From Selenomonadales bacterium (GTDB lineage Bacteria; Bacillota; Negativicutes; Sporomusales; UBA7701): DNA of 64,000 nucleotides. The notes below the pieces were generated by a model. The model ran no database searches, had not been told where the DNA came from, and worked only from the letters and a program-made list of their open reading frames with translations. Below are positions 1 to 64,000 of this stretch, piece after piece. Each line of letters begins with the position of its first letter. Position 1 is the stretch's first letter. Both the position numbers and the translations under genes were made by a program. Where the stretch lies: NCBI GenBank assembly GCA_018434945.1, contig JAHDOI010000035.1, positions 62,001-126,000 of the forward strand, in the 5' to 3' direction.

Positions 1-112
1 GGATGGATTTGCCTGCGCCGGTTTCACCGGTAAGGATGTTGAGACCGCCGGCGAATTCGACGCTGGCCTGCTCGATGAGGGCGAAATTTGTGACTGTTAA
101 GGTTTTCAGCAT
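1..112 (-). CDS. recN: DNA repair protein RecN, N-terminal end only (partial)
   Basis: Only the first 37 codons are inside the window; the gene runs off the low-coordinate edge. The translation begins MLKTLTVTNFALIEQ and reaches a Walker A motif GETGAGKS, which is the canonical start of RecN, the SMC-like ATPase acting on DNA double-strand breaks. The ATG has a GGAGGAG ribosome site just upstream. It follows argR at a 25-base gap, the usual argR-recN order of Firmicutes. The fragment is short, but motif and context agree. Confidence 0.88.
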   Translation of the reverse strand, partial: MLKTLTVTNFALIEQASVEFAGGLNILTGETGAGKSI

Positions 113-137
113 CGAGAGTCTCCTCCCCCATGCATGC

Positions 138-587
138 TTATTGGAGGGCCCGGAACCTGGCCAGAACGTCAGCCGCCGCTTCCGGGGGCTTAACGACGAT
201 GAAGACCGTGTCGTCGCCGCCCACCGTGCCGATGATTTCCGGCCACCGGGTGCTGTCGACAGCGAAGGCGACTGCCTGGGCGAGGCCTGGCACGGTTTTG
301 ATGACGATGATGTTAAGGCTGTGGTCCATGCCGACGACCGAGTCCTGGAAGGCGCGTTCGAGACGGGACTGGGAGAAGACGAGGTTCTGCTCGGGCGGGA
401 ATGCGTAGCGGTAGCGTCCGTCGCCTGTAGGCACCTTGATGAGCATCAGTTCCTTGATGTCGCGGGATACGGTGGCCTGGGTAACCTCGATGCCTATTTT
501 CCGCAGCGCTTCCGCCAGTTCTTCCTGGGTCTCAACCGATTGGTTTTCGATGATCTCCTTTATGCGCGCGTGACGCGAACCCTTCAT
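138..587 (-). CDS. argR: Arginine repressor ArgR/AhrC
   Basis: 149 residues, full length for the family. Residues 1-70 form the winged helix DNA-binding domain, with QATVSRDI at 37-44 as the recognition-helix region. The C-terminal half carries GTVGGDDT at 120-127, the arginine-binding and hexamerisation motif. Known role: arginine-dependent repressor of arginine biosynthesis and activator of catabolism. The ATG overlaps the upstream methyltransferase stop codon (ATGA), with GGGAG nine bases ahead, so the two are translationally coupled. Confidence 0.95.
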   Translation of the reverse strand: MKGSRHARIKEIIENQSVETQEELAEALRKIGIEVTQATVSRDIKELMLIKVPTGDGRYRYAFPPEQNLVFSQSRLERAFQDSVVGMDHSLNIIVIKTVPGLAQAVAFAVDSTRWPEIIGTVGGDDTVFIVVKPPEAAADVLARFRALQ

Positions 588-1159
588 ACCGTTTCACTCC
601 CTGTCTTCCCGATTATGTATAGGATTGGCGGCCGGTTCCTCTGGTTGAGCATCCGCCAGACGGCGGCCGTGAAGGCTGCCTGGGGAAGTGTTGCGAGGAA
701 GTCGGCCACGGCGGTATTTTCTTCTTCGCCGGCGCCGTGGCCGGGATAGGCGACGATGGTGACGATGCCGGCGGGGGCAAGGAGGCGGGTTACCGCTCCC
801 AGAGCGGCGACGGTGGTCGCTGCGCAGGTGGTGAAACTGTGGTCGCCGCCAGGCCGGTAGCCGAGATTGAACATGGCGGCGTCCACCTGGCCGGCCACGT
901 GGTCGGCGATACGGCTGTGGCAGTCGCGTATGAGGCGGCATTTCCCTGTCAGGCCGTGTTCGTCCATGCGCCGCGCTGTGGCCGCCAGAGCTTCCTGCTG
1001 AAGGTCGAAAGCCCAGACAAGCGCATCGGGGGGACTGCTGGCGGCCAGGAACAGGGTGTCGTGCCCGTTGCCGGCGGTGGCGTCCACCACCGTTTTAGCG
1101 GTTGCCAGCCTGTCCGTGAGCAGGTGGCGGGCCATGGTGAGCGCGTTAGCAATTGTCAT
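584..1159 (-). CDS. mnmM: tRNA nm5(s2)U34 methyltransferase, MnmM/YtqB family
   Basis: 191-residue class I SAM methyltransferase of the old 'rRNA methylase' family (PF06962). SAM-binding motif I is VVDATAGNGHDT at residues 24-35; FNLGYRPGGDH at 97-107 is the catalytic-loop signature of YtqB-like enzymes. B. subtilis YtqB is MnmM, which methylates 5-aminomethyluridine at the tRNA wobble position; transfer of that function here is by family. It overlaps nadK by 14 bases at its start and argR by 4 at its end, so it is embedded in the operon. The ribosome site is weak, suggesting coupling to nadK. Confidence 0.85.
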   Translation of the reverse strand: MTIANALTMARHLLTDRLATAKTVVDATAGNGHDTLFLAASSPPDALVWAFDLQQEALAATARRMDEHGLTGKCRLIRDCHSRIADHVAGQVDAAMFNLGYRPGGDHSFTTCAATTVAALGAVTRLLAPAGIVTIVAYPGHGAGEEENTAVADFLATLPQAAFTAAVWRMLNQRNRPPILYIIGKTGSETV

Positions 1160-2015
1160 TGTCGTCGTCCCGCCACAGTTTGGTGCGCAGTGTCTGCGAG
1201 TAACTCTGGCCGCTGAGGCGGATGAACCTGGCCCGATAGGGGGCGCGCCTGACGATGACGATGTCGTCGGGCCTGAGGGCGAAGACCGTCTGGCCGTCGG
1301 CGGTCATGACGATGTCGTCGTGGGTCGCCTGCATTGTTATCTTGATTTCTTCCTTTTCCGATACCACCAGCGAGCGGGCGTGCAGGGAATGAGGGCAGAT
1401 GGGGGTCAGGAGGATGACTTTTAAATTGGGGTTGACCACCGGACCGCCTGCCGACAGGGAATAGCCGGTCGAGCCCGTGGAGGTGGCTACGATGAGGCCG
1501 TCGGCCGGGTAGCGGGCGATGAGAGCGCCGTCGATATAGAGTTTCAGCCTGATGAGGCGCGAGAAGCCGCCTTTCGTGACGACGACGTCGTTGATGGCGG
1601 AAGATATGAAGAGATCCTGACCGCCTCGCCGTACGATGGCATCAAGCATCAGCCGCTCCTCGACAAAGTAGTCGCCGCGGATGAGACGGTCGATGGCCGA
1701 CCCGAGGTCGGGCAGCTCGACTTCGGTGAGGAAGCCCAGTTGGCCCATGTTTACGCCGCAGACGGGGACGCCGGCCGGAGCAACCTCGCGGGCGGCGCTG
1801 ATGAGTGTGCCGTCTCCTCCCAAGGCGATCGCAAGGTCGATCTGTTCCTTAAGCTCCGCCCGTTCGCAGCTCAGGTCGGGATAGTTCATTTCTCTGGCCG
1901 CGTCCGGGGGAAGAAGGGTACGGATGTTGCTCTCCTTGAAATGCTGAATAAGCCAGCCGAGCACCGTGCTGACGCTTTCTTTATTGGTGTTCGGGAATAT
2001 GCCGACTGTTAGCAC
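1146..2015 (-). CDS. nadK: NAD kinase
   Basis: ATP-dependent phosphorylation of NAD to NADP. The diacylglycerol-kinase-like core has GGDGT at residues 66-70 and the later YPADGLIVATSTGSTGYSLS segment that contacts NAD. I chose the GTG at 2015 (MLTVGIFPN, 289 residues) because GAGGGGAGG precedes it. The longer reading from a GTG at 2036, overlapping the tlyA stop, would place that ribosome site inside the coding region. It lies between tlyA and mnmM in the conserved xseAB-ispA-dxs-tlyA-nadK-argR-recN block. Confidence 0.94.
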   Translation of the reverse strand: MLTVGIFPNTNKESVSTVLGWLIQHFKESNIRTLLPPDAAREMNYPDLSCERAELKEQIDLAIALGGDGTLISAAREVAPAGVPVCGVNMGQLGFLTEVELPDLGSAIDRLIRGDYFVEERLMLDAIVRRGGQDLFISSAINDVVVTKGGFSRLIRLKLYIDGALIARYPADGLIVATSTGSTGYSLSAGGPVVNPNLKVILLTPICPHSLHARSLVVSEKEEIKITMQATHDDIVMTADGQTVFALRPDDIVIVRRAPYRARFIRLSGQSYSQTLRTKLWRDDDNDNC

Positions 2016-2032
2016 GGCCTCCCCTCCCCTAT

Positions 2033-2839
2033 TCACCCGCGTAAGGCTGCGTGGGCTTCGGCGACCGTCTCTTCGACAGCGCCATCGCTTATCCCCGTGC
2101 CTTCGGCGGCAGTTTTCAAGTATAAAAGATATTCGATGTTGCCTTCCGGCCCCTTCACCGGCGAGTAAGAAACCCCGACGGGGATAAAGCCCAGTTCGCG
2201 GGCGACGGCAACAATGCGCAGGATAACGTCGCGGTGAACGGCGGCATCTTTAACGACGCCGCGTTTGCCGACCTTGTCCCGCCCGGCCTCGAACTGCGGC
2301 TTAACGAGCGTAACCGCATCGGCCGCAGGCGCGAGCAGCGTTCTGACGACAGGCAGCACTTTGTCGAGCGAGATGAAGGCGACGTCGACAGTGGCGAAGT
2401 CTACAGGCTCGCCGAGGTCGGCCGGCGACACGTCGCGGATGTTCGTGCGTTCCATGTTAACAACCCGCGGGTCGGTCCTGAGCGACCAGGCGAGCTGGCC
2501 GTAGCCCACGTCGATTGCGTATACTTTGGCAGCGCCATTCTGGAGCGCGCAGTCGGTGAAGCCGCCGGTGGAGGCCCCTATGTCGGCCATAACCTTGCCG
2601 GCGAGGTCGATGCCGAATACCTCGAGCGCTTTGGCGAGCTTCAGCCCGCCGCGGCTGACGTATCCTATGTCGCGGCCGCTGACGGTAACGTCCGCCGTTT
2701 CCGGAACGAGCGTGCCCGCTTTGTCGCTTTTCTGGCCGTCGACATAGACCTGCCCGGCCATTATCATTGCTTTGGCCCGTTCCCGGCTGGCCGCCAGGCC
2801 TTTCCGCACGACAAGGGCGTCGAGGCGTTCCTTGGCCAT
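2033..2839 (-). CDS. tlyA: TlyA family 2'-O-ribose rRNA methyltransferase
   Basis: 268 residues: an S4 RNA-binding domain at about 3-65, then an FtsJ/RrmJ-type Rossmann fold with the SAM motif DIGASTGGFTD at 86-96. Family members 2'-O-methylate 16S and/or 23S rRNA; 'hemolysin' is the historical name. The ATG at 2839 shares its A with the dxs stop codon (TGATG), giving tight coupling. A GTG one codon earlier is possible but less likely. Confidence 0.92.
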   Translation of the reverse strand: MAKERLDALVVRKGLAASRERAKAMIMAGQVYVDGQKSDKAGTLVPETADVTVSGRDIGYVSRGGLKLAKALEVFGIDLAGKVMADIGASTGGFTDCALQNGAAKVYAIDVGYGQLAWSLRTDPRVVNMERTNIRDVSPADLGEPVDFATVDVAFISLDKVLPVVRTLLAPAADAVTLVKPQFEAGRDKVGKRGVVKDAAVHRDVILRIVAVARELGFIPVGVSYSPVKGPEGNIEYLLYLKTAAEGTGISDGAVEETVAEAHAALRG

Positions 2840-4725
2840 CACCGTACGCCGAACCGTTGCATATACTGGGCGACGACCGCGGCGATGCCTTCGCCGGTAA
2901 GGCCGTATTTGGCGAGTAGTTGGGGGCGCGAGCCGTGTTCGATGAATTTATCCGGCAGTCCGATCCGGAAGACTTTGACCCAGTTGAGGTTTTCCGCGTT
3001 GATGTATTCGAGGGCGGCGGAGCCGAAGCCGCCGGCGAGCAGGTTGTCTTCGACGGTCACGATGACGCCGACATCGCGCGCGAGGCGGCGGATGAGTTGC
3101 TCGTCGAGGGGTTTAACGAAGCGGGCGTTGACGACACCGGCCCGGATGCCGTGTCGGGCAAGCAGATCACTGGCTGCCAGGCACGGCGCGGCCATGGCGC
3201 CGGACGCCACCAGGGCGACGTCTTTTCCGGGACGGAGTTCTTCGGCCCGGCCGATCTCGAGCTTGCGGAACGGTTCGGCGATGTCCACCCCCAGGCCGCA
3301 GCCTCGCGGGTAACGTATAGCGACCGGCCCGGACAGGCTGATGGCTGTATAGAGCATATGGCGAAGTTCGTTTTCGTCCTTGGGGGCCATGACGGTGAGA
3401 TTGGGTATGTGACGGAGGTAGGAGTAATCGAACACACCCTGATGTGTCGGTCCGTCTTCGCCGACGATGCCGGCGCGGTCGATAGCCAGCACCACCGGCA
3501 GTTTTTGCAGGCAAACGTCGTGGATCACCTGGTCGTAAGCGCGCTGCACAAAGGTGGAGTAGATGGCCACAACCGGCTTCTTGCCTTCGGCGGCAAGGCC
3601 GGCGGCCATGGTGACGGCGTGCGGCTCGGCGATGCCGACGTCAAAGAAGCGGCCAGGGAAACGGGCGGCGAATTTCTTCAGGCCTGTTCCTTCAGGCATG
3701 GCGGCTGTGATGGCTACGACGTCCTGGTCGTCTTCGGCGATCGATGCCAGGGCGTCGCCGAAGACGGCGGTGTAGGTTGGATTGCTGCCATTTTTGATGA
3801 TTTCCCCCGATTCGACGCAGAAGGGGCCGACGCCGTGGAATTTGTCGGCGTTGCACTCGGCCGGGGCGTAACCTTTGCCCTTGCAGGTAATGACATGGAT
3901 AAGCACGGGCCCCTTCATGGGCTTGCTCTTTTGCAGCACGTCGGTCAGCGAGGCGAGGTCATGGCCGTCGATTGGTCCGATGTAGGTGAAGCCGAGTTCC
4001 TCGAAGAGCATCCCGGGCACGACCAGGTATTTGAGGCCGTCTTTCAGCCTTTCCACCGTTTTGGCCACCCGTTCGCCGATGGCGGGAATGCGCTTGAGAA
4101 GATATTCGGCGTCGTGCTTCATGCGGTAGTAGGTAGGATCGGTGCGCAACTTGGAAAGGTATCCGGACATCGCGCCGACATTGCGGGCGATGGACATTTC
4201 GTTGTCGTTGAGAATTACAGTGAGGTCGCGCTCGAGGTGCCCGGCGTAGTTGAGGGCCTCGTAAGCCTGACCGCCGGTGAGAGAGCCGTCGCCGATGACG
4301 GCCACCACTTGGTGGTTTTCCTTGTTGATATCCCGGGCGAGCGCCATGCCGAGGGCGGCGGAAATAGAAGTGGACGAATGGCCGGTGCCGAAGGCATCGT
4401 GTTCGCTCTCCTCTCTTTTGGGGAAGCCGCTGATGCCGCCCATCTGACGGAGGGTTTCGAATCGCAGCCGCCGGCCGGTGAGGATTTTGTGGACATAGGC
4501 CTGATGGCCGACGTCCCAGATGATACGGTCCCGCGGACTGTCGAATACCTGGTGGATGGCGAGGGTGAGTTCGACGACGCCGAGATTGGGCGCCAGGTGT
4601 CCGCCGGTCTGTGCGACTGTATGTATAAGAAGCCCGCGGATTTCTCCAGCGAGCTTTTCCAGTTGCGGCAGCGTAAGCCTTTTAAGATCTGCGGGCCCGC
4701 TTATCGTGTCAATTATCCCGTCCAA
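2839..4725 (-). CDS. dxs: 1-deoxy-D-xylulose-5-phosphate synthase
   Basis: Thiamine-diphosphate enzyme that condenses pyruvate and glyceraldehyde-3-phosphate, the first step of the MEP isoprenoid pathway. Visible features are GHLAPNLG near the N-terminus (cofactor histidine), the ThDP motif beginning GDGSLTGG, and the transketolase segment [16 protein letters not shown] place the start at the TTG at 4725 (628 residues): GTGAGG lies seven bases upstream and a promoter -10 box at 4780-4785 fits a short leader. The open frame extends to an ATG at 4758, which has no ribosome site. ispA upstream uses the pathway's products. Confidence 0.93.
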
Positions 4726-4779
4726 CCGCAGTACCTCACTTTCCGAGTAAAAAAGCATATTTAATCATGCCACTTTATT

Positions 4780-4785
4780 ATTATA
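4780..4785 (-). promoter_or_regulatory. Extended -10 promoter for dxs
   Basis: On the minus strand the sequence reads TGTTATAAT, an extended -10 element. No good -35 box is visible at 17 bases. The predicted start near 4773 would give a leader of roughly 48 bases containing the GTGAGG ribosome site, which supports the TTG start of dxs. Confidence 0.5.
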
Positions 4786-4806
4786 ACATGAAATGGCATT
4801 CTGGCA

Positions 4807-5262
4807 TCAGAAAAATCTGTGGAACAGAAATGCTATCAAAAAGCCGAGCAGCGCGCCGGCCATCACTTCGAGCGGCGTGTGTCCGAGCAGCTCTTTCAGG
4901 CGGGTGTCTTTGATGGTGTGCTCGACGCGCATCTCGCGGACGAGCTTGTTGATCACCCTCGCCTGCTTGCCGGCGGCCCGGCGCACCCCGGCGGCGTCGT
5001 ACATAACGATGCCGGCCAGCACAGCGCTGACGGCGAACATGGGCGACACGACGCCGTCATGAAGCGCCACAGCTGACGCCAGTCCGACGACGAGTGAGGT
5101 ATGAGAGCTCGGCATCCCGCCGGCGCCAACCAGCCGTTCGGCTCTGAACTCGCGGTGCTTCCAGTACGAGGTCAGTGTTTTGAGCACCTGTGCTAAAAAC
5201 CAGGCGGTAAGAGCCGACATCAGGACGATGTTTTTACCCAACGCGGCGATCAGTTCAGCCAT
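4807..5262 (-). CDS. Divergent PAP2-family membrane protein (DUF212, YuiD-like)
   Basis: 151 residues, several hydrophobic segments. GGMPSSHT at 48-55 and GHTPLEV at 127-133 are the two phosphatase motifs in the form seen in the divergent PAP2 family. Substrate is not established. Its place between ispA and dxs suggests a lipid or polyprenyl phosphate, but that is context only. Full length, starting at an ATG behind GGTGG, with a 9-base gap to ispA. Confidence 0.85.
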   Translation of the reverse strand: MAELIAALGKNIVLMSALTAWFLAQVLKTLTSYWKHREFRAERLVGAGGMPSSHTSLVVGLASAVALHDGVVSPMFAVSAVLAGIVMYDAAGVRRAAGKQARVINKLVREMRVEHTIKDTRLKELLGHTPLEVMAGALLGFLIAFLFHRFF

Positions 5263-5271
5263 AGCACCACC

Positions 5272-6144
5272 TTAACTGTCTCTGGTTAGAAGATAGTTGA
5301 CGAATTCGCGCAATACCGCTGCTTCGTTCCCAAAACAATCGAGGGCGGCAAGCGCCGACGACACGGCTGTTGAGGCCATTTCCCGGGCGCCAGCCAGCGA
5401 ATGGAGCGAAACGTAGGTCGATTTGCAGTTCTTTTCGTCGCTGCCGACCGGTTTGCCGATCTTGGACTCGTCGCCTGTGACGTCGAGGATGTCGTCGGTT
5501 ATCTGGAAGGCGAGTCCGAACTGTTCGGCGTATTCGGTCAGTGCGGTCAGTTTTACCTCGGACGCGCCGGCCAGGATCGCGCCAGAACGGATGGCGGCCT
5601 TGAATAGCGCCCCGGTTTTGGCCCGGTGCATGTACCTGAGAGTGTCGAGGTCGATCGCCTTGCCGGCCGACTGCAGGTCGACCGCCTGCCCGCCGACCAT
5701 GCCGGCGGCACCGGCAGCGGCGGCCACTTCGCGCACCACCTGGACAAGGGTGGCCGGAGCGACGCCGGGCTGGGCAAGCATGACTTCAAAGGCGGCGGTC
5801 AGGAGGCCGTCGCCGGCGAGGATAGCCATGCCGTCACCATACACTTTGTGGTTGGTGAGTTTGCCCCGCCGGTAATCGTCGTCGTCCATCGCCGGCAGGT
5901 CGTCGTGGATGAGCGAATATGTATGGATCATCTCCAGGCCGCCGGCGACGTGGAGATATTTCCGGCCGTCGCCCCCGGCCGCGTCTGCAGCGGCCATCAG
6001 CAGGATGGGGCGCAGCCTTTTGCCGCCGGCGAACAGGCTGTAGCGCATGGCCTCGTATATGACGGGCGGATATGCCGGCGGGAGCATTTCGTCAAGGGCC
6101 CGGTCGATAAGCGCGACCTGACTGCGGCAGTACTCCTTCAGCAT
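5272..6144 (-). CDS. ispA: Polyprenyl (farnesyl) diphosphate synthase
   Basis: 290-residue trans-isoprenyl diphosphate synthase. The first Asp-rich motif is DDLPAMDDDD at 81-90 and the second DDILD at 217-221; both bind Mg-diphosphate. Length and position after xseB match bacterial IspA, which makes farnesyl (or geranyl) diphosphate from IPP and DMAPP. Its start overlaps the xseB stop by 7 bases and GGAGGACG precedes the ATG. Chain length cannot be fixed by eye. Confidence 0.92.
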   Translation of the reverse strand: MLKEYCRSQVALIDRALDEMLPPAYPPVIYEAMRYSLFAGGKRLRPILLMAAADAAGGDGRKYLHVAGGLEMIHTYSLIHDDLPAMDDDDYRRGKLTNHKVYGDGMAILAGDGLLTAAFEVMLAQPGVAPATLVQVVREVAAAAGAAGMVGGQAVDLQSAGKAIDLDTLRYMHRAKTGALFKAAIRSGAILAGASEVKLTALTEYAEQFGLAFQITDDILDVTGDESKIGKPVGSDEKNCKSTYVSLHSLAGAREMASTAVSSALAALDCFGNEAAVLREFVNYLLTRDS

Positions 6145-6395
6145 TTCTCGTCCTCCTGTATCTTCAGCGGGTATTCGTTGACCTGTCCCTTTTCTTCGCG
6201 GATGATCTTATCGACGGCTTGTTCGGCGGCACTGAGCCTGGCCAGGCAAATCTGCGACAGTCCGACCCCCTCGGCGAACCTGCCCAGGGCGTCCTCAAGC
6301 GGCAACTCGCCTTTTTCCAGTTCTTTCACGATTGATTCTAATTTGTCTAACGCGTCCTCAAAACATACGTCCTGTCCGCGGCCCCTTTTGCGCAC
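6138..6395 (-). CDS. xseB: Exodeoxyribonuclease VII small subunit
   Basis: 85 residues, slightly longer than many XseB proteins, with the FEDALDKLESIVKELEKGE helix-rich core typical of the family. Several small subunits bind each XseA. The GTG start at 6395 has GAGGAGG nine bases upstream and lies 38 bases inside xseA, an overlap common for this pair. Confidence 0.92.
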   Translation of the reverse strand: MRKRGRGQDVCFEDALDKLESIVKELEKGELPLEDALGRFAEGVGLSQICLARLSAAEQAVDKIIREEKGQVNEYPLKIQEDEKC

Positions 6396-7620
6396 TGTCG
6401 TATTCCTCCTCAGACCAGATTACTTGAACATCGAGCCGTCCTTGTCCGAGCACAACTTCCAGGAACTGCCCGGCCGCGACCGAAGCTGCACGGCGGACCA
6501 CCTTGCCGTCAGGCGTGCGGGTGATGCTGTAGCCGCGGGACAGCACCGCCAGCGGGTCGAGCATCGCCAGTTTCTCCGCCGCCACCTTGAAATCGTGCTG
6601 TTTGGCGGTGACGATCGTCTTAAGCGCCTGCTGGAGGCGCTGGATCATGAGGTCCACCGTTTGACGCCTGTCGGCGAAAAGGCGCTCCGGCCGCTCGAAC
6701 AGCCTGCTGGCCAGGCACATATCGAGGCGGCGGCGGCGCCCGGTAAGCAGGGCGCGGGTGTGGGTCTCGAGCATGGCCCTGAGCGTCCTCACGTACTTGT
6801 CCAGCTCGCGAACGTCGGGCACGACCAGTTCGGCCGCCTGCGAAGGCGTGGCCGCCCGCCGGTCGGCGGCGAAATCGGCGAGGGTATAGTCGGTCTGATG
6901 GCCGACCGCCGACACCACCGGCAGTTCGGAGGCGGCGACCGCCCTCACGACGCTTTCGTCGTTGAAAGCCCACAGTTCCTCGATGCTGCCGCCGCCACGG
7001 CCGACGATGATGACGTCGGTCTGGCGCAGGCGGTTGAGCAACTCTATCGCCCGGACGATCTGGGCCGGGGCTTCCGGTCCCTGGACCTGCACCGGTACGA
7101 GAACAAGCCTGATGCCGGGATGACGGCGCTTGGCCACAGTGATAACGTCCCGCACCGCGGCCCCGGTGGGCGAGGTTACGATGCCTACGGCCCGCGGCAG
7201 GACAGGCAGCGGCCGTTTGCGGCTGTCGTCGAACAGCCCTTCGGCGGTGAGCTTGTCCTTCAGCTGGGCGAATGCGAGGCTGAGTTCGCCGACGCCCTCG
7301 GGGATGAGTTGATCGACGTACAGCTGGTACTGGCCGTCCCGCTCGAAGACTGATATCTGTCCGCCGGCGATAACCTTGAGGCCGTCCTTGGGTTCGAACC
7401 TTAGCAGCCCGGCCCGGCCGCGGAACATCACCGCCCGCAGCGTCGCGTCGCTATCCTTGAGGGTGAAATAGCAGTGTCCGGAGTAGTGGCGCTTGAAATT
7501 TGAAATCTCACCGCGCACCATCACATCCGCGAGTGTCCCGTCCTGTTCGAACAGCGCCTTTATGTAGCGGGTAACAGCCCCTACGCTGAGTATGTTCAAT
7601 AGTCTCACCCTGCCAGTCAT
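6358..7620 (-). CDS. xseA: Exodeoxyribonuclease VII large subunit
   Basis: 420 residues: an N-terminal OB fold (about 10-110), then the catalytic domain with GRGGGSIEELWAFN at 207-220, a family hallmark, and a C-terminal coiled-coil region that recruits XseB. The enzyme degrades single-stranded DNA from both ends. It is the first gene of the xseA-xseB-ispA run. A 65-base gap separates it from the next upstream gene and contains that gene's terminator. Confidence 0.95.
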   Translation of the reverse strand: MTGRVRLLNILSVGAVTRYIKALFEQDGTLADVMVRGEISNFKRHYSGHCYFTLKDSDATLRAVMFRGRAGLLRFEPKDGLKVIAGGQISVFERDGQYQLYVDQLIPEGVGELSLAFAQLKDKLTAEGLFDDSRKRPLPVLPRAVGIVTSPTGAAVRDVITVAKRRHPGIRLVLVPVQVQGPEAPAQIVRAIELLNRLRQTDVIIVGRGGGSIEELWAFNDESVVRAVAASELPVVSAVGHQTDYTLADFAADRRAATPSQAAELVVPDVRELDKYVRTLRAMLETHTRALLTGRRRRLDMCLASRLFERPERLFADRRQTVDLMIQRLQQALKTIVTAKQHDFKVAAEKLAMLDPLAVLSRGYSITRTPDGKVVRRAASVAAGQFLEVVLGQGRLDVQVIWSEEEYDSAQKGPRTGRMF

Positions 7621-7658
7621 CAGCCGTGTGTTATACCATAATGATACAATAGCCGCGC

Positions 7659-7684
7659 AAAAAAAAACAGCCTGGGGAGGGCCG
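7659..7684 (-). terminator. Rho-independent terminator after the 45-residue membrane protein gene
   Basis: On the minus strand a short stem (CGGCC/GGCTG with one G-U pair, seven-base loop) is followed directly by nine T residues. It lies right after the stop codon of the gene at 7686. The stem is short but the T-run is long. Confidence 0.6.
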
Positions 7685-7685
7685 G

Positions 7686-7823
7686 TCAGAATCTGCGGCC
7701 CCAGAAACGCTGCACAAGAACGCCGCTGACTGCGCCGACCGCGAACCAGAAGACGGAGCCCGGCGGGACCAAGTGGCCGATGACCGCCCCGATTACCGCG
7801 CCGCCGAGAATATACACCAGCAT
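7686..7823 (-). CDS. Small membrane protein (45 residues), unknown function
   Basis: I do not recognise this gene. The ATG at 7823 has GGAGGTG eight bases upstream, and the protein is one or two hydrophobic helices rich in Gly/Ala/Val with a basic end (QRFWGRRF). The frame stays open upstream to 7889, but that part overlaps the TsaD-like gene and has no ribosome site. A terminator follows at once. It resembles the small glycine-rich membrane proteins encoded near cell-envelope genes; no function is claimed. Confidence 0.6.
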   Translation of the reverse strand: MLVYILGGAVIGAVIGHLVPPGSVFWFAVGAVSGVLVQRFWGRRF

Positions 7824-7878
7824 AGCCGCCACCTCCGCGTATGTTAGTTTATCATATGCGGCGGCGGGAAGAGTGGTG

Positions 7879-8817
7879 CTAGCGGACAAGGGCGCGGCAG
7901 GCCGCGCCGACGGCGTTGTCGCCGCTGTAGCGGGCCGCGGGGAAATACGGTCTGACGCCTGCTGCGAGGCCAGCGGCGATGCGGCCGCGTATATGGGCGT
8001 TGGCCATTACGCCGCCGACGAACAGGATGGCGCCGGCGCCGGTGGCGCTTATCGCCTCCTGGCAAAGCCCGAGCAGCGAATCGGCGACACAGTTCTGCAC
8101 CCCGGCGGCTACGGCGGCAGGCTCTTGCCCTTTGGCGAGGAAGCGCAGCGCCTGGGTCTCGGGACCTGCGAAGCTCAGCTTCAGGCCCCTGACCGCCACC
8201 GGCAGGGTCGCCGGCGCGGTTTGGCCGGCAAGGGCGAGCTCTTCCAGGCGGGGACCGGCGGGAAACGGCAGGCCGAGGGCGACGCCGATGCGGTCGATAA
8301 GCTGCCCGGCGGCGATATCGCCTGTGCCGCCGAGTGCTTCCACCTTAAGTCCGCAGGCTTCGCGCTTGACGAAGGCGACCTCGGTTGTGCCGCCAGAGGC
8401 GTGGACGGCGAGGAACTGGGCATCGGCAGGGCCGCCGGCCGACCATGCGCCAGCGAGGATATGCCCTTCCTGATGGCTCAGAGAAACAAAAGGCACGGCC
8501 TGTGCCGCGGCGATAACCCGGGCATAGCCCGCCCCTACGAGGAAAGCCGGCATATAAGATTCCGGAAGCGACCGGGGCTGGGTGGATGCGGCGACGGCCG
8601 CTAGCGCGAGCGGGCCGCCAGCCTTTACGGCCGCTGCCGCGAAAAGCTCCGGGAGGTGCCGGGTATGCTGAAAGATCATTTCCGACTGCGACAGACCCCT
8701 GCCCCCCGGTTTGACCGCCAACAGGCGGCGTTCGTCGGCCACCAGGGCGCCGTCTTCGCCCATCAGGGCTACAGACGTGGTGTAGCAGCTGGTATCGATG
8801 CCGAGCGCGAGCTTCAT
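7879..8817 (-). CDS. TsaD/Kae1-like ASKHA protein (paralogue of the t6A enzyme)
   Basis: 312 residues, shorter than typical TsaD (about 335-340). It keeps the ASKHA fold marks: GIDTSCYTT near the start, HQEGH at 115-119 in place of the usual HMEGH metal site, HASGGTTEV at 139-147, FVGGVMANA around 266-274 and SGDN at 298-301. TsaD transfers threonylcarbamoyl to A37 of tRNA with TsaB and TsaE; neither partner is here. Similar stand-alone 'M22 peptidase' paralogues occur in clostridial genomes, so I call it TsaD-like and not tsaD. It overlaps nusB by four bases (ATGA). Confidence 0.75.
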   Translation of the reverse strand: MKLALGIDTSCYTTSVALMGEDGALVADERRLLAVKPGGRGLSQSEMIFQHTRHLPELFAAAAVKAGGPLALAAVAASTQPRSLPESYMPAFLVGAGYARVIAAAQAVPFVSLSHQEGHILAGAWSAGGPADAQFLAVHASGGTTEVAFVKREACGLKVEALGGTGDIAAGQLIDRIGVALGLPFPAGPRLEELALAGQTAPATLPVAVRGLKLSFAGPETQALRFLAKGQEPAAVAAGVQNCVADSLLGLCQEAISATGAGAILFVGGVMANAHIRGRIAAGLAAGVRPYFPAARYSGDNAVGAACRALVR

Positions 8818-9227
8818 GTCGCACCCTTGTTTTTAACCAGTGAGCCGAGGATGCCGTTGACGAACCGGCTCGATTCATCCGTGCCGAAGGTCTTGGCGAG
8901 TTCCACCGCCTCGTTGATGACTACATTCGGGGTGAGCGGCTCGCGGCCGAACCGCATCTCGTAGATGGCGATACGGGCGATATTGCGGTCGACGCTGGCC
9001 ATGCGGTCCAGTTTCCACTCGGCCGATGCGCGGGCGATTATTTCGTCGATGGCGGCGCGGTTGGTCGTCGCCCCGCTGACCAAATCCCACGCATAAGCAC
9101 GGGTTTTGGCGTCCGGTTCGCCGGCCTCTTCGACGGCGGCGGTGAGCGCCAACTCGGGTTCGGTGGCGTTGAAATCAAGTTGATATAGCGTCTGCAGGGC
9201 CATTTCCCTGGCCTTCCTGCGGCTCAT
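8814..9227 (-). CDS. nusB: Transcription antitermination factor NusB
   Basis: 137 residues beginning MSRRKAREMALQTLYQLDFN, the classical NusB N-terminus; all-helical, length normal. NusB binds boxA RNA together with NusE (S10) in rRNA antitermination. GGAGGACG precedes the ATG. Location downstream of the Asp23 cluster and upstream of xseA matches many Firmicutes. Confidence 0.96.
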   Translation of the reverse strand: MSRRKAREMALQTLYQLDFNATEPELALTAAVEEAGEPDAKTRAYAWDLVSGATTNRAAIDEIIARASAEWKLDRMASVDRNIARIAIYEMRFGREPLTPNVVINEAVELAKTFGTDESSRFVNGILGSLVKNKGAT

Positions 9228-9245
9228 GCTTCGTCCTCCGCTTCT

Positions 9246-9473
9246 TTACCTGTGGTATCCTGGCGGTAATAGCTTGTCCAAAATGTCCATGATATCTTCT
9301 TTCTCGTCGATGCGTTTGCCGACAATATAACCGGCGATAACGCACAGCAGAACGAACAGGGTCTGGAAAAAGCCGAATATGATGATTAGGACCCCGAGGG
9401 TGAAGCCTGTCGTCACACCGACGATCTTGCCGCTGTGATGCTGCCAGATCTCCTCAATCAGCTTGCGGTCCAC
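9246..9473 (-). CDS. DUF2273 small membrane protein
   Basis: 75 residues with two hydrophobic segments (about 17-37 and 38-52), ending IDEKEDIMDILDKLLPPGYHR. The GTG start has GGAGGGCGG upstream. DUF2273 proteins are encoded next to Asp23 and AmaP and are thought to be part of the same membrane-associated envelope stress complex. That partnership is inferred from gene order here. Confidence 0.82.
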   Translation of the reverse strand: MDRKLIEEIWQHHSGKIVGVTTGFTLGVLIIIFGFFQTLFVLLCVIAGYIVGKRIDEKEDIMDILDKLLPPGYHR

Positions 9474-9484
9474 GAGCCGCCCTC

Positions 9485-10024
9485 CTATTCCACCCTGTGC
9501 TTGGATTTGAAGTCATTGGAAATGTTCTCGACGAAAATGTTCATATCGGCCAGATCGACCCCGACGGTGCTCTTGACATAGTCGCTCACGCGCTGCTGGA
9601 TTTCGGCAGTGACGCTTGGGATGTTGCCCTCGGGGCTAATGACGGCCTTTATCCTGAGCTTGAGGCCCGCCGATGAGTGATCGGCGACCACTTTTACGCC
9701 TCTGACGCCGCGCACGTGGCGGGCGGCCTTTTCGACGAGATTTTCCACCGCTTTGAGCGATATGTGGATGTCGCCCATCTCGTTGTGGTGGATGATGGTG
9801 TTGCCGCTGCGCCGCGAGCGCAGGCCGGCCAGCAGCAGCCTGATGCTGACCAGCAGGAAGACGGCGGCGACCATGCCGGCCTCCCATTGCCCATAAATGA
9901 GCGAGATGCTTGTCCGTACTTGCTCCAAAGAAATGAGGCGCAGTGAGATGAGAATCACACCCAGCGACAGGAAGGCAAGCAGGAGGGTGTAGATTGAAAG
10001 GATGATCCGGTCAAAGATCCCCAT
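9485..10024 (-). CDS. amaP: Alkaline shock response membrane anchor AmaP
   Basis: 179 residues with two predicted membrane helices (about 8-28 and 50-68), then a soluble Asp23-like domain from about 85 (NEMGDIHISLKAVENLVEKAA). In Staphylococcus AmaP tethers Asp23 to the membrane. AAAGGAG precedes the ATG. It lies directly downstream of the Asp23/Gls24 gene, consistent with a three-gene unit. Confidence 0.85.
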   Translation of the reverse strand: MGIFDRIILSIYTLLLAFLSLGVILISLRLISLEQVRTSISLIYGQWEAGMVAAVFLLVSIRLLLAGLRSRRSGNTIIHHNEMGDIHISLKAVENLVEKAARHVRGVRGVKVVADHSSAGLKLRIKAVISPEGNIPSVTAEIQQRVSDYVKSTVGVDLADMNIFVENISNDFKSKHRVE

Positions 10025-10036
10025 AATTGCTCCTTT

Positions 10037-10432
10037 CTAGCGTACCCGGATGTCTTCGTCCTTGTCTTCGGCGGCGAAGCCGACCCCCTGGACGTGGATG
10101 TTCACTTCAACGACATCGAGACCGGTCATGGATTCTATCGCCCGTTTCACGTTCTCCTGTACCTGGAGAGCCACATCAGGGATACGCACACCGTATTCGG
10201 CAATTATGAACAGGTCGACGGCGGCTTCGCGCTCGCCCACTTCCACCTTAACGCCCTTCGACAGGTTGCGTTTGCCGAGCATCTCGGCGATACCGCCAAC
10301 CAGGCCGCCGCTCATGCCGGCCACACCGGATACTTCCGTGGCCGCCATGCCGGCGATTATGCCCACGACCTCGTCAGCGATCCGAATCGAACCGACATCG
10401 TTATGTTCAGTCCTCTCGAGCTTCTTATCCAT
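10037..10432 (-). CDS. Asp23/Gls24 family envelope stress protein
   Basis: 131 residues from the ATG at 10432, which has AGAGGGAGAG five bases upstream; an earlier ATG at 10450 lacks a spaced ribosome site. The Asp23 fold is recognised from SIRIADEVVGIIAGMAATEV near the N-terminus and the VEVNIHVQGVGF strand near the end. Members form filaments or membrane-associated sheets linked to cell-wall stress. A strong promoter lies upstream at 10502-10531, making this the first gene of the unit. Confidence 0.9.
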   Translation of the reverse strand: MDKKLERTEHNDVGSIRIADEVVGIIAGMAATEVSGVAGMSGGLVGGIAEMLGKRNLSKGVKVEVGEREAAVDLFIIAEYGVRIPDVALQVQENVKRAIESMTGLDVVEVNIHVQGVGFAAEDKDEDIRVR

Positions 10433-10501
10433 CGCCGCTCTCCCTCTCATCCTTATTACAACAATTATATTGGTATTTGCGACACATTATAACTGTGAAT
10501 T

Positions 10502-10531
10502 ATTATACCAGACTTTTCCGCTTCTTAGCAA
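10502..10531 (-). promoter_or_regulatory. Sigma-A-type promoter for the Asp23 cluster
   Basis: Minus strand: TTGCTA (10526-10531), 18-base spacer, TATAAT (10502-10507). A second perfect TATAAT lies sixteen bases downstream at 10486-10491, with no recognisable -35 box at standard distance. The start near 10495 would give a leader of about 60 bases. Confidence 0.6.
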
Positions 10532-10582
10532 ATATAAGTGCGCGGAAAGAACCGGCGGTGTGTCGGTCTTTACCGGCAACCG

Positions 10583-10610
10583 AAAAAGCTGTCCATGCCG
10601 GACAGCTTTT
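10583..10610 (-). terminator. Terminator of the spoIIIA operon
   Basis: Perfect 11-base-pair stem AAAAGCTGTCC/GGACAGCTTTT with a five-base loop; on the minus strand the stem runs into TTTTT. It starts four bases after the spoIIIAH stop, so it closes the spoIIIA operon before the Asp23 promoter. Confidence 0.88.
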
Positions 10611-10613
10611 ATA

Positions 10614-11141
10614 TCAGGGCTTCGCGCTGATCGTTATGTCCTCGGGCTTCACCCCGCTTACCCTGCCGATGACATCGGCAACCTGTATGACCTCTTCCCT
10701 GCTCAAAGTATGAGTCTTGACCACCGCGCTTACCGTGTTGTCGCGGACGAACACCAGCGCGTCGGCAAAGCCTTTCGCTTTGATGAGGTTCTCCATCTCC
10801 GACTCGCGCTGTTTTTCCAGCACAAGTTTCAATACGGCGTCCTGGGCTTTCTGCCGCGTCTCGTCGGTTTTGGCGGTTTTCAAGGTCTCACGCAACAGGT
10901 CGGAACGTTCGCTCCTCACCCTGTCACGTTCCAGGCGATACTCGGTGTAGAAATCGTTTACGGCCGGGGCTGGCTGTTCGGCGACCGGCCTCATCACCTG
11001 CATCGCGTTGCTACGGTCGACCCGGGCGCTGCGATACTCGCGCCCGTAAGCGAACACGGCAAGCACGACGGTCAGCACGACGACGACGCCGACTGCGGCC
11101 GTCAGCAGGCGCCCCGCTTTTCTCAGCAACAGCACTCTCAT
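10614..11141 (-). CDS. spoIIIAH: Stage III sporulation protein AH
   Basis: 175 residues: one N-terminal membrane helix (about 12-31), then a charged helical linker and the C-terminal ring-building fold. SpoIIIAH sits in the mother-cell membrane and pairs with forespore SpoIIQ (or a substitute) to form the channel across the two membranes. The extracellular part is shorter than in B. subtilis (218 aa). It is the last gene of the operon and is followed by the terminator. Confidence 0.9.
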   Translation of the reverse strand: MRVLLLRKAGRLLTAAVGVVVVLTVVLAVFAYGREYRSARVDRSNAMQVMRPVAEQPAPAVNDFYTEYRLERDRVRSERSDLLRETLKTAKTDETRQKAQDAVLKLVLEKQRESEMENLIKAKGFADALVFVRDNTVSAVVKTHTLSREEVIQVADVIGRVSGVKPEDITISAKP

Positions 11142-11152
11142 TGCGGTTCACC

Positions 11153-11755
11153 TCACTTTCTCTGCGGTAATACGGTAATCTTGTAAGACGGAAGGCCGAG
11201 GCCGGCTTCGACTGCTCTTGTAAGGCTGGCTTTCACAGTGGAGTCGGCGGCGCCCTCGGCGATCACCAGGACGCCCTTAACAACCGGTTTCGTTTCCCGT
11301 ACCATCACCGGACGGTCGATGCCATTCTCGCGGCCGAGCAGCACCTGGTCACTTTCTTTGCTTTCGGTCGTCGTCCGGATGCCGCCCGAGGTGTCGCGTT
11401 CCTGGATTGTGCGGCTTTCCCGGACGGTATTCCGGGCGTATTCCTGGGTAAGACCGCTTTCGAGGGTGATGCTGACCGCGACCGCGCCGGCGCCCCTTAC
11501 CTGGGAGAGCAGATTGGCGAGCTTGGCCTCCAGAGCTTCCTCGTAGCTGCGGGGGACCACCGCGCTCCTGGATGGCTCGGACGGCACCGTCTGCTGAGGT
11601 TTCGCCGGCGTGGCGTCGTACAGGCTGCCGAAGACCAAGAGGAGCACACCTACAAGCCCCAGCAGCACGAGCCGCGGACTGAGGACACCCTCTTTAAGCA
11701 GCCTGGCCGGCCACAGCTTTTTAGTAGTTGTCATTATTTCACCCAAAACGCTCAT
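11153..11755 (-). CDS. spoIIIAG: Stage III sporulation protein AG
   Basis: 200 residues; one membrane helix at about 28-48 (LVLLGLVGVLLLVFGSLYD), then a periplasmic/intermembrane domain with conserved KLANLLSQVRGAGAVAVSITL and a C-terminal GVLVIAEGAADSTVKASL ring motif. SpoIIIAG forms large rings like those of type II/III secretion systems. GGAGGGAGG precedes the start. Confidence 0.9.
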   Translation of the reverse strand: MSVLGEIMTTTKKLWPARLLKEGVLSPRLVLLGLVGVLLLVFGSLYDATPAKPQQTVPSEPSRSAVVPRSYEEALEAKLANLLSQVRGAGAVAVSITLESGLTQEYARNTVRESRTIQERDTSGGIRTTTESKESDQVLLGRENGIDRPVMVRETKPVVKGVLVIAEGAADSTVKASLTRAVEAGLGLPSYKITVLPQRK

Positions 11756-11771
11756 CGCCTTTCCTCCCTCC

Positions 11772-12365
11772 TCAATTCATTTTCACCACGTCGACCTGCG
11801 CCGCCGGTATCTGGTAAAGCTCGCACACGGTGCGAACGATCTTGTCGCGGGTCGACGCCCGCAGTTCCGCCGTCCGCGCTTCGCCGCCCCGGTCGATGGT
11901 TATCCTCGCCACTTTCCTGTCGTCGGCGGTCAGCCCGGGCTGTACATAGACGGTGACCTTGCCCAGAGCGCCGGCCCGGCCGCCTTCATTCCGGGCCAGC
12001 TCGACCGCGACCCGCGCGTCGGCGACGCCGTCCACGGAGACCGCCACCGCCCGTATCTGCCTGGCGAGGTCTTTGCGATAATGCTCCGCCGCCAGCCGGT
12101 CACGCTCGCGGACGACGGTTTCCGTGCCGCTCCGCACCCGGTCCGCGGCCGGACCGCTCCGTCCGGCCAACGCCGGCAGTTCCGGCGCCACACGGCTCTG
12201 GAGGATATCGACGACTGGTCCGAGAATGGCGAGCAGAATCAGGAGCCCCATTATCACCCGCACGAACCGCTGCATTCCGCTTGATGGCAGAAGCAGTTCG
12301 AGGAAGGAGGCGAACAGCACGACCATGACTATATTTCGCACCCAATCGGTTACGGCCGCCAGCAA
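11772..12365 (-). CDS. spoIIIAF: Stage III sporulation protein AF
   Basis: 197 residues, two N-terminal membrane helices (about 8-24 and 35-55) and a soluble ring-building domain with GRAGALGKVTVYVQPGL in the middle. The start is TTG with AGGAGGGGAG ahead. Position and order between AE and AG identify it along with the fold. Confidence 0.88.
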   Translation of the reverse strand: MLAAVTDWVRNIVMVVLFASFLELLLPSSGMQRFVRVIMGLLILLAILGPVVDILQSRVAPELPALAGRSGPAADRVRSGTETVVRERDRLAAEHYRKDLARQIRAVAVSVDGVADARVAVELARNEGGRAGALGKVTVYVQPGLTADDRKVARITIDRGGEARTAELRASTRDKIVRTVCELYQIPAAQVDVVKMN

Positions 12366-12378
12366 GGCTCTCCCCTCC

Positions 12379-13524
12379 TTATCTAAGCATCATCGTCACG
12401 CTGCCTACGCCAATGATCATCGTTATCGCCAGGAAAAACATGATCGCGACCGCCAGCACCCCGCCGAAAACGAGCATTAGGTTGTCGCCCATGCCGTCGA
12501 GACATCTGGCCATCTTCTCGTCGCCCATCGGCTGCACCAGCGCACCGGCGAGCTTTATCACGAAGATGAGCGACGCAAGCTTGATCAGCGGCAGGGCGCA
12601 GAGGGTGAGCACGGTGGCGATGCCGAACAGGCCGATGGCGTTTTTAAGCAGCAGCGAAGCCCCCATGACCATTTCCACCGTGTCGGCAAACATCTTGCCG
12701 ACGACGGGGATGAAGGTGGCTGTCGCGTATTTGGCGGTGCGCAGCGCCACCCCGTCCGCTACGCCGCCTGCGACCCCCTGGACGGTGATGACGCCGACGA
12801 AAACCACCATGGTCAGCCCCAGCACGATCATGCCGGCTTGGCGGAACAGGCCGCAGAGGTTGCTGACCTGATACCTGTCGGACAGGAAATTGACGCATTG
12901 CAGCACGGCCGCCAGGAAAAAAAGCGGCAGAACCACATCTTTGACAACGATGCTGACAGTGCCGACGACGAACAGCATCAGGGGAGTGAACAGCGCCGCC
13001 GTGGTCACTGCGCCGACCCCGGCCAGCAGCGATATGAGCAGTGGCAGGAGCGCCTCCATGAAGCCGACCATATTGCCGACCGTGTCACGGGCGAGGGCCA
13101 TCGCGTTGTAGAAGGCGGTCAGGGCGATGACCGCCAGGAAAATGTAGCAAATGCTGTAGGCCAGCAAAGATATGGCCGAATGCTCGAACGAGTTCTGCAG
13201 GTTCTGCAGCAGAGCGCAGAGGACGGCGAGAAAAAGCAACTTACCCATGAGGTGGGCGTTGGCGGCCAGTTCCTTGAACAGCCGGGCGACCGTGTTCTCT
13301 TTGATGCTCTCCCAGTCGAAGGAGAAACCGCGGGCCGCTATGCCGCGGATCGTCTCGCCGTTTAAGAGCGGGATATCCTCGTTCAGTTCGCGGTTGGTTT
13401 TTTCTATAAAACGGTTGACGTCTTCGAGGGATATCACGTCAGCCAGCTCGCCGGCAGTCTCGCCGGGAGCGGCGTGGGCCGGGAAAATCAAGAAAATTAG
13501 CATCACCGTCAGCAAAATTCTCAT
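12379..13524 (-). CDS. spoIIIAE: Stage III sporulation protein AE
   Basis: 381 residues from the ATG at 13524 (AAGGTGG upstream); a GTG three codons earlier is also open. The N-terminus MRILLTVMLIFLIFPAHAAPG is a signal peptide. The rest has at least seven hydrophobic helices, and GDEKMARCLDGMGDNLMLVFGG near the C-terminus is typical. SpoIIIAE is the polytopic core component of the SpoIIIA-SpoIIQ channel. Confidence 0.93.
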   Translation of the reverse strand: MRILLTVMLIFLIFPAHAAPGETAGELADVISLEDVNRFIEKTNRELNEDIPLLNGETIRGIAARGFSFDWESIKENTVARLFKELAANAHLMGKLLFLAVLCALLQNLQNSFEHSAISLLAYSICYIFLAVIALTAFYNAMALARDTVGNMVGFMEALLPLLISLLAGVGAVTTAALFTPLMLFVVGTVSIVVKDVVLPLFFLAAVLQCVNFLSDRYQVSNLCGLFRQAGMIVLGLTMVVFVGVITVQGVAGGVADGVALRTAKYATATFIPVVGKMFADTVEMVMGASLLLKNAIGLFGIATVLTLCALPLIKLASLIFVIKLAGALVQPMGDEKMARCLDGMGDNLMLVFGGVLAVAIMFFLAITMIIGVGSVTMMLR

Positions 13525-13535
13525 TGCGGCCACCT

Positions 13536-13922
13536 TCAGGGAATGAGTCGGACGATCGTTTCCAGCACAAGGGCGATGATCGGGACCGCCAGGACCATAA
13601 CAAGCACCTTGCCGGCGAATTCTATCTTACCGGCGATCGCCCCTTCGCCGGCGTCGCGGCAGACCTGGGCCCCGAATTCGGTAATATAGGCGATGCCGAT
13701 GATTTTCAGGATGGTGTTGAGGTACATCTGGCTGACACTGGCCTTGTCCGCCAGGTCACGGAACAGGTTGAGGACAACCTCGATTTTGGCCAGAACCAGC
13801 AGGAAGATCACCGTCGCCAGGGTTATGCTGATTTGGACGGCGATCTCCGGCCGCTGGCTGCGGATTATCAGGATAAGGAGGGTGACGATGAAACCCAGGC
13901 CGACGATTTGGATTATTTCCAT
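13536..13922 (-). CDS. spoIIIAD: Stage III sporulation protein AD
   Basis: 128 residues, three or four membrane helices, starting MEIIQIVGLGFIVTLLILII. It is the usual length for SpoIIIAD and lies between AC and AE. The SpoIIIAC and AD proteins are small membrane partners of the feeding channel. Confidence 0.92.
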   Translation of the reverse strand: MEIIQIVGLGFIVTLLILIIRSQRPEIAVQISITLATVIFLLVLAKIEVVLNLFRDLADKASVSQMYLNTILKIIGIAYITEFGAQVCRDAGEGAIAGKIEFAGKVLVMVLAVPIIALVLETIVRLIP

Positions 13923-13933
13923 GCCAACCGCCC

Positions 13934-14131
13934 TCAGTAGAGCTTGAAAACAGACTGTACGGTGGTGAACAGCTGCCCGAGGAGCTGAACCACCCAGAAG
14001 AGTACGATGGTAAAGCCGGCCAGGGTGCAGAGATGGGCCATGTCTTCCTTGCCTGCCTGTTTGAGGGCGGTATGGAAAACCGAGATCAGGATGCCCACCC
14101 CCGCTATCTTGAACAACAGGTCGAGATTCAT
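13934..14131 (-). CDS. spoIIIAC: Stage III sporulation protein AC
   Basis: 65 residues, two hydrophobic helices, starting MNLDLLFKIAGVGILISVF. The ATG at 14131 has AAAGGAG eight bases upstream; an in-frame TTG two codons earlier would sit closer to it. Small integral membrane protein of the SpoIIIA channel. Confidence 0.92.
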   Translation of the reverse strand: MNLDLLFKIAGVGILISVFHTALKQAGKEDMAHLCTLAGFTIVLFWVVQLLGQLFTTVQSVFKLY

Positions 14132-14147
14132 CGCCAAAGCTCCTTTC

Positions 14148-14669
14148 TCAGACGAGCAGTATCGCTGCCGCGAGTCCGCCGCATACGCCCAGGTAACGGT
14201 ATAGTTTCACGTTCTGATCTCTCAGCATAAGTGCTTCACGCTCTATTCTCCGCAGCTCCTCCAGCACAAGTGCCAGGTATTTCTGCTGTTCTTCGCGGCC
14301 GGTCGCCCCGAGGTTGGCGCCGAGCAGCAGCAACGTCTCCCGCTCCGGCCGTTCCCAGGCGAGCGTCCGCCCGTTGGCGTCCATCGCTTCCTCCAGCGCC
14401 TCGCGCGGCGAAAGCCAGCCGCGGTCGGCGAGGTTGCCGGCCGTCCGTCGCAGGAAATCACCCACCGGGCTGTCCAGGCCGCCGGCGGCGCGGGCCAGCG
14501 CCTCGGCGAGCGGCAGGGCGGCATAATTTACGTAGGAGCCGAGCGCGGTGAGGCAGCCGATCAGTTGCCCGAGCTGCCGCGGCCGCTCGCTGTAACGCTG
14601 CGCCAGGCTGAAGCCGAGACCGGTGCCGGCGGCGACGACCATGGCGCTGCCGAGCAGTTTCATCCACAT
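14148..14669 (-). CDS. spoIIIAB: Stage III sporulation protein AB
   Basis: 173 residues, an N-terminal membrane helix (MKLLGSAMVVAAGTGLGFSLA), a soluble helical domain similar to GspF-type proteins, and a hydrophobic C-terminus. A second ATG two codons later overlaps the spoIIIAA stop by four bases (ATGA) and may be the true start; both are in frame. Confidence 0.9.
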   Translation of the reverse strand: MWMKLLGSAMVVAAGTGLGFSLAQRYSERPRQLGQLIGCLTALGSYVNYAALPLAEALARAAGGLDSPVGDFLRRTAGNLADRGWLSPREALEEAMDANGRTLAWERPERETLLLLGANLGATGREEQQKYLALVLEELRRIEREALMLRDQNVKLYRYLGVCGGLAAAILLV

Positions 14670-15655
14670 GCTTTTATACCCCCGGGCCGGCGATAGACGA
14701 TTTCGCCGCCGGCGGCGGCGATTTCGCGCACAGTGCCGACAGCCGGCTTGTCGCCGAGAATTATGTAACGCTCGAAAATCCGGTCGGTTATCAGCGCGCC
14801 GATGAAGGGGCGGGCGGCGATATCGGCGACATCGCGTCCGTGAGCACTGGCCACGACGGCCACGCCGGCGTGGCGGGCCTCGCGGACAGCGGCCGCGTCA
14901 GCCTCACGGCCGAGTTCGTCAGTGATTATGACCTGGGGCGCCATCGATCTGATGAGCATCAGCATCCCTACCGCTTTGGGGCAGCCGTCAAGCACGTCTG
15001 CCCTGGGCCCGAGATCGGCTGTCGGCACGCCGTCCCGGCAGGCTGCCAATTCGGACCGTTCGTCGACTATGCCGACCTGTACGCCGGTGAACCCGAGTCT
15101 GGCGATACCGCCGCTCAGCTGCCGAGCCATATCCCTTAGCACGGTGGTTTTACCGCAGCGGGGCGGCGAGATCACGAGACTGCTCAGCACGCCGCGCGGT
15201 CCGGCGACCGCGTAGGGCATCACCGTGTCCGCCGCGCCGGGTATCTCCCTGGCCAGGCGGATGTTCAGGGCGCTTACGTTTTTAAGGGTTTTCAGCGCTC
15301 CGCCCACAGTCACCGCCTGCCCCGCGATGCCGATTCGGTGGCCGCCGGCCACCGTCAGGAAGCCCTGCCGGAGCTCCTCCTCGCAGGCATATAACGAATT
15401 CCTGCTGACGATCTGAAGCGTTTTGGCCACGTCTTCGCCGCTGGCGACGTACGCTTTTGCCTGGTCGGACGGGCGACCGGCGGCGTCCAGAAAAACATCG
15501 CCGTCTCCCGCCACGACCAGCAGCGGTTGGCCGGTCCGGATACGGATCTCGCCCGCCTGTGCCAGCAGCGCCGCCGGAGCGGCGCGAAGCGCTGCGGCCA
15601 GCGGCGGGGCGAGCAGCGGGTAGAGCGTTTTGACTAGCACATCGCCGTAAGACAT
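14660..15655 (-). CDS. spoIIIAA: Stage III sporulation protein AA (secretion-type ATPase)
   Basis: 331 residues. The Walker A motif is PPRCGKTT at 164-171, followed by the Walker B region VGIVDERSELA and IITDELGREAD. SpoIIIAA is the cytoplasmic ATPase thought to power the mother cell-to-forespore channel and is the first gene of the operon. In B. subtilis the operon needs sigma-E; I looked for a sigma-E promoter upstream and did not find a convincing one. The terminator of the preceding gene lies 66 bases upstream. Confidence 0.94.
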   Translation of the reverse strand: MSYGDVLVKTLYPLLAPPLAAALRAAPAALLAQAGEIRIRTGQPLLVVAGDGDVFLDAAGRPSDQAKAYVASGEDVAKTLQIVSRNSLYACEEELRQGFLTVAGGHRIGIAGQAVTVGGALKTLKNVSALNIRLAREIPGAADTVMPYAVAGPRGVLSSLVISPPRCGKTTVLRDMARQLSGGIARLGFTGVQVGIVDERSELAACRDGVPTADLGPRADVLDGCPKAVGMLMLIRSMAPQVIITDELGREADAAAVREARHAGVAVVASAHGRDVADIAARPFIGALITDRIFERYIILGDKPAVGTVREIAAAGGEIVYRRPGGIKACG

Positions 15656-15720
15656 ATCTTTGTCCCGCCTTTCTCTTTACATAGATATTGGCGGTAAAAG
15701 GACTTTATGCCAGAAAAGCA

Positions 15721-15746
15721 AAAATCCCGGCCAGCCGGGATTTTTT
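15721..15746 (-). terminator. Terminator after the CD1247-type gene
   Basis: Stem AAAATCCCGG/CCGGGATTTT with a four-base loop, followed by T residues on the minus strand. It isolates the CD1247-type gene from spoIIIAA. Confidence 0.85.
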
Positions 15747-15761
15747 GAAATCACTCTCTGA

Positions 15762-16190
15762 TTACACGCCGGGATGGACGCTGCGCCGGAATACGATCTC
15801 CTCGTCCCCGGCGTCGGCAAAATCAAGCGTGTTGTCGTAGACTACTTCACCGCAGTTGGGACAGGTGACCTCGACCATATCGTCCTCGTTCAAAAGGTCG
15901 GATTCGAACGCCACCGTCTCATGGCAGTTAGGGCAATCGACCTCCACCGTCTCGATGTCGTGGACATCTTCGAATACCTCCTCCTCGAGATCGGTGAGGT
16001 CTTCATCGATGGTCTCCACGTAGTTTTCCAGATCATCCTGACCGGAATGCAGGCAATCGATCTCGTCAGCCATGTCTTGCAGCACATCGACCATGTTGAG
16101 CAGCAACTTGCCTTCCGACGATTGGCCGCTGACGTTCAGCCCCTTGGTAAGACCCTGCAAATAAGCAACTTTTTCCTTTATATTGCCCAT
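15762..16190 (-). CDS. CD1247 N-terminal-domain protein with C-terminal zinc ribbon
   Basis: 142 residues. The N-terminal half (1-75) is helical and very acidic, probably coiled coil (GKLLLNMVDVLQDMADEID). The C-terminal half has C86xxC89 and C110xxC113 in two CPNC motifs, a zinc ribbon. Clostridial relatives are annotated by the CD1247 N-terminal domain, some mislabelled AraC; no AraC helix-turn-helix is visible. Transcribed alone between two terminators. Function unknown, possibly a small regulatory or RNA-polymerase-associated factor. Confidence 0.75.
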   Translation of the reverse strand: MGNIKEKVAYLQGLTKGLNVSGQSSEGKLLLNMVDVLQDMADEIDCLHSGQDDLENYVETIDEDLTDLEEEVFEDVHDIETVEVDCPNCHETVAFESDLLNEDDMVEVTCPNCGEVVYDNTLDFADAGDEEIVFRRSVHPGV

Positions 16191-16282
16191 GATTACCCCC
16201 CTTTTTGGCTATCCTCCGGCACTGGTGGTAGTATTACCACATACGCACGAAAACATAACTTTGGGGAGGCAGGCCCAGCTCA

Positions 16283-16316
16283 AAAAAACAGGAGGCTGTC
16301 CATGTGACAGCCTCCT
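16283..16316 (-). terminator. Terminator after efp
   Basis: Eleven-base-pair stem AGGAGGCTGTC/GACAGCCTCCT with a five-base loop; on the minus strand it is followed by G and seven T residues. It begins four bases after the efp stop. Confidence 0.88.
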
Positions 16317-16320
16317 CGTA

Positions 16321-16878
16321 TCAGGCGCGTTCGATGTAGTCTCCCGACCGGGTGTCGATCCGGAGTACGTCGCCGGTGTTGATGAACAGCGGCACTTTGA
16401 CGACATAACCGGTCTCGAGTTTGGCAGGCTTTGTGCCGCCGGTGGCGGTGTCGCCGCGGATCCCGGGATCGGTCTCGACCACTTCCAACTCCACCGAGTT
16501 GGGCATATCGATGCCGATTACGACCCCCTGGAAGAAAAGGACGCCGATACTCATGTTTTCTTTGAGGAAGCGCGCGGCGTCACCGAGTTGGTCGCTGTTC
16601 AGGGCGATCTGCTCGTAAGTCTCGTTATCCATGAAATTGAAAGCTCCGTCGCTTTCGTACAGGTACTGCATCTGGCGCTGGTCGAGATGGGCGCGGGGCA
16701 CTTTCTCCCCGGCATTGAAGGTGCGTTCGACGACAGCGCCTGTTTTGACATTTTTAAGCTTGGAGCGGACGAAGGCCGAGCCCTTGCCGGGTTTGACATG
16801 CTGGAAGTCGACGACCTGCCAGACACCGCCTTCAAGTTCGATGGTCATTCCGGTACGGAAATCGTTGCTTGAAATCAT
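16321..16878 (-). CDS. efp: Translation elongation factor P
   Basis: 185 residues, standard three-domain EF-P that relieves ribosome stalling at polyproline. The domain I loop tip reads KPGKGSA with Lys32 at the modifiable position. No modification enzyme is encoded nearby. GGAGG precedes the ATG. It is co-directional with and 34 bases downstream of the pepQ-like peptidase, the usual Firmicute pairing. Confidence 0.97.
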
Positions 16879-16912
16879 TGCATAACCTCCAATATACTGG
16901 TCTTTTTGCCCA

Positions 16913-17971
16913 CTAGTTTATCTGAATGAATTCCTTGCTGCTCGCCGTAAGCACCTGCGCGCCGCCGGCGGTGACAACCACAGTGTCTTCGATTCTGACG
17001 CCGCCCCAGTCGGGGATGTACACCCCCGGCTCGACCGTGACCGTCATGTTAGCTGCCAGTACTTCGCTGCCCACCGGCGACAGGCGCGGTTCCTCGTGGA
17101 TATCCAGCCCGACGCCGTGGCCGAGGCCGTGGCCGAAATAATCCCCATAACCGGCGTCACTGATGACCCGGCGAGCCGCAGCATCGACCTCCCGCCCGGT
17201 CTTGCCGGCGGCCACCGCGTCGAGGCCTGCCTGCTGAGCAGCGCGCACGAGGTCGTATATTTCGCGCTGACGTGCCGACGCTTGGCCGATGACGACAGTG
17301 CGGGTGATGTCGGAGTGATAACCCTGGTACACGGCTCCGAAGTCCATGGTGACGAAGTCGCCGGCGGTTATGACCCGTTCGCTGGCCCGCCCGTGAGGCA
17401 GGGCCGAACGCGGCCCGGAGGCGACGATTATCTCAAAGGCGGCTTTTTCCGCCCCGTTTTTGCGCATGAAGAATTCAAGTTCGAGGGCGACGTCACGTTC
17501 GCTGATCCCCGGACGCAGATAGCCGAGGATGTGGCCGAAGGCTTCGTCAGCCAGCCTGACAGCTTCACGGAGAGCCGCCAGTTCGTCCTCGTCCTTCACC
17601 ATTCGCAACGCGTCCAATTTCACTGGCGAAGGCATAGTGATGATCCGCGACATTTTCTGATAGGCGTCCCAGGCGGTATAATCGCTCTCGAAACCGATCT
17701 TTCCGCCGCCGAGAGCATTGATCTCCGCCGCGAGCGTCTCGTAAAGGTCGCTGCCGTGGCGGACGACGGTGAAGGCCGGCGCCTCCCGTCCCGCCTGTAC
17801 GATATAGCGAAAGTCGGTTATCAGTTTGGCCGTGTCGGCGCTTACGAGCAGCAGTCCGGACGAGCCGGTGAAACCGCTGAAATAGCGTCGGTTTTCCGGC
17901 TTGGCGACGATGACGGCAGCCAAATCACGGCCGGCGGTAAAGGTGCGTAGGTTGTCCAGACGTGAGGTCAT
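16913..17971 (-). CDS. Xaa-Pro peptidase (M24 family)
   Basis: 352 residues. The N-terminal creatinase-like domain ends near 125; the C-terminal pita-bread fold has all metal ligands visible: Asp in [19 protein letters not shown] (two), His in [17 protein letters not shown], Glu in [12 protein letters not shown], and Glu in VRIEDTVVV. It cleaves N-terminal or dipeptide bonds before proline. Paired with efp, a polyproline link noted in many Firmicutes. Could be annotated pepQ or ypdF. Confidence 0.93.
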
Positions 17972-18002
17972 TATTTCACCCGCTATGCATGCTAACTTAA
18001 AT

Positions 18003-18031
18003 ATTTTACCACAACTATCCTCACTTGCCTA
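18003..18031 (-). promoter_or_regulatory. Probable promoter for the pepQ-like/efp unit
   Basis: Minus strand TAGGCA (18026-18031), 17-base spacer, TGG then TAAAAT (18003-18008), an extended -10. It would start transcription about 25 bases before the peptidase ATG. Confidence 0.4.
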
Positions 18032-18044
18032 GATTTCGGCCAGG

Positions 18045-19385
18045 TCAAGATCCGCTGATGGTTATTTTGTCTATCCTTAGCGTCGGCGCTCCTTGGGGGC
18101 CGAAGAAGCGCAGGTCGTCGCCGACGGCGTCCACTTCGCCGAGGATGTCGAGGATATTGCCGGCAATCGCCACCCCCCGCACCGGCTGGGTGAACTGGCC
18201 ATCCTTTATCCATACGCCGGCCGCGCCCACCGAAAAGTCTCCGGAAATCGGGTTGGCGGTGTGCATGCCCATGACGCTGGTGACGTAAAGGCCTTCCCGC
18301 ACGCCGCCGATCAAGGCGCTGGCCGGGGTCTCGCCCTTCGCGAAGAAGATGTTGGTCGCACCGACTTCGGGCATGCTTTTAAACGAGTGGCGCACGCCGT
18401 TGCCGGTGCTGGCCGTGCCCGCGCGCCCGGCAGTGTATGTATTGTGGAGAAAGCCCTGCAGAACGCCGCCGGCGATCAGCTCCGTGCGCCGGGTCGGCAC
18501 ACCCTCGCCGTCGACCGGCGAGCTGGCGACCCCGCCCTCGAGACGGCCGTCGTCGACAAGCGAGAGGAGCGGCGAGGCTACTTTCTTGCCGACCCTGTCC
18601 CGGAAGAGGGACCGCCCTTTTTGCACGGCATCGGCGCTCAGGGCAGGCACGAGAACCGCGAGGAAGTTGGTGGCAATATACGGCGGCAACACGATCGCCG
18701 CCTTGACAGTGCCTATTTCCTTTGCGCCCAGGAGGAGACAGGCCTCGCGGGCCGCTTCCCGGCCAATCTCGTCAGGATTCAGTGCCGCGAAATCCCGGGC
18801 GTAGCTTAGCCCCATGCCGGTCTGAACGTCGCCGCCGTCCTCGGCCAGGACCACGCCGTATAGTCCGCAGTACCCCGCGCGGTAAGAAAAGGCCAGTTCG
18901 TTCGAATTGGCGATAGCCACCCCGTATTCGGCATCTTCATAAACACACCGCTCAGTGCGCCTCACACGGCTGTCGGCGCTGCGAGCAGCCGTCTCCACCG
19001 CTTTGGCCAGCTCGATTTTCTTCTCGACTGTAGCGGCGGAAATGGCCGGGTCGAGGAGGCGCAGGGAGGATGTATCGCGTGCGGGCGACGGCAAGGTATT
19101 GTATTTGTCAGGAAATGTGCTGCGGCTGTTGGCGATCGCCTGCCTGACGGTGGCGTCAAGCGAGGCGGCGGAGACATCAGTGGCGAAGGCAAACCCGACC
19201 CGGCCGTCGCTTGAGATTATCCGCACACCCACTCCGGTGTCGTTGGCGAATTTGAGGGTTTCCACAGTCTGATCGGCGACTTCGACGAGCAACGATTTGG
19301 CGTCGAGCAGATAAGCCTCGGCGGCATGCGCTCCCTGCCTGGCGGCCTCGCGCACGGCGCGGCGGGCTAGTTCGAGATTGTCCAC
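18045..19385 (-). CDS. TldE/PmbA-family metallopeptidase subunit homologue
   Basis: 446 residues from the GTG at 19385, which has GGAGG five bases upstream; the frame is open to 19400. The sequence matches the PmbA/TldE branch: GFAFATDVS near 60, NGVRHSFKSMPEVGATNIFF, NPISGDFSVGAAGVWIKDGQ near the C-terminus. No HExxxH metal site is present, as expected for TldE. TldE works as a heterodimer with TldD, whose gene is not in this window. Confidence 0.88.
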   Translation of the reverse strand: MDNLELARRAVREAARQGAHAAEAYLLDAKSLLVEVADQTVETLKFANDTGVGVRIISSDGRVGFAFATDVSAASLDATVRQAIANSRSTFPDKYNTLPSPARDTSSLRLLDPAISAATVEKKIELAKAVETAARSADSRVRRTERCVYEDAEYGVAIANSNELAFSYRAGYCGLYGVVLAEDGGDVQTGMGLSYARDFAALNPDEIGREAAREACLLLGAKEIGTVKAAIVLPPYIATNFLAVLVPALSADAVQKGRSLFRDRVGKKVASPLLSLVDDGRLEGGVASSPVDGEGVPTRRTELIAGGVLQGFLHNTYTAGRAGTASTGNGVRHSFKSMPEVGATNIFFAKGETPASALIGGVREGLYVTSVMGMHTANPISGDFSVGAAGVWIKDGQFTQPVRGVAIAGNILDILGEVDAVGDDLRFFGPQGAPTLRIDKITISGS

Positions 19386-19435
19386 GGTAACCTCCGTCAA
19401 CCTTATTATCCGCTATCCGTCGGGCGGCATACACG

Positions 19436-21091
19436 TCAGCCGCCGGCCAGGATCCGCGCGGTTATCTCCCGGAAAATGGGGGCAGCCACATCGCTGCCCG
19501 ACATACCATCTTCTACAAATACTACCACGACATACTGAGGATTATCAAGAGGGGCGTAGCCGGCAAACCATGCATGGTTGACGCCTCGGCCGCCTACCGA
19601 ACGGCCCGTTTCGGCCGTGCCTGTCTTACCGGCGCTGCCGAGGCCGTCGACATAGGCCGCCTGCCCCGTGCCGACGCGTGTGACGGCCTGCATCATTCCC
19701 CGCAACTGGCCAGCCGTCTGCCGGGAAAGCACGCGGTGGCCGCGCGAGGCCGGGTAACTCTTGACGATCGTTCCGTCGGTGGCGGTAAGTCTGCTGACGA
19801 TGTATGGGTCGACAGCTATGCCGTCGTTGACGATAGTTGCGACCAGACAGGCGATCTGGAGCGGCGACGCTTCGAGCGTGCCCTGCCCGATGGAGAGGTT
19901 GGCAAGGTCCCCGGGGTAGACGCTGTCCGGGGCGGGCAGGTTGCCGTCCGCTTCGCCGTCGAACTCCAGCCTTGTTTTGCGGCCGAAACCGAGCCGGCCG
20001 GCATAATCGATCAGTCTGGCCGCGCCGAGCTTCATCCCAACCTGGATTATCACCGGGTTGCTGGAGTGGGCCATTGCCTCGGCGAAAGAAAGTGTGCCGC
20101 GCCCGCCTTTTTCGTAGTCCCAGCCTTTGAAACGCAGGCCGTTAACATCGATATGGCCGGGATCGTAAAATTGATCCGTCGGCCGCACAACCCGTTCTTC
20201 GAGGGCGGCGGCCGCAACCGTGAGCTTGAACACCGACCCGGGTTGATAAGCCGCCACCGCCCGATTGAGGAGCGGTGCCGTATCCCGGCCGAGGTATTCG
20301 CCGAGGTTGTTGGCGTCGAAACCCGGCCGTGAAGCCATAGCCAGTATTTCTCCCGTTCCCGGGCGCATTACGACTACCGCTCCCTTGCTGATATTCTCAT
20401 CCATCACTTTTTCGGCGATCTTCTGCACCCGGCTGTCGATCGTGAGGACGACATGGCTGGGGCCACTGCTGTCCGCCAGCCTCACCCTTTTGTAGCCAAG
20501 GCCGGGGATAAGCTGCTGCCCGGCGTCGACGACCGCCACGAGGTAGGTGGGCTGGCCGCCGCGAAGAATATCGTCGTACATGCCTTCTATGCCGCTCACG
20601 CCTCGGTTGTCGGCGGTGTTAATATAGCCGACAACATGCGCGGCCAGCGAACTGTAGCCGTACCGCACCTTCTCGGCGACCGCCATCACGCCGGGGATGC
20701 GGCGGGCGTTTACCTTGCCAGCGCTCACCGCATCCATATCGGTTTTCAGCTTGAACGGTCGCCCGTCACGGCCGATGCGGGCGTTGATTTTTGCGGCGTC
20801 GAACCCTGTCAGTTCGGCGAGTTCCCTGGCCGTGCGATCCGCATCCGCAATCTGGGTGGGGAAGACCGCCAGGCTGAAATGTTGGGCGGTGTTGGTGAGC
20901 GGTATTCCGCTGCGGTCAAGAATTTCACCCCGATCAACATCGACCGGCACTTCCTGCACTCGTCCTCCGATGCTCTGCAGGGCGAGCCGCGGCCCGGCGA
21001 CAATTTGAAGATAAATAAGCCGCCCCGCGAGCAGGCTGCAGAAGATGGTGAAAAGTAAGGCCAGGCCGAAAATCCTTTGGCTGAAGAACAT
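19436..21091 (-). CDS. Class B penicillin-binding protein (transpeptidase)
   Basis: 551 residues: one N-terminal membrane helix (8-28), a dimerisation region, and a transpeptidase domain with all three active-site motifs, SVFK at 286-289, SSN at 343-345 and KTG at 489-491. It crosslinks peptidoglycan. No PASTA repeats and no glycosyltransferase domain. It could be an FtsI/SpoVD-like or elongation enzyme; the sequence alone does not say. GAGGTG precedes the ATG. Confidence 0.93.
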   Translation of the reverse strand: MFFSQRIFGLALLFTIFCSLLAGRLIYLQIVAGPRLALQSIGGRVQEVPVDVDRGEILDRSGIPLTNTAQHFSLAVFPTQIADADRTARELAELTGFDAAKINARIGRDGRPFKLKTDMDAVSAGKVNARRIPGVMAVAEKVRYGYSSLAAHVVGYINTADNRGVSGIEGMYDDILRGGQPTYLVAVVDAGQQLIPGLGYKRVRLADSSGPSHVVLTIDSRVQKIAEKVMDENISKGAVVVMRPGTGEILAMASRPGFDANNLGEYLGRDTAPLLNRAVAAYQPGSVFKLTVAAAALEERVVRPTDQFYDPGHIDVNGLRFKGWDYEKGGRGTLSFAEAMAHSSNPVIIQVGMKLGAARLIDYAGRLGFGRKTRLEFDGEADGNLPAPDSVYPGDLANLSIGQGTLEASPLQIACLVATIVNDGIAVDPYIVSRLTATDGTIVKSYPASRGHRVLSRQTAGQLRGMMQAVTRVGTGQAAYVDGLGSAGKTGTAETGRSVGGRGVNHAWFAGYAPLDNPQYVVVVFVEDGMSGSDVAAPIFREITARILAGG

Positions 21092-21174
21092 TGGTCACCT
21101 CATGTGCTTCTTTACCCTTAGTTTCTCCATTTGTTGCCTGCTTAACCGTATGGGAGGACAAGCGTACGGTGAAA

Positions 21175-21209
21175 ACAGAACGAACCCCAGTCGTTCGCCT
21201 GGCGTTCGT
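21175..21209 (-). terminator. Probable terminator after the U32/DUF4911 genes
   Basis: Stem ACGAACnCCAG/CTGGnGTTCGT (one internal mismatch, eight-base loop), followed on the minus strand by TTCTGTTTT. The T-run is interrupted, so efficiency is uncertain. It lies 12 bases after the DUF4911 stop. Confidence 0.5.
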
Positions 21210-21221
21210 TTTCAATATCGG

Positions 21222-21440
21222 TTATTCAGGTTTTTCAAGAAATTCGATTGCCACCGGCAGGCGGCCGAGGATTGTCCGGGCGGCTGCTGCGGTATCGGCG
21301 GTAGCCCTCACGGCCAGTATACCCCTGGCCTTATCCACCGTTGTGACGACGCCCAGGTATTCATGGCCTTCCATTATCCGGTTGACGAAGTTGACGTCGC
21401 GCGGGTCGACACGGATGAAAACGGCATGTGCGTCAAACAT
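21222..21440 (-). CDS. DUF4911-type small protein
   Basis: 72 residues from the ATG at 21440, overlapping the U32 stop by eight bases with GGAAGG upstream. The pattern VFIRVDPRDVNFVNRIMEGHEYLGVVTTVD matches DUF4911, a domain of unknown function often encoded next to U32 peptidases in this bacterial group. It looks like a compact alpha/beta domain. Context suggests an accessory to the tRNA hydroxylation pair, which is inference. Confidence 0.7.
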   Translation of the reverse strand: MFDAHAVFIRVDPRDVNFVNRIMEGHEYLGVVTTVDKARGILAVRATADTAAAARTILGRLPVAIEFLEKPE

Positions 21441-22662
21441 CGCCGGCCGCCTTCCGTCGCAGCATGGCCAGTTCTTCAACCGGCAGCTCCGTTGGTATGT
21501 AGACGAGCTGTTGAGGATGGGGGGCGACCGCGATGGGATTCCCGTCGGCGTCAAACATGGCGGCGATTGTCTGGCGGAAATTTCTGCCCCGCGGCAGGAG
21601 GATCTCGATCTCCTCGCCGACTTTCATGTTATTGCGCTGTTCGACCGCCGCCAGGCCGCGGGCCGGATCATAGCCCCGCACCAACCCGACGAAATCGTGG
21701 GTCTGGCTGTAGGTGGCGCCGCTATAGAGCTGATCCTGGGAGACGGTTTTACCGAAAGCGAAACCGGTTGTGTACGGGCGGTGGGAGATTGCCGCAAGCT
21801 CGGCCAGCCATTCTTCCCTGACCGAATAACGGCTCGGGTCGGCGGCATAGGCGTCGAGCGCCTCGCGGTAAACCTTGACGACGGTGGCGACATAGTGGAC
21901 GCTTTTCATCCGCCCCTCAATCTTGAGGCTGCCCAGACCGCTGGCGATCATGGCGGGGATATGGGGCAGCAGGCATAGGTCGCGGGAGTTGAATATATAA
22001 GTGCCTCGGTCGTCCTCGAGGACCGGGAAATACTGGCCTGGCCGCGTCTCCTCGACCACATGGTAGCGCCAGCGGCAGGCCTGGGCGCACTCGCCCCGGT
22101 TGGCGTCGCGGCCGGTGAAGTAGTTGCTGAGCAGACAACGGCCCGAGTAGGAGATGCACATGGCGCCATGAACGAAGGCTTCCAGTTCTATTGCCGCCTG
22201 TTCGCGGATCAGTCTGATGTCGTCGAGGGAGAGTTCGCGGGCCAGCACGATCCTGCGGGCGCCCAGCTCCTGCCAGAACAAGGCGGCCGACCAGTTTGTG
22301 GTGTTGGCCTGTGTGCTGATGTGGACAGGCAGCGAGGGCGCAACCTGACGCACCAGCCGGTAGACGCCAAGGTCGGAGATTATCACCGCGTCGGCGCCGA
22401 TATCGCTCAACATTGCTATGTAAGCGGGCAAAGCCGCCAAGTCTTCGTTATGGGGAAAAATATTGACAGTTATGTACGCCTTTTTGCCGGCACTGTGGGT
22501 GATGGCCACGGCGTCAGCCAGCTCATCGTCGCTGAAGTTGTCGGAAAAAGCCCGCAGTCCGAAACTCTTGCCGCCGAAATAGACGGCGTCGGCTCCATAC
22601 GCCAGAGCGACGCGGAGCTTTTCCAGATTGCCGGCCGGCGCGAGTAGCTCAGGAATGTGCAT
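21433..22662 (-). CDS. U32 family peptidase-like protein, TrhP-type (tRNA hydroxylation)
   Basis: 409 residues from the ATG at 22662, preceded by GGGGGG. It has the U32 signature EAFVHGAMCISYSGRCLLS with two cysteines, and ECAQACRWRY downstream supplies two more, the set that binds an iron-sulfur cluster in TrhP. TrhP proteins introduce 5-hydroxyuridine at tRNA U34 using a prephenate-derived route. The upstream gene is a TrmR-like O-methyltransferase, the next enzyme of that pathway. B. subtilis has two such genes (yrrN, yrrO); here one long one is seen. Confidence 0.88.
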   Translation of the reverse strand: MHIPELLAPAGNLEKLRVALAYGADAVYFGGKSFGLRAFSDNFSDDELADAVAITHSAGKKAYITVNIFPHNEDLAALPAYIAMLSDIGADAVIISDLGVYRLVRQVAPSLPVHISTQANTTNWSAALFWQELGARRIVLARELSLDDIRLIREQAAIELEAFVHGAMCISYSGRCLLSNYFTGRDANRGECAQACRWRYHVVEETRPGQYFPVLEDDRGTYIFNSRDLCLLPHIPAMIASGLGSLKIEGRMKSVHYVATVVKVYREALDAYAADPSRYSVREEWLAELAAISHRPYTTGFAFGKTVSQDQLYSGATYSQTHDFVGLVRGYDPARGLAAVEQRNNMKVGEEIEILLPRGRNFRQTIAAMFDADGNPIAVAPHPQQLVYIPTELPVEELAMLRRKAAGDV

Positions 22663-23257
22663 CTGATTCGCCCCCCTGAAAATGGGAAATGGCGACGCCG
22701 TCGCCGATCGGATGGATGGTCGTGGAAAAACGGGGATCACTATTCACGAAGTCGAGGTAGGCGCGCATCCTTTTGACCAACGTCCTCATACGGCGTGGCG
22801 CTTTTTCAGCCGTCACCAGGCCATAGAAGTGGACATTGTCGGCAAAGACAACCGCGCCTGTCCGGAGTTTATCGAGTGCTTTGGCGAGGTAATCGAGGTA
22901 ATGGGCCTTGGCGGCATCGATGAACAGGAAGTCGTAGGCGCCCCCCAAGCCAGGAAGGACGGCAGCCGCGTCACCTACCAGAAGCTCGATGCGCCCGGCG
23001 TATCGTGACCGGCGGAAGAACGCCGCCGCAGCAGCAGCCCGGTCTGCGTCGACTTCGATAGTTGTAATTACCGTATCGGCCGGCGCCTGTTCGGCCATCA
23101 GCAATGTGGAATAACCGATAGCGGTGCCTATTTCGAGGATGGCCCGCGGCCTTGCATCCGCAACCGCTGCGGCCAGCAGCTCCGCGCTGTCGCGGCCGAT
23201 GACCGGGATGGTCCTCATGGCGGCGTATTCCTCCATCGACCGCAGCAAATCGTCCAT
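22649..23257 (-). CDS. trmR: O-methyltransferase, TrmR/YrrM family (5-hydroxyuridine in tRNA)
   Basis: 202 residues, class I SAM methyltransferase of the caffeoyl-CoA/COMT-like group. Motif I is ILEIGTAIGYSTLLM, and FLFIDAAKAHYLDYL contains the metal-binding Asp. Family and gene order (mltG-trmR-U32) match B. subtilis yrrL-yrrM-yrrN/O, where YrrM methylates ho5U34 to mo5U34. It overlaps the U32 gene by 14 bases and abuts mltG. Confidence 0.85.
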   Translation of the reverse strand: MDDLLRSMEEYAAMRTIPVIGRDSAELLAAAVADARPRAILEIGTAIGYSTLLMAEQAPADTVITTIEVDADRAAAAAAFFRRSRYAGRIELLVGDAAAVLPGLGGAYDFLFIDAAKAHYLDYLAKALDKLRTGAVVFADNVHFYGLVTAEKAPRRMRTLVKRMRAYLDFVNSDPRFSTTIHPIGDGVAISHFQGGESDAHS

Positions 23258-24277
23258 TTAAGTGTCGTCCCGGTTGATAGCGGCGAGATGTTCGTCGTAC
23301 GTCCGGCTGAATACATGGCTGCCGTCCTTGTTGGCGAAGAAATACAGGTATTCGGTGTCGGCCGGATATAGCACAGCTTTAATAGCCGCCAGTCCCGGGC
23401 TTGCTATCGGCCCCGGCGGCAGGCCCATGTTCTGATAAGTGTTGTACGGCGAAGGCAGCTCGGTATCCTGCACCGTCAACTCCGGTTTCGGGAAACCGAG
23501 GATATACTGGATGGTGGCGCAAGACTGCAGCGGCATCTCAAGCTTCAGCCGCCGCAGGAAAACGCCGGCGATGACCGGCCGTTCCGCGGCCACCTGCGCC
23601 TCCTTTTCGACCACTGAAGCCAAAATAATAACTTCCCGCACCGTCAGCCCGAGTTCCGCCGCCCGTTGCCGCATGGCCGGCGTGAACTGGCTGTCGAACT
23701 GGGCAACCATCATCTTGACAAGCTGTTCTTCGCTTGTTCCGGCCGCCACACGGTATGTGTCCGGGAAAACGAAACCTTCGGCCTTGTATTTGGCGTTCGC
23801 CGCGGGGCTGATGTAGGCGAACGGCGCGTAACCGGCTGCGAAAGCCTTGTATTTGGCCGCCGAAGCGAGGTTGTTCCTTTCGAGAAGGGCGGCGATCTGG
23901 TCGATGGTGAACCCTTCCGGGATGGTAAACTGTTTATAGGCTGTTTCGCCCCGCGTCAGCTTGCCGATCATATCCTTGACCGTCATCGCCTTGCTGAAGG
24001 CATATTCTCCCGCCTTCAGCGCCCCCTCCGCGCCTTCTAGTTTGGCCACGACGCGAAAAAGCAGGACATTCTTAATAAGACCTTTTTCGTATAAAAGCTC
24101 GCCGATTGCCTGGGTGGCCATCCCCGGCTTCACGACGACCATCACAGTGTCGTTTGCGGCGGCGTTGACCGGCCGGGCAAGGCTATAAACGGCGCTGCCC
24201 GCCGCGATGACGAACACGCCGGCTATAATAATGGGGATAAGCCACTTGCGCATCTGCTTGTCTATTTGCAGCATCAT
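23258..24277 (-). CDS. mltG: Endolytic murein transglycosylase MltG (YceG-like)
   Basis: 339 residues: short cytoplasmic start, one membrane helix (about 12-33), LysM-like part, then the YceG catalytic domain with VVEKEAQ, whose Glu is the catalytic residue, and LPSPYNTYQNMGLPPGPIASPG, a strong family marker. It cuts nascent glycan strands at the membrane. AGTGAGGTG precedes the ATG. A -10 TATAAT at 24301-24306 with a poor -35 may give its own promoter. Confidence 0.94.
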   Translation of the reverse strand: MMLQIDKQMRKWLIPIIIAGVFVIAAGSAVYSLARPVNAAANDTVMVVVKPGMATQAIGELLYEKGLIKNVLLFRVVAKLEGAEGALKAGEYAFSKAMTVKDMIGKLTRGETAYKQFTIPEGFTIDQIAALLERNNLASAAKYKAFAAGYAPFAYISPAANAKYKAEGFVFPDTYRVAAGTSEEQLVKMMVAQFDSQFTPAMRQRAAELGLTVREVIILASVVEKEAQVAAERPVIAGVFLRRLKLEMPLQSCATIQYILGFPKPELTVQDTELPSPYNTYQNMGLPPGPIASPGLAAIKAVLYPADTEYLYFFANKDGSHVFSRTYDEHLAAINRDDT

Positions 24278-24317
24278 AAATCACCTCACTTGCAAAGTAT
24301 ATTATACACAGTCGGAC

Positions 24318-24344
24318 AAAAAAAATGAAGCCATTAATGGCTCC
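24318..24344 (-). terminator. Terminator between the DUF1292 gene and mltG
   Basis: On the minus strand a GAGCCAT/ATGGCTT stem with a two-base loop is followed by C, A and eight T residues. It closes the DUF1292 transcript about 20 bases after its stop. Confidence 0.75.
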
Positions 24345-24364
24345 ATCGTAATCGTCAGTTCCGA

Positions 24365-24700
24365 TTATGCTTCGTCATCCTCTTCCGCGAGCAGGTCCTC
24401 GTAAGCCTGGCGTACTTCGTCGAATTCGGCGTCGGTGGGATCGACGTAAATTTCTTCGCCGCTCTCGTCTATATCAATACGGGCGATGTATACGTCGGTT
24501 TCTTCTTCCTCGCAGCCGCAGCCGCAACCGCATTCTTCCTCGTCCTCATCGATGTTGATGGGAACCAGGATGGCGAATTTCTTCTCGCCCACAGGAATGA
24601 TTACTTCTTCGCGGTAGTAATATTCGTTGCCCTCTTCGTCGGTCATCACGACAACGGGTTCTTCTTCCATATCCATGTCGTCCTTTTCAAAATCGGCCAT
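24365..24700 (-). CDS. DUF1292 protein (YrzB-like) with an alternating Cys-Gly cluster
   Basis: 111 residues, extremely acidic. The DUF1292 core (VVMTDEEGNEYYYREEVIIP) is complete. Near residue 58 the chain reads EECGCGCGCEEEE: four cysteines alternating with glycine inside an acidic loop, followed by a second beta segment. The gene keeps the conserved ireB-ruvX-yrzB order. It has its own consensus promoter and a terminator after it. The core domain's function is unknown; a metal-binding role for the cysteines is conjecture. Confidence 0.85.
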   Translation of the reverse strand: MADFEKDDMDMEEEPVVVMTDEEGNEYYYREEVIIPVGEKKFAILVPINIDEDEEECGCGCGCEEEETDVYIARIDIDESGEEIYVDPTDAEFDEVRQAYEDLLAEEDDEA

Positions 24701-24739
24701 TTCGTCACCTCATTTTCCTTTTGTCACTATGTCACTGTA

Positions 24740-24768
24740 ATTGTAGCCCAGAAGAAATAGCCTGTCAA
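24740..24768 (-). promoter_or_regulatory. Consensus promoter for the DUF1292 gene
   Basis: Minus strand TTGACA (24763-24768), 17-base spacer, TACAAT (24740-24745). It overlaps the last codons of ruvX, and the expected start near 24733 leaves a leader of about 33 bases. Confidence 0.72.
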
Positions 24769-25193
24769 GGAAGTTTCTGGGCCGGCAGGCTGTCGAGATA
24801 GCCCTGGAGAATGAACACCGCCGCCATCTTGTCGATCACCTCCCGGCGCCGTCGGCGGCTGACATCGGCCTCGATAAGCGACCTTTCCGCCGCTACCGTC
24901 GACAGGCGCTCGTCCCACAGTTTCACGGCACACGCCGGGAATGCGGCCTGAACCTCGGCGGCGAACCGCTGGGCCGCCTCGCCCCGTGGACCGATCGTCC
25001 CGTTCATGTTCTTCGGCAGACCGATAAGGAAGGTGTCGACCAAGTAGGCTTCCACAAGCTCCGCCAGGCGCCTAAAATCGGCCGTGGACGACGTCCGGCG
25101 GATGACCTCCACTCCCTGGGCAGTCAGCCCGAGTTCGTCGCTGACGGCAACACCGATCGTCTTGTCGCCGACATCAAGTGCTAGTATACGCAT
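24765..25193 (-). CDS. ruvX: Holliday junction resolvase-like RNase, RuvX/YqgF
   Basis: 142 residues with the RNase H-like fold: [14 protein letters not shown] (first catalytic Asp), [13 protein letters not shown], and [12 protein letters not shown] (DE pair). Full length. YqgF family members act in pre-16S rRNA 5' maturation and possibly on junctions. In the ancestral order it lies directly after ireB; here an aldo/keto reductase gene and a palindromic repeat separate the two. Confidence 0.93.
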
Positions 25194-25228
25194 AGCATCA
25201 CCTGTTTATAACAAAGATTTAGCTTAAA

Positions 25229-25405
25229 GGCCGTTCAGAAGTGCCCAGATGCTAGGCGGCTCCGCCGGGTGCGCCGCGCCGCGTACTCGGAATGTACGCT
25301 AGCAAGCGGCCGGCGGAACAAGTGCGCGAGTTCTTAGCGCTTTAGCGCTTAGAACTGCGGCCTGCCCCTTGCGGGTACGACGCAGATGGGCGCTGCTGGG
25401 CGGCC
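25229..25405. repeat. Long palindromic interspersed repeat, copy A
   Basis: 177 bases. It starts GGCCGTTCAGAAG and ends ACGCAGATGGGCG...GGCGGCC, so the ends are imperfect inverted repeats. The centre GCGTAC-N7-GTACGC is a second inverted repeat. Copy B at 36595-36715 shares the left end, the centre GCGCCGCGCCGCGTAC and the CGCAGATGG right side. Copy A carries an extra part with AGTTCTTAGCGC pairing with GCGCTTAGAACT. It has no open frame of note and no transposase, and begins two bases after the aldo/keto reductase stop codon. Confidence 0.8.
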
Positions 25406-25407
25406 GA

Positions 25408-26352
25408 CTATATTATTTTGAGGCAGAATTCGGGGCAATATGCCCCACAATACCCGCAGCACAGACACCTCGCGGAATCGACCACGACGCGGCCGCCGCT
25501 GAGGCTCAACGCCCCGGCCGGGCATTTTTCGGCGCAGCGCCCGCAGCCGGCACACCAATCCTCCACCAGCAGGCGGCGCGTGCGGCCCGCCAGGCGGGCG
25601 GCCAGCTCACTGTCAGGCCTGTCCCCCGCGAATACCGCGCAATTGTATGTGACCTCGTCGGCCGACTGCATCCCCACAGCAACGGCGCTTACGCCGGCCG
25701 CGCCGAGCACCCAGGCGATCGCGGCGGCGGCATCCTTGATAAGGTGTCCGCCGCCTAAAGCCTTCATGGTGTAGACGCCTTTGCCGGCCGCCGCAGCGGC
25801 GGCTACGGCGGCTGCCATGTCGGCGGCCGTGCCGTCCATTATGCCGATGCCGCGCATATTGAACAACGGGTGAATGACGTCGATCTCCGCCATCTCCGCC
25901 GCCGCCCTCGCCACCTCGACGGTATGGGTGGATACCCCCGCCGCCCTGATCGTCCCCTTACGTTTTGCTTCCACCAGGTAGGCCAGGGCGTCGGCATGCC
26001 CGGCAAGTGTAAGGCGGCTGGGCTGCTCATGGAGGAGGAAAATATCGATATAGTCGCGGCCGATGGCCCGGCAGGCTTCCTCCACGCTGTGACGCATATC
26101 AGCGTACGTGTAAGCGTATGATTTCGAGGCGACGATCACTTCGGCGGCGCCGCGGCAGGCTTCTTTTATGTAGGGGTATGTGCCGTAGAGCTCGGCGGTG
26201 TCAATAAAATTAACCCCTGCATCCAGGGCCGCCCGGATAACGGCGGCGCCGCTCTGCAGAGGCAAATTTGCCTGCAATGGACCGATGGTGAGTGCCCCGA
26301 AGCACAGGCGCGACACCTTCAGGCCCGTTTTGCCGAGAACGCGGTATTCCAT
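25408..26352 (-). CDS. Aldo/keto reductase with C-terminal 2x[4Fe-4S] ferredoxin domain
   Basis: 314 residues. The barrel (1-265) has the AKR catalytic set Asp and Tyr in FIDTAELYG, Lys in VIVASKSYAY, His in IFLLHEQ. The C-terminus adds two four-cysteine clusters, CAGCGRCAEKCPAG and CLCCGYCGAYCPEFC. Fused AKR-ferredoxins are widespread in anaerobes; substrate and electron partner are unknown. It starts one base after the ireB stop and interrupts the ireB-ruvX order. A palindromic repeat follows its TAG stop. Confidence 0.9.
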   Translation of the reverse strand: MEYRVLGKTGLKVSRLCFGALTIGPLQANLPLQSGAAVIRAALDAGVNFIDTAELYGTYPYIKEACRGAAEVIVASKSYAYTYADMRHSVEEACRAIGRDYIDIFLLHEQPSRLTLAGHADALAYLVEAKRKGTIRAAGVSTHTVEVARAAAEMAEIDVIHPLFNMRGIGIMDGTAADMAAAVAAAAAAGKGVYTMKALGGGHLIKDAAAAIAWVLGAAGVSAVAVGMQSADEVTYNCAVFAGDRPDSELAARLAGRTRRLLVEDWCAGCGRCAEKCPAGALSLSGGRVVVDSARCLCCGYCGAYCPEFCLKII

Positions 26353-26607
26353 CTACTTCTTTTCCAGGTAGGCCTTGACCAGCTCTTCGAGCAATTCGTC
26401 CCGCTCAAGCTTGCGGATCAGCGTGCGGGCGTTCTTATAACTGGTTATGTAGGTCGGGTCTCCCGACAGAAGGTATCCTACCAGCTGGTTGATGGGGTTG
26501 TAACCTTTCTCCTTCAACGCTTCATAGACGGCGCTGATAATGACGGCAGCGTTTTTCTCTTCGCTGTCGACCTTGAACATCATTGTCTGCTCAGACGGAT
26601 TGGCCAT
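26353..26607 (-). CDS. IreB family regulatory phosphoprotein (DUF965/YrzL)
   Basis: 84 residues, with [26 protein letters not shown], the invariant core of DUF965. In Enterococcus IreB is phosphorylated by the PASTA kinase IreK near the N-terminus and affects cephalosporin resistance. GGAGGAGG precedes the ATG. A TATAAT at 26648-26653 with no clear -35 may be a promoter; the alaS gene upstream ends with a weak hairpin (GGGCG/CGCCC then TTTATTTTT). Confidence 0.93.
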
Positions 26608-26732
26608 GGGACACCCTCCTCCCCTGTAGTATTTCCCGTGCTATACCATTATATTCTACTCTGGCTATTTTTTTCCTGTATATGCGGAAAAATAAACTGA
26701 GGGCGAACCACCATCGGCCCGCCCACTTGTCC

Positions 26733-29348
26733 TTACTTGTTGACCTGGCCGCTGATCGCGGTTTCGGCCGCTTTCAACGCTTCCGCCAGTTTCTCGGGCA
26801 TTTTGCCGCCGGCCTGGGCCATGTCCGGCCGGCCGCCGCCGCCGCCGCCCGCTACCGCCGCCGCCGCTTTGACGATGTTGCCGGCGTGCGCGCCGAGGCT
26901 GACGGCCTGGGGGGTGGCAGTGGCCACGAAGCTTACCTTGTCGCCTTGCTTGGCGCCAAGGACGATTACGCCAGCCTTACCGGCCAGCTTGTCGCGCAGC
27001 ATGTCGGCAAGGTTTCTCAGGCCTTCGATGTCAGGTATGGCGACCTCAGCGCTGATAACATGGCAGCCGCCGATAAGAACGGGGCTATCCGTCAGCCGCT
27101 GGACTTCGCCCTTCGCCTTTTCGGCGTTGGCCTTAGCCAGTTCGCGTTCCAGTTCCTTGACCTCCGCCGCGAGGGCTTCGACCTTTCCGGCCAGTTCCTC
27201 GGGCCGGGTTTTCAGAGCTGCAGCGGCGGTTGTGAGGATGCGTTCGCGGCTGTTGATGTATTCAAGCGCTCCGCCGCCGGTGACCGCCTCGATCCGCCGC
27301 AGGCCGGAGCCGACGCTCGCTTCGCTGACGATCTTGAACAGAGCTATCTCGGCCGTATTGCTTACATGGCTGCCGCCGCACAATTCCTTACTGAAATCGC
27401 CGGCAACGACCACCCGCACCTTATGGCCGTATTTCTCGCCGAACAGCGCCACCGCACCCATATCCTTGGCCAGATCCTGAGTGGTTTCGATAGCCGCGAC
27501 CGGGATATTGTCGAGGATGGCCTTATTGACAAGTTTTTCGATCTCAGCCAACTCCACGTCGCTTACAGGAGCAAAGTGGGTGAAATCAAACCGCAGGCGG
27601 TCCGGGCCGACCAGCGAGCCGGCCTGATTAACGTGACCGCCGACGACTTGTTTCAGGGCGGCGTGGAGAAGGTGGGTCGCGGTATGGTTGCGGGCCGTGG
27701 CCAGGTGACGGGACATTTCCACCGCCACTTTGACGGCGTCGCCGGTCTTGAGCGTGCCTTCTTCGATGTAGCCGACATGATAAACGGTTCCGTCGGGCAG
27801 TTTCTGGGCGGTGCCGACCTGCATCTTGCCGAGGGGTCCGGCGAGCACGCCGGCGTCGCCTATCTGGCCGCCGCTTTCGGCGTAAAAGGGGGTGACACTG
27901 AGGATCACGGCCGCTTCCTCACCATCGCTGGCTTCCTCTACAACCTTGCCGTCTTTGAGGATGACCACTACTTTGGCGGTTTCGGCGCACGGGTCGTGAA
28001 GCAAAGGCTCGCTGAGGACGCCGGTGAGATCGGGAAGATCGATGCGGGCATTTTCGCTGCGGGCGGCGCGGGCGCGCTCCCGTTGCTGGTTCATGGCATC
28101 GTCGAAGGCGGCTTTGTCCATGGACATGCCGTTTTCGGACAGTATTTCCTCGGTAAGTTCCCAGGGGAACCCGAAGGTATCATAAAGCCGGAAAGCAGAA
28201 GCGCCGTCGAGCGTGTTGCCGCCTGCTGCCTTGATCTCCTGGATGTGTTTGTTGAGGAGGTCGAGTCCCTGGAGGAGGGTGGCGCTGAAACGGTCTTCCT
28301 CCATCTGGATGACTTTTTTGATATAAGCTCGCTTTTCGCCGATATCGGGATATGGCTCGGCAAAGATGCCTGCGACAATGTCGACGAGGTCAGTTAGGAA
28401 GGGTTTGTCGACCCCCATCAGGCGACCGTGGCGGACGGCCCGGCGGAGGATGCGGCGGAGCACGTAGCCACGCCCTTCGTTGGCGGGCAGGATGCCATCG
28501 CCGATCATGACGACCATGCTGCGGCCATGGTCGGCGATGACCTTGAGCGAGACGTCGGAAGCCGCTGCGGCGCCGTACTTAACGCCGGCTACCTTCTCCA
28601 TGTGCTCGATGATCGGGAAAAGCAGATCGGTCTCGAAATTGGACTTTTTGTTCTGGAGCACAGACGCGATGCGTTCGAGGCCGGCGCCTGTGTCGATGTT
28701 TTTCTTGGCGAGCGGCGTGTAGTTGCCGGCTTCGTCACGGTCGAACTGGGTGAAAACGAGGTTCCAGATTTCCAGGTAGCGGTCGCAGTTGCAGCCGACG
28801 GCGCAGCCGGGCTTGCCGCAGCCGCGCTCGGCCCCGAGGTCGACATAGATCTCGGAGCAGGGGCCGCAGGGTCCGGGACCGATTTCCCAGAAATTGTCCT
28901 CCATGCGGATGATGCGGTCGGACGGAACGCCTATATCGTCGCGCCATATTTCGAAGGCTTCGTCGTCTTTGGTGTGGATGGTGACCCACAGTTTGTCGGG
29001 ATGAAGGCCGAGTTCCTTGCTGACGAACTCCCAGCCCCAGGCGATGGCCTCCTTCTTGAAGTAATCGCCAAACGAGAAGTTGCCGAGCATTTCGAAAAAG
29101 GTGTGATGCCTGGCGGTACGGCCGACATTCTCGATATCGCCGGTGCGCACGCATTTTTGGCTAGTGGCGATTCTTGGGTGGGGGGGCTTCATCTTGCCGG
29201 TGAAAAACGGCTTGAACGGCGCCATCCCGGCGCCGGTTAGCAGCAGGGTCGGGTCGTTTTCGGGAACAAGCGAATAGCTGGGAAGCACGAGATGATCTTT
29301 ACTGGCGAAAAACTGCAGGAATTTCTTGCGCAGTTCGTTTCCGGTCAA
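26733..29348 (-). CDS. alaS: Alanyl-tRNA synthetase
   Basis: 871 residues from the TTG at 29348, which has GGAGGT eight bases upstream; the open frame reaches 29366. It shows the class II catalytic core (motif with KCVRTGDIENVGRTARHHTFFEMLGN split over about 50-80), the editing domain with HTATHLLH and CGGSHVSNT, and the C-Ala domain with a Gly-rich AVAGGGGGGRPDMAQAGG tail. No T-box leader is visible. Instead a consensus promoter lies just upstream. Confidence 0.97.
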   Translation of the reverse strand: MTGNELRKKFLQFFASKDHLVLPSYSLVPENDPTLLLTGAGMAPFKPFFTGKMKPPHPRIATSQKCVRTGDIENVGRTARHHTFFEMLGNFSFGDYFKKEAIAWGWEFVSKELGLHPDKLWVTIHTKDDEAFEIWRDDIGVPSDRIIRMEDNFWEIGPGPCGPCSEIYVDLGAERGCGKPGCAVGCNCDRYLEIWNLVFTQFDRDEAGNYTPLAKKNIDTGAGLERIASVLQNKKSNFETDLLFPIIEHMEKVAGVKYGAAAASDVSLKVIADHGRSMVVMIGDGILPANEGRGYVLRRILRRAVRHGRLMGVDKPFLTDLVDIVAGIFAEPYPDIGEKRAYIKKVIQMEEDRFSATLLQGLDLLNKHIQEIKAAGGNTLDGASAFRLYDTFGFPWELTEEILSENGMSMDKAAFDDAMNQQRERARAARSENARIDLPDLTGVLSEPLLHDPCAETAKVVVILKDGKVVEEASDGEEAAVILSVTPFYAESGGQIGDAGVLAGPLGKMQVGTAQKLPDGTVYHVGYIEEGTLKTGDAVKVAVEMSRHLATARNHTATHLLHAALKQVVGGHVNQAGSLVGPDRLRFDFTHFAPVSDVELAEIEKLVNKAILDNIPVAAIETTQDLAKDMGAVALFGEKYGHKVRVVVAGDFSKELCGGSHVSNTAEIALFKIVSEASVGSGLRRIEAVTGGGALEYINSRERILTTAAAALKTRPEELAGKVEALAAEVKELERELAKANAEKAKGEVQRLTDSPVLIGGCHVISAEVAIPDIEGLRNLADMLRDKLAGKAGVIVLGAKQGDKVSFVATATPQAVSLGAHAGNIVKAAAAVAGGGGGGRPDMAQAGGKMPEKLAEALKAAETAISGQVNK

Positions 29349-29387
29349 GCTTATCAACCTCCACAATTAGGCAAACATTCTCCTGGA

Positions 29388-29416
29388 ATTATACATAATT
29401 TAAGCTTTGTTGTCAA
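29388..29416 (-). promoter_or_regulatory. Consensus sigma-A promoter for alaS
   Basis: Minus strand TTGACA (29411-29416), 17-base spacer, TATAAT (29388-29393): a perfect match to consensus. The leader is about 33 bases, too short for a T-box riboswitch. Confidence 0.85.
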
Positions 29417-29469
29417 TTAATGGGCCTGCGCCAGCGATATCTCGGCCGCCGGAAAACGCTGACGCGGCA

Positions 29470-30504
29470 TTAGATCATTATGCGCAATAAGTGGCTCAGC
29501 AATACCTTCCCGACCGCCCCTACCGGCACGCCGAGCAGCATGCCGACAAGGCCGCCGAGTTCTTCGCCGATGAACAGGAAGAATATGACGGACAAGGGGT
29601 GAAGTCCGACGTTTTCGCCGAGGATCTTGGGGCCGATGATCGTTCCCTCAAGCTGGTGGATGACGAAAAAAAGCAGGGCGACTTTTAGGGCCAAGAGCGG
29701 CGACGACAGCAGGGCCACCGTAACCCCCGGGGTGGCGCCGATGAAAGCCCCGAAGTAGGGGATGACATCGAGAGCGCCGGCGAGGATGCCGATGATGAGG
29801 GCATAACGGACGTCGAGGAGATACAGCCCGGTGCTGACGAGGATGCCGACGATGACGGCCACGGTGACCTGTCCGCGGATAACCCCGGACAGGACGCGGT
29901 CGACATCACGGAGAATGAGGACGGTTTCGTGACGCCAGCGGGCAGGCAGTGTGCGGAGCACGGCAGCGATCAGTTCATGCCAGTCATGGAGGAGATAAAA
30001 CGCCAGCACCGGACTGATCGCCAGCCCGATAAAATGCGTTATGGTGTGCACCAGACCGTCGACGACACTGGCGACGAACTCCTGCAGCGTCGCCTGGATG
30101 GTTATCAGGCCGTTGTCGAGGGCGACGCGCAGCGAGTAGGGCAGCGCGGATTGCTGGTACTGCGACTGAAGGGAAACGATCAGTTCTTCGACTTTAGCCG
30201 CCATATGCGGCAATTCCTGCCCGAAGCTTTCCAGTTCACGGATAAACACCGGGATGAGCCGGCTACCGACGATAAATAGGCATATAAATAGCAGTACATA
30301 AACACAAGCAATCGCCCATACACGTTTCATGCCTTTTCCTTCGAAGTAACCGACCGCGGGATTGAGGATATAGGCGAGAAAAAACGCGATGATAAAGGGG
30401 TACAGACCGCCGCGCACCATCCACAAGAAATAAGCGACCGCGAGCGCGAAAAAAAGCAGCAGTGCGACCCGAACCGTTGTCCGTGTTATAAGCAAACGTT
30501 TCAC
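29470..30504 (-). CDS. AI-2E family transporter (copy 1)
   Basis: 344 residues, seven or eight membrane helices, with conserved segments PFIIAFFLAYILNPAVGYF and IGPKILGENVGLHPLSVI near the C-terminus. Family members include AI-2 exporter TqsA, Na+/H+ antiporters and proteins of unknown substrate, so the substrate is open. The GTG start at 30504 has only a poor ribosome site and lies ten bases after a strong hairpin. A second member is at 43446-44477. Confidence 0.88.
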   Translation of the reverse strand: MKRLLITRTTVRVALLLFFALAVAYFLWMVRGGLYPFIIAFFLAYILNPAVGYFEGKGMKRVWAIACVYVLLFICLFIVGSRLIPVFIRELESFGQELPHMAAKVEELIVSLQSQYQQSALPYSLRVALDNGLITIQATLQEFVASVVDGLVHTITHFIGLAISPVLAFYLLHDWHELIAAVLRTLPARWRHETVLILRDVDRVLSGVIRGQVTVAVIVGILVSTGLYLLDVRYALIIGILAGALDVIPYFGAFIGATPGVTVALLSSPLLALKVALLFFVIHQLEGTIIGPKILGENVGLHPLSVIFFLFIGEELGGLVGMLLGVPVGAVGKVLLSHLLRIMI

Positions 30505-30514
30505 CCCACAGGTA

Positions 30515-30538
30515 AGGGGAGACCTTCTGGTCTCCCCT
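30515..30538 (-). repeat. Perfect hairpin before the AI-2E transporter start
   Basis: AGGGGAGACC/GGTCTCCCCT with a four-base loop, ten base pairs. It has no T-run on either side, so it is not a classical terminator. It lies between the YtxH-like stop and the transporter GTG and could affect that start or mRNA stability. Confidence 0.55.
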
Positions 30539-30543
30539 GCCCT

Positions 30544-30741
30544 TCAGTCCAGTTTTTTCATAATCCTTTTCCTAGCCCGGCGGGCTTCCCGCATCAGGTC
30601 CCGCGTCGTGTGCTCGAGGGCTTCGGCGCCACGTTCCATCAGCGGTTTCCTTTGCGGTCTCAGCATGGGACTCATGATGGCGCCGATTACGGTACCGACA
30701 ACGCTACCCCAGATTAACCCGTGCATGAATTTGCTGCGCAT
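30544..30741 (-). CDS. YtxH-like small membrane protein
   Basis: 65 residues from the second of two adjacent ATG codons (30741; the first is at 30744), with GAGGGGGG upstream. There is one N-terminal hydrophobic helix with glycine zipper character (GLIWGSVVGTVIGAIMSPML), then a basic amphipathic tail (EARRARKRIMKK). This is the shape of YtxH/gas-vesicle-like small proteins; function unknown. Confidence 0.7.
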   Translation of the reverse strand: MRSKFMHGLIWGSVVGTVIGAIMSPMLRPQRKPLMERGAEALEHTTRDLMREARRARKRIMKKLD

Positions 30742-30943
30742 CATATCCCCCCTCTTGCATCCCCAAATTTACGCCCCCGGCCAAGGGGTCGGCGTACAGT
30801 GTCAAACTGCCGTCAGGTTCGACGTTGAAGATCGTCACGCGCGGACCGCGGACGACAAACTCCACACAACAGTCCCAGCAGTAGTACTGGTCTGCTCCAA
30901 CCTTGCCGACCGCGCGCTTGGCGCACACAGGGCAGGTCACCAT
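30704..30943 (-). CDS. Small zinc-ribbon protein, unknown function
   Basis: 79 residues. MVTCPVCAKRAVGKVG then YYCWDC gives a CxxC-x(n)-CxxC zinc knuckle, followed by a beta-rich tail (TIFNVEPDGSLTLYAD). Its ATG shares bases with the PRC-barrel gene stop (TGATG), which supports it as a real, coupled gene. It overlaps the YtxH-like gene by 38 bases at its end. I do not recognise the family. Confidence 0.65.
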   Translation of the reverse strand: MVTCPVCAKRAVGKVGADQYYCWDCCVEFVVRGPRVTIFNVEPDGSLTLYADPLAGGVNLGMQEGGYDAQQIHARVNLG

Positions 30944-31467
30944 CAACACACACCACCCGGTTCGTGATTTGCGGTCTGGAGCAGATCGATCATTGCTTCC
31001 GGCACAATCAGCTTGTCCCTGCCAACCACCTGGGCGGGCGGTAACGGCATGATCAAGCGTCCGCTGAGGAAATCGGTGATAAATCCGTCCGACAGCTCGT
31101 AAAAACGGATTTCCCCTGTCGCCGGTTCCCAGGAAACATCGGTCATCACGCCGAGATAATCGCCCGTCTCGGTGTAAATCTCCTTGTCGCACAACGCCGT
31201 TAGTTTGTCAACCCCGGAGTCGGCCATGACGGCGGAGAAATCTTTCACCGCTGTCGCGCTCTTGACCGTTACCGCGTCGCGCCCGATGCTGTAGAGGTCG
31301 GCGAAGAAGATGCCCCGTTCGTGGCTGAACCAGGTCGGGTCGACGATCACCAGTCCGGTGACGGCCGCCTGCCCGATGTTCATGACCACTTCCTGCACTT
31401 CGCCAATCTGGGTGCCTTGTTCGATCTCCAGCACCGGCAGGCCGAGCAAACGACGCAGTCTCTGCAT
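30943..31467 (-). CDS. PRC-barrel domain protein
   Basis: 174 residues from the ATG at 31467; an upstream GTG at 31521 has no ribosome site. Two PRC-barrel repeats are visible: LLGLPVLEIEQGTQIGEVQEVV at the start, and ALCDKEIYTETGDYLGVMTDV from about residue 95. PRC barrels occur in the rRNA maturation factor RimM and in sporulation proteins YlmC/YmxH. Here it is first in a run with zinc-ribbon, YtxH-like and AI-2E-family genes. Confidence 0.82.
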   Translation of the reverse strand: MQRLRRLLGLPVLEIEQGTQIGEVQEVVMNIGQAAVTGLVIVDPTWFSHERGIFFADLYSIGRDAVTVKSATAVKDFSAVMADSGVDKLTALCDKEIYTETGDYLGVMTDVSWEPATGEIRFYELSDGFITDFLSGRLIMPLPPAQVVGRDKLIVPEAMIDLLQTANHEPGGVC

Positions 31468-31537
31468 ACAGGCCAGCCTTTCCGTGGAAACAGATTGCGT
31501 TACTATTATGGCCGGATTCACCGTCTTTTATTTAAGA

Positions 31538-31575
31538 AGGCCGCGGAAAAGTTACGGCGAACTTTTCCGCGGCCT
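31538..31575 (-). terminator. Sixteen-base-pair hairpin, probable terminator
   Basis: AGGCCGCGGAAAAGTT/AACTTTTCCGCGGCCT, a perfect 16-base-pair stem with a six-base loop. On the minus strand only CTTAAAT follows, so the U-tract is poor. It lies 17 bases after the stop of the gene at 31593 and probably ends the iscR-mnmA transcript. Confidence 0.6.
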
Positions 31576-31592
31576 AGCTGGCATCGTCTCTG

Positions 31593-31937
31593 CTAAGTTG
31601 ACTTTTCCTTCTCGTTTATCTTGCGCCAGTGATAAAGGTAAACCGGTAAGCCGACGCCCATTGTCGCCAGACTGTGGAATACCCGCTGCAGTTGATTATA
31701 GCGGTTGTTCCGTTCCAGCCTTTCCTGCTCGAGCCTTGCTATTTCCGCGGCCCGCTGAGGGTCTGGCTCCGCCGGCCTCATCTTCTCATATATCGGGGGA
31801 GCGTAGATATCCTTAGGTTGAAAAAAATAGTCGAACCCGGCCTGGAGGCCGCTGACCGCCCCAAAGAGCACCATCATCAAGGCGACGAAGCTGACTAAAT
31901 AAAGATAGATTGTCCGGATGTCCCACTTTTTGTCCAT
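31593..31937 (-). CDS. Membrane protein with central coiled coil, unknown function
   Basis: 114 residues: a membrane helix at about 10-32, a charged helix (PQRAAEIARLEQERLERNNR) and a second hydrophobic stretch near 88-103. I do not recognise it. Its ATG overlaps the mnmA stop (TAATGG) so it is coupled to the iron-sulfur/thiolation operon. No cysteines suggest a redox role. Confidence 0.65.
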   Translation of the reverse strand: MDKKWDIRTIYLYLVSFVALMMVLFGAVSGLQAGFDYFFQPKDIYAPPIYEKMRPAEPDPQRAAEIARLEQERLERNNRYNQLQRVFHSLATMGVGLPVYLYHWRKINEKEKST

Positions 31938-33025
31938 TATCTCACCACTTTGCCGATGATACCACCGCCGAGGACGATATCGCCGTCGTAAAAGACGACC
32001 GACTGGCCGGGTGTGATGGCCCGCTGGGGAGTTTCGAAGCTTACGCGGACCTGTCCGTCGCCCTGTGGTGTTATCAGCGCAGGGGCTTCGCGGGCGCTGT
32101 AGCGGATTTTGACCGCCGCGGAGAGCGGGGCGGTCAGCTCGTCGAAGGCGATGTAGTTTAGATCGCCGGCGATAAGCTCGCTGGCGAAGACATCGTTGTC
32201 GTCGCCGACGATTACCTGGTTGCGGTCGGTATCGAGGGCGACGACGTATAGCGGACGCCCGGCGGCGATACCAAGGCCCTTGCGCTGGCCGACGGTGTAG
32301 AGGGGCAAGCCTTTGTGGCGGCCGAGAACCCGCCCGTGGGTATCGACGATATCGCCGGGCTTGAGGCTCGCGGGGGCCTTCGCGGCGAGAAAGCTCTGGT
32401 AGTCGTCGTCGGGGACGAAGCAGATCTCCTGGCTGTCTGGCTTGTCGGCGACGGCGAGGCCGGCTTCGCGGGCCAGCTGGCGGGTCTCCGCTTTAGTATA
32501 CTCGCCCAGCGGCATGAGGAAATGCTTGAGAGTACGCTGGTTGAGGTGATAAAGCGCATAAGACTGGTCCTTGGTCTGATCCACGCCCTTGCGGAGCAGG
32601 AAGCGCCCCCTGGCATCGTCGTAGCCGATGCGGGCGTAGTGGCCGGTGGCGACGTACTCAGCCCCCAAAGCCAGTGCTTTCTGCAGCAGGCCCTCGAACT
32701 TGACGTAACGGTTGCAGGCTATGCACGGGTTGGGAGTGCGGCCGGCCGCGTACTCGGCGACGAAGTAGTCGACGACCGTCTCCTGGAAAAGCTGGCGGAA
32801 ATTGAGCACATAGTAAGGGATGCCCAGCTTGTCGGCAACCCGGCGGGCATCTCCCACCGCCGACAGCGAGCAGCAGCCCCGATCGTCGGTTTCTTCACGT
32901 TCGCTGTCCCAAATCTGCATCGTCGCGCCGATGACGTCGTAGCCCTGGTGCACGAGAAGGGCGGCAGTCAAAGAACTGTCCACCCCTCCGCTCATGGCGA
33001 CGACCACTTTCGGTTTAGCCGTCAC
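31937..33025 (-). CDS. mnmA: tRNA-specific 2-thiouridylase
   Basis: 362 residues from the GTG at 33025 (MTAKPKVVVAMSGG); the frame is open far upstream but overlaps iscU. The PP-loop is AMSGGVDSS, catalytic cysteines lie in NPCIACNRYVKF and EICFVPDDD, and the C-terminal barrel ends the protein. MnmA thiolates U34 of Lys, Glu and Gln tRNAs using sulfur from IscS, which is encoded two genes upstream. Confidence 0.96.
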   Translation of the reverse strand: MTAKPKVVVAMSGGVDSSLTAALLVHQGYDVIGATMQIWDSEREETDDRGCCSLSAVGDARRVADKLGIPYYVLNFRQLFQETVVDYFVAEYAAGRTPNPCIACNRYVKFEGLLQKALALGAEYVATGHYARIGYDDARGRFLLRKGVDQTKDQSYALYHLNQRTLKHFLMPLGEYTKAETRQLAREAGLAVADKPDSQEICFVPDDDYQSFLAAKAPASLKPGDIVDTHGRVLGRHKGLPLYTVGQRKGLGIAAGRPLYVVALDTDRNQVIVGDDNDVFASELIAGDLNYIAFDELTAPLSAAVKIRYSAREAPALITPQGDGQVRVSFETPQRAITPGQSVVFYDGDIVLGGGIIGKVVR

Positions 33026-33029
33026 GCTA

Positions 33030-33404
33030 TCACTTTCCTTTTTTGTCGATGTAATCCTTAATGGCGTGATGCAGAGCGTCGGCGGCCAGGTTGGAACAGT
33101 GCATCTTGGCCGGCGGCAGCCCGCCCAGGGCCTCGGCGACCGCCTGGTTTGATATCTCCAGGGCTTCGGCAAGTTTTTTGCCCTTCACCATTTCGGTGAC
33201 CATGCTGCTGGTGGCGATGGCGGCACCGCAGCCAAATGTTTTAAACTTGACGTCGGTGATAACGTCATTGTCATCCACTTTCAGATATATCCGCATGATG
33301 TCGCCGCATTTGGCGTTGCCGACTTCGCCAATTCCGCTGGCATCTTTAAGTTCGCCGACGTTGCGCGGGTTGGTGAAGTGGTCCATTACTTTTTCCGTGT
33401 ACAT
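33030..33404 (-). CDS. iscU: Iron-sulfur cluster scaffold IscU/NifU N-terminal type
   Basis: 124 residues with the three ligand cysteines C33, C59 and C103 (AKCGD, FGCGAA, MHCSNL). It assembles [2Fe-2S]/[4Fe-4S] clusters with sulfur from the adjacent IscS. The region around 100 (LPPAKMHCS) is the usual ISC-type exchange motif. No HscA/HscB genes are nearby. Confidence 0.94.
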   Translation of the reverse strand: MYTEKVMDHFTNPRNVGELKDASGIGEVGNAKCGDIMRIYLKVDDNDVITDVKFKTFGCGAAIATSSMVTEMVKGKKLAEALEISNQAVAEALGGLPPAKMHCSNLAADALHHAIKDYIDKKGK

Positions 33405-33426
33405 GGTATCGCCCCTATCTTATTCA

Positions 33427-34635
33427 TTAATGCATATGACATTCGCTGCACGGATTGTTGACAACGGTATTGGCGCTTTCGCCGAACAGGGGCGACATCG
33501 CCCGCAGCCTGTCGATTATCTCCGGCAGCACTTCAAGGAAGTAATCGACCTCTTCGGCGGTGTTTCCGCGTCCAAGGGTTATGCGGAGTGATCCGTGGGC
33601 CACTTCGTGGGTAAGGCCCATCGCCAACAGCACGTGGGATGGATCAAGCGAACCGGAAGTACAGGCCGAGCCGCTGGAGGCGGCGATGCCTTTCAGGTCG
33701 AGGTTGAGGAGCAGCGATTCGCCTTCGATGAAGAGGAAACTGAAATTGGCATTGCCGGGAAGGCGCTCGACCGGGTGGCCGTTAAGCTTGACATGAGGGA
33801 TCTTCGCCATAACCTCGCTGATTATCCTGTCGCGAAGCTTTCCGAGGTATGTTACCTTTTTAGCCATTTCCTGCTTGGCGATCTCCGCCGCTTTGCCGAG
33901 GCCGACGATGCCGGGAACGTTCTCGGTGCCGGCGCGCAGGTTGCGTTCGTGGCCGCCGCCGTGCTGGAGCGCCTCGACGCGCACGCCGCGCCGGATGTAA
34001 AGCGCGCCGATGCCTTTGGGGGCGTGGAATTTATGGCCTGACATCGCCAGCAGGTCGATATTCATCTCTTGGACATCGATGGGGTAATTTCCTACCGCCT
34101 GTACGGCGTCAGTGTGAAAATAAATGCCTTTTTCACGCGCGAGCCTGCCGATCTCCTTCACCGGCTGGATGGTGCCGACTTCGTTGTTGGCCATCATAAT
34201 GGTGATAAGGATGGTTTTGTCGGTGATGGCGTTCTTCACGTCCTCGATGCGTACCATGCCGTATTCGTCAACCGGCAGGTAGGTCACCGTAAAGCCGTGT
34301 TTTTCGAGATATTCGCAGGTGTGAAGCACGGCATGGTGCTCGATGGCCGAAGTGATGATATGATTGCCTTTCTTGCGGTTGGCGAACGCGACGCCTTTAA
34401 TGGCCAGGTTGTCGCCTTCTGTTCCGCCGCTTGTGAAGAAGATTTCGTTGGCAGTCGCCCCGATAAGCGCGGCAACTTTCTCCCTGGCCTCGTCCACCGC
34501 TTTGCGGGCTTCGCGGCCAAAGCCGTGAATGCTCGACGCGTTACCGAATTTTTCGGTCATGTATTCCAGTGCCGCGGCCGCCACTTCTTTATCGACGGGG
34601 GTGGTTGCCGAATGATCGAAGTAAATGCGTTTCAT
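33427..34635 (-). CDS. iscS: Cysteine desulfurase IscS/NifS
   Basis: 402 residues from the ATG at 34635 (AGGAG ahead). PLP lysine in MSGHKFHAPKG and mobile active-site cysteine in SSGSACTSGSL are present. It supplies sulfane sulfur to IscU and MnmA. The C-terminus ends NPCSECHMH, a short Cys/His tail seen in some NifS-like proteins. 22-base gap to iscU. Confidence 0.96.
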   Translation of the reverse strand: MKRIYFDHSATTPVDKEVAAAALEYMTEKFGNASSIHGFGREARKAVDEAREKVAALIGATANEIFFTSGGTEGDNLAIKGVAFANRKKGNHIITSAIEHHAVLHTCEYLEKHGFTVTYLPVDEYGMVRIEDVKNAITDKTILITIMMANNEVGTIQPVKEIGRLAREKGIYFHTDAVQAVGNYPIDVQEMNIDLLAMSGHKFHAPKGIGALYIRRGVRVEALQHGGGHERNLRAGTENVPGIVGLGKAAEIAKQEMAKKVTYLGKLRDRIISEVMAKIPHVKLNGHPVERLPGNANFSFLFIEGESLLLNLDLKGIAASSGSACTSGSLDPSHVLLAMGLTHEVAHGSLRITLGRGNTAEEVDYFLEVLPEIIDRLRAMSPLFGESANTVVNNPCSECHMH

Positions 34636-34645
34636 GCTATCACTC

Positions 34646-35068
34646 CTATGATTTGTCTTCATTCGCCAAGTCGGCGAGGGTAATCGAATCAAGTACGGCG
34701 TCGATGCTGTCACGGACTTTGGCCCATACGCCCCGCGTCACACAGTGCCCGGCCCGTACACAGTATTTGTTATTCTCGGTGTCGGCCAGCAGGCAATCCA
34801 CCGGTGCGGTCGGCCCCTCCATAATCCGGATGATGTCGCCCACGGTGATCTCCGCCGGCGCCTTTGTAAGGGTATAACCGCCCTGTGCGCCGCGTACGCT
34901 CTTGACGTAACCGGCTTTACGAAGCGTGCCCATAAGTTGCTCGAGATAGTGCTCGGAAATCCCCTGGCGCTGGGCGACGCTTTTGAGGGAAATAGGCCCC
35001 TGCCCGTGGTGGAGGGCCAGATCAAACATCGCGGATACGCCATAACGGCCTTTGGTGGACAACTTCAA
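34646..35068 (-). CDS. iscR: Rrf2 family regulator, IscR-like
   Basis: 140 residues from the TTG at 35068 (LKLSTKGRYG, GGGTGAT upstream); the frame reaches a GTG at 35077. The winged helix occupies the first 75 residues. Three cysteines, C92, C103 and C109, lie in the cluster loop; the first gap is longer than in E. coli IscR (10 against 5 residues). It heads the iscR-iscS-iscU-mnmA operon, and a palindrome overlaps its promoter, consistent with autorepression. CymR is a less likely name because CymR lacks the cysteines. Confidence 0.9.
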   Translation of the reverse strand: MKLSTKGRYGVSAMFDLALHHGQGPISLKSVAQRQGISEHYLEQLMGTLRKAGYVKSVRGAQGGYTLTKAPAEITVGDIIRIMEGPTAPVDCLLADTENNKYCVRAGHCVTRGVWAKVRDSIDAVLDSITLADLANEDKS

Positions 35069-35102
35069 TTGGATCACCCGCTTTTCCGAGTATTGCGATA
35101 GG

Positions 35103-35119
35103 ATTTATTCAGATTAAAT
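35103..35119. promoter_or_regulatory. Candidate IscR operator, near-perfect 17-base palindrome
   Basis: Reads ATTTATTCAGATTAAAT on the plus strand; it is symmetric about its centre except for one pair of positions. It overlaps the -10 box and covers the transcription start, the position of an autorepressor site. No second copy was seen in the window. Confidence 0.55.
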
Positions 35120-35145
35120 ATACCAGAAAAAGGTCGGGTTGTAAA
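35117..35145 (-). promoter_or_regulatory. Promoter of the iscR operon
   Basis: Minus strand TTTACA (35140-35145), 17-base spacer, TATATT (35117-35122) preceded by TGG, an extended -10. The start near 35110 gives a leader of about 42 bases. Confidence 0.7.
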
Positions 35146-35195
35146 GGCGATGCGCTATTATTTTTGACCCCTTTACTCGGGTTTATTCCGGTCGC

Positions 35196-35222
35196 AAAAA
35201 GTCCGCCCGGGAGGCGGCGGAC
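35196..35222 (-). terminator. Terminator after rarA
   Basis: GTCCGCC/GGCGGAC stem with an eight-base loop, then TTTTT on the minus strand. It begins 16 bases after the rarA stop, separating rarA from iscR. Confidence 0.72.
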
Positions 35223-35237
35223 CTCAAATATTCGTGG

Positions 35238-36548
35238 TCACTTTTTGCCCCGTTCGCGCAGCCGGCGCGATATTTCGGCCTCGAAGCCCCGGTCGGTGGG
35301 CCGGTAATAGACAGCGCCCGTCAGTTCGTCCGGCAGGTATTGCTGCGGTACATAGGCGCCCGGATAGCTGTGAGGGTATTTATAATCCTTGCCGTGGCCC
35401 CATTGCTTAGCGCCCTTATAACTGGCGTCCCGCAGGTGAACCGGCACCCGTCCGCCCTCCTTTTCCCGCACGTCGGCCATGGCTTGGTCGACAGCCGCGT
35501 AGGCGGCGTTGCTCTTGGGGGCGGCGGCGATGTAAACCACCGCCTGAGCGAGCGGGATGCGGGCTTCGGGCAGACCGATGAACTGCACCGCGTGCATGGC
35601 CGCCGTGGCGATAACCAGGGCCTGCGGATCGGCGTTGCCGACATCCTCGGCGGCACAGATTACGATCCGGCGGGCGATGAACTTGACGTCTTCCCCCGCC
35701 TCGAGCATCCTGGCCAGGTAATGGAGGGCGGCGTCGGGATCGGAGCCGCGCATGCTTTTGATAAAGGCCGACGCCACGTCATAGTGTGTATCGCCTTTCT
35801 TGTCGTAGCCGATCACCCGTTCGCCGGCAATCGACCGCAATAGATCGAGCGTGATTTCCCGCGGGCCGTCCTCAGGCAGCATCGATGCTGCCTGCTCAAG
35901 CAGATTCAGGGCAACGCGGGCGTCGCCGCCCGTGAAATCGGCGATAGCGGCCAACACCTCCGGCGCGCACGCTACGCCCGACTTACCGAGGCCGCGTCCC
36001 TCATCAGCCAGGGCCGCGGCGAGGATGGCGATAACTTCACCATGGCCGAGCGGCAGCAGCCGAAAGACCCGTGCCCGCGAAAGCAGCGGCGAATTGACCT
36101 CGAAATACGGGTTCTCCGTCGTGGCGCCGATCAGCGTCACGGTGCCGTTCTCCACGTAAGGCAGCAGCACATCCTGCTGCGATTTGGAGAAACGGTGAAT
36201 CTCGTCGACAAACAGGATTGTACGCTGGCGCAGCATGCGCAGCCGCTTCTGGGCACCTTCGATGATCCTGCGTATATCGGCCACCCCTGCCGAGACAGCG
36301 TTGAGCTGCTCGAACTGAGCATCGGTCTCACGGGCGATTATATGGGCCAGGGTGGTCTTGCCCGTGCCCGGCGGCCCGAAGAGGATCATCGACGGCACTG
36401 TGTCCGCGTCGATCATGCGGCGCAGAAAGCGGCCGGGAGCAATGAGGTCGGCCTGGCCGACGAATTCGGCCAGCGTCTGCGGGCGCATCCGCACCGCCAG
36501 CGGCGCCGGCGGCTGCGGCCCTGTTTCCTGTTCCTCGAAAAGGCTCAT
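35238..36548 (-). CDS. rarA: Replication-associated recombination protein A (MgsA/WRNIP1 type)
   Basis: 436 residues from the ATG at 36548; the frame runs on upstream without a ribosome site and enters repeat B. AAA+ domain with Walker A GPPGTGKTT, Walker B LFVDEIHRF and the later ARVFRLLPLG sensor region; the C-terminal tetramerisation domain includes KSMRGSDPDAALHYLARML. RarA acts at stalled replication forks. The order iscR-rarA-aspS-hisS recalls B. subtilis cymR-rarA ... aspS-hisS. Confidence 0.95.
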   Translation of the reverse strand: MSLFEEQETGPQPPAPLAVRMRPQTLAEFVGQADLIAPGRFLRRMIDADTVPSMILFGPPGTGKTTLAHIIARETDAQFEQLNAVSAGVADIRRIIEGAQKRLRMLRQRTILFVDEIHRFSKSQQDVLLPYVENGTVTLIGATTENPYFEVNSPLLSRARVFRLLPLGHGEVIAILAAALADEGRGLGKSGVACAPEVLAAIADFTGGDARVALNLLEQAASMLPEDGPREITLDLLRSIAGERVIGYDKKGDTHYDVASAFIKSMRGSDPDAALHYLARMLEAGEDVKFIARRIVICAAEDVGNADPQALVIATAAMHAVQFIGLPEARIPLAQAVVYIAAAPKSNAAYAAVDQAMADVREKEGGRVPVHLRDASYKGAKQWGHGKDYKYPHSYPGAYVPQQYLPDELTGAVYYRPTDRGFEAEISRRLRERGKK

Positions 36549-36594
36549 TGGAAAAATCCCTCTTCTTTCCACACTGGGTCTAACAAACCTCCTA

Positions 36595-36714
36595 GGCCGT
36601 TCAGAAGCCTCCAGATGCAAGGCGCACCGGAAAAGCGCGCCGCGCCGCGTACATAAAGAAGTACGCAGCAAGCGCTTTGAGGAGCAACGCCGCAGATGGG
36701 GGCTTATCAACGGC

Positions 36715-36715
<1 letters not shown>
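36595..36715. repeat. Long palindromic interspersed repeat, copy B
   Basis: 121 bases, from GGCCGTTCAGAAGCC to GGGGCTTATCAACGGCC; the ends pair as imperfect inverted repeats and GCGTAC/GTACGC pairs at the centre. It shares long blocks with copy A (25229-25405). Its right end touches the TAG stop codon of ltaE. It carries no transposase; the REP/MITE-like class is inferred from form only. Confidence 0.8.
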
Positions 36716-37752
<1,037 letters not shown>

Positions 37753-37822
37753 AAAATCACTCCTACATTCGTTATTCTTTTATTAATTCTGGTCGAAAGA
37801 CAAAAATCCTATGAGCGCCAAA

Positions 37823-37853
37823 CAAAAAACGCCGCCCCGCGGAGGGTGGGCGT
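37823..37853 (-). terminator. Terminator after the micro-ORF
   Basis: Stem ACGCC/GGCGT with inner CCC/GGG pairs, followed by TTTTTT on the minus strand. It lies 18 bases beyond the micro-ORF and 70 bases upstream of the ltaE start, so it isolates a short transcript between 6S RNA and ltaE. Confidence 0.72.
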
Positions 37854-37870
37854 CAGACTTTATGACGACA

Positions 37871-37963
37871 TTATTTAAGCAGCAGCGGAACGATTACAAA
37901 GAGCGCTACCAGCACCCATATCAGTATTCAGGGGCGGCAGAGGCTGCGCAGAAAATCTTTCAC
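37871..37963 (-). pseudogene. Micro-ORF for a single-helix membrane peptide, interrupted by in-frame UGA
   Basis: GGAGGG lies six bases before a GTG at 37963. The frame reads MKDFLRSLCRP, then TGA at 37928-37930, then ILIWVLVALFVIVPLLLK and TAA. The part after TGA is a perfect membrane helix ending in Lys, the part before it a basic cytoplasmic start, so the two belong together. A TGG-to-TGA change would explain it; recoding is another option. A terminator follows. No homologue is recognised. Confidence 0.4.
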
Positions 37964-38028
37964 TGTCATCCCTCCATTTCCCGTATTGTTTGAAATTCCC
38001 TCCGGCCCCGCCGTATTCCTTCCCGGAT

Positions 38029-38058
38029 AAAACAAAAGCCCGCACTACCGTGCCGGGC
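38029..38058 (-). terminator. Terminator after 6S RNA
   Basis: Stem GCCCG/CGGGC extended by CAC/GTG across a bulge, then TTTTGTTTT on the minus strand. It directly follows the 3' closing strand of the 6S RNA. Confidence 0.78.
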
Positions 38059-38061
38059 CAA

Positions 38062-38269
38062 ACATAATAATCCCCACCGTGCCGTATCGCCCCTGTTTTG
38101 AACCTGCCTCGGCAGGTGGGTGCCCTCCTGTCTGATTTATGTGTCCCCAGCGTTCAGGGGCATACACGCCACAGACAGAGTCCGGGCTCCCGCAGTAACT
38201 GTGTTGGCTCAAAACATCGGCATCCCACGCACACAGCAGGGGTTATTACACCGAAGAATTATTTGATTT
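38062..38269 (-). ncRNA. ssrS: 6S RNA
   Basis: Ends approximate. The minus strand contains typical Firmicute 6S elements: GATGTTTTGAGCC followed by ACTGCGGGAGC, and later CACCCACCTGCCGAGGCAGG and GGGGCGATACGGCACGG. The 5' AATAACCCC and 3' GGGGATTATT pair to close the rod. 6S RNA binds sigma-A RNA polymerase as a promoter mimic. Location next to aspS matches B. subtilis bsrA. A promoter precedes it and a terminator follows. No open frame covers it. Confidence 0.82.
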
Positions 38270-38275
38270 TTCCGT

Positions 38276-38304
38276 ATTATCGGATTCCGTCTCTATATTA
38301 GCAA
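38276..38304 (-). promoter_or_regulatory. Promoter of 6S RNA
   Basis: Minus strand TTGCTA (38299-38304), 17-base spacer, GATAAT (38276-38281). The predicted start is near 38269. Bases 38305-38403, between this and the aspS stop, hold no recognised feature. Confidence 0.6.
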
Positions 38305-38403
38305 ACTTGCCGGCGAAAAGCAAGGAGAAAGCGGCCGGGATATTTTGCCAGGAAGGCTTGCGCGCCAAGGCCTGGGGGGGATTATCCGAGCCGCTTCGTT
38401 TCT

Positions 38404-40191
38404 TTACTTTTTGACCACGATATCCAGCTTTACGGCGAGATCCTTGAGCTGGCGGGGGGAAACCGCCGAAGGCGCCTGTGACATGATGTCGGTGGCGCTC
38501 TGCGTCTTGGGGAACGCGATGACATCGCGGATCGAAGGCCGACCAGCCATCAGCATCACCATCCTGTCGAGCCCGAAAGCGATGCCACCGTGGGGCGGGG
38601 TGCCGTATTCGAACGCTTCAAGCAGGAAGCCGAACTGCTCGTTGGCTTCCTCGTCCGAAAGACCGATAGCCTTGAAGACCTTTTCCTGCAGGTCGCGCTG
38701 GTATATGCGGATGCTGCCGCCGCCCATCTCGGTGCCGTTAAGGATCATATCGTAGGCCTTGGCCCTGATGCGGCCCGGGTCGCTTCCCAGATAGACGGCG
38801 TCCTCGTCGCGGGGCGAGGTGAACGGATGGTGCATGGCGACCCAACGCTTATCTTCCGGGTCGTATTCGAACATCGGGAAGTCGATGACCCAGGCGAAGG
38901 ACAGTTTGGCGGGGTCGATGAGATTCTGGCGGCGGCCCATCTCCAGGCGGAGCTGGCCGAGGACGGGGTTGAGGGTTTCGGGGGCGTCGGCCATGATGAG
39001 CAGCAGATCGCCTTCCTCGGCGCCGGCGGCGGCCGTAACCTTGGCAATCGCAGCCTCGCTGAAGAATTTGGTGATCTGCGATTTTATGCCCTCGGCGGTA
39101 TAGCACATCCAGGCCAGGCCCTTGCCGCCGTACTGGCCTACGTATTCCACCAGCCCGTCCAGTTCGCGGCGGGGGATGGCGGCGTAGCCTTTCACGTTGA
39201 TGGCTTTGACCTTGCCGCCGGCGGCGAGGACGTTTTCGAACACTTTGAAGTCCGAGCCGCGCACCGCTTCGGTGAGGTCGATCATTTCCATGCCGAATCT
39301 CAGGTCAGGCTTGTCCGAGCCGTACTTGTCCATCGCCTCGTCATAGCCGAGCCGTGGGAATGGGGTCGGCACGTCGGCGCCGATGGCTTCCTTGAACAGA
39401 TAGGCGACCATGTTCTCCATCATGGTCAGCACTTCCTCGCGGTCGACGAACGACATTTCGATGTCGAGCTGAGTGAACTCAGGCTGCCGGTCGGCGCGGA
39501 GATCCTCGTCGCGGAAGCAGCGGGCGATCTGGAAGTAGCGTTCGAAACCGGCGACCATCAATATCTGTTTGAAAATCTGCGGCGACTGGGGCAGCGCGTA
39601 AAACTTCCCGGGATTGACCCTGCTGGGCACCAGGTAGTCCCGCGCGCCCTCCGGGGTGCTCTTCGTCAGCATCGGTGTCTCGACCTCGATGAACCCCTGG
39701 CGGTCGAGGAAGTCGCGCATCAGCTTGGCGACGCGGTGGCGAAGGATAAGGTTGCGCTGCATCTCAGGGCGGCGAAGGTCGAGATAACGGTATTTGAGCT
39801 TGAGGACCTCGTCCACGTCGATATCGTCCTGAATATAGAAGGGCGGCGTCTTGGCCGCATTGAGAATGCGCAGTTCCACGCCGGTGACCTCGATATCGCC
39901 GGTCGCCATGTTGGCGTTTACCGTTTCGGCGTCGCGCATGCGCACCGTGCCGCGGATCGCCAGCACATATTCGGTGCGGACGGCCTCCGCCTTGTGGAAG
40001 GCGGCGGGATCGATATCGGGCGAGAATACCAGCTGCACCATTCCCGAACGGTCCCTGAGGTCGACGAAAATCAGGCCGCCGTGGTCGCGGCGGCGGGCCA
40101 TCCAGCCGCACAGCACGACCTCCTGGCCGGCGTGTTGTTTTGTCAGTTCACCACAGCTGTGGGTGCGTTTCAAACCAAGAAGCGAGTCCAT
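38404..40191 (-). CDS. aspS: Aspartyl-tRNA synthetase
   Basis: 595 residues, bacterial type: an N-terminal OB anticodon-binding domain (1-105), catalytic class II core with RHRVAKLMRDFLDRQGFIEVETPML, an inserted GAD domain (about 285-420), and motif 3 with GIAFGLDRMVMLMAG. Whether it is discriminating (Asp only) or also makes Asp-tRNA(Asn) cannot be decided here. It starts one base after the hisS stop, in an hisS-aspS operon. Confidence 0.97.
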   Translation of the reverse strand: MDSLLGLKRTHSCGELTKQHAGQEVVLCGWMARRRDHGGLIFVDLRDRSGMVQLVFSPDIDPAAFHKAEAVRTEYVLAIRGTVRMRDAETVNANMATGDIEVTGVELRILNAAKTPPFYIQDDIDVDEVLKLKYRYLDLRRPEMQRNLILRHRVAKLMRDFLDRQGFIEVETPMLTKSTPEGARDYLVPSRVNPGKFYALPQSPQIFKQILMVAGFERYFQIARCFRDEDLRADRQPEFTQLDIEMSFVDREEVLTMMENMVAYLFKEAIGADVPTPFPRLGYDEAMDKYGSDKPDLRFGMEMIDLTEAVRGSDFKVFENVLAAGGKVKAINVKGYAAIPRRELDGLVEYVGQYGGKGLAWMCYTAEGIKSQITKFFSEAAIAKVTAAAGAEEGDLLLIMADAPETLNPVLGQLRLEMGRRQNLIDPAKLSFAWVIDFPMFEYDPEDKRWVAMHHPFTSPRDEDAVYLGSDPGRIRAKAYDMILNGTEMGGGSIRIYQRDLQEKVFKAIGLSDEEANEQFGFLLEAFEYGTPPHGGIAFGLDRMVMLMAGRPSIRDVIAFPKTQSATDIMSQAPSAVSPRQLKDLAVKLDIVVKK

Positions 40192-40192
40192 A

Positions 40193-41458
40193 TTAATCCT
40201 CCATCTCCGCGCGTATCTTCTGAATTAACTGCCCGGCGTCCACAAGCTGCTGTTCGCCGGTCAGCATGTTCTTCAACGCGACTTTGTTCTGGGCCGCTTC
40301 CTCTTCACCGATAATTGCCACAAAGCGGGCCGGATAGCGGTTAGCCTGTTTTAGCTGGGCCTTGAGGCCGCGGCCGAGATAATCCATTTCGCAAGCGAGG
40401 CCTGCCCGCCGCAGTTCGGTCGCCAGCTTGAACGCCAGCACGCGCGTTTTGTCGTCGAAGGCCGCCACGAATATGGCGATCCCTCTGTCAGGGGTAGGCA
40501 GCAGTTCCTGTTTTTCGAGCGCAAGGAGTACCCTCTCCAGGCCGATGGCGTAACCGATAGCGGGAGTCGGGCTGCCGCCGATCTCCTCGATCAGCCCGTC
40601 GTAGCGGCCGCCGCCGCACACCGCGCTCTGGGCGCCGAGCGGCGGGTACTGGATCTCGAAAGCCGTCTTCGTGTAATAGTCGAGACCGCGCACCAGCCGC
40701 GGGTTTAGTTTGTAATCGACACCGGCGGCCGTCAATACCGTCTGGAGGCCGGTGAAGTGGTCGCGGCACTCGTCGCAGAGGCACTCGCTCAGTTGGGGCG
40801 CGTTCTTCGAAAGCTGCTGGCATTTTTCGTTCTTGCAGTCGAGGATGCGCATCGGATTACGATCGAAGCGGGACCGGCAGTCCTCGCAGAACTCGCCGAG
40901 GCTCCCCCTAAGGGCGTCCTGGATTTTGGAGCGGTAAACAGGACGGCACCGGGGACAGCCGACCGAGTTGATGAAGAGGTTGAGGTCCTTGAGACCCAGC
41001 CTGGTGAAAAACTCGACCGCCGCCATGATGATCTCGGCGTCGACAATCGGCCCGGTCGAGCCGATGGCCTCGATGCCGAACTGGTGAAACTGGCGGAAGC
41101 GCCCCGCCTGGGGCTTGTCGTAACGGAACATCGGGCCGATATAATACATCTTGGCAGGCTGGCTTTCGCCGTACAGCTTGTGTTCGAGGTAGGCGCGGAC
41201 GGTGCCGGCGGTGTTTTCCGGCCTCAGGGTGATGCTCCGGCCGCCTTTGTCGGTGAAGGTGTACATCTCCTTCTGGACAATGTCGGTCGTCTCGCCAATG
41301 CCCCGCAGGAAAAGCTCGGTGTGTTCGAACACCGGCGTGCGAATTTCCTGGTAGCCATAGTCCCGGCACACTTCCCGGGCAATCCTTTCCACGTATTGCC
41401 AGTGGCTGCTGCTGTCCGGCAATATATCTTTCGTGCCCCGTGGAGCGGAAATTTCCAT
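40193..41458 (-). CDS. hisS: Histidyl-tRNA synthetase
   Basis: 421 residues from the ATG at 41458 (GGAGGAAAAA ahead). Class II motifs and the HisA signature region LVRGLDYYTKTAFEI are present, with the C-terminal anticodon domain from about 325. A four-cysteine set (SVGCPRCRP, CEDCRSRF, CLCDECRDHF) marks the zinc-binding insertion found in several bacterial HisRS. No T-box leader; hemZ ends 14 bases upstream. Confidence 0.97.
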   Translation of the reverse strand: MEISAPRGTKDILPDSSSHWQYVERIAREVCRDYGYQEIRTPVFEHTELFLRGIGETTDIVQKEMYTFTDKGGRSITLRPENTAGTVRAYLEHKLYGESQPAKMYYIGPMFRYDKPQAGRFRQFHQFGIEAIGSTGPIVDAEIIMAAVEFFTRLGLKDLNLFINSVGCPRCRPVYRSKIQDALRGSLGEFCEDCRSRFDRNPMRILDCKNEKCQQLSKNAPQLSECLCDECRDHFTGLQTVLTAAGVDYKLNPRLVRGLDYYTKTAFEIQYPPLGAQSAVCGGGRYDGLIEEIGGSPTPAIGYAIGLERVLLALEKQELLPTPDRGIAIFVAAFDDKTRVLAFKLATELRRAGLACEMDYLGRGLKAQLKQANRYPARFVAIIGEEEAAQNKVALKNMLTGEQQLVDAGQLIQKIRAEMED

Positions 41459-41472
41459 CCTATTTTTCCTCC

Positions 41473-42984
41473 TTAACGGCTGAACAGCGCGGCGATAAGT
41501 TCCTCCCGCCGTCTGGTGTAGTGGTCGATGTTGGCGATATATGTGGCGACGTCTTTGGGGTTGTAGACGCTGTCGAGGCGGAAGTCCGCGGTGACAGCCT
41601 TGGTGGCGGCCGCCGGCCCTACGCCGATGATCGTCTGCCGTTCCTCGATTATTTGGATGTTGTATATGCATTCCGCGCCGGGACGGGCGTAGCCGACATT
41701 CTCCAGGTTGCCGGTCATGTGCTTCTGGCGGTAGAGGTAGTAAGGAACAAGACCCAGGCTGCGGGCGCCGTCGGCGGCGATGGAGAGCATGGCGGCGGTG
41801 GTGCGCTCATCGGGCAGCGCCACGTCCTCCTGGCCGGCGGCAAGCCGCGAGCCCCGTTTGATCGCCAGGGTGTGGACGGTAATATTGTCGGGCGCCAACG
41901 CGGCGATGCCCGCCATGGTCGCGGCCATATCCCGCTCGGTCTCCTCCGGCAGGCCGGCGATTATGTCCATGTTGATGATCGGGATAGCGGCAGAGCGTAT
42001 TTTCCTAAACATTACTATTATATCGCGGACGGTATGATTTCGTCCAATAAGTTTTAAGGTTTTTTCCTGCATCGTCTGCGGGTTTACGCTTACCCTCGTT
42101 ACCCCCGCCGCCGCCATGGCCGAAACTTTCCCGTCGGTGATGCAGTCGGGTCGGCCGGCTTCGACGGTAAACTCCCGCGTGGCGACATCGACGAAAGCCC
42201 CGCGCACTCTTTCAAGCAACCGGGCGAAGTCGCTGTCGCCGAGGCTGGTCGGCGTCCCGCCGCCGATGTAAACCGTCTCGGCAGTCAGCCCTAAACGGGC
42301 GATAAGATCGGCGGCAGCGGCGATATCGGCCTCCAGGGCGCTCAAAAAAGCCGCCACCTTTTCGTGGTCGGCGGGCAGCACATTGGCGGGAAATGAACAG
42401 TACAGACACCGCGAGGGGCAATAGGGTACGCCTACGTATACGCTCACCGTCCGGCGGCTTTCCGGTCCGGTGTGCAGGAAGGGGCGCTGGCGGACGCCGA
42501 TTGCGGCGAGCAGGCGCGCTTTGTCCTGATCAACTGCGTAGTCGGCGGATAGTCTCTCCGCTGCCTCCTCGGACGAAAGCCCGTCATCCAGGAGGCGGTG
42601 GACGATTTTTATCGGCCGCACGCCGCGCAGGATGCCCCACGGCCCGGGATTGACCCCTGTGAGCCGCGTTAAAATGGCGAGCAGGTTGAGGCGCACGAGC
42701 CGCTGGGCGGCTCCTGTCTCCTCCCCGTATCTCGCCGTCTTTCGCCTGCTGTGGCAGCCCAGAACCCCTTCGTCGCGCCGGAAAAAGACTTCGGTTATGA
42801 CCGCCCTTACCTTTCCGTCTGTCACGGTATTGCGGATGAAGACCGCGCCAGCGGGGAGATGGGTGTCGATATCGTCGTTCGCTAGAACGCCTGCGGCAGG
42901 CAGGCCGAACAACGCTGCGGCGTCAGCCACCGCGCCGGCGAAGTCCTCGCCGGCAGCCGGCAGGTAATACCTTTTAACCTCCAC
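41473..42984 (-). CDS. hemZ: Coproporphyrinogen dehydrogenase HemZ (radical SAM)
   Basis: 503 residues, a long N-terminal part and a radical SAM barrel with C189-C193-C196 in YCPSRCLYCSFP. EVFFRRDEGVLGCHSR and the later VETLYIGGGTPTSL-type segment (VYIGGGTPTSLGDSD) are family hallmarks of oxygen-independent coproporphyrinogen III oxidation. The GTG start overlaps the fur gene by eleven bases and has no good ribosome site, so translation is probably coupled. Confidence 0.9.
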   Translation of the reverse strand: MEVKRYYLPAAGEDFAGAVADAAALFGLPAAGVLANDDIDTHLPAGAVFIRNTVTDGKVRAVITEVFFRRDEGVLGCHSRRKTARYGEETGAAQRLVRLNLLAILTRLTGVNPGPWGILRGVRPIKIVHRLLDDGLSSEEAAERLSADYAVDQDKARLLAAIGVRQRPFLHTGPESRRTVSVYVGVPYCPSRCLYCSFPANVLPADHEKVAAFLSALEADIAAAADLIARLGLTAETVYIGGGTPTSLGDSDFARLLERVRGAFVDVATREFTVEAGRPDCITDGKVSAMAAAGVTRVSVNPQTMQEKTLKLIGRNHTVRDIIVMFRKIRSAAIPIINMDIIAGLPEETERDMAATMAGIAALAPDNITVHTLAIKRGSRLAAGQEDVALPDERTTAAMLSIAADGARSLGLVPYYLYRQKHMTGNLENVGYARPGAECIYNIQIIEERQTIIGVGPAAATKAVTADFRLDSVYNPKDVATYIANIDHYTRRREELIAALFSR

Positions 42985-43423
42985 GTCGCTTCTGGCACTC
43001 CTGGCAATAGCCGTAGAATTTCAGCTGGTGGTCGACAATGGCGAATTTGCTCCGTTTGGCGATAGCCGTCTCCAGCGTCTCCAGCAGGTCGTCGCCGAAC
43101 TCCTTCACCTTGCCGCATCTTAGGCAGATGAGATGGTGATGGTGGTGGGGGGTACTGGTCTCGTTGATTTCGTAGCGCTGCCGGCCGTCGCCGAAGTCCA
43201 GCCGTTGGACGATGTCGAGCTCGCTGAACAGTTCGAGTGTGCGATAAACGGTCGCTAGGCCAATTTCCGGCGCGCGCTTGCGCACGATTGTGTAGACGTC
43301 CTCGGCCGAAAGGTGCCTGTCAGGATGGTCGAGGAAGGCCTGAAGGATGGTCTGCCGCTGCGATGTCAGCTTGTATTGGCGGTCGCGGAACTTCTGCCGC
43401 AGATCGTCCATTGTGATGCTCAT
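42974..43423 (-). CDS. Fur family metal-dependent repressor
   Basis: 149 residues. Winged helix (15-85) with GLATVYRTLELF, then a His cluster (TPHHHHHLICLRC) and C100xxC103 / C140xxC143 structural zinc site. The regulatory His/Glu set is consistent with Fur or PerR; the sequence does not separate the two. It precedes hemZ, so iron- or peroxide-linked control of haem synthesis is an attractive inference. Confidence 0.92.
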   Translation of the reverse strand: MSITMDDLRQKFRDRQYKLTSQRQTILQAFLDHPDRHLSAEDVYTIVRKRAPEIGLATVYRTLELFSELDIVQRLDFGDGRQRYEINETSTPHHHHHLICLRCGKVKEFGDDLLETLETAIAKRSKFAIVDHQLKFYGYCQECQKRRGG

Positions 43424-43445
43424 TTGCTCAACCCCTTCCCACTGA

Positions 43446-44477
43446 TCACTCGTAATGCCACAGGTGCCTGTAGAGCACTTTCAGCAGAGCCGCGACCGGC
43501 ACCGCCAGGATCATGCCCACGACCCCCATCAGCTGTCCGCCGATAAGCAGGCTGATAATAACCGTCACCGGATGGAGATCGATCGACTTGCCCATGACCT
43601 TGGGCACAATTATATGGTTTTCAATTTGCTGGATCACCAGGAAAAAGAAGACGACCTTGACGGCAAGCTCCGGGGCGGCAAGATAGGCCAGGAATACCGC
43701 CGGCGCGGCGCCGATGATCGGGCCGATGATCGGGATTGTTTCGGTGAGGGCGGTCAGCAGTCCGAATACCAGTGGATAATCGACCCCTAAAAAATACATG
43801 CCGGTGAAGGCGAGACAGCCCATCACGACGCTGACGACAGCCTGACCGCGGATATAACCGCTTACCGTCGCACCCATCTCCTCTACGATGATGCGGCCCT
43901 TACCCCGCCAGTCGGGCGGCAGCGCTTCTATTGCCGAGGATTTCAGCTCGCGCCAGTCCTTGAGGAAATAATATGTAAGCACCGGAACGACCACCAATTC
44001 CACCACCTGGGAGGCAAAACCCACGGTCGCTCCGAGGGCCCGCCGGCCGAGGGTCACGGCATAGGAAGCGGCGCTCGACAATATCTGGTCAAGCATCAGC
44101 CTGATGTTGGCCGGCAGGTTTATTGAGTTAGCCTGCTCTTCGAGCCGGCCGGTAAGAGCCTGGATTTTCTGGATCAGACCCGGCAGGTTGACGATCAAGC
44201 GGTTAAACTCACTTACGAACGGGGAAAAGATGAAACTTATCATTGCCGCCAGAACACCGATGGCAACGATGATCGACAAGGCTACAGCCAGGCCTTGCGG
44301 CATCAGGGCGCGGCGGCCGATTCTCATGCTGGCGAGATGATTGACCAGCGGATTGATTATGAAGGCGAACACGATCGCGAGGATAATCGGCAGATAAATC
44401 GGCGTAACCTTGCTGAGGAGATAGAAGGCCGCCAGGACGACGGCTATTTTCAGCCAGATGAAGTACGGTTTGGACAC
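43446..44477 (-). CDS. AI-2E family transporter (copy 2)
   Basis: 343 residues, seven or eight membrane helices; conserved VVSGYIRGQAVVSVVMG-like (TVSGYIRGQAVVSVV) and PKVMGKSIDLHPVTVIISLL segments. Family identity is clear, substrate unknown. GGAGTGATT precedes the GTG start. Directly upstream of fur with a 22-base gap. The copy at 29470-30504 is a paralogue, not a local duplicate. Confidence 0.88.
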   Translation of the reverse strand: MSKPYFIWLKIAVVLAAFYLLSKVTPIYLPIILAIVFAFIINPLVNHLASMRIGRRALMPQGLAVALSIIVAIGVLAAMISFIFSPFVSEFNRLIVNLPGLIQKIQALTGRLEEQANSINLPANIRLMLDQILSSAASYAVTLGRRALGATVGFASQVVELVVVPVLTYYFLKDWRELKSSAIEALPPDWRGKGRIIVEEMGATVSGYIRGQAVVSVVMGCLAFTGMYFLGVDYPLVFGLLTALTETIPIIGPIIGAAPAVFLAYLAAPELAVKVVFFFLVIQQIENHIIVPKVMGKSIDLHPVTVIISLLIGGQLMGVVGMILAVPVAALLKVLYRHLWHYE

Positions 44478-44538
44478 AAGGAATCACTCCAAGCCGCGCG
44501 GGCTTCGCACGCCCTCGTTCTTGATACTTGTATATTTA

Positions 44539-45162
44539 TTATTGGATGAAGGGGTTGTTCTTCTTCTCCCACCCGATGCTCGTTTCCGGTCCGTGGCCTG
44601 GGTAGACTTTGACACTGTCGTCGAGGATGAAAAGCTTTTCCTTGACGTTATTGACAAGCTGGCTGTACGAGCCTCCGGGGAAATCGGTGCGGCCGATCGA
44701 CTCCGCGAACAGCGTGTCGCCGCTGAAGAGGACATTGCCGGTCTTCAGGCAGATACACCCCGGGGTATGGCCGGGGGTATGGATGACGGCCAGATCGAGG
44801 CCGGCGGCGACCTTGATGACATCGCCTTCCTTGAGCAGAGTGTCGGCAGGACCGCAGGAGACGCTGCCGCCGATCCAGGCCGATAGATTGAGCTGACCGC
44901 TTGTAAGCATGGCGGCGTCGGCTTCGTGGATGAGGATGGGAGCGCCGGTGGCCTCCTTGACGCGCATGTTGCCCAGGACATGGTCGGCGTGGCCGTGGGT
45001 GTTGATAATGTACTTCACGGCAAGTTTTTCCCTGGCAACGACCGCGAGGATGTCCCCTACGCTGCCGCCGGGGTCGATTACGGCTGCCTCTTTCGTCTCT
45101 TCGTTAAAGACTATGTAGCAGTTCGTGCCGAGGCTGCCGACTTCCAGTTTGACAATTTTCAC
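44539..45162 (-). CDS. MBL-fold hydrolase (YqgX/glyoxalase II-like)
   Basis: 207 residues, beta-lactamase fold with THGHADH at 55-61 (HxHxDH), further ligands in HTPGHTPGCICL and SGDTLFAESIGRTD, and HG near the end (YPGHGPET). This is the short glyoxalase-II-like group, full length for it. Substrate may be S-lactoylglutathione, bacillithiol adducts or something else. GGGAGGAAGG precedes its GTG start, next to dtd. Confidence 0.88.
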   Translation of the reverse strand: MKIVKLEVGSLGTNCYIVFNEETKEAAVIDPGGSVGDILAVVAREKLAVKYIINTHGHADHVLGNMRVKEATGAPILIHEADAAMLTSGQLNLSAWIGGSVSCGPADTLLKEGDVIKVAAGLDLAVIHTPGHTPGCICLKTGNVLFSGDTLFAESIGRTDFPGGSYSQLVNNVKEKLFILDDSVKVYPGHGPETSIGWEKKNNPFIQ

Positions 45163-45177
45163 GTTGTCCTTCCTCCC

Positions 45178-45627
45178 TTAAAACAGGCGGCTGCTGTCGA
45201 GCAGCATTGTGACCGGCCCGTGGTTTTCGATCCTGACGACCATCTCGGCCTGGAACTGGCCGCTGGCAGTCTTTATGCCGGCTTCCCGGCAGATGGCGAT
45301 GAATGTTTCATACAGTTCCTCGGCTACCGCGGGCGGCGCAGCGGCGTCGAACCCCGGCCGCCGGCCCTTGCGGCAGTCGCCGTAGAGAGTGAACTGCGAG
45401 ACGACCAGCAGCTCGCCGGCCACATCCTTCAGCGACAGATTCATTTTACCCTGATCATCGGGAAAAATGCGCAGGTTGACAATTTTTTCCGCCAGGTACC
45501 GGGCGTCCGTCTCGCCGTCGCCGTCGCCGACACCGAGGAACACGGTGAGGCCGCGGCCCACGGCTCCTACCTGGCGGCCGTTGACCGTCACCGACGCGGC
45601 GTCGGTGCGCTGCACCACCGCTCTCAC
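45178..45627 (-). CDS. dtd: D-aminoacyl-tRNA deacylase
   Basis: 149 residues. Active-site segments [19 protein letters not shown] and the trans GP motif in [13 protein letters not shown] identify DTD, which hydrolyses D-aminoacyl-tRNA. The GTG start overlaps the relA stop (GTGA), the widespread relA-dtd pairing. Confidence 0.95.
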
Positions 45628-47831
45628 GGCGCCCCTCCGACCGTCGGGGCGGCGCGCTGGACGCTATATACGTCTTTGACTTTGCGCATCTTGTTCATTA
45701 TATTCTCCAGCTGATTGAGACTGGCAATCTCCAGACTTAAATAGATGGTGGCCAATTTATTCTTGTGGGTTTTGGCGTTTACCGAGCTGACGTTGACCTT
45801 TGCTTCAGACGTCATCATCAGTATCTCGGAAAGGACGCCTGCCCGGTCGACACAGGATATCTCCACCGGCACACGGTAGAGACTGTCGGGGGTGATGTCC
45901 CATTCAACCTCGATCATCCGTTCGAATTCCTCACGACTGCCGAGAACGTTGGGGCAGTCGGTGCGGTGCACGGATACGCCGCGACCGCGGGTGATATAGC
46001 CGACGATTTCGTCGCCCGGAACGGGGTTGCAGCAGCGGGCCAGCCGCACCATCACGCCGGCCTCGCCTTTGACGAGGACGCCGTGGCTCGATTTACTCTT
46101 GGCTTTCTTGGGTTTAACCTCAGCCACAATTGTGGCGAGGTCTGCCGGGGCCGCCGACCTCTGAGCCTTGCGGTAAGCCTCAACAAGTTTGGTCATTACG
46201 CCAGGCAGCGATTGTCCGCCGTAGCCGAGAGCGGCCACCAGGTCTTCAGCGCCGCCCCAGTTTAGTTTCCTGGCCAGGTCTTCCAGCCGGTCGCCTTTCG
46301 TCAGCTCAGAGACCTCAAAACCGAGCCGCTTGCTCTCCTTCTCGAGCATCTCGCGGCCTTTGGCGATGTTTTCCTCGCGCTTTTCCTTCTTGAACCACTG
46401 GCGGATTTTGTTCTTCGTATCCGATGAGGCCACTATATTCAGCCAGTCACGGCTGGGGCCGCCGGCCTGCTTGCTGGTGATTATCTCGACGATATCGCCG
46501 TTATTGAGTTTCGTCTCCAGCGGCACCATCTTATTGTTGACCCGCGCTCCGGTGCAGCGGTGGCCGACTTCGGTGTGGACGCGGTAGGCGAAGTCGATGG
46601 GGTTTGAGCCTGCCGGCAGGTCGATGACGTCGCCCCGGGGTGTAAACACGAAGACTTCGTCGGTGAGGACGTCTAGCCTGACCGTCTCCATGAATTCCCG
46701 CGGGTCACGGAGATCCTGCTGCCATTCGAGGAGCTGGCGCAGCCAGGACAGCTTCTGGTCGTAATCCTTGTCGGCGTTTTTACCGCCTTCCTTGTACCGC
46801 CAGTGGGCGGCGATACCGTATTCGGAGATGCGGTGCATTTCCCAGGTTCTGATCTGGATTTCCAGCGGCTGGCCCGAGGGTCCGATGACGGTAGTGTGCA
46901 GCGACTGGTAGAGGTTTGACTTCGGCATGGCGATGAAATCCTTGAACCTGTACGGCAGCGGCTTCCAAAGGGTGTGGACGATGCCGAGGGCCCCGTAGCA
47001 GTCCTTGACGTTGTCGACAACAACCCTGACCGCCGACAGGTCGTAAATTTCGCCGAGATCTTTATGGTCCTTCTGCATCTTTTTGAAAATGCTGTAGAAA
47101 TTTTTCGGCCGTCCCTGGATCTCGGCCCTTATGCCCATCGCTTCCAGTCGCTCACGCAGCAGGACCACGGCCTCGCCGATCATTTCCTCGCGTTCGGCCC
47201 GCTTCTGTTTGACCTCGTCGACAAGCTTGTAATAGTTTTCCGGTTCCAGATAGCGGAAGGCCAGATCCTCAAGCTCCCATTTGACGCGGAAGATACCGAG
47301 ACGGTGAGCCAGGGGAGCGAATATCTCCAGGGTCTCACGCGCCGTTTCCCGCTGCTTTTCGGCGGACATGAACTTGAGGGTCCGCATATTGTGCAGGCGG
47401 TCGGCGAGTTTTATCAGCACCACGCGGATGTCCTTGGCCATGGCCAGGAACATCTTGCGGTAGTTTTCAAGTTGCTGCTCTTCCTTGGACTTGTATTCGA
47501 TGCGGCTCAGCTTAGTCACACCGTCGACCAGCATGGCCACTTCCTTGCCGAACTGCTTCTCAAGATCTTCGGCGGTTACCGCGGTATCCTCCACCACGTC
47601 ATGCAGGAGGGCGGCGCCGATGGTTACGGCATCGAGCTGGAGGTCAGCAAGAATCTTGGCGACTCCAAGGGGATGGGAGATATACTCGGCCCCTGACACC
47701 CGCTTCTGCCCCTCATGAGCGGCCTGAGCAAAGCGATACGCCGTTTCGACCGTTATCGCCGCTTCCGCAGGCAGATACGTCTTTATTTGGCCGATAATAT
47801 CATCGATGCCGATCGCCGGTTCGCTGCTCAA
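45624..47831 (-). CDS. relA: Bifunctional (p)ppGpp synthetase/hydrolase
   Basis: 735 residues from the TTG at 47831, with GGAGG six bases ahead; the frame reaches 47849. Hydrolase HD domain with intact HDVVEDT, synthetase domain with [24 protein letters not shown] domain from about residue 400 ([13 protein letters not shown]), a zinc-finger-like segment, and C-terminal ACT. The intact HDxxED motif indicates both synthesis and hydrolysis. Upstream is recJ, downstream dtd. Confidence 0.95.
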
Positions 47832-47868
47832 GAGCACACCTCCCTCCACAAGTTGATACTGTAATTTG

Positions 47869-50385
47869 TTATAGATTATTCCCGCCTGTCGCCATCTTCC
47901 ATAGGTCTGTCAGCGGAGAACGCATCAGCCGTGCATTCAGCGCGGCAAATTCCCGCCTGGCGGCGATACCTGCGCGAAACGCAGCGGAGTTTTCAATATC
48001 CAGTTTCCGGTCAGGCACAGGGGACAGAATAAGCTTATTCGCCATACTCTCTTCACGCTTTGCCAGACCTATTTCGATGAGAACCGCGATGCTTGCCGCA
48101 AGGCTTTCCAGTCTGGCGGTCTTGCCACTCCTCGCCGCGACGGCGCGGGCCAGCAGCCGCAGCGGCAAACTGACGCTGCCGTCGGCTCCCGCAGTCTCGC
48201 GGAGGGTAAGATACACCCACCCGACCTGCTGACGGTCAGGGTACAGTTTTTCAAGAACAGCGCCGTCTTCGCACCCGTCGCCTGACCCGTAGGCGAAATG
48301 CATCGCGACCGGCCCGCCGCTGGCTGCGGCCAGTCGGCAATAGGCGCCGAGAAGCGCTTTCGTAAGCGGCGGCTTGTACAATACAATGTCGGCAATGCCG
48401 TCGTCGCCGCCGTAATAACCCGCCGCCACCAGCACGCGCACGACCCCGGCAGCATACCTCTCGCGCAGCCGCCGCTCTCGTCTCGCCCCCATCGCGGGGT
48501 ACCAGCAGCCCACGTGACCAACTGTCTCCGGCAGCTTGCGAAGCCTGTCCGCGAGCGTTACCGCAGCTGGGCGGTCGTTTACGGCAATAATGGCCTTAGG
48601 GCTGCTCCGCAGCAGCTGCGCCAAGTACTCTTCCCCGTCCTGCCCGCGCGCGTCGATAAGGCTTACATGTTCCGGCACCGTCGTCCGCACGCGTACGTCG
48701 TGAGCTTTGAGTTGGATAGAGGTCTGCCCCTGCCACTCGTTGAACTCGGGCACAAACGCCAGATCAATGGTCGCGTCGCCTTCGAGCCGGGCCGCCAATC
48801 CACCCAGATTCCAGCCAATGACGTCGCCGTTGGCGCGCTCCCGTCTGACCCTCAGCTTCAGGTGGCGGCCCTCCTGTCCCACCGGCCGCACACCGGTGAC
48901 AGCCAGTTCCTCGCACACGAACACAGGGCTGGGGTTGCCCGCGCCATGCGGCGCCAGGGCGGCCAATTGCTGAAGAAGAGCGGTATCGATCTCGGCCAGG
49001 GCGACGCGACTATCGATATTGAGCACCGGCTGATAATCCTCGGCCGTCAGCGTCGCCGCGGCAATAGCGTTGAGCCTGTCCCTAAGCAGGTCGATTTTCG
49101 CTGCCTCGACCGTCAGGCCGGCAGCATACTGATGACCGCCGAACTGGATGAGAAGGTCGGCGCATTGTTCGAGGGCGCGGTAAATATCGAAACCGGGGAT
49201 ACTGCGGCATGAGCCTTTGCCGATACCGTCACGGACGCTGATCATGACAACCGGGCGATAGTATCTGTCCAGCAGGCGCGAGGCGACGATACCAATAACG
49301 CCGGGGTGCCAATCCCCGCCCGCCAATACGAGTACCTTCCGGGAGCCGGGGTCGTCGCCCGCCAGCATCTCCTCCGCAGCCGTCAGCAGTTGCTTCTCCA
49401 CCGTCTGGCGGCGGTTATTCTCGGCGTCCAGTTCGGCGGCCAGTTCGGCTGCCCGCGCGCTGTCGCCGGTGATAAGCAATTCCACCCCTGCGGCGGCGTG
49501 GCTCAAGCGTCCGGCCGCGTTCAATCGCGGCGCGATACCAAACCCCACCCGGCCTGTATCGATTTTATCGGCCGGCAGGCCGGCTGCTTTCATGAGCGCC
49601 TGAAGGCCAATATTATCCGTAGCCGCCAGACGGGCAAGCCCCAGCTTGACCAACAAGCGGTTTTCGCCGGTCAGGGGAACAATATCGGCGATCGTGCCGA
49701 CAGCCACAAGGTCGAGATAATCGTAAAGCTCTGCGCCGTCAACCTTAAAATGCCGCCAGAGTGCCTGGCAAAGCTTGAACGCCACCCCCACACCCGCGAG
49801 ATTCTTTTCGGGGTAGGTGCAGCCAATCTGTTTCGGGTTGAGGACGGCGTGGGCCGGTGGCAGCGTCTCCGGCGGCTGGTGGTGATCGGTGACCACAATA
49901 TCCATCCTGCCGGCCATTGCCGCAATTTCCGCCGACGCGCTGATGCCGCAGTCCACCGTTACAACAAGCCGCGTGCCTGCCAGACACAGCGATTCCAGCG
50001 CAGCGGCGTTGAGCCCGTAGCCCTCATTCTGGCGTTCAGGAATATAATAATCCACCGCGCCGCCCAGCCTCTCAAAAACCCGGCAAAGCAGCGCCGTGGC
50101 CGTCACACCGTCAACATCGTAATCGCCGTAAACCGTTATCTTCTCACCGGCGGTGAGCGCGGCACCGATTCGGGCGACCGCCCGCTCCATGCCCAGCAAC
50201 AGATAAGGATCAGGCAGCGCCTCCCGGCCGCCGTGCAAAAAAAGCCTGGCCGTGTCCTCGTCGCAAACGCCGCGGTTCACAAGCACCTGCGCGACGACCG
50301 GCGACACTCCGAGCCCCCGCGCCAAACGGGCGACCTGCTCAGTGCACTCCGGCCCGATTCGCCACAATTTATCTGGTCTTGCCAT
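47869..50385 (-). CDS. recJ: Single-stranded-DNA exonuclease RecJ
   Basis: 838 residues. DHH domain with YGDYDVDGVTATALL and VTDHHQPPETLP, DHHA1 with GGHQYAAGLTVEAAK, then an OB-like domain and a long C-terminal extension (from about 560) seen in Firmicute RecJ (B. subtilis 786 aa). 5'-3' exonuclease in recombination and mismatch repair. GGAGGGAGT precedes the ATG. Confidence 0.95.
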   Translation of the reverse strand: MARPDKLWRIGPECTEQVARLARGLGVSPVVAQVLVNRGVCDEDTARLFLHGGREALPDPYLLLGMERAVARIGAALTAGEKITVYGDYDVDGVTATALLCRVFERLGGAVDYYIPERQNEGYGLNAAALESLCLAGTRLVVTVDCGISASAEIAAMAGRMDIVVTDHHQPPETLPPAHAVLNPKQIGCTYPEKNLAGVGVAFKLCQALWRHFKVDGAELYDYLDLVAVGTIADIVPLTGENRLLVKLGLARLAATDNIGLQALMKAAGLPADKIDTGRVGFGIAPRLNAAGRLSHAAAGVELLITGDSARAAELAAELDAENNRRQTVEKQLLTAAEEMLAGDDPGSRKVLVLAGGDWHPGVIGIVASRLLDRYYRPVVMISVRDGIGKGSCRSIPGFDIYRALEQCADLLIQFGGHQYAAGLTVEAAKIDLLRDRLNAIAAATLTAEDYQPVLNIDSRVALAEIDTALLQQLAALAPHGAGNPSPVFVCEELAVTGVRPVGQEGRHLKLRVRRERANGDVIGWNLGGLAARLEGDATIDLAFVPEFNEWQGQTSIQLKAHDVRVRTTVPEHVSLIDARGQDGEEYLAQLLRSSPKAIIAVNDRPAAVTLADRLRKLPETVGHVGCWYPAMGARRERRLRERYAAGVVRVLVAAGYYGGDDGIADIVLYKPPLTKALLGAYCRLAAASGGPVAMHFAYGSGDGCEDGAVLEKLYPDRQQVGWVYLTLRETAGADGSVSLPLRLLARAVAARSGKTARLESLAASIAVLIEIGLAKREESMANKLILSPVPDRKLDIENSAAFRAGIAARREFAALNARLMRSPLTDLWKMATGGNNL

Positions 50386-50429
50386 ACTCCCTCCAGCCGC
50401 CCATTCCGCGACAACGGGGCGGCGAACCG

Positions 50430-50750
50430 CTATATCCCGTCCTTGCTCACTTCTTTAGCCTCTTCTTTGGCTGTTTCCCTATCCAGCCGTTCCTGCAGCG
50501 TTCTCGCCTCAGCCTCAAGCTCACCCTGGCGATGGAGAGCCTTCTTTAAATCCCACCTCGCCTTGATCTGCAGCGGGACAGCCAGCGAAACCACGGCCAG
50601 CGCCCCGAAAGTCGCCGCCCCGAGGATAACGATGACCAGCGAAGTCTGAAAACTCCACGCCACGAAAGAAACAGTAACAGGCAGGGAGTTCTGGATGGCA
50701 AACGCTGCTACAAGTAAAGCAAAAATCAGCGCCAGTACCAAAGATAGCAT
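50430..50750 (-). CDS. LapA-domain (DUF1049) membrane protein
   Basis: 106 residues: two membrane helices (3-23 and 38-60) joined by the conserved NSLPVTVSFVAWSF turn, then a cytoplasmic coiled coil (KKALHRQGELEAEARTLQERL). The E. coli homologue works with LapB to control LPS synthesis by FtsH; that system's presence here is not shown. It sits between recJ and the VWA gene. Confidence 0.85.
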   Translation of the reverse strand: MLSLVLALIFALLVAAFAIQNSLPVTVSFVAWSFQTSLVIVILGAATFGALAVVSLAVPLQIKARWDLKKALHRQGELEAEARTLQERLDRETAKEEAKEVSKDGI

Positions 50751-50825
50751 AATTCCACCACCCCAGGTAAATTTACTTAAGTATCTATTATTCTCGCCTG
50801 CTGTTGATAATACCTTTCAATATCC

Positions 50826-50858
50826 CAAAAAACAATAACGCGAGCCATCCCCGCGTTA
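50826..50858 (-). terminator. Terminator after the VWA-protein gene
   Basis: Stem TAACGCG/CGCGTTA with a nine-base loop, followed on the minus strand by TTGTTTTTT. It lies 54 bases after the VWA stop and ends the chelatase-like cassette. Confidence 0.75.
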
Positions 50859-50911
50859 TCATCGCCGCCGAAGGGCATCGTCCGCAAAGCAGACAGCCGG
50901 GTTTGCAGCCT

Positions 50912-51985
50912 TCAAAGGCAGCGGCCCGCGCGTTCGCTCCACGCCGCGTCAACAATCGCATGCTTTTCGAGCTCTTCCACCACATACAGGCTGCCTCCGG
51001 CCCGCTCGGCCAGCTGAGTGAGAAAACTGCGGTGAGGTTTTAGGCCGATACAGGCAAACCCGTAGCCTGATAACCGGATCGAATCCGCCGCCTCCAAAGC
51101 GTCGGTCAGCGGATCGCGGGAGTGTTCGGGTACAGTCGGGATGCCGTCGGTAATAAGGATTATCAGAGGATTGCGCACATTAGCCTCGCGCAGGTAGGTC
51201 TGGCAAGTCGTCAATGCGCCCGCCAGGGGAGTCGACCCTAACGACATTATCCCACGCAGATTGTTCTCCACCTCATGCCAGTCGCGTGTCAACGGCTGCA
51301 CCAGTTTGGCCGAATCCTCCTGGAAAGCGATGATCGCAAGGCGGTCCGGCGTGGACAGCAGCAGGTGTCTGGCAAGAAACTTGGCCGCCCTGAGCCTTTG
51401 CCCCGTCATGCTTGCGCTGGCATCGACAAGCAGGCATATCTCAGCCTTCTTACGGCGTTTCCGCACGAATTCCCGCAGATCGGCAGCAGTTATTTCCAGG
51501 CCGCAGCGCGCCATGTCAAGGGACCGTCTCGCGGCCGCGTTAACCGTCTCCGCAACGGCCAGTTCCCCGCCCGGCCCGCTCCCGTCGCGCGGCTTAAGCT
51601 GTTTCGGCCCGAAACCGCCCTGCCCCTCTTCCGCCATCAGCTTGCTGCGTCCCGGGCGCCAGACTGGAGGGCGGAAAAGCCTGAACGCCCGTCGCAGATA
51701 CGCCTCTATCTCCGGCAGATGCCTGTCGAGATAAGACCTTAAACCCTTCCCGTACTCGGTTATACGGACCTTTCCGCCTTCTACGGCCACGATACCCTGG
51801 CGTTCCATCCGCCTCAGCGCCTGTTCGCCGCTTCCCCGCCGCGCCAGCGACTGCAGCAGCTTTTGCTCCCCCGCACCGCCTTCAGTCTCGGCGAGGACAT
51901 CCCTCACATCCTGAGCGGTATCGAATTCGTCGGCCAAATCGGTAATATCCTGGAGATACTGGTGCCGCTGCGCCGACTCCGACAT
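50912..51985 (-). CDS. VWA-domain protein (magnesium-chelatase D-like C-terminal part)
   Basis: 357 residues. The N-terminal third is helical, with a winged-helix-like segment (QALRRMERQGIVAVEGGKVRITE). The VWA domain begins near residue 183 with the MIDAS motif LLVDASASMTG, then STPLAGALTTC (second Thr) and ILITDGIPTVPEH (third Asp). BchD/CobT/ViaA-like partners of AAA+ ATPases have this design. The ATG has AAGGG five bases upstream but overlaps the preceding gene by 82 bases, so one longer protein is possible. Confidence 0.8.
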   Translation of the reverse strand: MSESAQRHQYLQDITDLADEFDTAQDVRDVLAETEGGAGEQKLLQSLARRGSGEQALRRMERQGIVAVEGGKVRITEYGKGLRSYLDRHLPEIEAYLRRAFRLFRPPVWRPGRSKLMAEEGQGGFGPKQLKPRDGSGPGGELAVAETVNAAARRSLDMARCGLEITAADLREFVRKRRKKAEICLLVDASASMTGQRLRAAKFLARHLLLSTPDRLAIIAFQEDSAKLVQPLTRDWHEVENNLRGIMSLGSTPLAGALTTCQTYLREANVRNPLIILITDGIPTVPEHSRDPLTDALEAADSIRLSGYGFACIGLKPHRSFLTQLAERAGGSLYVVEELEKHAIVDAAWSERAGRCL

Positions 51986-52671
51986 CCCGGCCCTTTATCG
52001 CGCAGGAACGAGTCCGTCTGGTCGCAATAAGGGGAGAGGTCGCCGCCTTTTCCTCCGCCGCGGCCATGGATAATCTTTTCGTTGCGTCTCAATTCGAGCC
52101 CCGCCTCGCGGATAGCTTCCTCTGCCGCCACAACGAGGTAAAACAGCACGGCGATATGCTCGACTGGAAACATGGCGGTTATGTGTACGTGATTTTCGTG
52201 GGCCCGCCGCAAAGAGGGCTTCTGTCCGTAATTGAGACTTCCCGTGATCCTGCCGCCGCCCGTTCCCGTCTGTATGTCGATAAAATCGGCGCTTATCGTA
52301 TCGCCGGCGGATCTGAATCCGAAATGGTGGCTGGCGTAGATGTTGCAGTGGAAGTCATATATCTCGACAGCCTGGCGCAGTCTGGCCGCCACCTGGCGAT
52401 GATCGGCCTGCCCGCATTGGTGGAAGACATCGAGGTGAAAAACTTCGTCAGCGTTCTGCCGGCTGTAAAAAGCCTTCCCGGCATCGACGTTTGTCAGAAT
52501 TGTAACAGCCTCGGGTATTGCGGCCTCGACGGTGTGCATCTTCCGGCTTACCACTGTACTCTGACCGATCCTCGCTCCCCTGTTTTCCCGGATCATGGCC
52601 TGCAAAAGCGCGACCGGCCTGTCGAGTTCGGCGTAGAAATTTACGTTGTAGTCGAGTTTCGTCTCATACAC
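51904..52671 (-). CDS. Unknown protein encoded between the chelatase-like ATPase and VWA genes
   Basis: 255 residues, not recognised. N-terminus YETKLDYNVNFYAELDRPVALL, a middle part with several histidines (NIYASHHFGFRS, HENHVHITAMFPVEH), an alpha helix VLFYLVVAAEEAIREAGLEL, then a Gly-rich HGRGGGKGGDLSPYC. The last 27 residues come from bases shared with the VWA gene and look atypical, so the natural end may be near DSFLRDKG. GTG start overlaps the ATPase stop by eight bases. No metal site can be assigned from the histidines. Confidence 0.65.
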   Translation of the reverse strand: MYETKLDYNVNFYAELDRPVALLQAMIRENRGARIGQSTVVSRKMHTVEAAIPEAVTILTNVDAGKAFYSRQNADEVFHLDVFHQCGQADHRQVAARLRQAVEIYDFHCNIYASHHFGFRSAGDTISADFIDIQTGTGGGRITGSLNYGQKPSLRRAHENHVHITAMFPVEHIAVLFYLVVAAEEAIREAGLELRRNEKIIHGRGGGKGGDLSPYCDQTDSFLRDKGPGCRSRRSGTSISRILPIWPTNSIPLRM

Positions 52672-53996
52672 GACGGGTGCCGTCCTCGCCGCTAACGTAT
52701 TTTTCCGCCGGCAATTCCGCCAACGGCACGGCCGTGCGAGGCGGGGCGACGATATTGCATTGCGCGGGATCGGCGATCGCGTTAGCCGCCGACGCCGCTT
52801 CCCCGCCCGTCTGTCCCTGCCTGTCGCCGAGCCCGGCAGCGGCTTCGCGTCTTGTTCGCGACCCCAGCCGCCGTTTTAGTTCGGCCCACCAATTCCCCCA
52901 CCGCGAAGGCGCTCCGCTTGCTTCGGCCGTCTCAGCCGTTGTCATGTCCTGCGGCTTGCCGGGCTCGACGGCCTGCGCCCTGGTCACAGAATTGCTGCCG
53001 ACAGCCTGCAAATGCTTGAGAATACCAGCCAGCGTAGCGTTATCGGTACGGTGTCCCAGAACCATCGGCGCCACCAGCACGACATCCTCGACCAATATCT
53101 TGCGCCGGCCTGCCTGGACAGCCGCCAAGCGGGCCGCAGTCTCCAGCCCTTCTATGGCCCGCAGGCTTTCGAGATTGAAATCTACGTAAATCGCCGCCAG
53201 TATCGCGCGCAGTTCCTCGTCGACAGCCACACTTCTGAAGTCTCCCAGCTGAAAACCTGCCGCGGTAGGCCCGGGCTGCCTCGCATCTTCACGCTGGGCG
53301 AGCATCGCCGCAACCGCCCGGTAATCTCCCGGCCTGCCCATATTCACCACCATATCGAACCTGTCGGCCAGCTGTCTGCGCACCTGGGCCAGCGCTCCCG
53401 GCTCTTCGTCCGGGTTCGACGCCGCCCATACCGTCACCTCGACCGGCATCTCCACGACCGGCAGCCCAGTCTCCTCAACCTGCACCCTGCCGGGCTTCGT
53501 CCCCATCACATCAAGCAGAACATCGGCCAGCTCAGGTCCCGTGTCGGCCAGGCGGTTGATTTCATCGATAAAAACGACCCCGCGGTGCGCCTGGAGGATG
53601 GTGCCCGGCAGCAGAGCGGCCGCCGGATTGTGACTGTCGACAAGCCGGCCAAGGTCGATGCTGCCTAATACGGTGCCAACTTTCGCCGACTGAGAAATCT
53701 CCAGAAACGGGCACGGCACTATTTCCCGGCCGATCCGGTCGATTTCCGCCGCGTCGAGCCCTTTTGTGCTCCGGGCAATGCGGCCAGGCCGGGTGACAAT
53801 TGTAGATGCAGCCTCGAACCCGGACGATCGGCGGCAGATGTTTGGCCGCAGCCCGCAGAATAGTAGTCTTGCCCGTACCCCTTAGACCTTCCGCGTGGAT
53901 ATGGAAGGGATGGCGGCTGGTAAGCGCCGCCGCCGATAGCTCTACGGCCCTGAACAAATCACTGTTGCCGTTGTGACGAATCAGCCGGTTGTACAT
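52664..53996 (-). pseudogene. Magnesium-chelatase I-like AAA+ ATPase, broken by a +1 frame change
   Basis: Two overlapping frames make one protein of about 443 residues. The first (from 53996) has Walker A GLRGTGKTT and the BchI-like CIYNCHPAWPHCPEHK. The second has ISQSAKVGTVLGSIDLGRLV, LLPGTILQAHRGVVFIDEINRL (Walker B) and AASNPDEEPGAL. They join if one A of AAAA at 53762-53765 is skipped. Possibilities are a true mutation, a sequencing error in the homopolymer, or +1 frameshifting at AAA-AGG. The C-terminal 120 residues are low-complexity and variable. Family: BchI/ChlI, MoxR relatives. No BchH/CobN-type subunit is near. Confidence 0.8.
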
Positions 53997-54152
53997 TTTC
54001 TCTCTCCCTCCCGCCCATTTGTATTATTGTAACCCGCACACCCCGCCCCTACCCGGAGCAGAGCATGAAAATAGACGGCCCGCAGCGCGCTCCGCCTATC
54101 TTTCAGCCTGACCGGACGCATTTCCCGCTGCCGGCTGAGCCAGGCAGCGTCA

Positions 54153-54620
54153 TTATCCCATGATATATACCAGCACAAGGACGATCATCAGCAACCCGCA
54201 GCCGAAACGCACCGCGGCCACGGCCGCAAGACGCAGAAGTACGCGTGCCACCGTATCCCAGCGGGGCGCAAGTGTTTTACCGGCGAAAAACTCCCACGCC
54301 ATCAAACCTAAGACCGGGCCGAGCAAAGCGTCGGCGGCCAGGATGCCGCCGATATTGCCGACCGAACTGTTAACGCAAAAAACCTGCGACAACGAAAAGC
54401 GGCGGGTAAGATAGAGGCGCAGCATCCGCCCCCCCACTTCGGCAGCAAAAGCAAGAACGACCATTGCCGCCACCACCCATGGCGGCGCGCTTGTGCCTGC
54501 CGCCCACAGGTAGAGGACGGCGGCCCCAAGGATCACCAGGGTGCCCGGCAAACGGGGCATCAGCGTAAGGGCGAGCCCGGCCAGCATGATGAGGATAACG
54601 GTGATTTTCAGCAATAACAA
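54153..54620 (-). CDS. DUF456 membrane protein
   Basis: 155 residues, four hydrophobic segments and the DUF456 marks PRLPGTLVILGAAVLY and VGNIGGILAADALLGPVLG with a later WEFF. TTG start with AGAGGGG ahead. Glycine-zipper helices suggest a small pore-like or structural membrane protein; function unknown. Bases 53997-54152 between it and the ATPase hold a GCTGCC/GGCAGC hairpin without a T-run, and nothing else recognised. Confidence 0.8.
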   Translation of the reverse strand: MLLLKITVILIMLAGLALTLMPRLPGTLVILGAAVLYLWAAGTSAPPWVVAAMVVLAFAAEVGGRMLRLYLTRRFSLSQVFCVNSSVGNIGGILAADALLGPVLGLMAWEFFAGKTLAPRWDTVARVLLRLAAVAAVRFGCGLLMIVLVLVYIMG

Positions 54621-54656
54621 GTCCAGGGCCCCTCTATTGCGGCGTGCTTACTTAGA

Positions 54657-55672
54657 TTATTGCTGATTACCCCCGTTTTTATGTACTGCGTACGCCGTAT
54701 AGACGATAAACACGGCCGTCGCCGCCGCGGTCCAGGCCATAACCAGCAGAACCGCATCATAGGGCAGAAAAGTCGTCAGGTAAACTAGCGCTCCGGCGGC
54801 AGCCACCGCCCTCCTTGAAGTCATTCCTGTACAACAGGCCACGTGGCGCCCGTTTACCACCATCGCCGGCACCATCGTCGTGGCGAAAGTGCAGAACAGA
54901 ACGCCGGCGAAAAAAGCCCCCCTATCGGTCCGAAAACGTTTGCAGCGGCTGCCGTAAGTGCCATCGGGCCGACCGAGCCGGCGGCGATCACTATGTACGC
55001 CATAACAATCGTCAATGCGCCTTCGACGAGTTTAGCGGCCACGGTTAGCCAAACGGCCCGGGTGCCCCGTCTGGCCAGGCAGCTGGCCGTTTCCGCCGCC
55101 AGTGCGGGCCTCATCCCGCCGGCGTTGTATCCGAACAGCGCCATAACCAGCGGCCAGTCCGGTTCCGCCTGCGGCAACGGTAGTGGTGACGGACCGGTCC
55201 CTCCGGATGAAAAAAATAGGACGACGATGGCGGGAACCAGCAACAGGGCGCAATAATTGGCGAATATCAGCACCTCCGTCATAAAGCCGGCGGCAATTAC
55301 CGTAAATAGGACCAGACAGAGGGGCGCCGCCACCTCCAGCGGCAACCCGCTGAGGTCACACACCAGCAAGGCGGCGAAATAACCGCCGGTCAGGGCGCTG
55401 GCCGGAACGGAAATGCCCATGGTGATGACGGCGAATAATCGCTTGACGCGTGTCCCGAACAGCCGGCGAACGACAACCGCCAGTTCGTTGCCGGTGCGAA
55501 CGCCGATCCAGGCGGCAAGCCCGGTCAGTCCTGCGCCGAACACGAAGTAAGCAAGGATAATAGTGATAAATATCCCCGTCCCCGTCCTGGAGGCTGCGTC
55601 CGGAACCACGCCGGCATTGTCGCCGGCAATATGGACGATCGCCAGCGACAGTGCCGGCAGAATTATCCACAT
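54657..55672 (-). pseudogene. YkvI-like/APC-type membrane permease, broken by a frame change
   Basis: The frame from 55672 encodes about 250 residues of hydrophobic helices (FVFGAGLTGLAAWIGVR, MGISVPASALTGGYFA, FGYNAGGMRPALAAE) then hits a stop soon after NVFGPIGG. Moving back one base at the run GGGGGGCTTTTTT (plus 54910-54922) restores AFFAGVLFCTFATT and the last three helices to the stop at 54657, for about 338 residues. Assigned to YkvI-like permeases by helix pattern and length only; substrate unknown. Either one lost base or an assembly error. Confidence 0.7.
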
Positions 55673-55763
55673 AGGCTCACCACCTTCCAGCTCCTAATAT
55701 GATATTGCCTTATCCTCCGCTTGGTGCCCCTTGGGCGCGGCAAAACCGCCGCGGGCGCGCATG

Positions 55764-55794
55764 AAAAACCCCGGGATATTATCCCGGGGTTTTT
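55764..55794 (-). terminator. Strong terminator after secF
   Basis: AAAAACCCCGGGAT/ATCCCGGGGTTTTT, a perfect 14-base-pair stem with a three-base loop; T5 on the minus strand. Twelve bases beyond the secF stop. Confidence 0.93.
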
Positions 55795-55805
55795 GGGGCC
55801 GAATA

Positions 55806-56720
55806 TTATTTAGAACCCTTTATCTTAGCCTCCATGCGGTTTCGCTCGGACCACTCCTTGAACGTGACCCAGATGGGGCTGGCGTTGCAGATCGAGGAAT
55901 AGACCCCGGCTACAAAACCGACTGTCAATGCCAAGGCAAAGTTCTTTGTCGTCTCACCGCCGAAGAAATATAGAGCCAGCGAGCAGAACAGCACTGTCAC
56001 GACTGTATAGATCGAGCGGGTCATCGTCTGCCAGATGCTGCGATTGACAAGATCCTGAAAACTCTCCGTCTTGCGGTGGGTTTTGAGGTTCTCGCGAATA
56101 CGGTCGAAGATGACGATGGTGTCGTTGATGGAGTAGCCGACGACCGTCAGGATGGCGGCCACGAAGGCGGCGTCGACCTCAAGCCTGAAGATCGAGAAAA
56201 TGCCCAGCACGATGATGATATCGTGAATTATGGCCAGTACGGCCGAGATACCGAATTTGAACTCGAAACGGAATGTTATATAGGCGATCATCAACAGCCA
56301 GGATACGACGAGGGCGATTACCGCCTGCTTGGTCAGCTCGGAGCCGATAATGGCGCCGACCTTCTCGACACGGAGCACGTCGAAGGTTCCCAGCTTCTGT
56401 TTCATCGCCGCGAGAACCGTCGTCCGCTCGCTTTCATCGAGTACATGGGTGCGGATGAAGACATTTGTCGCCTTCTCAGTCTGGGCGCCGGCCGCAAGTT
56501 GGATGGTACTGCCCTCGAGGTTGTAGTCCTTGAGAACGTCGCGAACCTGAGCGACGGAAACCGGCTGGGAGAACTTCAGATCGAGGAGCGTGCCGCCAGT
56601 AAAGTCGATGCCGAGATTGAAACCCTGGATTGCTATGGAAATGAGGCAGGGAATCAAGACCAGCGCCGACAGCGCGAACCACCAGTAACGTTTGCCGATA
56701 AAATCGAATTTAAGTGACAT
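55806..56720 (-). CDS. secF: Protein translocase subunit SecF
   Basis: 304 residues from the ATG at 56720 (GGGGGTGGGG ahead); six membrane helices. Conserved GIDFTGGTLLDL near the first helix and VVGYSINDTIVIFDRIREN in the middle are the SecF signature. With SecD it uses the proton gradient to help pull preproteins across the membrane. YajC is encoded 3.7 kb upstream, not adjacent. Confidence 0.96.
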   Translation of the reverse strand: MSLKFDFIGKRYWWFALSALVLIPCLISIAIQGFNLGIDFTGGTLLDLKFSQPVSVAQVRDVLKDYNLEGSTIQLAAGAQTEKATNVFIRTHVLDESERTTVLAAMKQKLGTFDVLRVEKVGAIIGSELTKQAVIALVVSWLLMIAYITFRFEFKFGISAVLAIIHDIIIVLGIFSIFRLEVDAAFVAAILTVVGYSINDTIVIFDRIRENLKTHRKTESFQDLVNRSIWQTMTRSIYTVVTVLFCSLALYFFGGETTKNFALALTVGFVAGVYSSICNASPIWVTFKEWSERNRMEAKIKGSK

Positions 56721-56732
56721 CTTCCCCACCCC

Positions 56733-57938
56733 CTAAGCCCCGAATATTTTGCCGCTTTTGAACAGGTTGGCGTTCATCAGCGACTTGAGGAGATACTTCG
56801 TGACCGTTATGGCCGTGAACATGCTGAGGAGAATGCCGAGGCCGAGGGTGATGGCAAAGCCCTTGATCGGACCGGAGCCGAGGAAAAAGAGGACAATCGC
56901 CGCGAACAGAGTCGTGACGTTGGAGTCGAAGATGGTCGTGAACGCTCGGTTGAAGCCGGCGTCCATGGCCGCCCGCAGCGTTTTGCCGCCGCGGTACTCC
57001 TCCTTGAAGCGCTCGAAGATCAGCACGTTGGCGTCGACCGCCATGCCCATCGACAGGATGATGCCGGCGATGCCGGGCAGGGTCAGCGTGGCGTTGAGCA
57101 TCTTCAGGGCAACAAGCAGCATCATGACGTACAGCATCAGGGTGATGTTGGCCACGATTCCCGACAGGCGATAGAAGGCGATCATGAAGACCACGATGGC
57201 GGCGATGCTGATCGTGAAAGCGGTCTTGCTTTTGTCTTTCGAGTCTTGGCCGAGGGTCGGACCGACGGTGCGCGTCTCGATAATATTCATCTTCACGGGC
57301 AGCGCGCCGGAGCGGAGGAGAATGGCCAGGTTCTGCGCCTCTTCGATGGTGCGCTGGCCGGTGATGACAGCCTTGCCGCTCGGGATGGCTTCCTGGACGA
57401 CAGGATTGGTGAGCATCTGGCCGTCAAGCGTTATGGCGATATGTTTGCCGACGTTCTTGGCCGTCAGATCGCCGAATTTCTTGCCCCCTTCGTCGGTAAA
57501 TTCGATACCGACGTCGTGGCGGTTGCTCTGAGTGATCTGGGCTTTGGCGTCCTTGAGGTCCTTGCCGGTGAGAACGGTCTTCCCGTCCTCCGTCTTGAAC
57601 TCCAATAGCGCCGTCTTACCGATCAGGGCGATGGCGCCCTCGGGGTCCTTGACTCCAGGCAGCTCGATGATGATGCGGCGGTCGCCCTGCCGCTGGATAA
57701 TGGGTTCGGTGAGTCCCAGCTCGTTGACGCGGCGCTCCATTACCTTGACGACCCGCTGCATGGCGTCTTCGTTCACCTGGGCGTCCGGCGTCTCGACCGC
57801 TTCCATAACCACATGCGTTCCGCCCTGCAGGTCGAGGCCCTGCTTGACGGAATTGACGAGAGGCGAGATGTAAAAGCCGAAAACAAGTAAAATGGCCAAA
57901 ACAACCACCGAGAAGGTGGTCAGATTACCCCATCTCAA
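56733..57938 (-). CDS. secD: Protein translocase subunit SecD
   Basis: 401 residues, six membrane helices with a large domain between helices 1 and 2. GLDLQGGTHVVMEA near the start and MGMAVDANVLIFERFKEEYR identify SecD. The start is TTG with AGGGGG eight bases ahead. A consensus promoter lies just upstream and the pair ends at the strong terminator after secF, so secDF is its own operon. Confidence 0.96.
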   Translation of the reverse strand: MRWGNLTTFSVVVLAILLVFGFYISPLVNSVKQGLDLQGGTHVVMEAVETPDAQVNEDAMQRVVKVMERRVNELGLTEPIIQRQGDRRIIIELPGVKDPEGAIALIGKTALLEFKTEDGKTVLTGKDLKDAKAQITQSNRHDVGIEFTDEGGKKFGDLTAKNVGKHIAITLDGQMLTNPVVQEAIPSGKAVITGQRTIEEAQNLAILLRSGALPVKMNIIETRTVGPTLGQDSKDKSKTAFTISIAAIVVFMIAFYRLSGIVANITLMLYVMMLLVALKMLNATLTLPGIAGIILSMGMAVDANVLIFERFKEEYRGGKTLRAAMDAGFNRAFTTIFDSNVTTLFAAIVLFFLGSGPIKGFAITLGLGILLSMFTAITVTKYLLKSLMNANLFKSGKIFGA

Positions 57939-57976
57939 GGACTTTTCCCCCTATCTTGTTCTATTGCACAAACTTA

Positions 57977-58006
57977 ATTATATCTTCACGGCCTGTCAGC
58001 TGTCAA
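57977..58006 (-). promoter_or_regulatory. Consensus promoter for secDF
   Basis: Minus strand TTGACA (58001-58006), 18-base spacer, TATAAT (57977-57982). The leader to the TTG start is about 32 bases. Confidence 0.8.
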
Positions 58007-58032
58007 TGAACCCTGGCACTGCAAAAAAGCGT

Positions 58033-58698
58033 CTAGAGCAGCTTGTTGTCGTTGATGACAAGGCCAAACTTGCAATTTAAAAACTCGGCCGCCCGCCGGC
58101 ACATGACCATGCGGTCCAGGAAAATCTCGAAATACTCCATAACGGGGCAAATCGCCGTGTCGATGACCAGTTCGAGGGTTATGGTGCCGCCTTCCCGGTC
58201 GATGTTCAGGCGGCTGTCCTCAGCCGCGTAGTTAACTCGGTCGTGGATTTCGAACTTCGCGAAATCGGTGTGCGTCACCCGCGAGCGGTGAACATCCGAC
58301 TTGTCGGCGATGATGAGAGCCGAAGCGATGTGATTGATGGCATTGCCCCGTTCCTCCTCGTGGTTGCCGATCGCCGACACGACAAGGGCGATCTCCTCCG
58401 GCGCCATGCCGAAGCGGCTGAGGATGCTATAAGCCATCACCGCACCCGTGCCGCCGTGGTTGTAACGGTTGACCAGGTTGGCAATATCGTGGAGGTAGCC
58501 GGCCACACCGGCAAGCTCCCGGTCGCGTTCGCCGTAGCCCAAATCCGCCAGCACACGGCGGGCCCGTTCGGACACGAGCGCGGCGTGCCGCCCGCCGTGT
58601 TCGGTGAAGCCCAGCCGGCACAAATACTCCGTGCTGCAGGATAAATAAACCCCGACCTCATGATCTTCCTTCAGATCCGCTACAGTCAGTGCCGCCAT
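58033..58698 (-). CDS. HD-domain phosphohydrolase, unknown substrate
   Basis: 221 residues from the ATG at 58698 (GGGGAGAG ahead). HD motif in GYLHDIANLVNRYNHGG, with the flanking His/Asp set in AALVSERARR and IADKSDVHRSRV. The gene begins inside the preceding P-loop gene (41 bases overlap). The C-terminal part (from about 145) forms beta strands. HD proteins cleave phosphate esters of nucleotides or dinucleotides; nothing here fixes the substrate. Confidence 0.85.
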   Translation of the reverse strand: MAALTVADLKEDHEVGVYLSCSTEYLCRLGFTEHGGRHAALVSERARRVLADLGYGERDRELAGVAGYLHDIANLVNRYNHGGTGAVMAYSILSRFGMAPEEIALVVSAIGNHEEERGNAINHIASALIIADKSDVHRSRVTHTDFAKFEIHDRVNYAAEDSRLNIDREGGTITLELVIDTAICPVMEYFEIFLDRMVMCRRAAEFLNCKFGLVINDNKLL

Positions 58699-59038
58699 TG
58701 TCAGCTCTCCCCGCGATATAGTCCAGTACTGCTCCGGCAACTTCTTCTCGCGTCAGGGGGTCTGTCTGGATGAAAAGGCTGGCGTGTTTCCGTGCGTCCC
58801 GCAGCCGTTCGCGCTGAGCCACCAGCCGCTCTTCCCCCCAGGGGACGGAGCGGCGGCGGCGGATGACCGGCAGCGACGCATCAAGCATCACTACCACGTC
58901 GGGGCTCTTCTTGCGCCACAACGTCTTAATCCCCGAATGTTCCTGGGCGACGTTGTGGGCATCGAGGCCCAGTTCCCGCAGTGTGTTGACCAGGGTCGTC
59001 TTGCCGCTGGCGCACGGCCCAACCACGACAATCCGCAT
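58658..59038 (-). CDS. Small P-loop NTPase/kinase-like protein
   Basis: 126 residues from the ATG at 59038 (a GTG at 59047 is also open). Walker A GPCASGKTT close to the N-terminus, then DVVVMLDASLPVIRRRRSV, resembling adenylate-kinase-like or tmRNA-style small kinases, with a basic cluster at about 80-100. Not recognised as a known kinase. Encoded between the SpoIIE-like phosphatase and the HD protein in one run. Confidence 0.75.
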   Translation of the reverse strand: MRIVVVGPCASGKTTLVNTLRELGLDAHNVAQEHSGIKTLWRKKSPDVVVMLDASLPVIRRRRSVPWGEERLVAQRERLRDARKHASLFIQTDPLTREEVAGAVLDYIAGRADNGGTDCSGSEGRS

Positions 59039-59051
59039 CGCATTCACCCGC

Positions 59052-59756
59052 TCAATATGGAAACGAGACGCTGAATCGCTGAATCCTGTGAGTCGAATCC
59101 CGGTCCGAGATGCCCATGACCACCACCGTCATGTCGTCGCCCGGGCGGTAATCGTCCAGCGTCAGCGCATATTCCAAAATGCTCTCGGCGATAAATTCCA
59201 CGTCGTCGGGGCCATTGTCTTCGAGGAGCTTAAGCAAGCGGCCATGGTCGAGGACGTTGCCGCGTTTGCGGCCGGCCGCCTGAATACCGTCGGTATAGGA
59301 TACCAGAATTGTGCCCACATCGAGGGGGACTTGATTCATCAGCGGCTTCATATATTTGTGCACGCCGATCGGCGGGACCTCCTCGTCGTAGACAGCAATG
59401 CCGAATTCCGTCTTCACCAGCACGGGACAGTTGGCGTTGCGGGAAAACAGCAGCGTTTGGGCGTCGTAATCGGCGCTGAGGATAGTGAGAGTCGATGATA
59501 CCCGCCCGTCTTTCATGGCGTACAGGTAATCATGGACCGTCCTGGCCACCGCCCCGTCCCTCACCCCTTCGGCGATCAGCGACGCAGCGCGGTTGACCAC
59601 CAGGCCGCTGGTCTGTTTGGCCGCCTTGCCGCTGCCCTGGCCGTCAGCGAAAATGGCAGAAATACCACCACGTGGTCGTTCTGCCACCTCGAAGCTGTCG
59701 CCGCATTCGGCGACAGCGTATTTATTGGCTTTGGCAATGCCGATCCTGATCTCCAT
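59052..59756 (-). CDS. SpoIIE-like PP2C serine phosphatase
   Basis: 234 residues, the catalytic domain only. Metal-binding motifs are visible: FADGQGSGKAAKQTS (first Asp), LVSYTDGIQAAGR (Asp/Gly) and PGDDMTVVVMGI (final Asp pair). Domain type matches SpoIIE/RsbU. There is no membrane part or receiver domain, unlike SpoIIE (827 aa). It may dephosphorylate an anti-anti-sigma factor, inference only. Confidence 0.88.
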   Translation of the reverse strand: MEIRIGIAKANKYAVAECGDSFEVAERPRGGISAIFADGQGSGKAAKQTSGLVVNRAASLIAEGVRDGAVARTVHDYLYAMKDGRVSSTLTILSADYDAQTLLFSRNANCPVLVKTEFGIAVYDEEVPPIGVHKYMKPLMNQVPLDVGTILVSYTDGIQAAGRKRGNVLDHGRLLKLLEDNGPDDVEFIAESILEYALTLDDYRPGDDMTVVVMGISDRDSTHRIQRFSVSFPY

Positions 59757-59792
59757 GGTGGCACCCCCGTCAAGACGGACATCACGGCGAGG

Positions 59793-60380
59793 CTAGCCGC
59801 CCGACAGGGGCTGAAAGCCGGTTTCCGTCAAGAGATAATCCATTCGCACATCATGCTCCTCGGCAGGAACCTCGGGCACTATCTGGGCCGACCAGGCCAG
59901 CCCCATAAGGCAGGCCGACGAGGCCTGCGGCAGAAAACGGTCGTAGTAGCCTGCTCCCATTCCCAGGCGGCGGCCGGTCCGGTCGAACGCCACCCCTGGC
60001 ACGACGACAAGCCCGATATCGGCAGGGGCTATCCGCCGTGTTTTGGCCGGATCGGGCATCTTCAGCCCCAGGCGGCCGGTCACAAGACCGTCCCAGCCGT
60101 CAAGGACAGCGGCCTCCATGACACCGTAAACCTCGCCCATCAGCGGCACGGCCACTTTTTTGCCCGCGCGCCACGCGTCCTCGATGAGCGCGGCCGTCTG
60201 AGGCTCGTCCGCCATCGAGAGAAAAAACAAGACGGTATCGGCGGCCCGGTATTTCGGCCATGCACAAAAATAGGCAGCGATGGCCTCGCTCCCCTTTTTG
60301 ATCTCCTCGGCGGAAAGGCTGCGCCGTATGGCGAGCATTTCCCGGCGCAGCCGCTGTTTGGCTTCCTTTCCTGAGGACAT
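59793..60380 (-). CDS. 5-formyltetrahydrofolate cyclo-ligase
   Basis: 195 residues. N-terminal KQRLRREMLAIRRSLS, then the ATP-binding GMGAGYYDRFLP near residue 150 and GLVVVPGVAFDRTGRRLG just before it. It converts 5-formyl-THF to 5,10-methenyl-THF with ATP. It follows yajC by three bases. Confidence 0.93.
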   Translation of the reverse strand: MSSGKEAKQRLRREMLAIRRSLSAEEIKKGSEAIAAYFCAWPKYRAADTVLFFLSMADEPQTAALIEDAWRAGKKVAVPLMGEVYGVMEAAVLDGWDGLVTGRLGLKMPDPAKTRRIAPADIGLVVVPGVAFDRTGRRLGMGAGYYDRFLPQASSACLMGLAWSAQIVPEVPAEEHDVRMDYLLTETGFQPLSGG

Positions 60381-60383
60381 TGT

Positions 60384-60662
60384 CTACTCAGCCTTGTTCT
60401 TTACCGAAGCTATCGCAGCACGGTTGAAGTCAAGCTCCACTTTTTCCGCCACTTTGATGGTGACGACATCGTCGCTGAACGCGGTGATGGTGCCGTGCAG
60501 ACCACCGATGGTGACGACGCGGTCGCCTTTCTTCAGGCTGCCGAGCATATCGGCGCGTTTTTGCTGCTCTTTCTTCTGCGGCCTGTAGAACAGGAAGTAG
60601 AAGATAACGATCATGATTATAAATGGCGCCCATTGTAGAATCTCCGGCGAAAGAAACTCCAT
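60384..60662 (-). CDS. yajC: Preprotein translocase subunit YajC
   Basis: 92 residues; one membrane helix near 10-27 (WAPFIIMIVIFYFLFYRPQKKEQ), then the conserved GDRVVTIGGLHGTI and a charged end. YajC associates with SecDF, whose genes are a few kilobases downstream. Follows tgt, as in most bacteria. Confidence 0.94.
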   Translation of the reverse strand: MEFLSPEILQWAPFIIMIVIFYFLFYRPQKKEQQKRADMLGSLKKGDRVVTIGGLHGTITAFSDDVVTIKVAEKVELDFNRAAIASVKNKAE

Positions 60663-60720
60663 ACCAACTCACCTCCCGTTTTGTCCTCCCGATATATTCT
60701 GCGCCTTTCCCGTAAATCCT

Positions 60721-62876
<2,156 letters not shown>

Positions 62877-62886
62877 AGCGGGCTCC

Positions 62887-64000
62887 TCAGTAGAGTTTGC
62901 TTATCTCTACACCTGTGTAGTAGTGTTTCAATATCTCCCGGAAATATGCGGTATCACCGGCCGGAGCCTTTTCTGCCATGGCTTTCGCTCCCCATTGGGA
63001 AAGGCCGATGCCATGTCCCCAGCCGTAGCCGGTGAAGACGATGGTTTCGTTGGCCCGGCCGCTTATGCTCCGGATATTGGGTTTGTCGGCCTTGCCGGGC
63101 AGGGGTTTAACATTGATGGGCACGGTTTTCAGGTCGCGGTCGCCGTAGCTGTCGGTGATCTCAAACTGTACCGACTTCTCGGCCGGCAGGGTCACCTTGA
63201 TATCGAAAAGGGTGCTGTTGAGGCCGAGGATGGTGCGCAGTTTCGCGCCGCTGACAACCGTGCTGCCGGAGCTGCCGACAAAACGCAGTTCTTTGATACG
63301 GCCGGAAACTCCCCGGTCGAAAGCTTTGACCGGCGGTTTGGTCAGAGGAGATATTTCGATGGACTGGAGACTGCCGATCCTTATGCCGGCACTTTCCAGA
63401 GCAGCTTCCAATTCTTTCTGGGTCAGCTGCTTCTCCCAGCGGAAATGGGACGAGTTTTGGTCAAAATCGGCGACACCGCGCAAGGCGGGGTGATGCCCTC
63501 CCCAGACGTTTTCGCTGTTTTCGGTGAAGCCGCCGCCGCTGCCGTGGAAGTAGGCCGGGATGGGTTTTCCTTTGTGGGTTACGACCAGCCCCCGGGTTTC
63601 GTCGACCGCCTTTGTGGCGCGGGCGTCTTCGGCGGTTTTGCCGCCGTAAACCTGGCAGTCGGTGGTGGCGCAGACGTCATAGCCGTCGCTGCGGTGTTTG
63701 CCGAGGCTGTGGAGGGCGTAGGTGCGGGCGGCGACAGCCTGGGCCTTGACCGCCTCTGCCGGCCAGGCGGGCGATATTTCGCGGGCGATTATGCCGTAAA
63801 GGTATTCTTCCAGCGGCAGGGTGTTCACGACAGTCAAGCCGTTTTTGCCTGCGGTGCGGTGAATGCTGACCGACCCCCTGTACTGGCGCCTGTTGACTTC
63901 GATTGCGGCGCCGGCCTTCGGCGGCAAAACGGCGACCAGTTTGCGGGCCGTGACCGGTTGACCGTTGACGGCGATACCTGATGACGAGAAGGTGACAGTG
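62887..64000 (-). CDS. SpoIID/LytB-domain protein (partial at window edge)
   Basis: The frame is open to the window end; about 371 residues are visible. SpoIID signature [18 protein letters not shown] with catalytic Glu, [31 protein letters not shown] and [15 protein letters not shown] near the C-terminus. SpoIID is a lytic transglycosylase acting in engulfment. The repeated KTx[13 protein letters not shown]-type upstream part could be a copper-amine-oxidase-like wall-binding domain. The start lies outside. Confidence 0.88.

Follow-up and report, generated by a model that had tools for sequence, protein, structure and literature searches.

The locus described here lies on the minus strand of a 64,000-nucleotide stretch of DNA (the window) from a Selenomonadales bacterium, and it consists of two genes, each split by a single-base frameshift. 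Gene 1 encodes a BchI-class AAA+ ATPase of ~440 aa, and gene 2 encodes a protein of ~585 aa in which a new N-terminal domain is joined to a VWA domain whose MIDAS is complete. The first-pass annotation had read three genes here and, for the window taken by itself, it was faithful to the letters: there are minus-strand ORFs for an ATPase (52664-53719), a middle protein (51904-52671) and a VWA protein (50912-51985), and they overlap by 8 and 82 bases. Once relatives are compared, the three become two. The ATPase ORF begins past its own Walker A, and the missing N-terminus (MYNRLIRHNG...GLRGTGKTT...CIYNCHPAWPHCPEH) is found in an ORF of another frame, 53562-53996; the middle and VWA ORFs likewise occupy different frames in the window. 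In tblastn comparisons with 33 related loci, both ATPase pieces fall in one frame, as do the middle and VWA pieces, and the genes extracted from intact relatives encode an ATPase of 431-485 aa and a fused middle-plus-VWA protein of 530-588 aa, with a usual overlap of a few nucleotides. DNA alignment with the closest relative used (83% identity) places an extra A at ~53765 and a missing G at ~51994; both single-base breaks are absent at the intact related loci. The window lacks one G at ~51994, and the 82-base overlap is therefore a frameshift artefact or a lesion; it lends no support to the coupled expression once read from it. A cassette of three genes with a separate middle protein fits the ORF layout of the window only, but every intact relative encodes the middle and VWA parts in a single ORF, and we give that reading next to no chance.

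Table 1. Features of the two-gene locus and of the DNA just upstream, in window coordinates.
Feature	Position	Strand	Remark
Degenerate -35, GGGTA	54050-54054	-	15 nt further up from the -10
SigmaF-type -10 element, GGTTACAATA	54025..54034	-	ATPase ATG lies 38 nt downstream
ATPase gene, N-terminal part with Walker A (GLRGTGKTT) and Cys motif (CIYNCHPAWPHCPEH)	53766..53996	-	One frame with the next part in relatives
Frameshift 1: one extra A, CACAAAAGGG vs CACAAAGG in a same-genus relative	53762..53765	-	DNA alignment
Remaining AAA+ core of the ATPase gene (Walker B FIDEINR, AASNPDEEPG, RRQLADRFD), with lid and conserved tail APPRTAVPLAELP	52664..53761	-	
His-rich domain at the N-terminus of the VWA protein (earlier "middle protein"), ~225 aa	51995..52671	-	No family match
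Frameshift 2: one G missing, GATAAAGGGCC vs GAGAAAGGGGCC in relative	51994	-	Separates N-domain from VWA
Linker, then VWA domain carrying the complete MIDAS (DxSxS, T, D)	50912..51991	-	Same protein as the N-domain

Two broken genes side by side may mean a locus that has recently died in this genome or a pair of sequencing errors. Upstream of the pair, also on the minus strand (54660-55672), is a gene for a transporter-like conserved membrane protein (~337 aa in relatives, which keep the same gene order; no match in Pfam or NCBIfam), and it too is frameshifted in this strain, at ~54930. That the pair and this transporter have decayed together and are without function in this genome is, to our minds, a coin-toss, and it would be compatible with the explanation that we prefer for the family as a whole. 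Three frame breaks fall inside 3 kb (the transporter at ~54930, the ATPase at 53765 and the VWA protein at 51994), no window-attributable breaks appear in the other syntenic genes checked (~20 kb), and unique substitutions are about twice as many as in the sister species in the N-domain plus VWA (39 vs 20) and in the transporter (22 vs 9), with RecJ showing a smaller excess (61 vs 41). Yet every family-invariant residue is intact in the window copy, and both the ATPase and the VWA part are broken by indels of one base within short homopolymer runs, in a draft of 100 contigs, much as sequencing errors would do. One might also imagine that the split frames are no accident at all: conserved frameshifting is used by chlD genes (PMC9227772), and programmed ribosomal frameshifting could yield full-length products in the same way here. 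The intact relatives, however, read straight through, with no break at either site in any of them, and we consider this highly improbable.

The ATPase matches the Mg-chelatase and AAA lid families in Pfam and, always below cut-off, TIGR02442, TIGR02030 and TIGR02031: an intact same-genus copy scores 124 bits against the 779 demanded by TIGR02442, and scores for TIGR02030, the ChlI equivalog, are 86-118 bits against 467. Compared as a profile with the PDB, it finds ChlI structures only (8osf, 6l8d, 1g8p). The BchI-like motifs recognised at first reading are confirmed, but the Walker A sits upstream of the ORF start used then. The Walker A, Walker B and Arg finger of the ChlI-type AAA+ core are all present and invariant or nearly so in 41 ATPases from many families, where Walker A, FIDEINR, AASNPDEPG, RxQLxDRFD and C-x3-C-x6-C-x2-H are conserved to the same degree; the Cys3His site, CxYNCxPxxPHCPxH, is invariant. 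One family (f95; genomes G266, G291 and G425) has a high-scoring ATPase and no detectable N-domain, and its partner may have been replaced.

The N-terminal domain of gene 2 is new, in the sense that no library we searched recognises it: Pfam, NCBIfam, PHROGs and the PDB gave no match, whether to a chelatase, to a MoxR-associated family or to anything else, and to that extent the "middle protein" deserves its early description as unrecognised. The residues invariant in 34 divergent N-domains are S42, H46, D63, G65, H79, D81, H84, G138, G140, H161, H163 and E184, and eight of these positions—five His, two Asp and one Glu (H46, D63, H79, D81, H84, H161, H163, E184)—make a set that suggests a metal or catalytic site. 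Because only four sequences were usable, the AlphaFold models of the domain are poor (pLDDT 46 and 44 in two runs); they hint at a beta-alpha-beta-beta-alpha core, for which ferredoxin-like folds are the best but weak matches, below a meaningful level (top hits of E 0.027 in Foldseek and of Z 6.4 in VIA, the latter over residues 74-204). The VWA half is more familiar. It aligns with the C-terminal third of TIGR02442 (~406-641) at 103-111 bits against that 779-bit cut-off, and it scores 54-64 bits against the 500 of TIGR02031, the Mg-chelatase D subunit, whose AAA-like N-terminal half has no counterpart in gene 2, an unrelated domain standing there instead. The full MIDAS reported at the outset (DxSxS, T and D) is indeed complete, and none of 24 relatives departs from D417xSxS, T481 or D509. 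At one locus of a near-complete genome (L028 in G019), the ATPase is intact and the VWA domain of its partner is cut short.

How widespread is such a pair? In a sample of 398 genomes of the phylum, the N-domain was found in 116 and the ATPase in 116, both in 111 and either in 121. The two genes do stay together in relatives, and without a large chelatase subunit, the lack of which the first-pass annotation had noted at this locus. The pair is present in ~29% of the sampled genomes, usually as a single copy, and its AAA+ gene adjoins a VWA gene with intact MIDAS, as in the NorQD-like two-component machines. Of the 43 loci inspected, 21, some of them in distant classes, have both secD/secF and recJ/relA within ~10 kb of the pair, which argues that the pair is old and largely vertically inherited; it has often been lost, the ancient order secDF–pair–recJ–relA has often been kept, and it is not a mobile cassette. 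The neighbours are these housekeeping genes in half of the loci and variable ones elsewhere, and therefore the context gives no target; no target gene linked to the pair was found in the loci inspected. PADLOC found no defence system, the N-domain had no match in phage records or viral contigs, and matches in plasmids were only to the C-terminal VWA part, at coverage of 40% or less. The pair is real and widespread, an old AAA+/VWA machine that is encoded by two genes and found in Negativicutes as well as in other classes of the phylum, and it has no name in the libraries searched.

The company that the pair keeps is with spores. SpoIVA is a spore-specific mother-cell protein, and in a sample of 60 relatives (30 carriers of the pair and 30 non-carriers), it is encoded by 29 of 30 carriers and 13 of 30 non-carriers (p 8e-6, the tree being ignored). 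In the phylum sample, the figures are 112 of 116 carriers and 224 of 282 non-carriers (p 3e-6, again ignoring the tree); the four carriers without SpoIVA are assemblies in several contigs, with completeness of 61-97%. The spore-formers that have the pair cluster on the tree, and thus these p values overstate independence. Few relatives other than spore-formers have the pair, but two thirds of the genomes with SpoIVA do without it, and therefore it does not belong to the core genes of sporulation. We did not find the pair in the main text of the papers examined on C. difficile and on a minimal sporulation set, and the literature that we searched describes no BchI/VWA spore system; we know of no AAA+/VWA machine with a tie to sporulation.

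The DNA upstream of the ATPase points in the same direction. An element of the form GGNNANAHTA is conserved there, and the B. subtilis sigmaF consensus is GYWTA-N15-GGNNANAHTR. The pattern that we tested, G[ACT][AT]T[AGT]-N14-16-GGNNANAHTR, follows that B. subtilis consensus. In C. difficile, the sigmaF and sigmaG consensus sequences are reported to be very similar to those of B. subtilis, and an upstream G in the -10 to mark sigmaF promoters (PMC3789822). The pattern stands upstream of 17 of 26 Negativicutes ATPase copies (one per genome but two in G057) and of 8 of 217 conserved neighbouring genes, the controls coming from the same genomes and loci (p 4e-14, an optimistic value, for the element was noticed by eye before the test). 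As for genes of known allegiance, spoIVA is a sigmaE gene and gpr a known forespore gene. None of 27 spoIVA genes and none of 30 SASP genes has the sigmaF-type pattern, which gpr shows in 23 of 27 cases when one -10 position is relaxed and in 3 of 27 when the pattern is applied strictly; the sigmaG form precedes 9 of 30 SASP genes and no ATPase. Upstream of the ATPase, sigmaE and sigmaG patterns gave no convincing match, and the sigmaF-type pattern was found in none of 18 copies from distant classes. It is kept across different genomic contexts (loci L042, L046, L048, L050 and L051). The window copy has the -10 only, which is common to all five examined species of its genus, and in this genus the -35 is degenerate. 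As predicted from these promoters, the pair is probably expressed in the forespore in Negativicutes, by way of sigmaF or an overlapping sigmaG.

Two other accounts of the pair have to be weighed. Characterised AAA+/VWA pairs—NorQD, CbbQO and CoxDE—mature vegetative enzymes (PMC13036017, PMC4240915), and on those precedents, we might be looking at a MoxR/VWA-like or chelatase-like chaperone for a vegetative metalloenzyme, one whose link to spores reflects shared ancestry and whose sigmaF-type promoter is one of several. In its favour, ancient vertical inheritance can mimic functional linkage, and copies from distant classes show no sigmaF-type promoter. But the promoter is kept in varied contexts and is rare upstream of neighbouring genes, and the pair is associated neither with CODH, whose maturation was one candidate role (54 of 116 carriers vs 107 of 282 non-carriers; p 0.12), nor with CobN; we consider the vegetative chaperone possible but doubtful. 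The other account makes the two proteins orphan I and D subunits that serve a CobN large chelatase encoded elsewhere. Both align best with TIGR02442, the "putative cobaltochelatase," and although it had rightly been noted that no BchH or CobN gene lies in the inspected neighbourhood, the genome does carry one CobN, on another contig and with I and D genes of its own. Next to that CobN are a TIGR02442 protein of full length (813 bits) and another I-like gene, and CobN is therefore already served. The pair's proteins, meanwhile, fall far under the family cut-off (103-124 vs 779 bits), and the linkage to or co-occurrence with CobN that characterises TIGR02442 is missing: 18 of 30 carriers have no CobN (12 of 30 have it, against 5 of 30 non-carriers among the 60 genomes; p 0.08), and one genome without the pair (G016) gave seven matches to CobN. 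A CobN partnership is largely refuted and, we believe, very unlikely. Up to seven CobN-type matches per genome were seen in G016 and other Negativicutes, several of them split or with stops.

What, then, might the machine be doing? Building metal cofactors is what AAA+/VWA machines are known for, and our best explanation, to which we would give an even chance, is that this is an ancient machine of that kind whose His-rich head probably handles metal and whose genes are probably expressed under sigmaF/sigmaG in the forespore of Negativicutes. We judge it to be a variant of the machines for metal insertion or remodelling, probably one that acts in the forespore, although the metal handling, the remodelling and the forespore as the site of action are things that we infer. 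SigmaF (or an overlapping sigmaG) would turn the pair on in the forespore in Negativicutes; the BchI-class ATPase ring would turn or pull its VWA partner in the manner of NorQD or ChlID; and the motion so driven would act on or through the His-rich head, which would probably bind metal or perform metal-dependent chemistry on a target. In NorQD, the AAA+ spiral rotates the VWA partner, which has been proposed to hold its target by the MIDAS and N-terminal domain during iron insertion (PMC13036017), and by analogy, the head may bind target or metal.

The known systems each resemble the pair in part. TIGR02442, a fused BchI-VWA protein that partners CobN, is the best profile match of both halves (ATPase 31-350, VWA ~406-641) and has a Cys-rich stretch past Walker A similar to that of the pair's ATPase, but the pair is two genes, its VWA half has a new domain at the N-terminus, its scores lie far below cut-off and it shows no linkage to CobN. 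Mg-chelatase ChlI/ChlD (BchI/BchD) shares the BchI-class AAA+ core and the VWA partner with MIDAS, whereas the pair goes without ChlH and its VWA partner has a His-rich domain rather than the D-type N-terminal half. Like the pair, NorQD, CbbQO and CoxDE combine an AAA+ ring with a VWA protein that has its own N-terminal domain, in two genes, and they insert metals or remodel without a large chelatase subunit (PMC13036017, PMC4240915); unlike theirs, its ATPase is of BchI type by sequence, its N-domain is unrelated by sequence search and its distribution is linked to spores. With the forespore sigmaF/sigmaG regulons it shares a promoter form that resembles the gpr promoter of the same genomes, but its own regulation is predicted only. 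If our explanation holds, an ATP-driven step of metal handling or remodelling would be added to forespore development, one absent from the B. subtilis-centred picture, and a pair that the searched family libraries do not name would gain a testable function.

Nature seems to have provided a ready experiment on the purpose of the motor. In three genomes of two genera (G018, G024 and G027; loci L048, L050 and L051), the AAA+ core of the ATPase has gone by in-frame deletion, which joins residues 1-40 to 361-434 in two of them and 1-19 to ~350-434 in the third, and the partner has no VWA domain; its N-domain remains. The head domain, the promoter and the ATPase tail are all kept, and none of the three promoters departs from the pattern (GTATG or GCATG-N14-GGGAACAATA). 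Between the two genomes with a deletion junction in common, the N-domain has dN 0.023, dS 0.128 and omega 0.18 (dN 0.035 and dS 0.171 for the mini-ATPase), and from that omega, purifying selection appears to have continued after loss of the motor. All of this points to the N-domain and the terminal segments of the ATPase as the functional core. A bolder proposal, and one that we rate as unlikely, is that the developing spore has in the His-rich head a new enzyme that depends on metal, or a new metal carrier, which a dedicated BchI/VWA motor normally drives but which can work without it. In another family (f40, loci L078-L080), a single ATPase is followed by two to three tandem, diverged copies of the N-domain/VWA gene, as if the motor served several heads.
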